Shown: piece after piece, positions 1 through 30,561 of the stretch
Position numbering within the stretch: the stretch's first letter is position 1
Layout of the letters: each line of letters begins with the position of its first letter
IMG/VR virus record: IMGVR_UViG_3300017748_000063
Span: 1-30,561 of that record
DNA length: 30,561 nucleotides
Reading direction: 5' to 3' (one strand)
From: a virus
Translations under genes and position numbers: made by a program
The notes under the pieces: generated by a model
Told to the model about the DNA's origin: nothing
What the model saw: only the letters and a program-made list of their open reading frames with translations
The model's database searches: none

Positions 1-348
1 AAGATTGCAAATAACTTTCTAAAGAAAGTGACACTTTCGTGTCTGGTATTTGGCAAGCCTGATGAGCTTGAACAAACCTTTGGTTCTCTTAAGTTCTTAC
101 CAGGCAAGCTGGTCATCAAAGAATCATTAGATTCATCTGATGACAGAAACCTTAAGAGAGCTGGATCTGATGATGCTCCTATATGTCTGTCCAATGGCCA
201 GCCTATATATAGAACAATCATCTATGATCCAACATCTTCACTTGAGGATACTCTAATCCCACACACTAACGTGGATGAGATCAGAGCATTCCACAATGGT
301 GAAGAGTTTGTACCTGCTGATACTGAAGTATCTGAGGCACAAGCTTAG
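1..348 (+). CDS. Conserved phage protein, 5'-truncated; paralogue of the gene at 2781
   Basis: The open frame runs in from the left edge with no stop, so the gene is partial. A GTG at 28 could be read as a start, but codons upstream of it (IANNFLKK) align with the paralogue at 2781-3353 (IGTNNWLK), so the true start lies outside the window. Shared blocks include DELEQTF / EELEQSF, LPGKLVIKE / LPGQLIIKE, YRTIIYDPT / YRKTFFDPT and IPHTNVDEI / VPHVNSDEI. It lacks the long acidic C-terminal tail of the paralogue. Function is unknown; an ssDNA-binding role is only a guess carried over from the paralogue. A UUCG-loop hairpin follows the stop codon directly. Confidence 0.8.
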   Translation, partial: KIANNFLKKVTLSCLVFGKPDELEQTFGSLKFLPGKLVIKESLDSSDDRNLKRAGSDDAPICLSNGQPIYRTIIYDPTSSLEDTLIPHTNVDEIRAFHNGEEFVPADTEVSEAQA

Positions 349-382
349 TGTGCAAGGGGAGCTTCGGCTCCCATTTACACAC
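348..382 (+). terminator. UUCG-capped hairpin after the truncated gene
   Basis: Stem GGGAGC (357-362), loop TTCG, stem GCTCCC (367-372). An outer helix GTGTG/CACAC (348-352 with 378-382) begins at the stop codon. There is no T-run after it, so it may be an RNA 3'-end stabiliser or processing site and not an intrinsic terminator. Confidence 0.5.
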
Positions 383-735
383 TGCTTGACCTATAATAGC
401 TACTGGTTACCCAACAAGGACCAATAATTATTAGTTAAGCCAATTAAATGCACAATAAAAATTAATTGTGTGCATTAAGTTGTGTGTGTTACATCATAAT
501 ACCCACAAAATACCACTTGTTACCACTAATACAAGTGTTAATGACAATAATATATAATATAGCTATAATAAGAGCACATTGATAAGATTAGATAGAATTA
601 TCTAATGATTATCTTAAATACTTAAGTTAGTTATCCTAATTAGGATGATGCTTAAGATATGTATAACTCTTATTATAGTCTATTGTTCTCTCTCTATAGG
701 ATAATAGTATCCGCAACCACTTAAAATTAAATGAT
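383..735 (+). other. Non-coding stretch rich in inverted repeats
   Basis: No convincing gene was found. It contains an imperfect palindrome at 447-476 (AATGCACAAT pairs with ATTGTGTGCATT, which has two extra bases) and the nested element at 563-678, described separately. Such structured AT-rich DNA could be a replication origin, a regulatory region or a structured RNA. No TAnnTTTG promoter is obvious. Confidence 0.6.
563..678 (+). other. Three-way-junction-like nested inverted repeat
   Basis: A perfect 12-bp outer stem (CTATAATAAGAG at 563-574, CTCTTATTATAG at 667-678) encloses two hairpins side by side. The first is ATTAGATA/TATCTAAT (587-594 with 599-606, loop GAAT). The second is TATCTTAA/TTAAGATA (610-617 with 652-659), holding the perfect 14-base palindrome ATCCTAATTAGGAT at 633-646. 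The arrangement suggests a folded RNA or a cruciform origin/protein-binding site. The strand of function is unknown. Confidence 0.5.
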
Positions 736-1011
736 ATGAAACTATTTGGATTTAGCCGTAAAGGTTTTTTATACATAGATAATGGTAAGAACCTTATCTC
801 ACAACAAACTACATCTAGTGAATCACAGATGTTAAATGATTACTCTAGTATTTGGGAGTATAAGAACTATGATGATGCTCTTACTACATTTAATCATCAT
901 AAACCTAAACCTAAGCTAGGAAACATTGAGCTTAGATTTCAAGAAGATATGGTAAATGATTTATTTGCTGGATCTGATTGGATGGAAGAAGAAGAGAATC
1001 AATTATGGTAA
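736..1011 (+). CDS. Hypothetical protein, 91 aa
   Basis: No family recognised. The N-terminus (MKLFGFSRKG) is basic, the middle is rich in Asn, Tyr and Asp, and the C-terminus (DWMEEEENQLW) is strongly acidic and aromatic. No membrane segment or Cys motif is visible. It stands alone between two structured non-coding stretches. The ATG at 736 is chosen because an ATG at 731 is followed at once by an in-frame stop. Codon use matches neighbouring genes, with AT-rich third positions. Confidence 0.65.
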   Translation: MKLFGFSRKGFLYIDNGKNLISQQTTSSESQMLNDYSSIWEYKNYDDALTTFNHHKPKPKLGNIELRFQEDMVNDLFAGSDWMEEEENQLW

Positions 1012-1333
1012 AGAGGTAGCCTAGTGTTACCTCATTACTATTGGACCGTAACTCACCTATCTTTGGTTAGGCTTGATCACCTGTAATCTTTGATCCAAAT
1101 GACGTGAGGGAGGTTTATAAGAATGCAAGGTTTACAGTAAACTATAGATAATACTGTTGTAATAAAATTCCTTGCATTCATATAATAGAAAGGCTGTATT
1201 CATAGTAGTATTAGGGGTAGTACTGCAACAGCGTAATCCTGAACATGATGATAAAAGGTTCGTAATCTAACAGAGTAAACTGTATAAATCATTATGTTTA
1301 ACTAATAGGTAGTGACTCACCACTAACAGTATT
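1012..1333 (+). other. Non-coding stretch with a chain of hairpins
   Basis: No gene seen. Hairpins in order: GAGGTA/TACCTC (1013-1018 with 1028-1033); a three-way-junction-like fold closed by CTCAC/GTGAG (1052-1056 with 1104-1108), holding CTA/TAG (1057-1059 with 1068-1070) and GATCA/TGATC (1075-1079 with 1091-1095); a long nested hairpin at 1121-1179; GCTGT/ACAGC (1193-1197 with 1228-1232); a bulged AGTAAAC/GTTTAACT stem (1274-1303); and TAGTG/CACTA (1310-1314 with 1321-1325). So many adjacent stems suggest a folded untranslated RNA. Confidence 0.5.
1121..1179 (+). other. Long nested hairpin
   Basis: A perfect 10-bp stem GAATGCAAGG (1121-1130) with CCTTGCATTC (1170-1179) encloses a second 6-bp stem ACAGTA (1134-1139) with TACTGT (1152-1157). 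No T-run follows, so it is not a typical terminator. It is the strongest single stem in the 1012-1333 gap. Confidence 0.55.
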
Positions 1334-1534
1334 ATGAAAAATTTATTATCACAAAGTATTAGTCTACTTAAAAAGATTCTTACTTTATTAATTACACTTG
1401 TAATAGTATTTGCAGGTGGTTATGGAATAGTTTATGTAGTTGCTAATGCTATGATACATATATGTATTTTTTTAATTAGTTCTGCATCACTTATTGCTGG
1501 AGTTTATATGTTAGAACGTATAAAAATCAAATAA
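1334..1534 (+). CDS. Small membrane protein, 66 aa
   Basis: No family recognised. After a short polar N-terminus with two lysines there are two hydrophobic segments, about residues 16-37 and 41-59, followed by a basic end (ERIKIK). This is the shape of a small two-pass inner-membrane protein with both ends in the cytoplasm. It lies between two structured non-coding stretches. Roles such as superinfection exclusion or early takeover are possible for phage proteins of this type, but nothing in the sequence decides between them. Confidence 0.6.
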   Translation: MKNLLSQSISLLKKILTLLITLVIVFAGGYGIVYVVANAMIHICIFLISSASLIAGVYMLERIKIK

Positions 1535-1541
1535 AAGGCTC

Positions 1542-1658
1542 ATACTTGGCCTACATAACAATACAAGTATAAAGTTTTAGTAGTTGTAAGACTATTAAGT
1601 TTGAGTGGTGATTATGGAAGGGCACTATAGCTACTGTCCTTCCGTAGTCTAATTACAA
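1542..1658 (+). promoter_or_regulatory. Structured leader upstream of the 1680 gene
   Basis: Hairpin ATACTTG/CAAGTAT (1542-1548 with 1564-1570). Next comes a larger fold: TTGTAA/TTACAA (1574-1579 with 1653-1658) encloses a 15-bp stem made of GATTAT plus GGAAGGGCA (1610-1624) pairing with TGTCCTTCC plus GTAGTC (1635-1649). That stem needs three G-U pairs, which points to pairing in RNA and not only in DNA. It ends about 20 bases before the next ATG. Confidence 0.5.
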
Positions 1659-1679
1659 ACATAAAAATATAAAAGTATT

Positions 1680-2153
1680 ATGAAAAAATTAACTTTAGAT
1701 GACAAGGGAGTCATCAAACTATTATCAGATCTCACTGAACATGCTAGTAAGCGGGGTATAATGTTTCAAATGTTATTACACATGCTCAGTGATGATCAGA
1801 TAAACACACTATTTAATTATTTACATAGAGATTATGATATTAAAAATAAATTTAGATTATTTAATATAAATGATAAGGTTGTATTTAAACCAAGTAAATA
1901 TGAATTCAGTAATATGAATATGGATATTATGCAAGACAAAAGTTTAATATCTCATGGTTATATGTCTGGTAAGATTATAAGTTCACCTGATTATGGTAGT
2001 GAATTTAATCCTACTTACTATAGGATGACAATAGAAGTACCTGTTCTTGATGATGATAATAATATTGTTATGGATACAATGGATGTAGATACTCTTAATC
2101 TTGAATTTATGACTGAAAACCAAAAAAGATATTTTAGACATATATGGGAGTAA
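1680..2153 (+). CDS. Hypothetical phage protein, 157 aa
   Basis: No family recognised. The N-terminal third (residues 1-60) looks helical. From about residue 60 to 145 the sequence looks like beta strands, with a pattern FNINDKVVFKP, then GYMSGKIIS, then YYRMTIEVPV, that resembles an SH3-like or KOW-type barrel. This fold reading is an inference. It overlaps the following HTH gene by 10 bases, so the two are probably translated together, and it has a long structured leader. Confidence 0.7.
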   Translation: MKKLTLDDKGVIKLLSDLTEHASKRGIMFQMLLHMLSDDQINTLFNYLHRDYDIKNKFRLFNINDKVVFKPSKYEFSNMNMDIMQDKSLISHGYMSGKIISSPDYGSEFNPTYYRMTIEVPVLDDDNNIVMDTMDVDTLNLEFMTENQKRYFRHIWE

Positions 2154-2392
2154 AAAGATTTGGTATAGTTTCTTATGAAGTTATAACTGATCCTTTACTT
2201 TCAACTAATGCTAAAGCAGTTTATGCTGTATTAGCAGTACATTGTAACAAGAACAAAACTTGTTTCCCTTCTAATAGTACCATAGCTGACCTGTTAAATG
2301 TTAGCTATAGTACTATCAAGAGGGCCATACGTGAGCTAAAGCTTGCAAATTACATAGAAAGAAGAGGAAAATATATAAAACTTGTAGAATAG
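2144..2392 (+). CDS. Helix-turn-helix protein (HTH_36-like), 82 aa
   Basis: Probably a DNA-binding regulator or replication accessory protein. Residues 1-35 (ITDPLLSTNAKAVYAVLA) match the start of the HTH_36 winged-helix family, in which such proteins open with a 'leaping into replication' helix. Residues 39-70 give the HTH: CFPSNSTIADLLNVSYSTIK, then RAIRELKLANYIERRG leading into the wing. The protein is only the DNA-binding domain, with no effector part. Its start overlaps the preceding gene by 10 bases. Target sites are unknown; the inverted repeats in the first 1.7 kb are candidates. Confidence 0.75.
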   Translation: MGVKRFGIVSYEVITDPLLSTNAKAVYAVLAVHCNKNKTCFPSNSTIADLLNVSYSTIKRAIRELKLANYIERRGKYIKLVE

Positions 2393-2434
2393 ATAGCTAT
2401 ACTACTAATATTTATTTTAATCTAGCAATTAAGA

Positions 2435-2469
2435 TTGTGTGAAAGAGGTTAATATTTTTGATACATTTG
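2435..2469 (+). promoter_or_regulatory. Possible Bacteroidetes-type promoter
   Basis: Two overlapping matches to the -7 element TAnnTTTG lie just before the gene at 2474: TATTTTTG (2453-2460) and TACATTTG (2462-2469). A TTG at 2435-2437 could serve as the -33 element, but the spacing (15 or 24 bases) is off the usual value. The downstream copy would give an almost leaderless transcript. Confidence 0.3.
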
Positions 2470-2473
2470 TGTC

Positions 2474-2746
2474 ATGATATACCAATTACCAAACGGAAGA
2501 GTTATACATATGACACTAGAACAGTATCTTGATCTTACTGATGAAGAACTACATGAACTAGCATCATTAGGTGATAATTTTACCACTGAGGTAAGTGATC
2601 CTTTCTTTCAATCTGTGCTAAAAAGCAATTCTAAATCTAAAGCAGATAAAATTGTACATAAAACTAATGAGTCTGAACCAGATCTTGACGAAGTTACTGA
2701 TGCAGACAAATTAAATGATGAATATTTTCATCGTGATGACACTTAA
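2474..2746 (+). CDS. Small acidic conserved phage protein, 90 aa
   Basis: The N-terminal half (YQLPNGRVIHMTLEQYLDLTDEELHEL) has the look of a short conserved protein seen in marine phages, with the pattern TLEQYLDLTDEE. The C-terminal half is low in complexity, rich in Ser, Lys and Asp, and ends in HRDDT. Function unknown. It sits directly before the paralogue at 2781 and may share its transcript, which would end at the terminator at 3381. Confidence 0.75.
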   Translation: MIYQLPNGRVIHMTLEQYLDLTDEELHELASLGDNFTTEVSDPFFQSVLKSNSKSKADKIVHKTNESEPDLDEVTDADKLNDEYFHRDDT

Positions 2747-2780
2747 TTAATTATTTATAAACAACTTAAAATTTATTGAC

Positions 2781-3353
2781 ATGACTAAGAATAAAGTTAA
2801 CATCATGCCGGATGAGCATGGTAACAAAATCCGTGTATCTTCTAATAACCCAGAATTTGGTTACATTAGACTTCAACAAGAATCAACATCTATTGGAACT
2901 AACAACTGGCTTAAAACTCAAAATAGAAGTACACTAGTACATGGTAAGGTAGAAGAACTTGAACAAAGTTTTTCTAATATAGATCATTTACCAGGACAAT
3001 TAATTATTAAAGAGCAAATTACTGCATTTAATACTAATGATTCTGATAGAGATCTTAAAATGGCAGGTCAAACTGGCATCATATGTAAAGCAGTTGATAT
3101 GGAAACTGGAGAAGTAGTACCTATTTATAGAAAAACATTCTTTGATCCTACTATGCAAATGACTGATGTTTTAGTACCTCACGTTAATTCTGATGAAATT
3201 AAAGAAGCTAATGGTTTTGAGGCAAAGGAAACAGTTTCTGAAACTAAATCAACTAGAAGAAACAAGAAAGAAGAAGCTCCTGTAGAGGAGTCTGTTGAAG
3301 AACCTCAAGAAGTGGAACTTGAAGAAGCAAATGATGACTCATTTGAATTATAA
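2781..3353 (+). CDS. Conserved phage protein with SSB-like acidic tail, 190 aa
   Basis: Full-length paralogue of the truncated gene at 1-348. The core, residues 20-140, looks like a compact beta-rich domain. Residues 145-190 are a disordered, highly charged tail (Lys/Arg then Glu-rich) ending in NDDSFEL. An acidic linker with a hydrophobic C-terminal tip is typical of single-stranded DNA-binding proteins, where it recruits partners; the putative SSB at 10787 ends similarly (SGNDFEL). ssDNA binding is therefore a reasonable but unproven guess. A strong terminator follows 27 bases after the stop, so the protein may be made in large amounts. Confidence 0.75.
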   Translation: MTKNKVNIMPDEHGNKIRVSSNNPEFGYIRLQQESTSIGTNNWLKTQNRSTLVHGKVEELEQSFSNIDHLPGQLIIKEQITAFNTNDSDRDLKMAGQTGIICKAVDMETGEVVPIYRKTFFDPTMQMTDVLVPHVNSDEIKEANGFEAKETVSETKSTRRNKKEEAPVEESVEEPQEVELEEANDDSFEL

Positions 3354-3380
3354 ATCCACACATAATACTTGTTTTTAGAT

Positions 3381-3407
3381 AAGGGGCCTTCGGGCCCTTT
3401 TTCTTTT
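3381..3407 (+). terminator. Rho-independent terminator
   Basis: Stem AAGGGGCC (3381-3388), loop TTCG, stem GGCCCTTT (3393-3400) with one G-U pair, followed by a T-rich run broken by one C. It closes the transcript containing the 2781 gene. Confidence 0.9.
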
Positions 3408-3449
3408 AACACACTCTAACTTAATATTAACTTAATAAAACTTACAACT

Positions 3450-3926
3450 ATGTTTACTGATAAACAACTTAAAACCTTAAAGGTTTCTAAATTTAAAACT
3501 AAACTTCATAAATTAGGCATATATGATGAATATATGCAATATGAGAAAATAATTGATTACTCTAAACTTAATCCACAACAACATTATTTATTTAAAAGAG
3601 TTTTACATGGATTAAAGATGTATACTAAAGATGAAATAGATAGAATGCATTGGGATAAAAAGAAAAGAGTAATTAAAGTATGGAAAAGATCTCAAGATGT
3701 TATAAATAAATGGAAACAATTTATTGCACATCAAGATACAAAGAAAATATTTAGTATATTTGCAGGTAGTAAATTAGGTAAAGAATTGCATGAATTTCCT
3801 TTTGAATATATGCCTGATTATAGAAATAAATTAACTCTTAAAGAATGTGGTATTCAATATGAACATTTAATAGTTAAATTTATTGCTGAAGGTTTATTAC
3901 CAAAAAACTATTTAGATATAAAATGA
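3450..3926 (+). CDS. Hypothetical phage protein, 158 aa
   Basis: No family recognised. It is basic and helical, rich in Lys, Tyr and Trp (KVWKRSQDVINKWKQF near the middle). It is the first gene after the terminator at 3381, so a promoter must lie in 3408-3449, though no clear TAnnTTTG is visible there. Its stop overlaps the start of the HNH-like gene by 4 bases (ATGA), which implies coupled translation. A nucleic-acid role is plausible from its charge and context but not shown. Confidence 0.7.
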   Translation: MFTDKQLKTLKVSKFKTKLHKLGIYDEYMQYEKIIDYSKLNPQQHYLFKRVLHGLKMYTKDEIDRMHWDKKKRVIKVWKRSQDVINKWKQFIAHQDTKKIFSIFAGSKLGKELHEFPFEYMPDYRNKLTLKECGIQYEHLIVKFIAEGLLPKNYLDIK

Positions 3927-4186
3927 GACAAAAATCAAAGAAGATGCAGCGTATTGATACAAAGTATAGTCAATTAAGGAGGTTATTCCTTACTGATTAT
4001 CCTATGTGTCAAGCTGCTCTTCCTCTATGTACACAAAGATCAACAGATGTGCATCATAAAAAAGGTAGAGGTATACATCATAATGATGTAAGTACCTGGT
4101 TATCAGTATGTAGAAACTGTCACAACTGGATTGAAGCAAATCCAATTGATGCAGAAGAATTAGGATTTTCAAATAAAAGAATATGA
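3923..4186 (+). CDS. HNH-like zinc protein, 87 aa
   Basis: It carries the metal-binding layout of a small HNH nuclease: Cys29 and Cys36, then VHHKKGRG at residues 43-50, then CRNCHNWIEANP with Cys63, Cys66 and His67. In phages such proteins nick or cut DNA, act in packaging, or assist recombination (NinG-like). The protein is short, with a basic N-terminal 20 residues and the zinc ββα-type fold filling the rest. It overlaps genes on both sides by 4 bases, so it belongs to a tight operon with the SF2 helicase at 4500. Confidence 0.75.
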   Translation: MRQKSKKMQRIDTKYSQLRRLFLTDYPMCQAALPLCTQRSTDVHHKKGRGIHHNDVSTWLSVCRNCHNWIEANPIDAEELGFSNKRI

Positions 4187-4500
4187 TTAAATTATTAAAA
4201 TTTTTAACACAGTTATTAGAAAAAGAACAATTATATGAACTTGCTATGTTTGTTTCTGATCATCCAGATATAATAGATCAAGAAACTTTATTACATATAG
4301 TAAATGAAGTAAATGGTTTTGAAAATACATCAGCTTATAAAGATATGAAAGAGCATTTAAAAAAAATGGATGATTCTATAGATGGTACGTTAAATATAGA
4401 AAGCAGTATGAACTATGATGATTTTATAGAACAAAGAGATAAAGCACAAAAAGAAATGATTAATAAATTATTAAAAGATAATAATATAAGTTTAAACTAA
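4183..4500 (+). CDS. Hypothetical protein, 105 aa
   Basis: No family recognised. It is helical and acidic, with regular leucine spacing in residues 1-45 (LLKFLTQLLEKEQLYELAMFV) and a C-terminal helix with many Lys and Asn. It is packed between the HNH-like gene (4-base overlap) and the SF2 helicase (1-base overlap, TAATG), suggesting a helper of one of these, but no motif supports a specific job. Confidence 0.65.
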   Translation: MIKLLKFLTQLLEKEQLYELAMFVSDHPDIIDQETLLHIVNEVNGFENTSAYKDMKEHLKKMDDSIDGTLNIESSMNYDDFIEQRDKAQKEMINKLLKDNNISLN

Positions 4501-5606
4501 TGGAAGTGAAAGACATAACAAGAGAAGAGGTACAATTTAAGGCTGTAAGTAAAGCACTTGAATATGAAAGAGGCACACTAGCTATATCAATGGGAGTTGG
4601 TAAAACTAGAATTGCACTATATCATTTAGAAAAACTCTTTGATGCTTTTACAAGAGTTTTAGTTGTTGTTCCAAAATGGTCTGTTAAAGACTCATGGATC
4701 AATGAGATAAATTTAGTAGGTAAACAAGATTTATTACAACATATAGAGTTTACAACATACTTATCATTAAATAAGAAAAAAGCAAATGATTATGATACAG
4801 TCTATTTAGATGAGTGTCATAGTTTATTAGAAAGTCATGAAGAGTTTTTAAATCAATTTAAAGGTAGAATACTAGGTTTAACTGGTACACCACCTAAATC
4901 AGGAGAAAAACTTAAAATGGTTAATAGATATTGTCCTGTTAGATATACATTTAGTGTAGATCAAGCAGCTGACAATGATATACTTAATGACTATCAAATT
5001 ATAGTACATGAACTACAATTATCTAAAGTAAAAAATGTTAAGAAATCTACAAAAGATGGAAGAACATGGTATACTTCAGAAGTAGCTGATTATCAGTACT
5101 ATACAGGTGCATTGGGAGATGCACAAACACCTAAACAAAGACAATTCCTATCTATTATGCGTATGAAAGCCATGATGGATTATCCAACTAAAGAAGCATA
5201 TGCTAAAAGTTTGATAAAAAATATAGGAGAGAAATGCATTGTCTTTGCTAATACACAAGCACAAGCTGATAGAATGTGTCAACACAGCTATCATTCTAAA
5301 AATACCTCATCAGAGGATAACTTACAGTTATTCAGTGATGGTAGAATAGATAAGCTGTCTTGTGTATTGCAACTTAGTGAAGGTGTAACTATACCTAATT
5401 TAAGACAAGGTATAATTATGCATGCATATGGCAATGAGCGTAAGTCTGCACAAAGAATAGGGCGTTTATTACGTCTTAATCCTAGTGAGACAGCTACTTG
5501 CCATATCTTGTGTTATGGAAATAGTCAGGATGTTAAATGGGTTAACTCAGCTTTATCATCATTTGATTCAGATAAAGTTAAATATTATAATCCTTTAGAA
5601 GAATGA
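4500..5606 (+). CDS. SF2 (SNF2-like) DNA helicase, 368 aa
   Basis: ATP-driven DNA translocase. Visible motifs: motif I MGVGKT at residues 31-36, motif II DECH at 104-107, motif III LTGTPP at 127-132, and motif VI QRIGRLLR at 318-325, including the arginine finger region. The two RecA-like lobes are present with only a short insertion, so this is a minimal phage form related to SNF2/DEAD-type helicases. Similar enzymes in phages remodel forks or recombination intermediates. It follows the 4183 gene with a TAATG overlap and overlaps the zinc-ribbon gene at 5603 by 4 bases. Confidence 0.9.
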   Translation: MEVKDITREEVQFKAVSKALEYERGTLAISMGVGKTRIALYHLEKLFDAFTRVLVVVPKWSVKDSWINEINLVGKQDLLQHIEFTTYLSLNKKKANDYDTVYLDECHSLLESHEEFLNQFKGRILGLTGTPPKSGEKLKMVNRYCPVRYTFSVDQAADNDILNDYQIIVHELQLSKVKNVKKSTKDGRTWYTSEVADYQYYTGALGDAQTPKQRQFLSIMRMKAMMDYPTKEAYAKSLIKNIGEKCIVFANTQAQADRMCQHSYHSKNTSSEDNLQLFSDGRIDKLSCVLQLSEGVTIPNLRQGIIMHAYGNERKSAQRIGRLLRLNPSETATCHILCYGNSQDVKWVNSALSSFDSDKVKYYNPLEE

Positions 5607-5794
5607 AAACTTACACTTGTTGTTTATGTAACAAAAACTTTGAAGGTTATGGAAACAATCCATTACCTCTATATAATAGTGATGGGAAGTGCTGTGACAT
5701 GTGTAATATAACACAAGTGCTTCCTATAAGATTAATGCTTAAAAATTTTAAAGATGGGAAAGATGAAGAACATCTACATAATGATGAAAAATAA
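5603..5794 (+). CDS. Small zinc-ribbon protein, 63 aa
   Basis: Two Cys knuckles, CCLC at residues 6-9 and CCDMC at 30-34, frame FEGYGNNPLPLYNSDGK. This layout is common in short phage and bacterial proteins of unknown function, and the cysteines probably bind one zinc ion. The C-terminus is charged and probably disordered. It is translationally coupled to the helicase (ATGA overlap), so it may be a helicase partner or DNA-binding accessory; that is inference. Confidence 0.75.
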   Translation: MKTYTCCLCNKNFEGYGNNPLPLYNSDGKCCDMCNITQVLPIRLMLKNFKDGKDEEHLHNDEK

Positions 5795-5885
5795 AAACTG
5801 GAAAGGAACTCCAGCTGAATTTTTAAAAAAATACTTAAAAGAAAAAGAAAATGCCAAGAAACACTTACACAAAGAAAATAAATGA
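5781..5885 (+). CDS. Possible 34-aa small protein
   Basis: An open frame starting ATGATG overlaps the end of the zinc-ribbon gene by 14 bases and the next gene by 35. Its product (start MMKNKNWKGTPAEFLKKYLK) is a basic amphipathic helix. It bridges the only gap between genes here, and its AT-rich composition and lysine content match other phage miniproteins, but it could be chance. Confidence 0.4.
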   Translation: MMKNKNWKGTPAEFLKKYLKEKENAKKHLHKENK

Positions 5886-6111
5886 ATTTGAATTAGATAT
5901 AGAATACAATTATGTGCCAGCTGAAGAAGCTACACATGATTATCCTGGTACGGGATCTACTGTTGAAGTAGAAGCAGTATATTTATGGAATGATAATTAT
6001 AACACATCAACTGATGAACAGATTGATATGTCATCATTTTTTTATGACTTATGTCCAGAAGTTATGTATGAAATAGAAAAAGAAATTACAGAAAGTCATG
6101 AAAACACATGA
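5851..6111 (+). CDS. Small conserved phage protein, 86 aa
   Basis: It resembles a short family often seen in phages, with an N-terminal strand FELDIEYNYVPAEEA, then a Gly/Pro turn (DYPGTGSTVEVEAVYL), then an acidic helical C-terminus. No catalytic motif is visible, and function is unknown. It is strongly acidic overall (residues 60-86 rich in Glu). It continues the run of miniproteins between the helicase and the replication block. Confidence 0.75.
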   Translation: MPRNTYTKKINEFELDIEYNYVPAEEATHDYPGTGSTVEVEAVYLWNDNYNTSTDEQIDMSSFFYDLCPEVMYEIEKEITESHENT

Positions 6112-6145
6112 ATATTTAAATAAATTATAAATAAAATAAATTGAT

Positions 6146-6265
6146 ATGACAAATATTTTAGAACTAGCAGGTATCATGATAATTTGTGGTGCTTGTTTTG
6201 CTATGGGTATGTATTTTACTACTCAAGTAGGAAATTGGATTAATAAAAATAATAATAAAAAATGA
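6146..6265 (+). CDS. Single-pass membrane miniprotein, 39 aa
   Basis: Starts at ATG 6146 (MTNILELAGIMIICG) and ends at 6265, overlapping the start of the next gene by 4 bases (ATGA). Residues 5-25 form one hydrophobic helix with small residues (GACFAMGMYF), followed by a short Asn/Lys tail. It is probably inserted in the inner membrane. The ATGA coupling with another membrane-anchored protein supports it as a real gene. Confidence 0.55.
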   Translation: MTNILELAGIMIICGACFAMGMYFTTQVGNWINKNNNKK

Positions 6266-6495
6266 GAAAATTTGCAATAGCTCTTATAGTTATACTAGGT
6301 ATAATTATATTATGGGAACCAACAATATGCCCAGAACCAATTCCATGTATAACGGAAGAAAAAAAATATAAAGAAGTAGATTATATTAAAAAAACAGATT
6401 CTATTAAAAAGATAGATGAAGTAAGTGAATATATTCCTCAAACAATAAAACGTTCTGAGGAGTATATTCCACAATCACAAAGAATATTAGTATGA
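6262..6495 (+). CDS. Membrane-anchored protein with EYIPQ repeat, 77 aa
   Basis: Residues 3-18 (KFAIALIVILGIIILW) are a hydrophobic N-terminal anchor. The rest is polar and would sit in the periplasm if the anchor is not cut. The segment CPEPIPC could form a disulfide. EYIPQ occurs twice, at about residues 53 and 67 (SEYIPQTIKR, EEYIPQSQR). Function unknown; a spanin- or lysis-related role is conceivable. It is coupled to the small membrane gene before it and overlaps the next start by 4 bases. Confidence 0.6.
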   Translation: MRKFAIALIVILGIIILWEPTICPEPIPCITEEKKYKEVDYIKKTDSIKKIDEVSEYIPQTIKRSEEYIPQSQRILV

Positions 6496-6875
6496 AACAA
6501 AACTTATTTTCTAACTTAACTAAAAAAAATGATAAGTTAGAATACAACATAAAAGCTCAAGAAAGAATTTTTAATAAATTTGTAGAAGATCTTCCTGAAG
6601 GAGCAAAAGTAGAAATATTTGTAAGTATATCTGGTGATAACGGAACTAATGCACAAATTGCTAAAATTCATGTTATGATCAGACAACTTGCAGATGATTT
6701 AGGATACTCATTTAGTGAAATGAAACTACAAATCAAAAGACAAGCAGGACTCTGCTTTAATAAAGGGGGGTCAGAATACTGCAAGTCTTTTGGTGATTGT
6801 AGTAAATTAGAATTAAGTTCTGTTATACAAGAATTAATAACTCTAGGTGATGATATGGGATCTAATCTTCGTTAG
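6492..6875 (+). CDS. Conserved phage protein, possibly NinB-like, 127 aa
   Basis: The middle (AKIHVMIRQLADDLGYSFSEMKLQIKRQAGLC, described here in part) and the end (KSFGDCSKLELSSVIQELI) resemble the layout of phage NinB/YbcN-type recombination proteins, which bind ssDNA and help strand annealing. The resemblance is to the pattern of helices and the Ser-x-x-[DE]-[LF] start of the last helix only, so the assignment is weak. It overlaps the start of the preceding gene's end by 4 bases, and its 3' end overlaps the opposite-strand gene at 6862 by 14 bases. Confidence 0.7.
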   Translation: MKQNLFSNLTKKNDKLEYNIKAQERIFNKFVEDLPEGAKVEIFVSISGDNGTNAQIAKIHVMIRQLADDLGYSFSEMKLQIKRQAGLCFNKGGSEYCKSFGDCSKLELSSVIQELITLGDDMGSNLR

Positions 6876-7434
6876 ATTTAGGTTTAATATTTTTATCTTT
6901 TTTAATCTCCTTGTCTAATAGTGCTTTCATTTTCTTTTCCTCATCTTCTTTTGACCATTTTTCTTCTGCAGCAGATCTAGTTTTTTCATAATTTATTTTT
7001 GATTCTTTTAGTATTGCTTTGGTATCTTCTTCATTACCAGCAGTAAAAGAATTAACTAAATTAGAAACACTTTCATCAACATTTTCATCAGTTATAACAG
7101 TATGACCTTGTTCAGCAGCTTGATGATTTATTTCTGTCATTAAAGTCATAAGAGTCCAAACAGCATTCATATATGGATCATAAGGAGCATCTTCTGGTAA
7201 ACTTTTAAATCCATCTCTTATATGCATTAAAGTTGATGTTATTGTATCTTCATCTTTAATTGTAAAAAGATAATTTATTGCTTCTGCTATATAATCTCTA
7301 AATGCACCTGCAACAGGAATATTAATTACAGCATTAGGATTGATTGTTACAACTTTACCCGCAGCTATTGCTTTCTTGGTAGCTTGGAGATGTTTTTGTA
7401 TATCTTTTTTGGATAACTTTTTTGCTTCTTTCAT
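6862..7434 (-). CDS. Lone minus-strand hypothetical protein, 190 aa
   Basis: The only minus-strand gene in the first 25 kb. No family recognised. The N-terminal 35 residues are lysine-rich, residues 35-110 look like an ordered helical domain (FRDYIAEAINYLF, YMNAVWTLMTLMTEIN), and residues 130-190 are a long charged helix, possibly a coiled coil, rich in Lys and Glu. It converges on the gene at 6492 with a 14-base overlap and diverges from the DnaA-like gene at 7602. Its separate orientation suggests separate timing. The ATG at 7434 leaves a leader of about 100 bases after the candidate promoter. Confidence 0.7.
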   Translation of the reverse strand: MKEAKKLSKKDIQKHLQATKKAIAAGKVVTINPNAVINIPVAGAFRDYIAEAINYLFTIKDEDTITSTLMHIRDGFKSLPEDAPYDPYMNAVWTLMTLMTEINHQAAEQGHTVITDENVDESVSNLVNSFTAGNEEDTKAILKESKINYEKTRSAAEEKWSKEDEEKKMKALLDKEIKKDKNIKPKSNED

Positions 7435-7547
7435 AGTGGCTTATTTGTTTTAATGTATTTTTACTAAATCTAACACTTGTTTTTTTTATATATGGTGTCT
7501 TTAAGACATTTTGTAAATACTCGTAAGAATTTAAATATATCATTATG

Positions 7548-7555
7548 CAAATATA
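7548..7555 (-). promoter_or_regulatory. Candidate -7 element for the minus-strand gene
   Basis: Read on the minus strand this is TATATTTG, an exact match to the Bacteroidetes -7 consensus TAnnTTTG. Transcription would begin near 7541 and run to the gene at 7434. No convincing -33 TTG lies at the usual distance. Confidence 0.4.
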
Positions 7556-7566
7556 TAAAAAATTAT

Positions 7567-7574
7567 TATATTTG
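7567..7574 (+). promoter_or_regulatory. Candidate -7 element for the replication operon
   Basis: TATATTTG, identical to the minus-strand copy 19 bases away, so the two face in opposite directions from one short AT-rich region. A start near 7580 would give a leader of about 20 bases before the DnaA-like gene. No good -33 element was seen. Confidence 0.45.
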
Positions 7575-7601
7575 TAAACCTTTTAAAACCAATTATTAAA
7601 A

Positions 7602-8129
7602 ATGGAAAATAATTTAATTGAAATGACTAATTATATACAGTCATTTATAAATAATTTTGAGGATGAATTTAACACAAAACTCAAAGTTGTTGTTCTTGAT
7701 TCTAATAAAAAAAATAAACGCAAGAATATTTCTAAAATAAAAATATTAGAAAAACTAATCTTAAGAACAATGCATAAAAAATATCCAGAATTATCACATA
7801 TTAGGTCTTTAAAAGTAACAAGCAGAAGAAGAGAAATAATTGTTTGGGTACAAATATATTCTTACTTAGCTTATGAATTGGGATATACTTTAATGTATAT
7901 AGGCCAGTCTATAAATAGAAATCATGCTACAGTTATACATAGTATTAAAGTAGCTAAAGATCTGTTATCTATTAGAGAAACAGATTTTGCAGAAGTTTAT
8001 GAATTAGTATTAAAATCAATACAAGGATATGTGGGAATTATTTCAACAAATGTTAAAGGAGAATATGACACCAAATCAATTCTTGATTCTTTACGGAATA
8101 AAGAGGAGTCTGTCATTACGCTTGCCTGA
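7602..8129 (+). CDS. DnaA domain IV-like replication initiator, 175 aa
   Basis: Residues 78-125 resemble the DNA-binding domain IV of the bacterial initiator DnaA: a helix IVWVQIYSYLAYELGY, then the HTH with the signature RNHATVIHSIKVAKD, close to the DnaA signature GRDHTTVLHA. The AAA+ domain is absent, so it cannot bind ATP as DnaA does. The N-terminal 50 residues are Asn/Lys-rich. It is followed by a winged-helix-like protein and a DnaB-like helicase, as expected for an origin-recognition protein. It might bind DnaA-box-like sites in the phage or host. The stop lies inside the next gene. Confidence 0.8.
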   Translation: MENNLIEMTNYIQSFINNFEDEFNTKLKVVVLDSNKKNKRKNISKIKILEKLILRTMHKKYPELSHIRSLKVTSRRREIIVWVQIYSYLAYELGYTLMYIGQSINRNHATVIHSIKVAKDLLSIRETDFAEVYELVLKSIQGYVGIISTNVKGEYDTKSILDSLRNKEESVITLA

Positions 8130-8631
8130 TACTGATGATGCAATTATGCATTTAGCAGGACAAGGCTTTATAAAATTAGATAAAAAAGCAAATACAAAAA
8201 TTAGTCTTACTGTTAAAGGTCAAAAAACTATATCTAAATTTGAAAATTATTTTATTAAAGCTAAGAAAAGAACAAATATTCAATTAATGGGTAAAAGTTT
8301 TAATCTTAAATTAAATGAATATAGAGAAATATTTCCTGCAGGTAAATTACCAAGTGGTAAACCAGCAAGAGTTAATGTTAAATCTCTTGAAAATTCATTT
8401 AGATGGTTTTTTGAAAATTATGATTTTAGTTGGAGTGAAATAATGAATGCAACTAGAATGTATGTTAATGAATATAGAGATAAAGAATATATGTATATGA
8501 AAACTAGTCAATATTTTATTGCTAAAGAAGGTAAAAACAAAGTTAAATCATCAGATTTAGCTGATTATTGTGATATGATTAGAGATGGTGTACAAACAGA
8601 AGAAGATCACTTTAAAGAAAAAGTAGTATGA
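8065..8631 (+). CDS. Winged-helix-like replication protein, 188 aa
   Basis: Starts MTPNQFLILYGI, a pattern seen in phage proteins with an N-terminal winged helix (residues 1-55: helices, then DAIMHLAGQGFIKLD and a strand pair KISLTVKGQ). The C-terminal half, residues 100-170 (FRWFFENYDFSWSEI, ATRMYVNEY), is helical and aromatic, reminiscent of helicase-loader domains, but no DnaD signature is certain. The frame is open from 8029; ATG 8065 is preferred because it is preceded by an AAAGGAGAAT-type sequence and cuts the overlap with the DnaA-like gene to 65 bases. It overlaps the helicase start by 4 bases. Confidence 0.7.
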   Translation: MTPNQFLILYGIKRSLSLRLPDTDDAIMHLAGQGFIKLDKKANTKISLTVKGQKTISKFENYFIKAKKRTNIQLMGKSFNLKLNEYREIFPAGKLPSGKPARVNVKSLENSFRWFFENYDFSWSEIMNATRMYVNEYRDKEYMYMKTSQYFIAKEGKNKVKSSDLADYCDMIRDGVQTEEDHFKEKVV

Positions 8632-9578
8632 GTAATAAAGCATGGAATGGTCAATACCAATCTTTTAATGAAGCACTTAAATATATGCTTGACAGACAGT
8701 CAGGTAAGGAGAAATCCATATACACACCATGGCCTAAATTTAATGATGCTGTAACAGATGGATTAGAGTGGAATACTCTTACTGTTATAGGAGGTAGGCC
8801 AGGATCAGGTAAAACATTAATTAAAGATCAAATAATAAGAGAATCTTTTGTTTTAAATCCTGAAGATAAATTTAGAGTATTAGAATTTCAATTTGAAATG
8901 GTGGGTAGAACATCTGCTCTTAGAGAATTTAGTTCTATTACAGGTAAAACATATAAAGAATTATGTAGTGCAGGATCTGTATTATCACAAGGAGACTTTG
9001 ATAAATGTCATGCATATGCAAAAGATAGAATCAAAAGTCCAGTAGATATTGTTTCAACACCTATGACTGTAAATCAAATGCGTGAGCAAGTTGATAAATA
9101 CATGAATGAACATAAGGGTCAAAAGACTATTATTACATTAGATCATAGTATTCTTGTTAAAAGAGCACCTTATCAAAATAACAGATTAGATATGTTGTTT
9201 GAATTGGGTGAATTCTTTACACAAGTTAAGCGTGAATATCCTTGTATGTTTATATGTTTATCACAGCTTAATAGAAATATAGATAACCCAGACAGAGCAG
9301 TAAATGGTAAGTATGGTAACTATGTACTTGAATCAGATATATTTGGTTCAGATGCTATGTTGCAACATGCTGATACTTTAATAGGTATTAACCGGCCTGC
9401 TAAACAAAAGATTAGATTCTATGGTCCTGATAGATATATAATAGAAGATGAAAAAACATTAGTTTTACATTTTCTTAAAGCAAGAAATGGTGATACACGT
9501 ATGAGTTTCTTTAAAGCACAATTTGAAAAAATGCAAATAATAGAAATGGATACACCACCTCAAGAACAAAGAAGGTAA
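8628..9578 (+). CDS. DnaB-like replicative helicase, 316 aa
   Basis: RecA-fold hexameric helicase that unwinds DNA ahead of the polymerase. Walker A GGRPGSGKT at residues 55-63, Walker B TIITLDH at 167-173, a sensor segment ICLSQLNRN at 209-217, and the C-terminal core FLKARNGDTRM that holds the arginine-finger region. It lacks most of the N-terminal primase-binding domain of DnaB (about 470 aa), so it is a helicase-core-only phage form. The preceding genes probably supply origin recognition and loading, and the primase is about 2 kb downstream. Confidence 0.9.
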   Translation: MSNKAWNGQYQSFNEALKYMLDRQSGKEKSIYTPWPKFNDAVTDGLEWNTLTVIGGRPGSGKTLIKDQIIRESFVLNPEDKFRVLEFQFEMVGRTSALREFSSITGKTYKELCSAGSVLSQGDFDKCHAYAKDRIKSPVDIVSTPMTVNQMREQVDKYMNEHKGQKTIITLDHSILVKRAPYQNNRLDMLFELGEFFTQVKREYPCMFICLSQLNRNIDNPDRAVNGKYGNYVLESDIFGSDAMLQHADTLIGINRPAKQKIRFYGPDRYIIEDEKTLVLHFLKARNGDTRMSFFKAQFEKMQIIEMDTPPQEQRR

Positions 9579-9595
9579 AAATTTAAAATATTAAT

Positions 9596-10096
9596 ATGGG
9601 ATTAACACCAACAGAACGTAAAGCAAAAGTTGCAAAACTTAGAGAAGAGCATGAAGATTACTTTCAAAAAGAAGGTAAAATTAATGCACTATATATACCT
9701 AAGATGGCATATAGACCATCAGGAAAAGATGAACTACATGTATCATTTTTTCCAAGTGAACTAGAAAAGGGTAGAAATATTTACACAGAATTTGTAAGTA
9801 TTGATTATGACACTGAAGATCCTAAAAGAACTTTGTATTTCTTAAAACATAATCCTCATTGGAAAGAAGAATATGAATTAGTTACAAGTAACTCAGGATT
9901 TGAAAGACATATTATACCTGTAAGTGAACTGAAAATTATAAATGATGTAAATTCTAGAAGGTCTCCTATTAAAAATAAGGTAGAACTTAAAGATTTTATT
10001 AAAGTAAAAGATCCTGAAAAAAGAGAAATAGTAGATGTTCTTATTGGGATTGAAAGAGCATTATTAAGTATAAACAAAAAATTAATTAAAAGATAA
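9596..10096 (+). CDS. Hypothetical protein, 166 aa
   Basis: No family recognised. A basic N-terminal helix (residues 1-30) is followed by a probable beta domain (YIPKMAYRPSGKDELHVSFF, SIDYDTEDPKRTLYFL) and a C-terminal helix (EIVDVLIGIERALLSINKKL). It lies between the DnaB-like helicase and the Sak4-like ATPase, with a TAATG overlap with the latter, so it probably works in replication or recombination. The plus-strand frame is favoured over an antisense frame at the same place because it fits the operon. Confidence 0.7.
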   Translation: MGLTPTERKAKVAKLREEHEDYFQKEGKINALYIPKMAYRPSGKDELHVSFFPSELEKGRNIYTEFVSIDYDTEDPKRTLYFLKHNPHWKEEYELVTSNSGFERHIIPVSELKIINDVNSRRSPIKNKVELKDFIKVKDPEKREIVDVLIGIERALLSINKKLIKR

Positions 10097-10779
10097 TGGC
10101 ACAAAGTGTATTAGTTATAGCTGACTCCGGGTCAGGTAAATCAACGTCAATTAGAGATTTAGATCCTAAAGAGACATTTATAGTTAACATTGCAAATAAA
10201 CCTTTACCATTTAAAGGATGGAAAAAGAATTATACAATGATTAGCAAAGATAATCAAAAAGGTAATATGACAGGAGTGTCATCTGCTGCAGGAATTATTA
10301 AAGCTATGATGCATGTTAATGATAAAATGCCTCATATAAAAAATCTAGTAATAGATGATTGGCAATATATGTCAAGTTTTGAATATTTTGACAGAGCAGA
10401 TGAAAAAGGTTATGATAAATTTACCTCTATTGCAAAGAATTTAGCACAAGTTGCTAAACTTCCTAAAGATATGAGAGAAGATTTATATATATTCTTTTTA
10501 ACACACTCTGAAGAAAGTACAGATGTGAATGGACACAGAAAAGTTAAAGCAAAAACTGTTGGTAAAATGATAGATAATGCATTAACTTTGGAGGGTCTAT
10601 TCTCTATAGTTCTATTTGGCAAAGTTGTCAAAGGAGAAGATGATAAATTAAGTTATGTATTTGAAACAGTCAATAATGGAGAGAATACTTGTAAATCACC
10701 AGACAAAATGTTTGCTGATGCACGTATAGATAATTCATTAAAAGTTGTTAAAGATGCAATTATTGAATATGAAAATTAG
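10096..10779 (+). CDS. Sak4-like RecA-fold ATPase (AAA_24), 227 aa
   Basis: Phage recombination ATPase. Walker A ADSGSGKST at residues 9-17, then the usual first strand and the segment FIVNIANKPLPFKGW typical of this family, Walker B LVIDD at 84-88, and a sensor-like segment FFLTHSEE. Sak4 proteins are RecA/Rad51-core recombinases that anneal single strands with the help of a cognate SSB. The next gene encodes a likely SSB, which fits that partnership. Length is usual for the family. Confidence 0.85.
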   Translation: MAQSVLVIADSGSGKSTSIRDLDPKETFIVNIANKPLPFKGWKKNYTMISKDNQKGNMTGVSSAAGIIKAMMHVNDKMPHIKNLVIDDWQYMSSFEYFDRADEKGYDKFTSIAKNLAQVAKLPKDMREDLYIFFLTHSEESTDVNGHRKVKAKTVGKMIDNALTLEGLFSIVLFGKVVKGEDDKLSYVFETVNNGENTCKSPDKMFADARIDNSLKVVKDAIIEYEN

Positions 10780-10786
10780 TTAAATT

Positions 10787-11494
10787 ATGAATGAAGTTAA
10801 AAATAAAGTTATGTTAAATACTAAAGATATGTCTGCAGGAAGTGGTAGACCAAAACCAGTTATGAGTCCAGGTAATCACAAAGTAAAGATTAATTCTATT
10901 ACTTTTGATAAAACACCATATGATTCAGAAGCATTTAATATTATGTTACATGTAGAAACTGAACCAGTTACAGGTGATTTTGAAGGTTTTTATAGAGATA
11001 TGAACAATCAATCTCTTGGAAGATATGAGGGTCAAGTTGGTAGGATTAGAATTAGTCCTTTTCCATTTAAAGACGCTACATTACCAAGTGGTAGAGAAAT
11101 TAATAGAGACCAAGAAGTTTTAAAATCTATGATTAATTTATCTGAAGTTCTTAATATGAGAGATGCTTTAGATTCTATTGAAGCAGAAACTATAGAGAAA
11201 TTTATGGTTGAATGTAATACATTATTTACTGATGGTCAAAAGGGATCTAAGTTTATTAATATATGTGCTGGATCTAGAGAGTGGGAAAATAAAGAAGGTT
11301 ATGTAAATGATGATCTTTATTTGCCAAGAATGTCTAAAGATGGTATTTCTATGGAAGCAGTAGATACAGAAAATTCTAGATTATTATCTTTTGATAAAGC
11401 TACACATGTTAGAGCTTTAGTTAAAAAAGATGAGAATCAAACTAAAATGGAATTTAAAGCAAATTCAGGATCAGGTAATGATTTTGAATTATAA
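10787..11494 (+). CDS. Probable single-stranded DNA-binding protein, 235 aa
   Basis: The domain at residues 20-130 begins GNHKVKINSITFDKTPYDSEAFNIMLHVETEP, the pattern of phage OB-fold or DUF669-like SSB proteins. The C-terminus is Lys-rich, then Gly/Ser-rich, and ends in SGNDFEL, an acidic and hydrophobic tip like the SSB C-terminal peptide that docks partners. It lies directly after the Sak4-like ATPase (7-base gap), matching known Sak4-SSB pairs. No zinc site or catalytic motif is visible. Assignment rests on context and tail as much as on the domain. Confidence 0.7.
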   Translation: MNEVKNKVMLNTKDMSAGSGRPKPVMSPGNHKVKINSITFDKTPYDSEAFNIMLHVETEPVTGDFEGFYRDMNNQSLGRYEGQVGRIRISPFPFKDATLPSGREINRDQEVLKSMINLSEVLNMRDALDSIEAETIEKFMVECNTLFTDGQKGSKFINICAGSREWENKEGYVNDDLYLPRMSKDGISMEAVDTENSRLLSFDKATHVRALVKKDENQTKMEFKANSGSGNDFEL

Positions 11495-11495
11495 T

Positions 11496-11587
11496 ATTGT
11501 AGGATAAATTTTTCTTAGTAAGAAGTCTATTAGCTGTCCTACAACGGAGTGAATACCGCATATAACAGTTAATAGAAAATTTTTCAA
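11496..11587 (+). promoter_or_regulatory. Structured leader before the primase (riboswitch or attenuator candidate)
   Basis: Stem A: TTGTAGGA (11497-11504) with TCCTACAA (11537-11544). Stem B: CTATTAGCTG (11527-11536) with CAGTTAATAG (11566-11575), one G-U pair. The 5' arm of B lies inside the loop of A and its 3' arm lies outside, so A and B form a pseudoknot or compete. Small hairpins TTCTT/AAGAA (11512-11524) and CGG/CCG (11545-11558) fit in between. A terminator follows at once. No known riboswitch class was recognised. Confidence 0.5.
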
Positions 11588-11624
11588 TAATATAGGGGCA
11601 CTTACTTGTCCCTATATTTTTATT
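11588..11624 (+). terminator. Intrinsic terminator directly before the primase
   Basis: Stem ATATAGGGGCA (11590-11600) with TGTCCCTATAT (11607-11617), one G-U pair, 6-base loop CTTACT, then a T-rich tail. The primase ATG follows 7 bases later and no promoter fits between, so transcription into the primase must read through this hairpin. Confidence 0.75.
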
Positions 11625-11631
11625 AATAAAG

Positions 11632-12585
11632 ATGATAAGTACAAGAAATTTAGTATTAGATGGATCAAATGTTCCTAGTACTTGGGTTTTTGAGTTCTAT
11701 CTGGATTTACCAGAAAGACTGAATGGACAGAATGTACAGATTAAGTCTGTATTTCATCCTGCAGAAAGAACACCAAGTATGTGGATATTCGTAGACAAAA
11801 GTCAATATAAATTTAAAGATTTTTCAACAGGTAAAGGTGGTAATAAAATAGATTTAATTAAAGAATTATTTAATATAGATTATTCAAAAGCAATATTTAA
11901 ATTAACACAAGATTATAATAAGTTTATTACAGAAAAGGGAGAATATAAAGAATCTGATATAAAACCAGAAGCAAAGTATAAAGTTGATGGTGTAATAACA
12001 AGAGATTGGAAAAAACATGATATAACATTTTGGTTACAATTTAATATTGGTGCAGAAATGTTAGATAAGTATAATGTAAAAGCACTTGAATATTATCATA
12101 TGGTTAAAAAAGATAATAAGATAACTATTCAACAACCTTATATATATGGTTATTTTAGTAAGGATAATATTTATAAGATTTACCAACCAAAAAACAAGAA
12201 GTTTAAATTCATAAAAGTTAAACCTCAACTTCAAGGTTTAGATCAATTAGAATATAATCAACCTTATCTTGTTATATGTTCTTCTTTGAAAGATGCAATG
12301 TGTTTAAAGCAATTTGGATACAACTTAGAAGTTATTGCACCTGACTCAGAGAATACTATAATAAAACCACATATAATTGAAAATCTTAAAAGAAAATACA
12401 AAAAAGTTGTAACTTTATTTGATAATGATGTTGCCGGACACAATGCAGTTAGTAAGTACAAAGAGCTGTATAACATTTCAGGCACATGGTTAGACAGTAG
12501 CAAAGACATTGCTGATCTTGTAAAAGAGAAAGGCTTTACTGATGCTCATAAAGAAATTAAAGTTAAACTTAAAAATATATTATGA
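11632..12585 (+). CDS. Toprim-domain DNA primase, 317 aa
   Basis: Makes RNA primers for lagging-strand synthesis. The N-terminal region (FHPAERTPSM, then FKDFSTGKGG at 61-70) matches the DnaG zinc-domain fold but has no zinc cysteines. The Toprim core has LVICSSLKD (residues 213-221), FDNDVAG (263-269, the DxD of the metal site) and SKDIADL (290-296). The usual Glu of the first Toprim motif is replaced by Ser (SSLKD in place of EG-x-x-D), a variant seen in some phage primases. It lies behind the structured leader and terminator at 11496-11624 and overlaps rusA by 4 bases. Confidence 0.85.
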   Translation: MISTRNLVLDGSNVPSTWVFEFYLDLPERLNGQNVQIKSVFHPAERTPSMWIFVDKSQYKFKDFSTGKGGNKIDLIKELFNIDYSKAIFKLTQDYNKFITEKGEYKESDIKPEAKYKVDGVITRDWKKHDITFWLQFNIGAEMLDKYNVKALEYYHMVKKDNKITIQQPYIYGYFSKDNIYKIYQPKNKKFKFIKVKPQLQGLDQLEYNQPYLVICSSLKDAMCLKQFGYNLEVIAPDSENTIIKPHIIENLKRKYKKVVTLFDNDVAGHNAVSKYKELYNISGTWLDSSKDIADLVKEKGFTDAHKEIKVKLKNIL

Positions 12586-13028
12586 AATGGTTTATACCAG
12601 GAAACGTACCTTCTAGTAAGAATGGAAGAAGATGGACAGGAAAATACTTTATTTCAAGTAAAACAACAATGAAATATAGAAAAGCAACTGCAGCAATTTA
12701 CAAAGCATTTGCTAGCTCATTTAAAAAAGAGTTAAAACAACACACTTTTCCAGTTACAATTTCTTTTAAATTTATTAGAGGCAGCCGTCACAAGTTTGAT
12801 TATATAAATCCTGCACAGACAGTGCAAGATGATATGGTTAAAAATGGATGGATAGAAGATGATAATATGAATTTTATAATACCTGTATTTGAACCTTATG
12901 AATATGATAAGGAAAACCCAGGTGTTATAATTAAAATAATTAAAAATGGAAAAATTGACAATAAAACAAAAACTGTTGCTAAGAGAACTAAAAGACAACG
13001 GACTAGTAAAACTAGAAGTAAGTTATAG
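12582..13028 (+). CDS. rusA: RusA-like Holliday junction resolvase, 148 aa
   Basis: Cuts four-way DNA junctions left by recombination or replication. RusA hallmarks: N-terminal IPGNVPSSKNGRRW (residues 5-18), then the acidic metal site at Asp73 (KFDYINP), Asp83-Asp84 (VQDDMVKNGWI) and Asp93-Asp94. The C-terminal 30 residues are a basic tail (KRTKRQRTSKTRSK). It is coupled to the primase (4-base overlap) and its tail overlaps the next gene by 83 bases in another frame. Confidence 0.85.
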   Translation: MKWFIPGNVPSSKNGRRWTGKYFISSKTTMKYRKATAAIYKAFASSFKKELKQHTFPVTISFKFIRGSRHKFDYINPAQTVQDDMVKNGWIEDDNMNFIIPVFEPYEYDKENPGVIIKIIKNGKIDNKTKTVAKRTKRQRTSKTRSKL

Positions 13029-13335
13029 TGGAGGTGGTGATGATGGTTGTATAGATTCTTATAGTGGTTATGAAATAAATGAAAAAGGAGAAGAAAAATG
13101 GTCACAAGATTCTGTACCACAAAATTTTGGACAAGAATTTGATGATTATTTATATACATTTATTAGTGATAATATAGAGTGGGATTGGATTAACAATGAT
13201 GGGGGTTATGGAACAATTACTATAGATCTTGAAACAGGTAAAATGACTATAGATCATTCTCAAAGACATATTGAAGACTATCATTATGATGATATTGAGT
13301 CAGAACTTGAAAAAAGTTTAAATGGCTCATCCTAA
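12946..13335 (+). CDS. DUF6878-like protein, 129 aa
   Basis: After a helical start (MEKLTIKQKLLLRELKDNG), residues 22-45 read VKLEVSYSGGGDDGCIDSYS, close to the pattern vsYsGeGDsG of small proteins grouped as DUF6878. The C-terminus is acidic and aromatic with WDWINNDGGYGTITIDLETG and a His/Asp/Tyr-rich end. Function of the family is unknown to me. Its start lies inside rusA, giving an 83-base overlap, unusually long for this genome. It overlaps the next gene by 14 bases. Confidence 0.7.
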   Translation: MEKLTIKQKLLLRELKDNGLVKLEVSYSGGGDDGCIDSYSGYEINEKGEEKWSQDSVPQNFGQEFDDYLYTFISDNIEWDWINNDGGYGTITIDLETGKMTIDHSQRHIEDYHYDDIESELEKSLNGSS

Positions 13336-13669
13336 TATTCATGCCAAATCTTCTGTAAAGAAGTTTGGTGGACAACCTGATGATTACATACATATACATA
13401 ATTGGTTAGATGCAACAAAAAGTTGGGTGGGCAATCACCTACACAGAATGTTTCGTCATCACAGTGAAGGTATATTTGAATGTGAAAGAAAATTTGGACC
13501 AGTATTTACAAATTCAGATGGTAAATCTGTTTATACAAGATATGTTGCAGAGCAGCATGTAAGAGAGGACTGTAATAACTATATTCCCTCTGCAAAAGAA
13601 TGGTTAGACAATATTCATAAGAAAAAATTACCCTTATGGATGATTAAAACAATGAAAATAAATGATTAA
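13322..13669 (+). CDS. DUF6915-like protein, 115 aa
   Basis: Residues 1-30 (MAHPNIHAKSSVKKFGGQPD, then DYIHIHNWLDATKSW) and 40-60 (HRMFRHHSEGIF) match a short conserved family found in bacteria and phages (DUF6915 by memory). Many conserved His residues (His3, His7, His24, His26, His39, His41, His45, His46) could bind metal. The end reads AEQHVREDCNNYIPSAKEWL, also family-like. Function unknown. It appears directly after a DUF6878-like gene. Confidence 0.75.
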   Translation: MAHPNIHAKSSVKKFGGQPDDYIHIHNWLDATKSWVGNHLHRMFRHHSEGIFECERKFGPVFTNSDGKSVYTRYVAEQHVREDCNNYIPSAKEWLDNIHKKKLPLWMIKTMKIND

Positions 13670-14063
13670 AATAAATTTAAACACATACAAAAACATATTT
13701 AATTTATTAAATGCAGGTGTAGAAGACATGGAAATTGGTATTTCCAACATATTAAACAGTGATTTATCTGACTCTTCTTTACAAGTTTTAGTAAAATCAT
13801 TACCTGGTAGAAGAAGACATTTGTTTTTAAAATCTTTTTTAGATCAAAAAAGTATAGAAAATAAAAAGTATAATAAAGAAGAACTTAGATCACAACTTAT
13901 TCATGACTGCCTACCGTGGAAAGAATTGTTTAAAAAAATAAAAAAACAAAAACTTTCTAATGTTGATAAACAAATTATAGAACATGAAGTATGTGAGCTT
14001 TATATAAAAGGTATTGCAGAAAGAGAAATGGTTAAAAGTATTAAATTAGAATTAGCATGGTAA
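13662..14063 (+). CDS. Hypothetical protein, 133 aa
   Basis: No family recognised. It is helical and basic, with an N-terminal LNTYKNIFNLLNAG, a middle segment LVKSLPGRRRHLFLKSFLD, and C-terminal helices ending in KLELAW. It overlaps the preceding gene by 8 bases and the following DUF2201 gene by 7, so it is translated with the metallopeptidase/VWA protein and could be its partner. Confidence 0.65.
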   Translation: MIKINLNTYKNIFNLLNAGVEDMEIGISNILNSDLSDSSLQVLVKSLPGRRRHLFLKSFLDQKSIENKKYNKEELRSQLIHDCLPWKELFKKIKKQKLSNVDKQIIEHEVCELYIKGIAEREMVKSIKLELAW

Positions 14064-15220
14064 ATATTGCAGAATCACTTGCAAGAGCAAGTAAAACATT
14101 AATTTTAAGAGAGCCCTTTTACGGGCTCTTTTTAGTTGGACTTAATAAAGTCTTTAGAAATGATATACCTACAGCAGGTGTTAGTAAAAATGGTATAGGT
14201 GTACAATTATCTATTAATACAGAATTTTTTAATAGTCTTAATGATAAACAAAGAATGGGTGTATTAAAACATGAATTGTTACACATATCATTTGGACATT
14301 TAGTAATGAGAGATTTATATACTAATCATAAGTTATTTAATATAGCTGCTGATTTAGAAATTAATCAATATATAGATCGTGATGCATTACCTGAAGGTGG
14401 ATTGTTCTTGGATACATTTCCAGAACTTAAGCTTCCTAAAAAAGCAGGTACAAAAGAATATTATAGACTTTTGGAACAAGAATGTAAAAATAATCCTTGT
14501 GAGTCACTTCAATCTGTATTAGATCAAATGGACGGTGATAGTCAGTATGATCATAAAACATGGGAAGAGTTTGAAGATCTTACAGAAGCAGAAAAAAAGC
14601 TAGTGCAAAAACAAGTTGAACATCAACTTAAAGAAACTGCAGAACAAACTGTTAAAAGATGTGGTAACGTTCCAGGTGAATTAGCTGATCTTATTAAAAG
14701 GCTTACAACTATTGAGCCAGCATCATTTGATTGGAAAGGTTATCTAAGAAGATTTATTGGCAATTCTACAGTATCTTATACTAAAAAACTTAGACGTAAG
14801 TATAATAAAAGATATAGTGACAATCCGGGTCTTAAAATTAAATTTAAGAATAATATACTTGTTGGTGTTGACACATCAGGATCTGTATCTAACAAGGAAT
14901 TAAGGGAATTTATGAGTGAACTTACACATATGCATAAAACTGGTCACATGATCACGGTTGCTCAGTGTGATACACAAATAAATTCAGTAGAAGCATTTAA
15001 CCCAAGAAAAGATTGGGAAATTAAAGGTAGAGGAGGCACAAGCTTCCAACCTGTTATTGATCTATTTAATAAAAAGAAAGGAGTTTATACAGCTCTTATA
15101 TATTTAACAGATGGTGAGGCATATACTCCAGAAAACTGTCCAAATAATACACTTTGGGTTCACAGTTCTCAGTGTGATGTAAATAATGAATTACCAGGAT
15201 TAAAAATACAATTAAACTAA
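14057..15220 (+). CDS. DUF2201-type metallopeptidase-like/VWA protein, 387 aa
   Basis: Two domains. The N-terminal zinc-peptidase-like domain has HELLH at residues 72-76 (HExxH) followed by His81 and a helix NIAADLEIN. The C-terminal von Willebrand A domain starts ILVGVDTSGSVS (MIDAS motif DTSGS at 272-276), with the later LTDGE completing the metal site. VWA proteins of this class work with a MoxR-type AAA+ ATPase, encoded next. Targets in phages are unknown. The first 25 codons contain a perfect terminator hairpin (14110-14129 plus T-run), described separately; the encoded REPFYGLF is conserved in the family, so the start at 14057 is right. Confidence 0.85.
   Translation: MVNIAESLARASKTLILREPFYGLFLVGLNKVFRNDIPTAGVSKNGIGVQLSINTEFFNSLNDKQRMGVLKHELLHISFGHLVMRDLYTNHKLFNIAADLEINQYIDRDALPEGGLFLDTFPELKLPKKAGTKEYYRLLEQECKNNPCESLQSVLDQMDGDSQYDHKTWEEFEDLTEAEKKLVQKQVEHQLKETAEQTVKRCGNVPGELADLIKRLTTIEPASFDWKGYLRRFIGNSTVSYTKKLRRKYNKRYSDNPGLKIKFKNNILVGVDTSGSVSNKELREFMSELTHMHKTGHMITVAQCDTQINSVEAFNPRKDWEIKGRGGTSFQPVIDLFNKKKGVYTALIYLTDGEAYTPENCPNNTLWVHSSQCDVNNELPGLKIQLN
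14107..14133 (+). terminator. Terminator-like hairpin inside the DUF2201 coding region
   Basis: Stem AGAGCCC (14110-14116), loop TTTTAC, stem GGGCTCT (14123-14129), followed by further Ts to 14133. The form equals an intrinsic terminator on the plus strand, yet it lies about 50 bases inside a gene. It may act as an attenuator that lowers transcription of the VWA-MoxR cassette. Confidence 0.55.
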
Positions 15221-15226
15221 AAAACT

Positions 15227-16483
15227 ATGGCACAAGTAAATTTAAATATTGATGAATGTAAAAATTTTGTTAATCATATAATAAAGAACAATAGATTCTT
15301 ACAAGAAGGAAATAAAAATCCTGTAGCAGTAGAGATAGTAGGTGAATCAGGTATTGGTAAAACATCTGCTGTTATTGATCTAGCTAAAGAAAATAACTTA
15401 AATTTTGTAAAACTAAATTTAGCTCAGATTGAAGAGTTAGGTGACCTTGTTGGTTTTCCTGTTAGACAATTTCAGATGTTTAAAGAAAAGAAAATTAATA
15501 AAAGAATTGATGATCTTAACTATACACAAGCACAAAAAGCAGCTGCTGTTGCACAAATGACAGGTATAACTAAAAAGATTGGACAGTGGGTTGATGAGCT
15601 TGCTGTTGAGGAATATCTTAGAACTGGTTGGAAAATGACAGGTAAGAATAGAATGTCTTATTGTGCACCAGAATGGATTTCTGATAAAAAAGAAGGAGGT
15701 ATATTACTTCTTGATGACTGGAACCGTGCGGATATGAGATTTATTCAAGCTGTAATGGAGTTAGTTGATAGACAGCAGTATATTTCTTGGTCTTTACCAA
15801 AAGATTGGCATATAATTCTAACATCTAATCCAGATAATGGAGATTATATGGTTAATAGTATTGACTCAGCACAAAAAACTAGATATATTACTGCTAATCT
15901 TAAGTTTGATGTAGAAGTATGGGCTAGGTGGGCTGAAGAAGTTGGTATTGACACTAGATGTATTAATTTTTTGTTATTACATCCAGAACTTGTAACACAA
16001 GAAACTAACGCAAGATCTATTACTGCATTCTTTAATTCTATTTCAAGTTTTGAAAAGTTTGAAGATAATTTAAGTATGGTTCAAATGATTGGTGAAGGAT
16101 CTGTTGGAGATGCATTTGCATCTATGTTTACTACATTTATTAACAATAAACTTGATAAATTAGTAACACCAAAAGATTTATTAACTCATACAGATGAAAA
16201 GTATATCTTAGGTCAATTGACTAGTTGTGTTGGAAAAGATGATAATTATAGAGCAGATATTGCATCAACTCTAGCTACCAGATTAGCAAACTACTCTGTG
16301 GTTTATTCTAAAGAAAACACGGTAAATCAAAAAATTACAGATAGATTAATTACACTATGTACAAAAGATTATTTTACTAATGATCTAAAGTATTTAGTTG
16401 TAAGAACCATCTTTAATGGTAATAAACAAAAGTTTAACAAGATGATGATGAATCCAGAAATCATTAAAATGACAATTAAATAA
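15227..16483 (+). CDS. MoxR-type AAA+ ATPase, 418 aa
   Basis: ATP-driven remodelling factor. Walker A GESGIGKT at residues 39-46, Walker B ILLLDDWNR at 159-167, sensor 1 ILTSNP at 197-202. The order and the segment between Walker B and sensor 1 (ADMRFIQAVMELVDRQQY) match MoxR/AAA_5 ATPases, which act with VWA proteins as chaperones for metal loading or complex activation. The gene lies 6 bases after the VWA/metallopeptidase gene and 1 base before a pair of unknown paralogues. The C-terminal 200 residues are helical with no known enzyme domain. Confidence 0.85.
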   Translation: MAQVNLNIDECKNFVNHIIKNNRFLQEGNKNPVAVEIVGESGIGKTSAVIDLAKENNLNFVKLNLAQIEELGDLVGFPVRQFQMFKEKKINKRIDDLNYTQAQKAAAVAQMTGITKKIGQWVDELAVEEYLRTGWKMTGKNRMSYCAPEWISDKKEGGILLLDDWNRADMRFIQAVMELVDRQQYISWSLPKDWHIILTSNPDNGDYMVNSIDSAQKTRYITANLKFDVEVWARWAEEVGIDTRCINFLLLHPELVTQETNARSITAFFNSISSFEKFEDNLSMVQMIGEGSVGDAFASMFTTFINNKLDKLVTPKDLLTHTDEKYILGQLTSCVGKDDNYRADIASTLATRLANYSVVYSKENTVNQKITDRLITLCTKDYFTNDLKYLVVRTIFNGNKQKFNKMMMNPEIIKMTIK

Positions 16484-16484
16484 T

Positions 16485-17534
16485 ATGGCAAAAAAATCAG
16501 TACATCAGGAGTTTAATCCTGATGCTATTGAACACTTTGAAATTGACTGTGATCCTTATGGGATCATGGTTGATTCAGGTGGTACAATAGAAACAGTTTA
16601 TGTAAACACGTCACAAGGTTTAACAAATAGAATAGGAAAAATATTTACAAAGAATGCAGATAAAGAACCGGATTTGACATTATATAAAAAAGCATTTTTA
16701 TTTCCAAACAGTCCTGTCTCTACTGAGAGAGTAAAAGCAGCACTTAAAGAACATAAAATTACTTTAACTAATGATTATACTAAAGCAGATTTATATTTAA
16801 CACATGATGATTTAACTAGAGATCATCAAAGTGAAGAGTCTATTAATTCTAGAGCTATGTTTTGCAATTTATGGAATTATGAAGCAGTAGAAGCAGGATG
16901 CGTGTATGTAAATGATTATTGTGAAGAAAATAAAAGAGGTAATGAATTAGCTAGAGTTATTTATGATGCTAAATGTGCTGAGTGGGTTGATAGATATACT
17001 TCAGATCGTCATAGTATGCCTTATGATTCTTATATAGTTACAGGTCTTGCAATTAATACAGCTTATGAAGTTGAAATGGGTAATGTAGCTGTTTGGAATA
17101 TTGATAAGGTAATGCATCAATCAGCCAGTAAAGTTGAACTGACTGAACAAATATTAGATGATATTATTTCTTTAATGAAACAAGGTGGTGCAGAAAACTA
17201 TAATATGGTTGGAGCATTGCTTCCTACTATTGATTGGACTAAAAAATATCATTTGTTATGGAAACTAGGTCAAGAAATAGGTACAGATTTATATATGTTT
17301 AATAGAAATAAAGATGTACAATATTGGAAACAAGCATCTGGTATTTCAGATTATTATCATATGACTGCTTTACAAATGATACAAAGACTTGAAGGCCGGG
17401 AAAATTTAAATAGAGAATCATTTAAGTATTTAGAACCAATAGTTAGAAAAGAAATAAGAATTGATAATAGAGATCTTTACACTTTTAAAGTAGAGGTTAA
17501 ACCTGAATATAAAAAATATAATTATGAAAAATAG
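16485..17534 (+). CDS. Unknown cassette protein A, 349 aa
   Basis: No named family. Three regions are visible: N-terminal residues 1-65; a middle block near residues 68-110 (FLFPNSPVSTERVKAALKEH, then LTNDYTKADLYLTHDDL) that reads as helix-strand with 'T..AD..l' like a BRCT or Rossmann-type half; and a C-terminal block near 215-265 (ELTEQILDDIISLM, ENYNMVGALLPTIDW). Both later blocks align, almost without gaps, with the next protein, so the pair arose by duplication. It directly follows the MoxR gene and overlaps the next gene by 11 bases. Confidence 0.75.
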   Translation: MAKKSVHQEFNPDAIEHFEIDCDPYGIMVDSGGTIETVYVNTSQGLTNRIGKIFTKNADKEPDLTLYKKAFLFPNSPVSTERVKAALKEHKITLTNDYTKADLYLTHDDLTRDHQSEESINSRAMFCNLWNYEAVEAGCVYVNDYCEENKRGNELARVIYDAKCAEWVDRYTSDRHSMPYDSYIVTGLAINTAYEVEMGNVAVWNIDKVMHQSASKVELTEQILDDIISLMKQGGAENYNMVGALLPTIDWTKKYHLLWKLGQEIGTDLYMFNRNKDVQYWKQASGISDYYHMTALQMIQRLEGRENLNRESFKYLEPIVRKEIRIDNRDLYTFKVEVKPEYKKYNYEK

Positions 17535-18669
17535 AAATGTAATAAGTATAGATATAGATTCGCATAAAAACAACTTAAAAAGTCTTGGATTATCAGATCT
17601 TGGTATTTATATTGGTAGAGATGATTGGACAGTAGGAAAAAAATTAATCAGTCAATTATTACCAAAAGACAAATTTCAAAAATATACTAAACAAGATTTT
17701 ATTGATAGTGTTAATACAGTTTATAGATTGCCACATTTAACTTTATCTAGAGATAAATTAGCTTTATTTGCAGAAGAATGTGATTTTAAAGTTACTAGAA
17801 AGAGAGATGTTGCTGATATAATAGTAATAGGTGACCAAACAATTAAAAAGATGGTACAAAATAGCTATTCTAGTAGTATAGATTTTAAAACTCTTAAAAG
17901 TTGTTATAGTATAGGTAAAGAATGGAAAAATTTAACTAGTGATGATCAAAACTGTATGCATAAACAAGTAAAGTTAATTGAAGATTTATATGGTGATGAT
18001 TGTGAAATTACTTTTACACAATCTTATTATTATTCTTCTACTGGTTATGGAGAAAAATTAAGTATATATCGTTCTTATTTAAAAAATTATGTAACTAAAC
18101 AGGCAGGTTATTTATATTATTATCCAAAAACTTCATTTGATAATATGAATTTTGTAAAAAATAATATAGATAAAGTTATTTTTGATTCTGACCTTAATCT
18201 TTTATGTACTGAAGATTCAATTACTATAAATAAAGAAGAGTTTAAAAGTGTTTATAGTATGATTAATTCATTTGATAAAGAAAATTTAAGTGTCGGAATG
18301 ACTATGATGGCTAATTGTAATATAGATAAATCTAGAACTTTTTTATGTTTATTATTTGCAGTGTGTTCAGATAATATGAAAAATAGTAATGTTTGGAATC
18401 AAGTAAATTTTAAATATCTTAGAAAAGAATTTGAATATTATATTGATATTCAACTATCTTCATGGGGACATGCTTATAGTAATTTAATTAAAAAAATGGT
18501 TGAAGATAAATGTTTAACAGCATGGGCAGCAAGTCTTATAGCTTCTGTAATGTTTAAAAGAGTTCTAGAAGGTAATCATCAAGTAGGTGGTAAAGATTGT
18601 GTTTTTAGTTTAAATGCAAATGATTTAAAATTAAAAAATGAATATTTAGTTAAGTTAGTCAATGAATAA
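17524..18669 (+). CDS. Unknown cassette protein B, paralogue of A, 381 aa
   Basis: Shares with the preceding protein the block YRLPHLTLSRDKLALFAEEC, then VTRKRDVADIIVIGD (about residues 67-105), and the block SMINSFDKENLSVGMTMM with NIDKSRTFLCLLFAV (about residues 245-285). The helical C-terminus, with VNFKYLRKEFEYY, resembles a domain common in Bacteroidetes phage hypotheticals. It is rich in Tyr, Ser and Asn between the blocks. Its stop is the first base pairs of a hairpin leader. Function unknown; it is probably a substrate, adaptor or partner of the MoxR/VWA pair. Confidence 0.75.
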   Translation: MKNRNVISIDIDSHKNNLKSLGLSDLGIYIGRDDWTVGKKLISQLLPKDKFQKYTKQDFIDSVNTVYRLPHLTLSRDKLALFAEECDFKVTRKRDVADIIVIGDQTIKKMVQNSYSSSIDFKTLKSCYSIGKEWKNLTSDDQNCMHKQVKLIEDLYGDDCEITFTQSYYYSSTGYGEKLSIYRSYLKNYVTKQAGYLYYYPKTSFDNMNFVKNNIDKVIFDSDLNLLCTEDSITINKEEFKSVYSMINSFDKENLSVGMTMMANCNIDKSRTFLCLLFAVCSDNMKNSNVWNQVNFKYLRKEFEYYIDIQLSSWGHAYSNLIKKMVEDKCLTAWAASLIASVMFKRVLEGNHQVGGKDCVFSLNANDLKLKNEYLVKLVNE

Positions 18670-18738
18670 GCTGGAGTTAGCCATAGTGACATAAAAACCA
18701 GCTTGATAGAGTGGGTGTTGAGATGCACCCACTTTATC
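18668..18738 (+). promoter_or_regulatory. Double-hairpin leader before the nuclease gene
   Basis: Hairpin 1: AAGCTGG (18668-18674) with CCAGCTT (18698-18704). Hairpin 2: GATAGAGTGGGTG (18705-18717) with CACCCACTTTATC (18726-18738), 13 bp with one G-U pair. The two are stacked end to end. Hairpin 2 is followed by TTTAAAA, a weak tail, so it is a possible terminator or attenuator. The nuclease ATG is at 18754. Confidence 0.55.
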
Positions 18739-18753
18739 TTTAAAATATTAATT

Positions 18754-19749
18754 ATGAAAGATCCAATTAAAGAAGAAGCATTTTATAATGGTGATTATAA
18801 GTTTAGTTATTCTTCACTAAACAAGTTATTATTTTCACCAAAACTTTTTTACAAAGACTATATCCTTAAAGAAAGGGAAATTAAGACTGACAAACATTTA
18901 ATTGAAGGTAAATTACTTCACTTGATGTTATTACAGCCTGAGAAGCTACATGATGAGTTTTCTATTGTTCCTAATAAAATACCATCAGACAATGTTCGTA
19001 AAGTTTTAAAAAATCTTAGTAATAGATTTTATGATCCTAATGCATTTATTAAGTTAAAAGATTTAGATAATGAAATTATACAAGCTTTAGAAGAAAACAA
19101 CTTATATCAGTCATTTAAAGATGATTTAAAAAAATTATCTAAAATTCAAACTGAAGAAAATGAAGAATATTATAAATTTCTATGTCAAGACCAGAAAAAA
19201 GATATTATAGATAATGATATGTTAGCAAAAGCAGTTGAAAGAGTTATATTAATAAAAAATAATAAAGATGTTATGTCTTTATTAGAAGATAAAGTAACTG
19301 ATTTTGAGTTAGATCCTTTAGAAATGTATAATGAAAAATATTTAGAATGTGAATTAAATGATTATGTATTTGGTCTTAAAGGCTACATTGATAGATATAT
19401 TATTGACCATGAGTCAAAAGAGATAACTGTTATAGACTTTAAAACAACATCTAAAGGATTAGAAAAATTTGCAGAAACTGTAGATTATTATAATTATTGG
19501 ATGCAAGCAGTTATTTACATTACATTGGTGATAAAAAGTTCTAAAAAAGATATTACTGATTATAAAATTAATTTTAAATTTGTAGTTATTGATAGTTATG
19601 ATCAAACTTATGTATTTGATGTATCAAAAGAAACACTAAATACTTGGTTTAATGGATTAGAAGAAATATTAAAAGAAACTAATTACCATTACATTAAAAG
19701 AGATTATAGTTTACCATATGAATTTGCTAATAATAACGTAACATTATAG
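18754..19749 (+). CDS. PD-(D/E)XK exonuclease (RecB/Cas4-like), 331 aa
   Basis: DNA end-processing nuclease of the RecE/PDDEXK_12 type. Motifs: Glu51 in LIEGKLLHLML, Asp213 in GLKGYIDRY, Asp228-x-Lys230 in VIDFKTT, and Gln251/Tyr255 in WMQAVIY (QxxxY motif). It probably resects ends to single strands for the Sak4/SSB pair. A longer frame from a TTG at 18703 runs through the 13-bp hairpin and is rejected; ATG 18754 gives a family-like start. It overlaps the next gene by one base. Confidence 0.85.
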   Translation: MKDPIKEEAFYNGDYKFSYSSLNKLLFSPKLFYKDYILKEREIKTDKHLIEGKLLHLMLLQPEKLHDEFSIVPNKIPSDNVRKVLKNLSNRFYDPNAFIKLKDLDNEIIQALEENNLYQSFKDDLKKLSKIQTEENEEYYKFLCQDQKKDIIDNDMLAKAVERVILIKNNKDVMSLLEDKVTDFELDPLEMYNEKYLECELNDYVFGLKGYIDRYIIDHESKEITVIDFKTTSKGLEKFAETVDYYNYWMQAVIYITLVIKSSKKDITDYKINFKFVVIDSYDQTYVFDVSKETLNTWFNGLEEILKETNYHYIKRDYSLPYEFANNNVTL

Positions 19750-20330
19750 TGGAAAAATTATATAAAGAATATTTTCAAAAAAGCAAAGTTTTTTTATATC
19801 CTTTATTAGATATTAAAAAAGGCATAAAGTTTGTTCCTAATCAAACATATTTATCTTGGGGTGATGAATATACAATAGATTGCAACAAGCTTTTATGTCT
19901 TTATAGATTTGATAAAGCAAGTAAAAATAATTTTATATTATTTTCTGATGAAGTAATTAAAACTCTACCGTTATATCATACAGAATATATAATAAATGAT
20001 TATAATTATTTATATATTTTTGATTTAACACTACCTCTTAAAAAAAGAGATTTACAAAAGTTTAAACAGGGTAAATATTCAAAATTTAGTAAAAAAACAA
20101 AAGAAACTATTATAAAGTTTTTTGGTGAAAAAGGTAAAATAGCAGAATATGTAGAAAGTTATTTATATCCTGAATATTATTTTGAAGATTATTCAGAGTT
20201 ATTAAATATTAATCAAAAAGACCTAGAATTAGTAGGTGAATTGTGTAGCAAACCAGATTTTCAAAAAGAAGATTTTACTTCTGATTGTGAATTAATAAAA
20301 AAATCATTATATTTAAAAATTAAAAATTAA
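19749..20330 (+). CDS. Hypothetical protein, 193 aa
   Basis: No family recognised. The GTG start overlaps the nuclease stop (TAGTG), which couples the genes. The N-terminal half looks beta-rich with many Tyr and Phe (FVPNQTYLSWGDEYTIDCNKLLCLYRF), and the second half is helical and charged (FKQGKYSKFSKKTKETIIKFF). It may accompany the nuclease. The composition is very AT-rich, as in neighbouring genes. Confidence 0.7.
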   Translation: MEKLYKEYFQKSKVFLYPLLDIKKGIKFVPNQTYLSWGDEYTIDCNKLLCLYRFDKASKNNFILFSDEVIKTLPLYHTEYIINDYNYLYIFDLTLPLKKRDLQKFKQGKYSKFSKKTKETIIKFFGEKGKIAEYVESYLYPEYYFEDYSELLNINQKDLELVGELCSKPDFQKEDFTSDCELIKKSLYLKIKN

Positions 20331-20335
20331 AAACC

Positions 20336-20782
20336 ATGGCAAAAAATAAAAAATATATACAAGAAAATCCAAAAAGCATGATGTTAGTTAAAAGTGCTTT
20401 TGGTCAAATGAAAAGCTTTAAATTAATACCTATTACTAATGATTGTCCATTTGTTGAATGTTTATTCTCACCAAGAGAAAAAATGATGGTAGTTATTGGT
20501 AAATATATGAAAGGAAGTTATCATATGGTTCCTAAACTAGATGATAATGGAGATGAAATACCTGTTAAAGGTAAACCAAGAGCAAATGGAAAGAAAGTAA
20601 AAGAAGAAAGAAGACTTGTTGACACTTGTTCTGAACATTATATAGTAACTGAAGAAGAAATTAGAGAAACAATTCAAATGTTTGCAGTAAATCCTGATGC
20701 AATTGAATTAGATGAATTCTTTTTATCTGATAGTGAACTTGTAGGTGCAACAGCAACTACACCCATTATTGAGAAAGTATAG
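20336..20782 (+). CDS. Conserved phage protein, 148 aa
   Basis: No named family recognised. Lys-rich start, then a probable beta core (MKSFKLIPITNDCPFVECLFSP, KMMVVIGKYMKGSYHMVPKL), a Lys/Arg-rich loop (KGKPRANGKKVKEERR) and an acidic C-terminus (AIELDEFFLSDSEL). It is the last gene before the terminator at 20829 and ends the nuclease transcript. The small strand-rich fold with a basic loop fits a nucleic-acid binder, but that is only a guess. Confidence 0.7.
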   Translation: MAKNKKYIQENPKSMMLVKSAFGQMKSFKLIPITNDCPFVECLFSPREKMMVVIGKYMKGSYHMVPKLDDNGDEIPVKGKPRANGKKVKEERRLVDTCSEHYIVTEEEIRETIQMFAVNPDAIELDEFFLSDSELVGATATTPIIEKV

Positions 20783-20828
20783 GCTGAGGACCTTTATACC
20801 TCCATTTTTTTTAAATTTTTCCATTGAG

Positions 20829-20855
20829 AAGGGTCCGAACGGGCCCTTTTCTTTT
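20829..20855 (+). terminator. Rho-independent terminator
   Basis: Stem AAGGGTCC (20829-20836), loop GAAC, stem GGGCCCTT (20841-20848) with one T-G pair, and a T-rich tail. It separates the nuclease transcript from the polymerase gene, which must therefore have its own promoter or rely on readthrough. Confidence 0.88.
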
Positions 20856-20869
20856 GATACTAAAATGAC

Positions 20870-22777
20870 ATGACTATGAACCATTGGGTAATGGATTATG
20901 AGACTTTATCAAATTGTTTTGTTGGTGTTTTTACACATTATAAAACTGAAGAAACTAAAATTTTTTCAATTTGTAAATTACAAAATGATTATGAAAAGTT
21001 TATTGAATTCCTAAAAGAAAATATAAGTAATAATGAGTGGCATATATCCTATAATGGATTAGCATTTGATGCACAGATCACTCACTATATAATTAAAAAC
21101 CATGAGAATTTAAAACTCATGGATGGAGAAGAAATTGCTGAAGAAATATATCTTTGTGCTCAACAAGCTATAGAAAAGTCTAATAGAAGAGAATTTCAAG
21201 AATTTCCTGAATGGCATATGACTATTAAACAAATAGATGTTTTTAAATTAAACCATTGGGATAACATGGCTAAGAGATCTAGTCTTAAATGGATAGAATA
21301 TACTATGGACTGGGATAACATCTTAGATATGCCTATACACCATGAAACAGAGATAAATACACAGGATCAGTTAGATCTAATTATTGAATACTGTATTAAT
21401 GATGTAGAAGCAACTAAAGAAATTTTTGTTAGATGTAAACCTTTAATAGCATTAAGAAAAAAGTTAACTGATCAATATAGTATTAATTTATTTAGTGCAT
21501 CTGAACCAAGAATTAGTAAAGAATTGTTTGGTTATTATCTTAGTAAAGAACTTAATATACCTAAATATGAACTTAAAAAATTAAGAACATTTAGAAATGT
21601 AATTAAAATTAAAGATCTCATATTAGATTATATTAAATTTGACACAACTGAATTTAATAATTTATTAAATAGATTTAAAGATATTGAACTTGATCCTAAT
21701 CAAACTAAAGGTGGATTTAAATATGTAGTTAAATACAAAGGAGTTAGAACACATTTTGGTTTAGGTGGTGCTCACGGTGCTCATAAACCAGGTGTTTATG
21801 AATCAGATGAAGATAATATAATAATGTCTTCTGATGTTACAAGCTTCTATCCTAATTTAGCTATTATGAATAAGATTTCACCTGCACATTTAGATAAAAA
21901 AGCATTTTGTGATCTATATAAGTGGTTTTTTGATGAAAGAAAAAAGATACCAAAGAGTGATCCTATGAACTATGTGTATAAAATTATACTTAATAGTACA
22001 TACGGTCTTAGTAATGATAAGAACTCTTTTCTGTATGATCCGCAGTTTACTATGTTTATTACTGTTAATGGTCAACTTACATTGATGATGCTTTATGAAA
22101 TGATTATGGAAGCAATACCAGAAGCAATACCATTATTACAAAATACTGATGGTGTTGAAACAGTAATACCTAGATCAAAACAAAAAATTTATATGGATGT
22201 ATGCAAAAAATGGGAGGAAATAACTAATCTTAATTTAGAACATGATCAATATAAAAAGCTTGTATTGGCTGATGTTAATAACTACATAGCAGTAGATATG
22301 AATAATAAAGCTAAATGTAAGGGACGTTTTGAGTTTGAAGGGTTGGCTCTTCATAAAAACAAATCTAAACTGATCATTCCAAAAGCATTGTACGCCTACT
22401 TTGTTGATGGAACTTTACCAGAAGATACACTTAAAGAAAATAAAAATATTCTTGATTATTGTATAGGTGGTAAATCTAAAGGTAATTGGCAACAAGTTGC
22501 TAGATCTGTAAAAGATGGACAAGCTGATGAAGAAAAACTTCAAAAGATAAACAGATATTATATTTCTAACAAAGGTGTTAAAATAATTAAAATTAATAAA
22601 AGTGATAAAAGAGAAATTCAATTAGAAGCAGGTAGATGGATGCAGACTGTTATGAATAAAATTGAAAATAAAACTTGGGAGTCATATGATATTAATGAAA
22701 AATATTATCTAGATGCTATAGAGAAAGAAATTAATAATATTATAGGAATTAAAACTAATCAGTTATTGTTATTTTGA
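20870..22777 (+). CDS. Family B DNA polymerase, 635 aa
   Basis: Replicative polymerase with proofreading. Exonuclease motifs: Exo I DYE (Asp9, Glu11), Exo II YNGLAFD (Asn62, Asp67), Exo III YCIND (Tyr174, Asp178). Polymerase motifs: A SDVTSFYPNL (Asp322), B KIILNSTYG (Lys371, Asn375, Tyr378), C QNTDGVE (Asp427). In motif C the usual DTDS is NTDG: the first Asp is Asn, the essential second Asp remains. At 635 aa it is short compared with T4-like PolB and similar to small phage or crAss-like PolB forms. No protein-priming TPR insert is obvious. Starts at ATG 20870 or 20876. Confidence 0.92.
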   Translation: MTMNHWVMDYETLSNCFVGVFTHYKTEETKIFSICKLQNDYEKFIEFLKENISNNEWHISYNGLAFDAQITHYIIKNHENLKLMDGEEIAEEIYLCAQQAIEKSNRREFQEFPEWHMTIKQIDVFKLNHWDNMAKRSSLKWIEYTMDWDNILDMPIHHETEINTQDQLDLIIEYCINDVEATKEIFVRCKPLIALRKKLTDQYSINLFSASEPRISKELFGYYLSKELNIPKYELKKLRTFRNVIKIKDLILDYIKFDTTEFNNLLNRFKDIELDPNQTKGGFKYVVKYKGVRTHFGLGGAHGAHKPGVYESDEDNIIMSSDVTSFYPNLAIMNKISPAHLDKKAFCDLYKWFFDERKKIPKSDPMNYVYKIILNSTYGLSNDKNSFLYDPQFTMFITVNGQLTLMMLYEMIMEAIPEAIPLLQNTDGVETVIPRSKQKIYMDVCKKWEEITNLNLEHDQYKKLVLADVNNYIAVDMNNKAKCKGRFEFEGLALHKNKSKLIIPKALYAYFVDGTLPEDTLKENKNILDYCIGGKSKGNWQQVARSVKDGQADEEKLQKINRYYISNKGVKIIKINKSDKREIQLEAGRWMQTVMNKIENKTWESYDINEKYYLDAIEKEINNIIGIKTNQLLLF

Positions 22778-22807
22778 CAATAATTATTTAACTTTAAAAA
22801 TAAAAAA

Positions 22808-23680
22808 ATGGGATATACAAAACCAACAAGTTGTACTGCAGAAGATTTATCTGCAGTACAATATCCAAATCATGGAAAAACTTATACAGTTATTCGTCAT
22901 AAATTTCTTATTGATGCTGCAAGAAGTATATTAAAAACTCACGGTTTCAATGTTAAAAATGAAGAATACAGATCTACAGCTAATGGTAACATTGCTCAAG
23001 GTATATATCAAATAGAGTCTACACAAGATTCTGAATTAGGTATGATGTTTGCTTGGTCAAACTCATATGATAAAAGCACAAGATTTCAATGCGGGATAGG
23101 AGCTTTTGTAAGAGTTTGTGGTAACGGTATGGTCTGTGGTGATATGGCATCATATGCTAGAAAACATACAGGTAATGCAGATAAAGAAGCTTTTAATCAT
23201 ATTATGTCTCAAGTTAAACAAGGTAACAAACACTTTACTCAGTTAGTAAAAGATAGAGATAATTTTAAAAAACTTGATTTATCTAGAAAAGAACAAGCTG
23301 AATTAGTTGGTAGATTATTTATTAATGAAAATCTTATTGACTCATCACAAATATCTTGTATTAAAAAAGAAATAGATAAACCATCATATGATTACAAAGA
23401 AGATGATACTGCTTGGACATTTTATAATCATGTTACACATGCATTAAAAAAGTCTCATCCTAGGTCATGGATGTCTGATCAACAAAAGTTTCATCAGTTT
23501 ATGATTAGTGAATTATTTAGTGTTTCACAATTAAAACCTAATGATTCTAGTGATATGCATGTAGAAGATCATGAAATAGTATTACCAGATGGTAGAACTA
23601 TAGATGAATTAGATGCTGCTGAACCAATGAATGAAACAGATGATTGGGATGATGATTGGGATGGTGAGCATTTTATGTAA
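22808..23680 (+). CDS. DUF932-like phage/plasmid protein, 290 aa
   Basis: The core (YTVIRHKFLIDAARSILKTHG, MFAWSNSYDKSTRF, and CGIGAFVRVCGNGMVCGD near residues 96-115) matches the DUF932 family of phage and plasmid proteins, whose biochemical role is not settled. The C-terminal 60 residues are strongly acidic with DDWDDDWDG, perhaps a DNA-mimic or partner-binding tail. It lies 30 bases after the polymerase and is followed directly by a hairpin and the structured RNA candidate. Confidence 0.8.
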   Translation: MGYTKPTSCTAEDLSAVQYPNHGKTYTVIRHKFLIDAARSILKTHGFNVKNEEYRSTANGNIAQGIYQIESTQDSELGMMFAWSNSYDKSTRFQCGIGAFVRVCGNGMVCGDMASYARKHTGNADKEAFNHIMSQVKQGNKHFTQLVKDRDNFKKLDLSRKEQAELVGRLFINENLIDSSQISCIKKEIDKPSYDYKEDDTAWTFYNHVTHALKKSHPRSWMSDQQKFHQFMISELFSVSQLKPNDSSDMHVEDHEIVLPDGRTIDELDAAEPMNETDDWDDDWDGEHFM

Positions 23681-23700
23681 AATCTGAGTCATGTCAGATT
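23681..23700 (+). other. Hairpin after the DUF932-like gene
   Basis: Perfect 7-bp stem AATCTGA (23681-23687) with TCAGATT (23694-23700) and loop GTCATG, starting one base after the stop codon. No T-run follows. It adjoins the 5' end of the three-way-junction element. Confidence 0.5.
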
Positions 23701-23808
23701 GAATTAAATAAAGGTGTTGAAGGGTATAAAAAGGTGCCTGACGAGGTTATACCAACTTAATAAGAGAGAAACCACTTGCGGTCCCCACCTCTTGCCTTTA
23801 TTTAATTC
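23701..23808 (+). ncRNA. Candidate structured RNA with three-way junction
   Basis: A perfect 14-bp closing stem GAATTAAATAAAGG (23701-23714) with CCTTTATTTAATTC (23795-23808) encloses two arms. Arm 1: GGTATAA (23723-23729) with TTATACC (23747-23753). Arm 2: AAGAG (23762-23766) with CTCTT (23789-23793), topped by ACC/GGT (23771-23773 with 23780-23782). It contains no gene and ends 4 bases before tRNA-Arg, so both may come from one processed transcript. No known RNA family was recognised; size is about 108 nt, much smaller than GOLLD or ROOL RNAs. Confidence 0.55.
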
Positions 23809-23812
23809 TTAT

Positions 23813-23886
23813 GCACTCATAGCTCAACTGGATAGAGCGACAGCCTTCTAAGCTGTAGGTTGTAGGTTCAAGTCCTACTGAGTGTA
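23813..23886 (+). tRNA. tRNA-Arg (anticodon UCU)
   Basis: Complete cloverleaf: acceptor GCACTCA with TGAGTGT (one G-U pair), D-arm GCTC/GAGC with GG in the loop, anticodon stem ACAGC/GCTGT with loop CTTCTAA (anticodon TCT), T-arm GTAGG/CCTAC with loop TTCAAGT, discriminator A. The CCA end is not encoded. It reads AGA/AGG, and AGA is the main arginine codon of these phage genes, so the tRNA probably supports translation late in infection. An antisense frame over it is an artefact. Confidence 0.95.
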
Positions 23887-23900
23887 CTAAAATAAAAATT

Positions 23901-24047
23901 ATGTCAAGTAGAGAAATTATGAATGCCCAAGGATTTGGGAAGAAGCCAAAAAAGAAAAGTTTAATAAAAAAAATAAAAACCTGGTTTAAAAACTTTATCA
24001 AAAAACATATTGTTGATGAAGTTGACCGTAATGATTTAGAATTTTAA
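23901..24047 (+). CDS. Small basic protein, 48 aa
   Basis: Starts ATG 23901 (MSSREIMNAQGFGKK) and ends at 24047, overlapping the next ATG by one base (TAATG). Residues 14-35 are very lysine-rich with an amphipathic WFKNFIKKH segment; the end is acidic with a hydrophobic tip (DRNDLEF). Coupling to the radical SAM gene and phage-like composition support it. Function unknown. Confidence 0.6.
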   Translation: MSSREIMNAQGFGKKPKKKSLIKKIKTWFKNFIKKHIVDEVDRNDLEF

Positions 24048-24883
24048 TGGCAATAAAATATCAAAAAACCAAAACATTAGTAACAAAGACAAATAACAAT
24101 AGTAGTGACTGCATAGCTCCAAATATAATTTACGGGTGCTACGGGGGCTGTGTAGACACCTATTGTTATATGTCTAGATATAACGGTAAAAGAGTATTTG
24201 TTAATGAAAACATTAATGAAGTATTTAATTCTGTAGTTGAATGGGAAAAAACTTATAATAAAGTTCCTAATCAACAAGATCCTGTATACACAATGGTAGA
24301 CATTGCGTGCAATTCAGATCTAGTTTTGATGCAAAAACATGTACCAGGTACTCTTCATAATTACCTTAAGATGTATGACAATCATCCACAACTTAATAGC
24401 ACTATGGCCACTAAGTATCCAGGGTTATTAAAACTTGATGTAAATCATTTTAATAAGCCACCACGTGTAAGAGTTAGTCTTATGCCTCAAAAGTATTCAG
24501 ATATTCTTGAACCTAAAATGCAAAATATATTATCAAGAATAAAAGATGTAGATAGACTTAAAAAGTTAGGATGGGAAGTACATTTAAATTATTCACCTCT
24601 TATATTTTATCCAGGTTGGAGTGAGGAATATGATGCATTATTTAAACTTGTAAAAAAATATGCAGGTGAAAATAAATGTGAAGTTATTGCTTTAACTAAT
24701 CATGTATACCAAATGAATAGAGCTAGTGAAGAAGCACGTGAGCTTATGAAGTATTCTGATGAACCAAAAAATCTAAGTGGTACATTAAGATACCCGGTAA
24801 GAAAAAAAAGAAAAGCTCTTGATAACTTTGCTAATTTATATAGTAAATACTTTAATATTAACACAATAAGATATATATTCTAA
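24047..24883 (+). CDS. Radical SAM protein related to spore photoproduct lyase (SplB-like), 278 aa
   Basis: SplB uses a 4Fe-4S cluster and S-adenosylmethionine to reverse UV-made thymine dimers. Here Cys31, Cys35 and Cys40 (GCYGGCVDTYCYM) would hold the cluster, but the spacing is CxxxCxxxxC where SplB has CxxxCxxC. Residues 140-200 (VSLMPQKYSDILEP, LGWEVHLNYSPLIFYPGW) follow the SplB pattern closely, including GW..hl..sP.I.Y.GW. A DNA repair or base-modifying role in a sunlit marine phage is plausible. It overlaps genes on both sides by one base. Confidence 0.75.
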   Translation: MAIKYQKTKTLVTKTNNNSSDCIAPNIIYGCYGGCVDTYCYMSRYNGKRVFVNENINEVFNSVVEWEKTYNKVPNQQDPVYTMVDIACNSDLVLMQKHVPGTLHNYLKMYDNHPQLNSTMATKYPGLLKLDVNHFNKPPRVRVSLMPQKYSDILEPKMQNILSRIKDVDRLKKLGWEVHLNYSPLIFYPGWSEEYDALFKLVKKYAGENKCEVIALTNHVYQMNRASEEARELMKYSDEPKNLSGTLRYPVRKKRKALDNFANLYSKYFNINTIRYIF

Positions 24884-25194
24884 TGACAGAACAAAAATTT
24901 ATAAAACTAATAGATAAAATTTTTAGCAGAACTGAAAACACTTTGTTAGCAAAGCGTGCAGAATATGCTCATAAAGAAGACGTATTTAAGTCTTTTAAAA
25001 ATGGTACAGGATTTTCTTTACACACTGAACCAGAACAGGTTGCTTGGAGTTATTTAGCAAAACATCTTGAATCAATACAATCTATAATTAAAAAATTACC
25101 TAATGAAAGACCATCAGAAGAACTTATAAATGAAAAATTTGGAGATGCAATAAATTATTTAATTATTATAGAAGGGTTACTTAAGGAAAAATAA
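24883..25194 (+). CDS. DUF1599/MazG-like nucleotide-associated protein, 103 aa
   Basis: The helices TLLAKRAEYAHKEDVFKSF (residues 19-37), EQVAWSYLAKHLESI and the end EKFGDAINYLIIIEGLL match the pattern of DUF1599/MazG-like phage proteins (K.aEY....D.f..F, then D.inY). This all-alpha group contains nucleotide pyrophosphohydrolases and nucleotide-modification-associated proteins. Metal-binding acids may include Glu25, Asp31 and Asp91-type positions, but the full ExxE site is not clear. It is coupled to the SplB-like gene and meets the minus-strand block stop to stop. Confidence 0.6.
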   Translation: MTEQKFIKLIDKIFSRTENTLLAKRAEYAHKEDVFKSFKNGTGFSLHTEPEQVAWSYLAKHLESIQSIIKKLPNERPSEELINEKFGDAINYLIIIEGLLKEK

Positions 25195-26247
25195 CTATTC
25201 ATGAATAACATATTCATATGTAATTTGTCCTTTATAAACTCTAAGATCAGCATTTCTATTAACTAGTTTTAAAGCTCTCATTAATCCGGGAGCTTTACTT
25301 GCAAAACCACTAGTGATTGAAAAAGGATAATAAGTATTAGCAGATGATTGAGTAGGATTTGACATAACAGATCCTATAGAAAAAGTTTGAGTTCCTGTAT
25401 AGCTAGCACCCATAGTAAATGTACCTTCATACAATTGCACAGATCCTGATGCAACAGATGATTCTAAAAAACCATATATTCTAACTATTTCTATTTTTCC
25501 TAAAAGATCAAATAAAACAGCATCTCTTGTTTGATCATCTGTTAATTGATTACTTGCAAAAGTTACAGCTGTATTTCCTGTACCAAAAGGAACACACCAT
25601 GATTGACCACCACTAGTGTTCCATTCAAAAGTAGTGGTTGTTTTAGCAAGATGTTTTGGAGCAGTTATAACATCCCATGTATTATCTTTACTTAAAAATC
25701 TTGTTGTTAAATCTGAAGTTCCATCTACAGCAGATAAAGAAGTTGTAATAGTATTTGTTGCTGACACAACATTATTTACATATGTACTATCAGCAGTTGT
25801 AACAGTTTCACCATTATCTATTTGTTGAGTTGTAGATCCATCACTAAGTATCCAATTATTCATTGTACCCCCACCTCCACAACATGCTCCATATACAATA
25901 GTACATGATGTAAACTCTGGCCTTAAGTTTTCTGGAACAGTTGTTCCTATAATTGACATAAATTTATCACTTGATAAATGAATAGAGCCTTCTGCAATTG
26001 CAGTTATAAGATATTCTACAGCATCTTTATAAGTAATAGCTGTAGTATGTGTTAAAGTTATTACATCTTTAGCATTAACATCTTTAACACCTTGCATATA
26101 AATTTTAAAAGATGTAGTATTTATTTTTTCAAATCCTAAAATTGCAGATGGATTATAATATTGAGTATATGACCCTGTTGAGTCATAAAAAGCTAGAAGA
26201 TAAGCTTTTAAACCGGGAGGATTTCCTGAAAATTGAGGTCCAGACAT
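25195..26247 (-). CDS. Probable virion surface or tail protein, 350 aa
   Basis: No named family. Rich in Thr, Ser, Gly and aromatic residues with few charges, as in beta-structured phage surface proteins. The first half (AYLLAFYDSTGSYTQYYNPS, FKIYMQGV, VITLTHTTAITY) and the second (QLYEGTFTMGASYTGTQTF) look like two beta domains joined by a glycine hinge GACCGGGGTMNNW near residue 120. It is the last gene of the minus-strand late block and follows a small beta protein 11 bases upstream. Confidence 0.7.
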   Translation of the reverse strand: MSGPQFSGNPPGLKAYLLAFYDSTGSYTQYYNPSAILGFEKINTTSFKIYMQGVKDVNAKDVITLTHTTAITYKDAVEYLITAIAEGSIHLSSDKFMSIIGTTVPENLRPEFTSCTIVYGACCGGGGTMNNWILSDGSTTQQIDNGETVTTADSTYVNNVVSATNTITTSLSAVDGTSDLTTRFLSKDNTWDVITAPKHLAKTTTTFEWNTSGGQSWCVPFGTGNTAVTFASNQLTDDQTRDAVLFDLLGKIEIVRIYGFLESSVASGSVQLYEGTFTMGASYTGTQTFSIGSVMSNPTQSSANTYYPFSITSGFASKAPGLMRALKLVNRNADLRVYKGQITYEYVIHE

Positions 26248-26258
26248 AATAAAAAATT

Positions 26259-26639
26259 TTAACCAGATCTAGTCCAATAAAACCAGTCTACTGTAGTTTC
26301 ACTTGTATCATAAACAACTTGTAATCCTACACCAGATTTTAAAGGAAAAAACATAAAATCATTAGGTTTAAGAAGAGCAATGCTTTCTGACTTACCACTT
26401 CTCACATGAACATTACCATGTTTTGTACCACTAGCCATTCCTATATTTCTTATTAAAACATAATAATCTGTAGTACCTGCAATACTTAAAATAGGATATG
26501 TTATACCAGGACTTAATTGTTGAGATCCAGATCCAGAAGGTTCTACTGTAGAAAAATTAGGAGCTATACTAATATTAACAGGATCTGTTCCTGTAGAACT
26601 ATTTAGTGTAAATGATGAATTTAATATTATTGCTGCCAT
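26259..26639 (-). CDS. Small beta-rich virion-type protein, 126 aa
   Basis: Compact beta-sandwich-like sequence, paralogous in its second half to the protein at 28255: YYVLIRNIGMAS, then LKPNDFMFFPLKSGVGLQVV and VDWFYW here, against TYVYIKNLDTTH, then IPPGEWAFFPVAPNIGLELK and IEYAFF there. This pattern (N-x-t, then p-x-x-w/f-x-FFP) is common for minor capsid-decoration or tail proteins in pelagic phages. The specific role is unknown. Confidence 0.7.
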   Translation of the reverse strand: MAAIILNSSFTLNSSTGTDPVNISIAPNFSTVEPSGSGSQQLSPGITYPILSIAGTTDYYVLIRNIGMASGTKHGNVHVRSGKSESIALLKPNDFMFFPLKSGVGLQVVYDTSETTVDWFYWTRSG

Positions 26640-26651
26640 AATTTATTATTT

Positions 26652-26777
26652 TTATTTGCCCTGTCCTCTATAAGGTTTTTTATAAGAATTTTGAGATTTA
26701 CTAGCATTTTTACTATGCACACCTCTTCTTTTTTTACTATTAGTTCCCCTATATAGGAAAGTGGCCATTTTTGCCAT
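26652..26777 (-). CDS. Small basic protein, 41 aa
   Basis: Starts at 26777 (MAKMATFLYRGTNSKKRRG), overlapping the holin stop by one base on the minus strand (TAATG). Rich in Lys, Arg, Ser and Asn, ending KKPYRGQGK. It is probably disordered and nucleic-acid binding, perhaps a packaged virion protein. Start coupling and the position within the late block support it. Confidence 0.6.
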   Translation of the reverse strand: MAKMATFLYRGTNSKKRRGVHSKNASKSQNSYKKPYRGQGK

Positions 26778-27178
26778 TATTTTTTCTTTTTATTAAACTT
26801 TTCAACTGATCTTCCTCCAAAATAAGCACCAATAACAGTAATTAACACTAATTGAAGTAAGTCAGTCCATTTTTCTTCTACTTCAAATTTAACTGCACCA
26901 GCATCAATAAAAATTAATATCATAGTACAAACAATTAAAAATATAAGAACCATAGGTCTTACATTCTTACTTAACCAACTGTCAGAGTTCATATCTGCAG
27001 TCCAACGGTCAGTTATATTTTTTTCCATCTGAACCTCATGGTTCATGATCATTTCTTTAAGCTTTCTTTTTGCATCAAGCTTTTCTTCATCTGTTGTTAC
27101 TAAATTATCTATTACACCACCTACCGATTCAACTAATTTGCTAGCTCCTCCAGAGAATAATTTATTTAATACTCCCAT
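26777..27178 (-). CDS. Holin of the GTA 3TM type, 133 aa
   Basis: Forms lesions in the inner membrane for lysis. An amphipathic N-terminus (LFSGGASKLVESVGGVIDNL) is followed by a charged helix, then the family-typical SDSWLSKNVRPMVLIFL with TM helices near residues 74-91 and 105-121, and a Lys-rich tail (KFNKKKK). This layout matches the GTA_holin_3TM family. It lies among small late genes; no endolysin was recognised in the window. Confidence 0.8.
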   Translation of the reverse strand: MGVLNKLFSGGASKLVESVGGVIDNLVTTDEEKLDAKRKLKEMIMNHEVQMEKNITDRWTADMNSDSWLSKNVRPMVLIFLIVCTMILIFIDAGAVKFEVEEKWTDLLQLVLITVIGAYFGGRSVEKFNKKKK

Positions 27179-27188
27179 AATTTATAAT

Positions 27189-27353
27189 TTACTTTGGTCT
27201 ATATTTATTAAATGTCCTCCAAAGAGTACATCTTTTTTTGTTTTTGCCTTTAGCAGTCTTACAGAACTCAGATTTGCTTTTACCTGCACGTTTTGCAGCT
27301 GCATTTAACGCTCCTGGTTTTTTAACAGCATCTTTCATCCATTTTTTTGCCAT
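27189..27353 (-). CDS. Small basic phage structural-type protein, 54 aa
   Basis: Starts MAKKWMKDAVKKPGALNAAA, a pattern (KxW-x-x-xAVKKPGaL-x-x-x-AkraG) found in small basic proteins of marine phages, often next to holin or virion genes. Continues AKRAGKSKSEFC, with two cysteines and a basic end (RTFNKYRPK). It overlaps the Cys-rich gene upstream by 3-4 bases (ATGA). Probably a virion or DNA-packing protein. Confidence 0.75.
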   Translation of the reverse strand: MAKKWMKDAVKKPGALNAAAKRAGKSKSEFCKTAKGKNKKRCTLWRTFNKYRPK

Positions 27354-27544
27354 CACACATTATAATACATTCCTGGAACTGTACCTCCGTTTTTCATTCT
27401 AACTTGACCTCCTAATTTTTGTTTTTTAGGAGTTAAAGTAGGTTTTGTTTGACAAGCATTTGCACAACATTGTGCATCCGTTTTAGTATCCGGACAAGGA
27501 TAATAACTTTTATTACAACTACTACAAAATACTGATCTAGACAT
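27353..27544 (-). CDS. Cys-rich small protein, 63 aa
   Basis: Nine cysteines, all within the first 34 residues: CSSC (8-11), CP, then CCANAC (26-31). The second half is glycine- and lysine-rich (LGGQVRMKNGGTVPGMYYNV). A metal- or cluster-binding knuckle is likely. It is the last of three consecutive Cys-rich or CDGSH-type small genes in the late block. Confidence 0.65.
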   Translation of the reverse strand: MSRSVFCSSCNKSYYPCPDTKTDAQCCANACQTKPTLTPKKQKLGGQVRMKNGGTVPGMYYNV

Positions 27545-27546
27545 AA

Positions 27547-27885
27547 TTAATTAAATGGATTACCTTTTTCTTTCTTTTTCTTTTTTCCTTTATTTTTTAA
27601 AGCTTCTAATCTTTCCTTTGGTAATGAAGAAGATTCCAATAGTTCACTTCCTTCTTGAAACATTCCTGGTACTCTTTGTCCACCATACATAAACGGTTTC
27701 ATCTTTTTAACTTTAGATCCACCATACATCATATACCCCATTTTATTACGTACATCTTCAGGTAGCTTACCTAGTCCTTTATTATCTTTAGGTACAGGCT
27801 TAAGAGCTCCTCCTTTAGACATTTTTTTCTTTTTCATTCCACCGTACATGAATTTTTTTCCGGCTTTTTTCATATTTGCAGGCAT
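27547..27885 (-). CDS. MYGG-repeat small protein, 112 aa
   Basis: Starts MPANMKKAGKKFMYGG. The motif MYGG occurs three times (KFMYGGMKKKKM, YMMYGGSKVKKM, PFMYGGQRVPGM), spaced by Lys-rich linkers, and the end is a Lys run (KKKKKEKGNPFN). Low-complexity Met/Gly/Lys proteins like this occur in marine phage late regions and are probably virion-associated. A longer frame from 27921 is rejected because it runs over the CDGSH gene; ATG 27885 lies 5 bases after that gene's stop. Confidence 0.65.
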   Translation of the reverse strand: MPANMKKAGKKFMYGGMKKKKMSKGGALKPVPKDNKGLGKLPEDVRNKMGYMMYGGSKVKKMKPFMYGGQRVPGMFQEGSELLESSSLPKERLEALKNKGKKKKKEKGNPFN

Positions 27886-27889
27886 AGCT

Positions 27890-28012
27890 TTATAGTTTAT
27901 CAGCAAAAGGGACATCTTCATTTAAGTCAACTTCTTCACAAACATTAGAGTGAGATCCATCACAAGTTCCTTCAGTGTTTTTAGTTTGACCACAAATACA
28001 TTCCTTTTCCAT
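27890..28012 (-). CDS. CDGSH-motif iron-sulfur miniprotein, 40 aa
   Basis: Residues 5-21 read CICGQTKNTEGTCDGSH: Cys5, Cys7, Cys17 and His21 are the four ligands of the 2Fe-2S cluster of CDGSH proteins, with one extra residue between the second and third cysteine compared with the usual consensus, and no Pro. The rest is acidic (EEVDLNEDVPFAD). CDGSH domains act in iron and redox handling; here the domain is stripped to about 20 residues. It lies between a CxxCxxCP protein and the MYGG protein. Confidence 0.6.
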   Translation of the reverse strand: MEKECICGQTKNTEGTCDGSHSNVCEEVDLNEDVPFADKL

Positions 28013-28021
28013 AATTAATAA

Positions 28022-28243
28022 TTATTTAAAAAATCTATCAAAAGCACCTTCTTTAATAGTTTTACAAAAAAGTTCAAATTGATCTTTTGTAAACTCAGTA
28101 TATCCTTCATCTTCTCCTCCTACTACTACTCTATCAGATTCAGTTGAGATGTCAATTGCTGGACAGCTCTTACAGCTAGCACAAAAAGTCATTTGAGACC
28201 TATGTGCACTTACTTTTACGTTTTTTAATCCGTCTAATTCCAT
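28022..28243 (-). CDS. CxxCxxCP-motif small protein, 73 aa
   Basis: The motif FCASCKSCPAIDIS (residues 20-33) gives three cysteines in a CxxCxxC row, reminiscent of ferredoxin-type or zinc knuckles, though a fourth ligand is only Cys60. The remainder reads DRVVVGGEDEGYTEFTKDQFELF, a strand-turn-helix. Function unknown. It lies next to the CDGSH gene and is probably transcribed with it. Confidence 0.65.
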   Translation of the reverse strand: MELDGLKNVKVSAHRSQMTFCASCKSCPAIDISTESDRVVVGGEDEGYTEFTKDQFELFCKTIKEGAFDRFFK

Positions 28244-28254
28244 TTGTTAGTTTT

Positions 28255-28623
28255 TTAAGGTGCTCTAAAAAAAGCATATTCAATATTTATAGCTGCACTA
28301 CCTTTTAATTCAAGTCCTATATTAGGAGCAACTGGGAAAAAAGCCCATTCTCCTGGTGGTATTCTGCCCCATTCTGCTGAAGCAGCATTAGCCATTAGAA
28401 CATGATGAGTAGTGTCTAAATTTTTAATATATACATAAGTAACTTTAGCAACAGCAGCTAAAATATATTCAACATATGATGTTGTTAAAGCTGTTGAGGC
28501 ACTTGAAACATTAGTGTCATCATAACTTAATGATTGTGATTTAACACTATCTAAACCAAAGATACCTATTACATTATCTAAAGTTTTTAAATCAATTGAT
28601 GCACTTAGTGTTTTTGTTGCCAT
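28255..28623 (-). CDS. Small beta-rich virion-type protein, 122 aa
   Basis: Paralogue, in its second half, of the protein at 26259 (shared pattern: YVYIKNL, then PPGEWAFFP and IGLEL). The N-terminus is Ser/Thr/Asp-rich (TLSASIDLKTLDN). Probably a decoration or tail-surface beta sandwich. It overlaps the preceding minus-strand gene by one base (TAATG). Confidence 0.7.
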   Translation of the reverse strand: MATKTLSASIDLKTLDNVIGIFGLDSVKSQSLSYDDTNVSSASTALTTSYVEYILAAVAKVTYVYIKNLDTTHHVLMANAASAEWGRIPPGEWAFFPVAPNIGLELKGSAAINIEYAFFRAP

Positions 28624-28802
28624 TATATTTCAAATCCAAAGTTTAATACCATTAGTCTAAAATTATTTTTACAACAGTCTTCAGGTTTACAAGATACTAA
28701 ACACCATTTTAGTTCAAAAATAGTTAACCATCCAAATCTTAATGTAAAATCAATTTTGTTTTTCTTATTTCCTTTTTTCCAGGAATTAATCCAATTCACC
28801 AT
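28623..28802 (-). CDS. Small aromatic/Cys protein, 59 aa
   Basis: Starts at 28802 (MVNWINSWKKGNKKNKIDF) and overlaps the next gene's ATG by one base. Rich in Trp, Phe and Lys, with Cys34, Cys38, Cys43 and Cys44 (LVSCKPEDCCKNN). Hydrophobic strands at WLTIFELKWCLV and LMVLNFGFEI. No family recognised; coupling supports it. Confidence 0.5.
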   Translation of the reverse strand: MVNWINSWKKGNKKNKIDFTLRFGWLTIFELKWCLVSCKPEDCCKNNFRLMVLNFGFEI

Positions 28803-28847
28803 AATTTAAAGTTTTATTGTTATATATATAATATACAAAAAAAATAG

Positions 28848-29909
28848 TTAAAATATAATATAATTAACACCTAATTTAAAGTCATGCCATTCACGGTTCC
28901 AGTACTTATTATACTTACCTTCTAAGAAGACTCCCAGATGTTTATTAATTTTCCATCCAAAAATAAGACCGGTTGAGTAATCATTCCATTGTTTACCGTC
29001 ATTAAAGTTGTGGTATGAATACTCTCCTCCTGCATTATAGTGTAGTGGGATGATATTGCCCCAGGAATGCAGCCAAAAGTCTTTTGTATAATGATAGAAA
29101 TCAAAACCAATTACCACACCGTGGTCCCATTGTGTTTCTAATTCACTTCTTTTTCTTTCTGCATAATTAGACAAGGCCTCTGGAATAACAACAGCTTCCC
29201 ACACTTCAGTGTTTTCAGCTACTACGTTCCCATTTGGATCTAGATAAGTTATACCGGTTGGGTCAAAGGAAATTGAATACCCTTCTTCTATAGCAAGGTT
29301 TGTGTAGTGTAAGTTCCCGTTGGATAACACCCACTCAGCAAGTGGATCGTAACCATAAGGCTCAGAGATACGTTGTACTGCTCCAATATTAAAAGATAAC
29401 TTCTTACTAGCCTTATATCTAAAACGTTGTGATGCCTCAAAGTATTGAATGTCTGCAAAACCGTCTTGTAAATACTCTACTTTAGCTATCCACTTGTCGG
29501 CAACATATCTTACAAAGTGTTGCTGATTAAGGAAGTTCGTCCCTTGTTGCCTAGCGTAATCTAATTCAAAAAGAAATTCAAATCCTTTTACTTTACCAAG
29601 TGTAGCTCCATCACTATATGACTTCTCTGTACCGTCATAAAATGTGTTTGCTCTGTTTTCGTAACCAAATCTAGCTATTTTTCTTACACCTAATGAAATA
29701 GAATAGTCAAATGGAGTTTCTACTACATCTGTTTCTAGTCCATTCGTAATAGAATATATATCTATATCAGAAATAGAATTACCTCCGTTTATTGCACCAT
29801 AAAATGTAGAAAATTTAAAAGTTTTTTTAAGTTCTTTTTTAAACTTACTTTCTTCTTGTGCATTTATCGTAAATGATAAAAGTAATAATATGTATAAAAT
29901 TATTCTCAT
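28848..29909 (-). CDS. Exported outer-membrane beta-barrel-like protein, 353 aa
   Basis: A signal peptide (IILYILLLLSFTINAQ, residues 3-18, cleavage after the Ala) is typical of Bacteroidetes exported proteins. The mature part has alternating hydrophobic and aromatic strands (FEFLFELDYARQQG, WIAKVEYLQDGF, VVIGFDFYHYTK, HLGVFLEGKYNKY) and ends in the phenylalanine of YIIF, like an outer-membrane beta barrel. A phage gene of this kind could alter the host surface, for example to exclude other phages. It is coupled to the lipoprotein gene by a 4-base ATGA overlap. Confidence 0.75.
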   Translation of the reverse strand: MRIILYILLLLSFTINAQEESKFKKELKKTFKFSTFYGAINGGNSISDIDIYSITNGLETDVVETPFDYSISLGVRKIARFGYENRANTFYDGTEKSYSDGATLGKVKGFEFLFELDYARQQGTNFLNQQHFVRYVADKWIAKVEYLQDGFADIQYFEASQRFRYKASKKLSFNIGAVQRISEPYGYDPLAEWVLSNGNLHYTNLAIEEGYSISFDPTGITYLDPNGNVVAENTEVWEAVVIPEALSNYAERKRSELETQWDHGVVIGFDFYHYTKDFWLHSWGNIIPLHYNAGGEYSYHNFNDGKQWNDYSTGLIFGWKINKHLGVFLEGKYNKYWNREWHDFKLGVNYIIF

Positions 29910-30097
29910 TTTATTCTAACTGTATCTAACATTATTATGTGATCTACTCCGTTTGTTAATCTTATTGTGTCAACTCTAATTGAATCATTAGGACAACAAC
30001 TAACTGCAGGTTTTGGGTTAGGATTATACTTATCTCCAGGGTTAAATATTGAACACCCTACAATTATAAACATCCACAATGCTATTAAATATTTCAT
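29906..30097 (-). CDS. Small lipoprotein, 63 aa
   Basis: Signal peptide with lipobox FIIVGCS (Cys15 is the lipid site). The mature part is Pro/Asn-rich (NPGDKYNPNPKP), then CCPNDSIRVDTIRL. Probably attached to the outer or inner membrane after lipidation. A spanin-like lysis role is possible for a short Pro-rich lipoprotein; it may instead pair with the beta-barrel gene that overlaps it by 4 bases. Confidence 0.7.
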   Translation of the reverse strand: MKYLIALWMFIIVGCSIFNPGDKYNPNPKPAVSCCPNDSIRVDTIRLTNGVDHIIMLDTVRIK

Positions 30098-30543
30098 AAT
30101 CTATAATATTTTTCTTTATTCATAATTGATAATCCTTTAGGTGGTATAGTATATTGTATTCCAAACATATCAATATATATTCCATTTAAATTTATATCAC
30201 TTTCACTTAATGGCATAAAATCTATTTCATCTAAATATGTTTCACAGGGTCCACCTTCAAATCCAGTAAATGAACCTGGTAAACCTGGAGTTGAAGCCAC
30301 CTTACAACAACAGTCATAACTATCTCTAAGTGCTAGGTTAGGCCATAATGCATCTAACATTGCTTGACTTGGATTAAAACAGTCACCAGCATTACCATTA
30401 TATGACCAGCTATCTAATGCATCTTCTATTGATTGTGATGTGTCACAATATTTAGGAGAATAGTATATTGAGTCACTAGTCTCTGGTATTATTTGAGCAT
30501 AAGCTACTAATGATGTAAACAACACTAAAAATAAAGTTTTCAT
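30094..30543 (-). CDS. Secreted Cys-rich protein, 149 aa
   Basis: A signal peptide (KTLFLVLFTSLVAYAQ, residues 2-17) is followed by a mature domain with seven cysteines (CDTSQSIED, GDCFNP, YDCCCKV, GGPCETY), probably forming disulfides in the periplasm or outside. It overlaps the lipoprotein gene by 4 bases, so the three exported genes form one coupled unit. No family recognised; a surface or adhesion role is possible. Confidence 0.7.
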   Translation of the reverse strand: MKTLFLVLFTSLVAYAQIIPETSDSIYYSPKYCDTSQSIEDALDSWSYNGNAGDCFNPSQAMLDALWPNLALRDSYDCCCKVASTPGLPGSFTGFEGGPCETYLDEIDFMPLSESDINLNGIYIDMFGIQYTIPPKGLSIMNKEKYYRL

Positions 30544-30561
30544 AATTTAATTACTTTTTTA

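Follow-up and report, generated by a model that had tools for sequence, protein, structure and literature searches.

MoxR-VWA pairs are common in phages as well as being known from bacterial systems, among which NorQD matures nitric oxide reductase and CobST works on CobN. NorQ-NorD, RavA-ViaA, CbbQ-CbbO, and CobS-CobT all combine a ring ATPase with a VWA adaptor that has a complete MIDAS, and all act on a third protein. In NorQD, maturation of the target depends on the MIDAS motif, which has been proposed to bind the target (PMC9976466), and a finger of the VWA protein enters the pore of the ring (PMC13036017). The bacterial MoxR-vWA ternary conflict systems (VMAP, iSTAND, FtsH; eLife 2020, PMC7159879) likewise associate MoxR and VWA proteins with a fast-diverging third component, which carries peptidase or effector domains.

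The phage pairs described so far (PHROG 1297 / 1314) include gp28-gp29 of Bacillus phage AR9 and those of cyanophage S-TIM5, Alteromonas phage AD45, and the group 2.2 jumbo phages. In these phages the AAA+ ATPase gene adjoins a DUF2201 metallopeptidase-VWA gene, and for the group 2.2 jumbo phages the MoxR-vWA-metallopeptidase pair was proposed to act in virion assembly (PMC7824862). No paper naming the targets of phage MoxR-VWA pairs was found in the literature. The locus analysed here is carried by IMGVR_UViG_3300017748_000063, a 30.6-kb virus record whose whole length (30,561 nucleotides) is referred to as the window. Both of its core genes are detectably homologous to those of the phage pairs listed above, whereas the neighbours of those pairs do not match the profiles of the additional genes found here. 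The MoxR-VWA pair is thus already known in phages, and it is the partner families P3 and P4 and a short member, X, that are new. Compared with NorQ-NorD and the similar pairs, the VWA protein of the window carries a zincin-like domain, and the candidate third components are a new pair, probably BRCT-like and helical.

A five-gene operon in a phage replication region

Five genes on the plus strand, between 13.6 and 18.7 kb of the window, form one tight operon in the order X-VWA-MoxR-P3-P4 (Table 1). Its gaps are of 1 to 6 nt and its overlaps of 7 to 11 nt: X overlaps VWA by 7 nt and P3 overlaps P4 by 11 nt, and VWA is separated from MoxR by 6 nt and MoxR from P3 by 1 nt. A preliminary description of this DNA had reported a near-gapless cassette of four genes; its coordinates and spacing proved exact, but the fifth gene, X, had been missed.

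Table 1. Genes of the cassette, with positions in the window.
Gene	Product or main features	Position	Strand	Basis
X	133 aa, ARM/HEAT-like helical motif	13662..14063	+	hhalign against P4 and P3 profiles
VWA	N-terminal zincin-like metallopeptidase (HExxH) and C-terminal VWA with MIDAS	14057..15220	+	Pfam DUF2201_N, DUF2201
MoxR	MoxR-type AAA+ ATPase	15227..16483	+	phrog_1297 ATPase (2e-35), Walker A, midasin profile match
P3	Probable BRCT-like domain (~residues 63-216, with insertion), helical C-terminal domain, and conserved tail	16485..17534	+	AlphaFold2
P4	Diverged P3 paralogue, same element order, fast-evolving	17524..18669	+	AlphaFold2, hhalign to P3

The placement of the cassette in a phage replication region, also claimed in that description, is borne out by the adjoining genes. 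Upstream are found a DnaB-like helicase, a Sak4 annealing protein, a primase, and a RusA-like resolvase; downstream are a PD-(D/E)XK nuclease, a DNA polymerase, and an SPL-family protein; the cassette lies between the resolvase and the nuclease. Recombination genes are common neighbours in phage early regions. The cassette of the related phage G002 spans 8.8-13.4 kb in the replication arm, on the opposite strand from the capsid, portal, and terminase genes and tens of kilobases away from them. The G002 portal is closest to that of Leptolyngbya phage Lbo-JY46 (35%), followed by csAssE-Sib, Cellulophaga phi17:2, and crAss phages, and the capsid likewise matches Lbo-JY46 and then crAss-like phages. 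Judged by these two G002 proteins, the cassette would belong to a large, uncultured, crAss-like phage group. The IMG samples in which this group occurs are, we presume, mostly marine.

The ATPase and the VWA-metallopeptidase protein

The Walker A motif of the ATPase is GESGIGKT (residues 39-46) and its Walker B is LLLDDWNRAD, with an Asp where the catalytic Glu is usual. Walker A, N201, R219, and R263 are invariant in an alignment of 31 sequences. Walker B reads DDW in 406 of 413 matched frames, thus DD and not DE, whereas AR9 has DE and a Moorella phage EE at this position. Since the Asp is present throughout the clade, ATP hydrolysis is possibly slow or altered. In Pfam, the window protein scores below cut-off with AAA (18.0 bits), AAA_5 (17.2), and AAA_3 (16.1), and its relatives reach AAA_5 at 5.9e-5. 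The profile of the family also picks up ATPases from several of the phage pairs, to which the window protein is ~19-24% identical where aligned, and its best solved relative in the PDB is midasin (6.6e-8). Based on the pairing with VWA, the cross-hits to phage MoxR proteins, and the midasin match, the enzyme is called MoxR-like here rather than a member of the MoxR family. The insert splitting MoxR had no match in an Rfam search.

The VWA protein had been recognized from the outset as a DUF2201 protein with HExxH and DTSGS motifs, and the window protein matches both Pfam domains, DUF2201_N at 3.9e-17 and DUF2201 at 1.1e-16. In an alignment of 48 sequences, HExxH....H and DTSGS are invariant, and the MIDAS is complete (DTSGS as DxSxS, T, D). 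All four motif checks were true in 345 of 357 frames. Homologues were found in 345 phage records and are common across tailed phages.

P3, P4, and X as new partner families

No family match was obtained for P3 or P4 in Pfam, PHROGs, NCBIfam, or PADLOC, as the preliminary description had anticipated, and X matched no curated family. A duplication had been suggested from shared 'T..AD..v' and 'EN....' blocks; these eye-matched blocks are weak evidence on their own, since a BLASTP comparison of P3 with P4 is uninformative (E 1.7). When alignments of 56 P3 and 53 P4 sequences were compared by hhalign, the two profiles proved collinear over 279 columns (E 4.7e-7, score 57.8). Control scores were 22.2 for the reversed profile, 23.7 for the best of 30 column shuffles, and ~19-21 for unrelated neighbours. 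Given a score far above the shuffled controls and the same order of elements in both structural models, P3 and P4 are true, very diverged paralogues. X matches the P4 profile at 1.4e-6 (best shuffle 0.089) and the P3 profile at 4.7e-4, and is a third, short relative carrying a helical motif that is common to P4 and more weakly shared with P3. Its presence follows that of P4: among loci with room on both sides, 120 have both genes and 17 neither, with P4 alone in 3 and X alone in 0.

The AlphaFold2 models of P3 and P4 (mean pLDDT 90 and 87, respectively) show one predicted fold for both proteins, not two unrelated folds. Each begins at the N-terminus with two strands and a helix, continues with strand-helix-strand-strand, an insertion, and helix-strand-helix, and ends in a helical domain. 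The middle part resembles the BRCT chains of PARP1, REV1, BRCA1, RFC1, Sir4, and DnlJ, with Z of ~4 to 7 over 70-86 residues, which is under the safe level of the tool, and the BRCT element order b1-a1-b2-b3-a2-b4-a3 fits both models if the insertion is placed after b3. The last part matches ARM/HEAT-like helical repeats. The fold thus probably combines a BRCT-like domain, interrupted by an insertion, with a following ARM/HEAT-like helical domain, the modest BRCT Z values making the name probable only. At the sequence level, the Pfam BRCT profile was touched, below cut-off, by 5 of the 56 P3 sequences (best E 0.017) and by none of the P4 sequences, and BRCT was dropped as a sequence-level family for these proteins.

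Searches of solved structures with the P3 and P4 sequence profiles gave no match, nor did Foldseek alone give a significant match for P3 in the PDB. In BFVD, each model matches only four viral proteins significantly, and the four are shared by P3 (E of about 1e-5) and P4 (E of 4e-11 to 2e-6). They come from crAss-like virus ctYsL76, Podoviridae ctz6O13 (two proteins, hence a pair as with P3 and P4), and uncultured phage A0A6J5LXR8; they are unannotated and share 9-16% identity with the partners. The C-terminal tail of P3 is highly conserved. Unlike the third components of the ternary conflict systems, neither P3 nor P4 has a recurrent fused peptidase or effector domain of the VMAP type according to Pfam, and the term BRCT is absent from the paper on those systems (PMC7159879).

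Distribution and gene linkage

Scans of viral contigs returned hundreds of relatives, and the counts given here are taken from 165 distinct loci, using only loci with room. MoxR is joined to VWA in 159 of 159 loci and to P3 in 151 of 151, and wherever P4 could be scored it accompanies P3 and MoxR (134/134). The two paralogues, noticed beside MoxR and VWA at a single locus in the preliminary description, are thus conserved there. The gene order is never broken in the 165 loci, and some loci have an extra gene of ~405 bp or more between VWA and MoxR.

P3 occurs without P4 in 14 of 136 loci, and these 14 belong to a distinct deep subclade containing VWA-MoxR-P3 only. In this subclade P3 is followed by a protein with 5'-3' exonuclease motifs, identified by sequence motifs, and VWA is often abutted by an SPL-family protein with ~30% identity to that of the window. 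The subclade holds together in a VWA tree built with FastTree (support 1.0), and the P4-bearing locus L220 is placed beside it (0.71). Because of this position of L220, a loss of P4 is a little more likely than its later gain, and an origin of P4 within the main clade was not kept. A move of P4 elsewhere in the P3-only phages had no support in their contigs, which are partial.

Only three contigs matched among 84,980 bacterial and archaeal species genomes; all three are from metagenome bins, have the same gene order, and are probably viral. Nucleotide and tblastn searches of isolated phages gave no relative of P3 or P4, and the nearest cultured relative, Lbo-JY46, had no match to the profiles of the four genes. 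These four profiles were also empty in seven other crAss-like or Cellulophaga phages, a weak result with no positive control.

Evolutionary rates and exchange of the P3-P4 block

Among the first loci, MoxR has a median of 82% protein identity to its window counterpart, VWA 71%, P3 41%, and P4 28%. Median omega, estimated from as many as 49 close pairs, non-independent and with members in common, amounts to 0.058 for MoxR, 0.088 for VWA, 0.214 for P3, 0.27 for P4, and 0.335 for X. The motor genes, MoxR and VWA, are under strong constraint (omega 0.06-0.09), and the partners evolve 2-6 times faster, which is also compatible with client proteins or with relaxed constraint. Positive selection on whole genes was unsupported: almost every pair has an omega below 1, and the few that come close to 1 or exceed it have a very small dS or an exchanged P3-P4. 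In a mirror-tree comparison, P3 and P4 correlate only weakly once background is accounted for (partial r 0.17), and the result was left out of the evidence.

P3 and P4 have been exchanged between phages as one two-gene block, in a single clean two-sided case. The contig with the replaced block, IMGVR_UViG_3300003409_000026 (L147/L092), is ~97% identical to L214 outside P3-P4 and ~55-60% identical inside, whereas it is ~96% identical to L143 inside the block and ~65-80% outside. At both edges of the block, the P3 start and the P4 end, the breakpoint is no more than tens of bases away, and an assembly chimera would require both to fall at gene edges by chance. One P3-P4 pair thus occurs with two diverged motors, whose MoxR proteins are 82% identical. 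In another comparison, L099 and L190 share 99% identity in MoxR and 100% in the primase and only 38% in P4; here the change affects P4 alone and is one-sided, as one contig ends there.

Function of the partners

The module is real and conserved, with a fixed gene set, order, and domain content, paralogous partners, intact MIDAS, zinc, and Walker A motifs, distinct evolutionary rates, and one block exchange; its function we infer. P3 and P4 are likely recognition subunits of a phage MoxR-VWA machine. The reading tentatively favoured here, to which we give slightly less than an even chance, is that of an ATP-driven remodeller in which exchangeable BRCT-like adaptors pick the target on DNA complexes of the phage or the host. 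The MoxR ATPase would form a hexameric ring, and the VWA protein would dock on it and use the metal of its MIDAS to bind an acidic residue on the target; its zincin-like domain may cleave the target as well. The adaptors would be P3 and, in most of the phages, also P4 and X. Their BRCT-like domain would touch the target, either a DNA-bound phage or host protein or a replication or recombination protein, and the ARM/HEAT-like domain would contact the machine or the other adaptors. The unbroken linkage, the conserved motor with variable partners, and the exchange of the P3-P4 block point to adaptors, as do the role of the MIDAS motif and the VWA finger in the ring pore of NorQD. The replication and recombination neighbours, together with the BRCT chains matched by both partner models, suggest a DNA-linked target. 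Counted against the adaptor reading are the modest BRCT Z values, the Walker B Asp, the single exchange case, and neighbours of a kind common in early regions.

Its main rival, which we consider rather unlikely, takes P3 and P4 as clients, a complex working in phage DNA replication or recombination that MoxR-VWA would mature or disassemble. Strict linkage suits a machine with a dedicated substrate, the conserved C-terminal tail of P3 could serve as a recognition tag, and the MoxR-VWA pairs studied best have their client as third component (PMC9976466). However, conservation within the cassette is lowest in P3, P4, and X, whereas a client would, as a general expectation, mostly be no less conserved than its chaperone, and P4 and X are missing from a whole subclade that keeps VWA-MoxR-P3. 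For the same two-gene core, the published proposal from the group 2.2 jumbo phages is a chaperone that helps virions assemble and processes structural proteins (PMC7824862), and the wide occurrence of VWA homologues in tailed phages is in line with it. The position of the G002 cassette, in the replication arm and far from the structural genes on the other strand, speaks against such a role, although location is indicative only, and we regard it as very unlikely.

The preliminary description had proposed a phage-encoded chaperone or a host-takeover system. A chaperone would fit the known biochemistry of MoxR-VWA pairs. Host takeover is possible, as partners that evolve fast and are exchanged as a block suggest variable targets, and the neighbouring genes speak no less for DNA replication and recombination. 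In its specific form, P3 and P4 would recognise host defence or polymerase proteins that MoxR-VWA then unfolds or cuts. The fast evolution and the exchange of the P3-P4 pair are in favour of this reading, as is the one-sided L099/L190 difference in P4. Yet no defence or anti-defence model matched beyond cross-hits of the ATPase, and the genes are fixed in the clade, whereas anti-defence genes are usually scattered, which leaves counter-defence unlikely.

A bolder version of the adaptor reading, and a long shot, is that the AAA+ motor, the VWA-zincin protease, and the BRCT-like adaptors make up a machine that strips or cuts proteins off DNA, a swap of adaptors changing the target. If this is true, p97 and the SPRTN protease, which remove DNA-protein crosslinks, would have a viral counterpart that resembles them in function and not by descent. 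Because the partners are always linked, paralogous, and once clearly exchanged on a near-identical background, the targets of phage MoxR-VWA machines become accessible to direct tests in a large group of uncultured phages.

Variation within the cassette

In three of the compared phage loci (L163, L144 and L161), the MoxR gene is interrupted by an insert of ~1.07 kb, which lies in the region encoding Walker B (LLLDDWNRA / DxRFIQ). The insert encodes what is, by its sequence motif, a GIY-YIG-like homing endonuclease. It is probably a self-splicing intron, even though a search of the insert with Rfam gave no match. In some phages, VWA and MoxR are separated by a conserved gene of ~130 aa (MGRYYTGDIEGKF...), for which comparison by eye revealed no likeness to P3 or P4.

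Features of the window and of compared phage loci
Feature	Location	Remarks
Split MoxR	L163:3927-6322; L144:2937-5260; L161	~1.07-kb insert
~130-aa gene between VWA and MoxR	L091:7590-8001, plus other loci	VWA and MoxR at least ~405 bp apart
VWA-metallopeptidase	window 14057-15220	phrog_1314
tRNA-Arg (tct) gene	window 23813-23887	
Spore photoproduct lyase-family protein	window 24047-24883	TIGR03886 2.7e-38, below TIGR03886 cut-off
Small ORF	window 24883-25194	weak X-profile match, E 0.006
AcrVA2-annotated gene	L109:7112-8152	

Downstream genes and naming of the VWA family

A relative of the window's spore photoproduct lyase-family protein often directly adjoins the cassette in the P3-only subclade, whose phages keep VWA-MoxR-P3 without P4 and X. 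The small ORF could possibly be another copy of the helical motif.

In the unrelated Planktothrix phage Pag-Yong1 (L109), the second gene downstream of the VWA-metallopeptidase is annotated as the anti-CRISPR AcrVA2.

The PHROG matching the window's VWA-metallopeptidase is labelled 'HNH endonuclease', a name that the family also bears in many RefSeq phage records. Because Pfam assigns DUF2201, this label looks like a propagated misannotation.

Follow-up and report, generated by a model that had tools for sequence, protein, structure and literature searches.

Phage-borne structured RNAs near tRNAs are represented by GOLLD and ROOL, which span several hundred nucleotides, and intercistronic hairpins that stabilise or process 3' ends occur in bacterial as well as phage mRNAs. 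Theta ribozymes, which are HDV-like and lie beside phage tRNAs, have been described as another route to tRNA 3' ends besides processing by enzymes (PMC10879173). Here we analysed an IMG/VR virus record of 30,561 nt (the window), in which an element of about 130 nt fills the gap between a DUF932 gene and a tRNA-Arg. Like GOLLD and ROOL it is a structured phage RNA near a tRNA, but it is far shorter and matches no Rfam family besides tRNA. With the theta ribozymes it shares the small size and the adjoining phage tRNA, whereas these act at tRNA 3' ends and the element is located 5' of the tRNA, without a match to an HDV-type family. As in the intercistronic 3' hairpins, a stem-loop at the 3' end of one message separates two co-directional genes; unlike there, a hairpin of fixed sequence precedes a stem that is replaced between close relatives. 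No report of such elements was found in the literature. The element is a phage structured RNA, not a canonical terminator or a GOLLD/ROOL-like RNA and most probably not a ribozyme; as judged from sequence comparison, it is real, structured and unnamed, and its partner is the 3' end of DUF932, not the tRNA. The features of the locus are as follows.

22808-23680, + strand: DUF932 gene (Pfam PF06067); the element abuts its 3' end, and every homologue has the gene before the element
23681-23700, + strand: small hairpin AATCTGA-GTCATG-TCAGATT; its core CTGAGTCATGTCAG is identical across 12 related genomes
23701-23714, + strand: 14-bp closing stem, 5' arm; every homologue has a long stem, of differing sequence
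23723-23753, + strand: inner stem GGTATAA/TTATACC; three of the seven pairs are lost in relative L001
23762-23793, + strand: inner hairpin AAGAG/CTCTT with an inner ACC/GGT helix; kept in L001, with one additional A-U pair there
23795-23808, + strand: 14-bp closing stem, 3' arm
23809-23812, + strand: TTAT spacer between element and tRNA; RNase P would be expected to cut at 23812/23813
23813-23887, + strand: tRNA-Arg(UCU), a neighbour outside the element; most relatives carry it at another genomic place
23888-23900, + strand: 13-nt leader from the tRNA to the next ATG (23901), A/T only save for one uncounted C at the tRNA end

The pairings that a sequence-only reading had listed for this gap proved exact, namely the 7-bp hairpin at the 5' side, the closing stem of 14 bp (GAATTAAATAAAGG paired without mismatch to CCTTTATTTAATTC) and two inner stems (GGTATAA at 23723-23729 with TTATACC at 23747-23753, and AAGAG at 23762-23766 with CTCTT at 23789-23793), as did the distance to the tRNA, since the stem ends at 23808 and the tRNA starts at 23813, leaving 4 nt. 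Its statement that no gene fits also held in that no convincing one was seen, the sole + strand frame in the gap being 45 codons long and running into the tRNA. Among perfect 14-mer inverted repeats with a spacer of at most 120 nt the closing stem is the only instance in the whole window, and a repeat of this kind occurred in 3 of 60 dinucleotide-shuffled windows. Folding led to a z-score of -3.0 for 23660-23900 (tRNA included) and of -3.65 for the element alone, with an energy minimum that leaves the GGTATAA/TTATACC stem unused.

Searching Rfam 15 at the gathering cut-off returned the tRNA only, and relaxing the threshold to E 10 added nothing except an antisense-strand match over the tRNA. 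Similarly, a + strand scan for intrinsic terminators found none at the 14-bp stem, which is not followed by a T run, while the same scan detected a canonical terminator at 20826-20851; a GC hairpin with a T run is also present near 3380. These two terminators are likewise stem-loops in intergenic gaps, but the element differs from them in the missing T run, a stem of mostly A-T pairs and the extra conserved hairpin. Hammerhead, theta and other ribozymes were rejected due to the lack of a family match at E 10 and the wrong geometry: the interior does hold the hammerhead-type strings CUGACGA and GAAAC, both kept in L001, but the stem II that joins CUGANGA and GAAA in a hammerhead, which cleaves at NUH, was not seen between them by inspection, and no Rfam ribozyme matched.

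The interior of the window element was found only in L001, the nearest relative, as the sole real match of an IMG/VR search with ACTTAATAAGAGAGAAACC was L096, which is the L001 contig; the other 14 matches represent one stretch of terminase-like coding sequence, as judged by eye, and were discarded. In L001 the closing stem is kept with a single change, from A-U to G-U, and the AAGAG/CTCTT hairpin gains a pair, but GGTATAA/TTATACC falls short by 3 of 7 pairs. This break leaves the particular three-way junction proposed before unsupported; its stems are present, yet it is just one possible interior fold. The GGTATAA/TTATACC stem is probably non-functional as drawn, and an alternative AGGG/CCU hairpin is compatible with both sequences. 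A closing stem that encloses two or three inner hairpins is, by this sequence comparison, supported. Identity between the window and L001 is 90.3% for the element, compared to 95.1% upstream, 96.7% downstream and 97.3% for the tRNA, so the element evolves faster than its flanks between the two.

We defined class A as genomes with the CTGAGTCATGTCAG hairpin at the DUF932 end, followed by a long stem. This arrangement was found in 12 uncultured phages, i.e. the window, L001-L009, L122 and L280. The 14-nt core is invariant in 12 of 12 and sits at the DUF932 stop in all of them except L280, where about 30 nt intervene. As the stop codon itself varies, being either a TAA just upstream of CTGAGTCATGTCAG or a TGA within it, the conservation is not explained by protein coding. 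Five class A records searched as a whole with up to 2 mismatches contained a single copy each. Since the hairpin is invariant within the clade, covariation is unable to test it there. Of 32 matches in a 16-mer search about two-thirds lay in unrelated sequence, and a shifted 16-mer gave one true extra match, L388, which is the L280 contig; the idea that the 16-mer is a promoter was dropped, as it occurs only once and promoter-like matches nearby are at chance level. The carriers form one clade on the DUF932 tree (100/98); in the same position, its sister clade (97/95) carries another hairpin, AATCA-CTGACA-TGATT, together with a stem. In a third DUF932 group without the element the next gene overlaps DUF932 or starts directly after it, indicating that the element is not essential to the DUF932 gene. 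Core, pairing and position are conserved.

The long stem follows the fixed hairpin directly in every class A genome, with a sequence that depends on the lineage, and the ten class A elements folded gave z-scores of -3.2 to -6.4. Four stem types were distinguished: type a in L002, L003, L004, L005, L009 and L122, type b in L006 and L007, type c in L008 and L280, and type d in the window and L001. When arms were exchanged in silico among 10 genomes, own arms paired with -19.3 kcal/mol on average compared to -7.2 for swaps between types and -13.2 for the best swap, a partly circular comparison as the end of pairing, judged by eye, defined the limits of the element. Compensatory pairs were also present within types, four in type c (L008/L280), three in type a and one in type d (window/L001). 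The compensatory change that had been named as support applies to the long stem, which stays paired across homologues, and not to the inner GGTATAA/TTATACC stem, which is broken in L001. L005 and L008 share 87% identity in the DUF932 protein and 51% in the element, and L003 and L005 share 58% and 84%, respectively; the stem types are thus at odds with the DUF932 protein relationships, and the whole module seems to have been exchanged or rewritten while the fixed hairpin remained. In 8 of 9 tRNA-less genomes the 3' end of the stem is located 11-17 nt upstream of the next start codon, and the leader behind it has 0-9% G+C in 8 of 9, although this composition may mean little as A/T-rich leaders are common in the window genome. 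In the window this place is taken by the tRNA, whose end is 13 nt upstream of the next ATG. In L280 the gap from stem to start codon is 34 nt and a micro-ORF, MKIIVVWP, begins in that leader; as a separate observation, NIVVIWP or MKIIVVWP recurs as a C-terminal or micro-ORF peptide just upstream of the next gene in L003, L168 and L280, in one case as an 11-codon ORF (MSPNIVVIWPC).

Ten of the 12 class A genomes have no tRNA beside the element and most carry tRNA-Arg elsewhere, which shows that the element does not include the tRNA. The tRNA-linked RNA of the sequence-only reading is thus not borne out; its proposal of a new phage RNA holds as far as the element is structured, non-coding and without an Rfam match besides tRNA, but not as a compact three-way junction tied to the tRNA. 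Most class A genomes have their tRNA-Arg at a second site, locus X, consisting of the conserved TTATTAAGTTTGAGTGAG, a fast-evolving hairpin and the tRNA about 4-6 nt later. TTATTAAGTTTGAGTGAG contains TAAGTTTG, which resembles the Bacteroidota -7 promoter box TAnnTTTG. Locus X was seen in the window (1590-1660), L396-L401 and L403. Its hairpin arms gave -19.2 with their own partner and -9.5 when swapped. The hairpin is kept without the tRNA in the window (at about 1590-1660), L397 and L401, and in L401 apparent remnants of a deleted tRNA tail lie behind the intact hairpin. A further arrangement of DUF932, a MazG-like gene (labelled by eye), another hairpin and a tRNA was found in L164, L166 and L168, and the tRNA-Arg of L337, L375 and L381 has no such hairpin upstream. 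Hairpins are thus retained where the tRNA is missing, and a tRNA tends to sit directly behind a hairpin.

Taken together, the element may be a cis-acting intercistronic RNA and act as the 3' boundary of the DUF932 message, a function to which we give an even chance. The element would be transcribed, a protein or a nuclease would recognise its fixed hairpin, and the long stem would both supply a stable 3' end to the DUF932 message and keep upstream sequence away from the unstructured leader of the next gene, allowing separate expression or decay of the two genes. For this purpose the long stem would need only to be a stem, its sequence being free. Where tRNA-Arg occupies the spot, as in the window, RNase P would cut at the 5' end of the tRNA and the DUF932 mRNA would then end in the 14-bp stem. 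The locus thus offers a testable case in which selection keeps an RNA structure while its sequence is replaced at a fixed phage gene boundary.

An unlikely alternative to this 3' boundary is a site acting at the DNA level, such as a palindromic hot spot for cargo insertion or recombination, with the 14-nt core as its left edge and variable hairpins and cargo (tRNA, a thioesterase-like gene, small genes) exchanged to the right of it. Such exchange would fit hairpin types at odds with the protein (the pairs L005/L008 and L003/L005 above), the varying cargo between the element and an SPL-like gene, and the tRNA that moved between two hairpin loci. However, no integrase or repeat was noticed there on casual inspection, and recombination alone requires neither a hairpin that is always directly 3' of DUF932 nor a near-fixed distance to the start codon. 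That the element is a 5' leader structure aiding tRNA maturation, the processing partner suggested earlier, seems quite unlikely to us: tRNA-Arg does lie some 4-6 nt behind a fast-evolving hairpin at several places (locus X, L164/L166/L168 and the window), but the element stands without an adjoining tRNA in 10 of 12 genomes, the locus X hairpin does so in the window, L397 and L401, and the tRNA-Arg of L337, L375 and L381 manages without such a hairpin.

The compact and stable fold, the conserved small hairpin with its invariant 6-nt loop and the 3' end that RNase P would free in the window could also suggest a small phage RNA that acts in trans after its release by RNase P and a second nuclease. 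We regard this as improbable, since promoter-like matches at chance level give no evidence of an own promoter and a body mostly replaced between close relatives would be unusual for an RNA with base-pairing targets. Equally disfavoured, and of low probability, is an ordinary intrinsic terminator or an unspecific mRNA-stabilising stem, for which the long stem between co-directional genes would be expected; the + strand scan was negative here and positive at 20826-20851, no T run follows the stem, and the fixed 14-nt core would be left unexplained. Finally, a self-cleaving ribozyme is hardly credible: both hammerhead-like strings are retained in L001, but neither a family match at E 10 nor, by inspection, a hammerhead stem II was found, and a theta ribozyme beside the tRNA would be tied to tRNA 3' ends (PMC10879173) whereas the element lies 5' of the tRNA.

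More distant relatives carry a different single-copy element after DUF932, which we termed class B (48 records, 39 distinct stem pairs). Mostly located 70-110 nt from the DUF932 stop, it consists of stem 1, a bulge whose 5' side bears ACCAAC, stem 2, often a UUUUUGCAUU loop, and the closing strands. The class B element is covarying; as the set was selected by pairing, own-versus-swapped values are not independent evidence here. A covariance model built from 15 class B elements (R1) detected a single clear copy in each of nine class B records and recovered, in addition, the elements of L305, L040 and L294, which are outside the training set, at the expected places (E 7e-5 to 1e-3). Applied to the class A genomes and the window, R1 gave no convincing match and none near 23.7 kb; its best score in the window was 13.5 bits, elsewhere, while class B genomes in which the loop is conserved reached 56-73 bits. 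Given this miss, a direct relationship between class B and the window element was rejected. No Rfam match was obtained for the class B element either. In L019, L049, L080, L228, L020 and L325, hydrophobic, single-TM-like peptides of 23-26 aa (e.g. MTNIILYFVVAVLCFYLCSKADIGK) are encoded at a constant position between the DUF932 stop and the class B element.

It is possible, though doubtful, that the DUF932 genes of a large group of uncultured phages are often followed by a single-copy structured RNA element of an undescribed family, read by a phage protein, possibly DUF932. Just as tentatively, this family would comprise lineage-specific modules (the CTGAGTCATGTCAG hairpin, the AATCA-CTGACA-TGATT hairpin, or the ACCAAC bulge with the UUUUUGCAUU loop) on rapidly replaced stems. 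If a phage protein indeed reads these modules, they would represent a new phage post-transcriptional control system; otherwise, the locus illustrates that structured candidates beside tRNAs need not be tRNA-related.

In either case the element provides an entry point to DUF932, a protein family of phages and plasmids for which no convincing fold match was obtained here: the predicted structure (mean pLDDT 81.7) had no convincing match in the PDB, so that RNA binding by DUF932 stays a guess, and DUF932 is no more than a possible binder of the element. No DUF932 relatives were found among 50,697 annotated phage records, while they are plentiful in IMG/VR; the SPL-like protein was absent from the annotated phages searched, and BLASTN against annotated phages gave tRNA-type matches only, among the matches listed. 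The top-ranked polymerase match among isolates was Cellulophaga phage phi14:2 with 34% identity. Two MAG contigs carry DUF932 relatives, although the bin labels need not be hosts. L143/L157 is a 245,646-bp IMG/VR contig with two DUF932 loci, and it may consist of two phage genomes joined together. Elsewhere in the window, 11496-11620, before the primase gene, shows a possible H-type pseudoknot (TTGTAGGA...TCCTACAA interleaved with TCTATTAGCTG...CAGTTAATAGA) followed by a strong hairpin (TATAGGGGCA/TGTCCCTATA), and 320-760 and 1000-1350 are long non-coding stretches with many stable stems.
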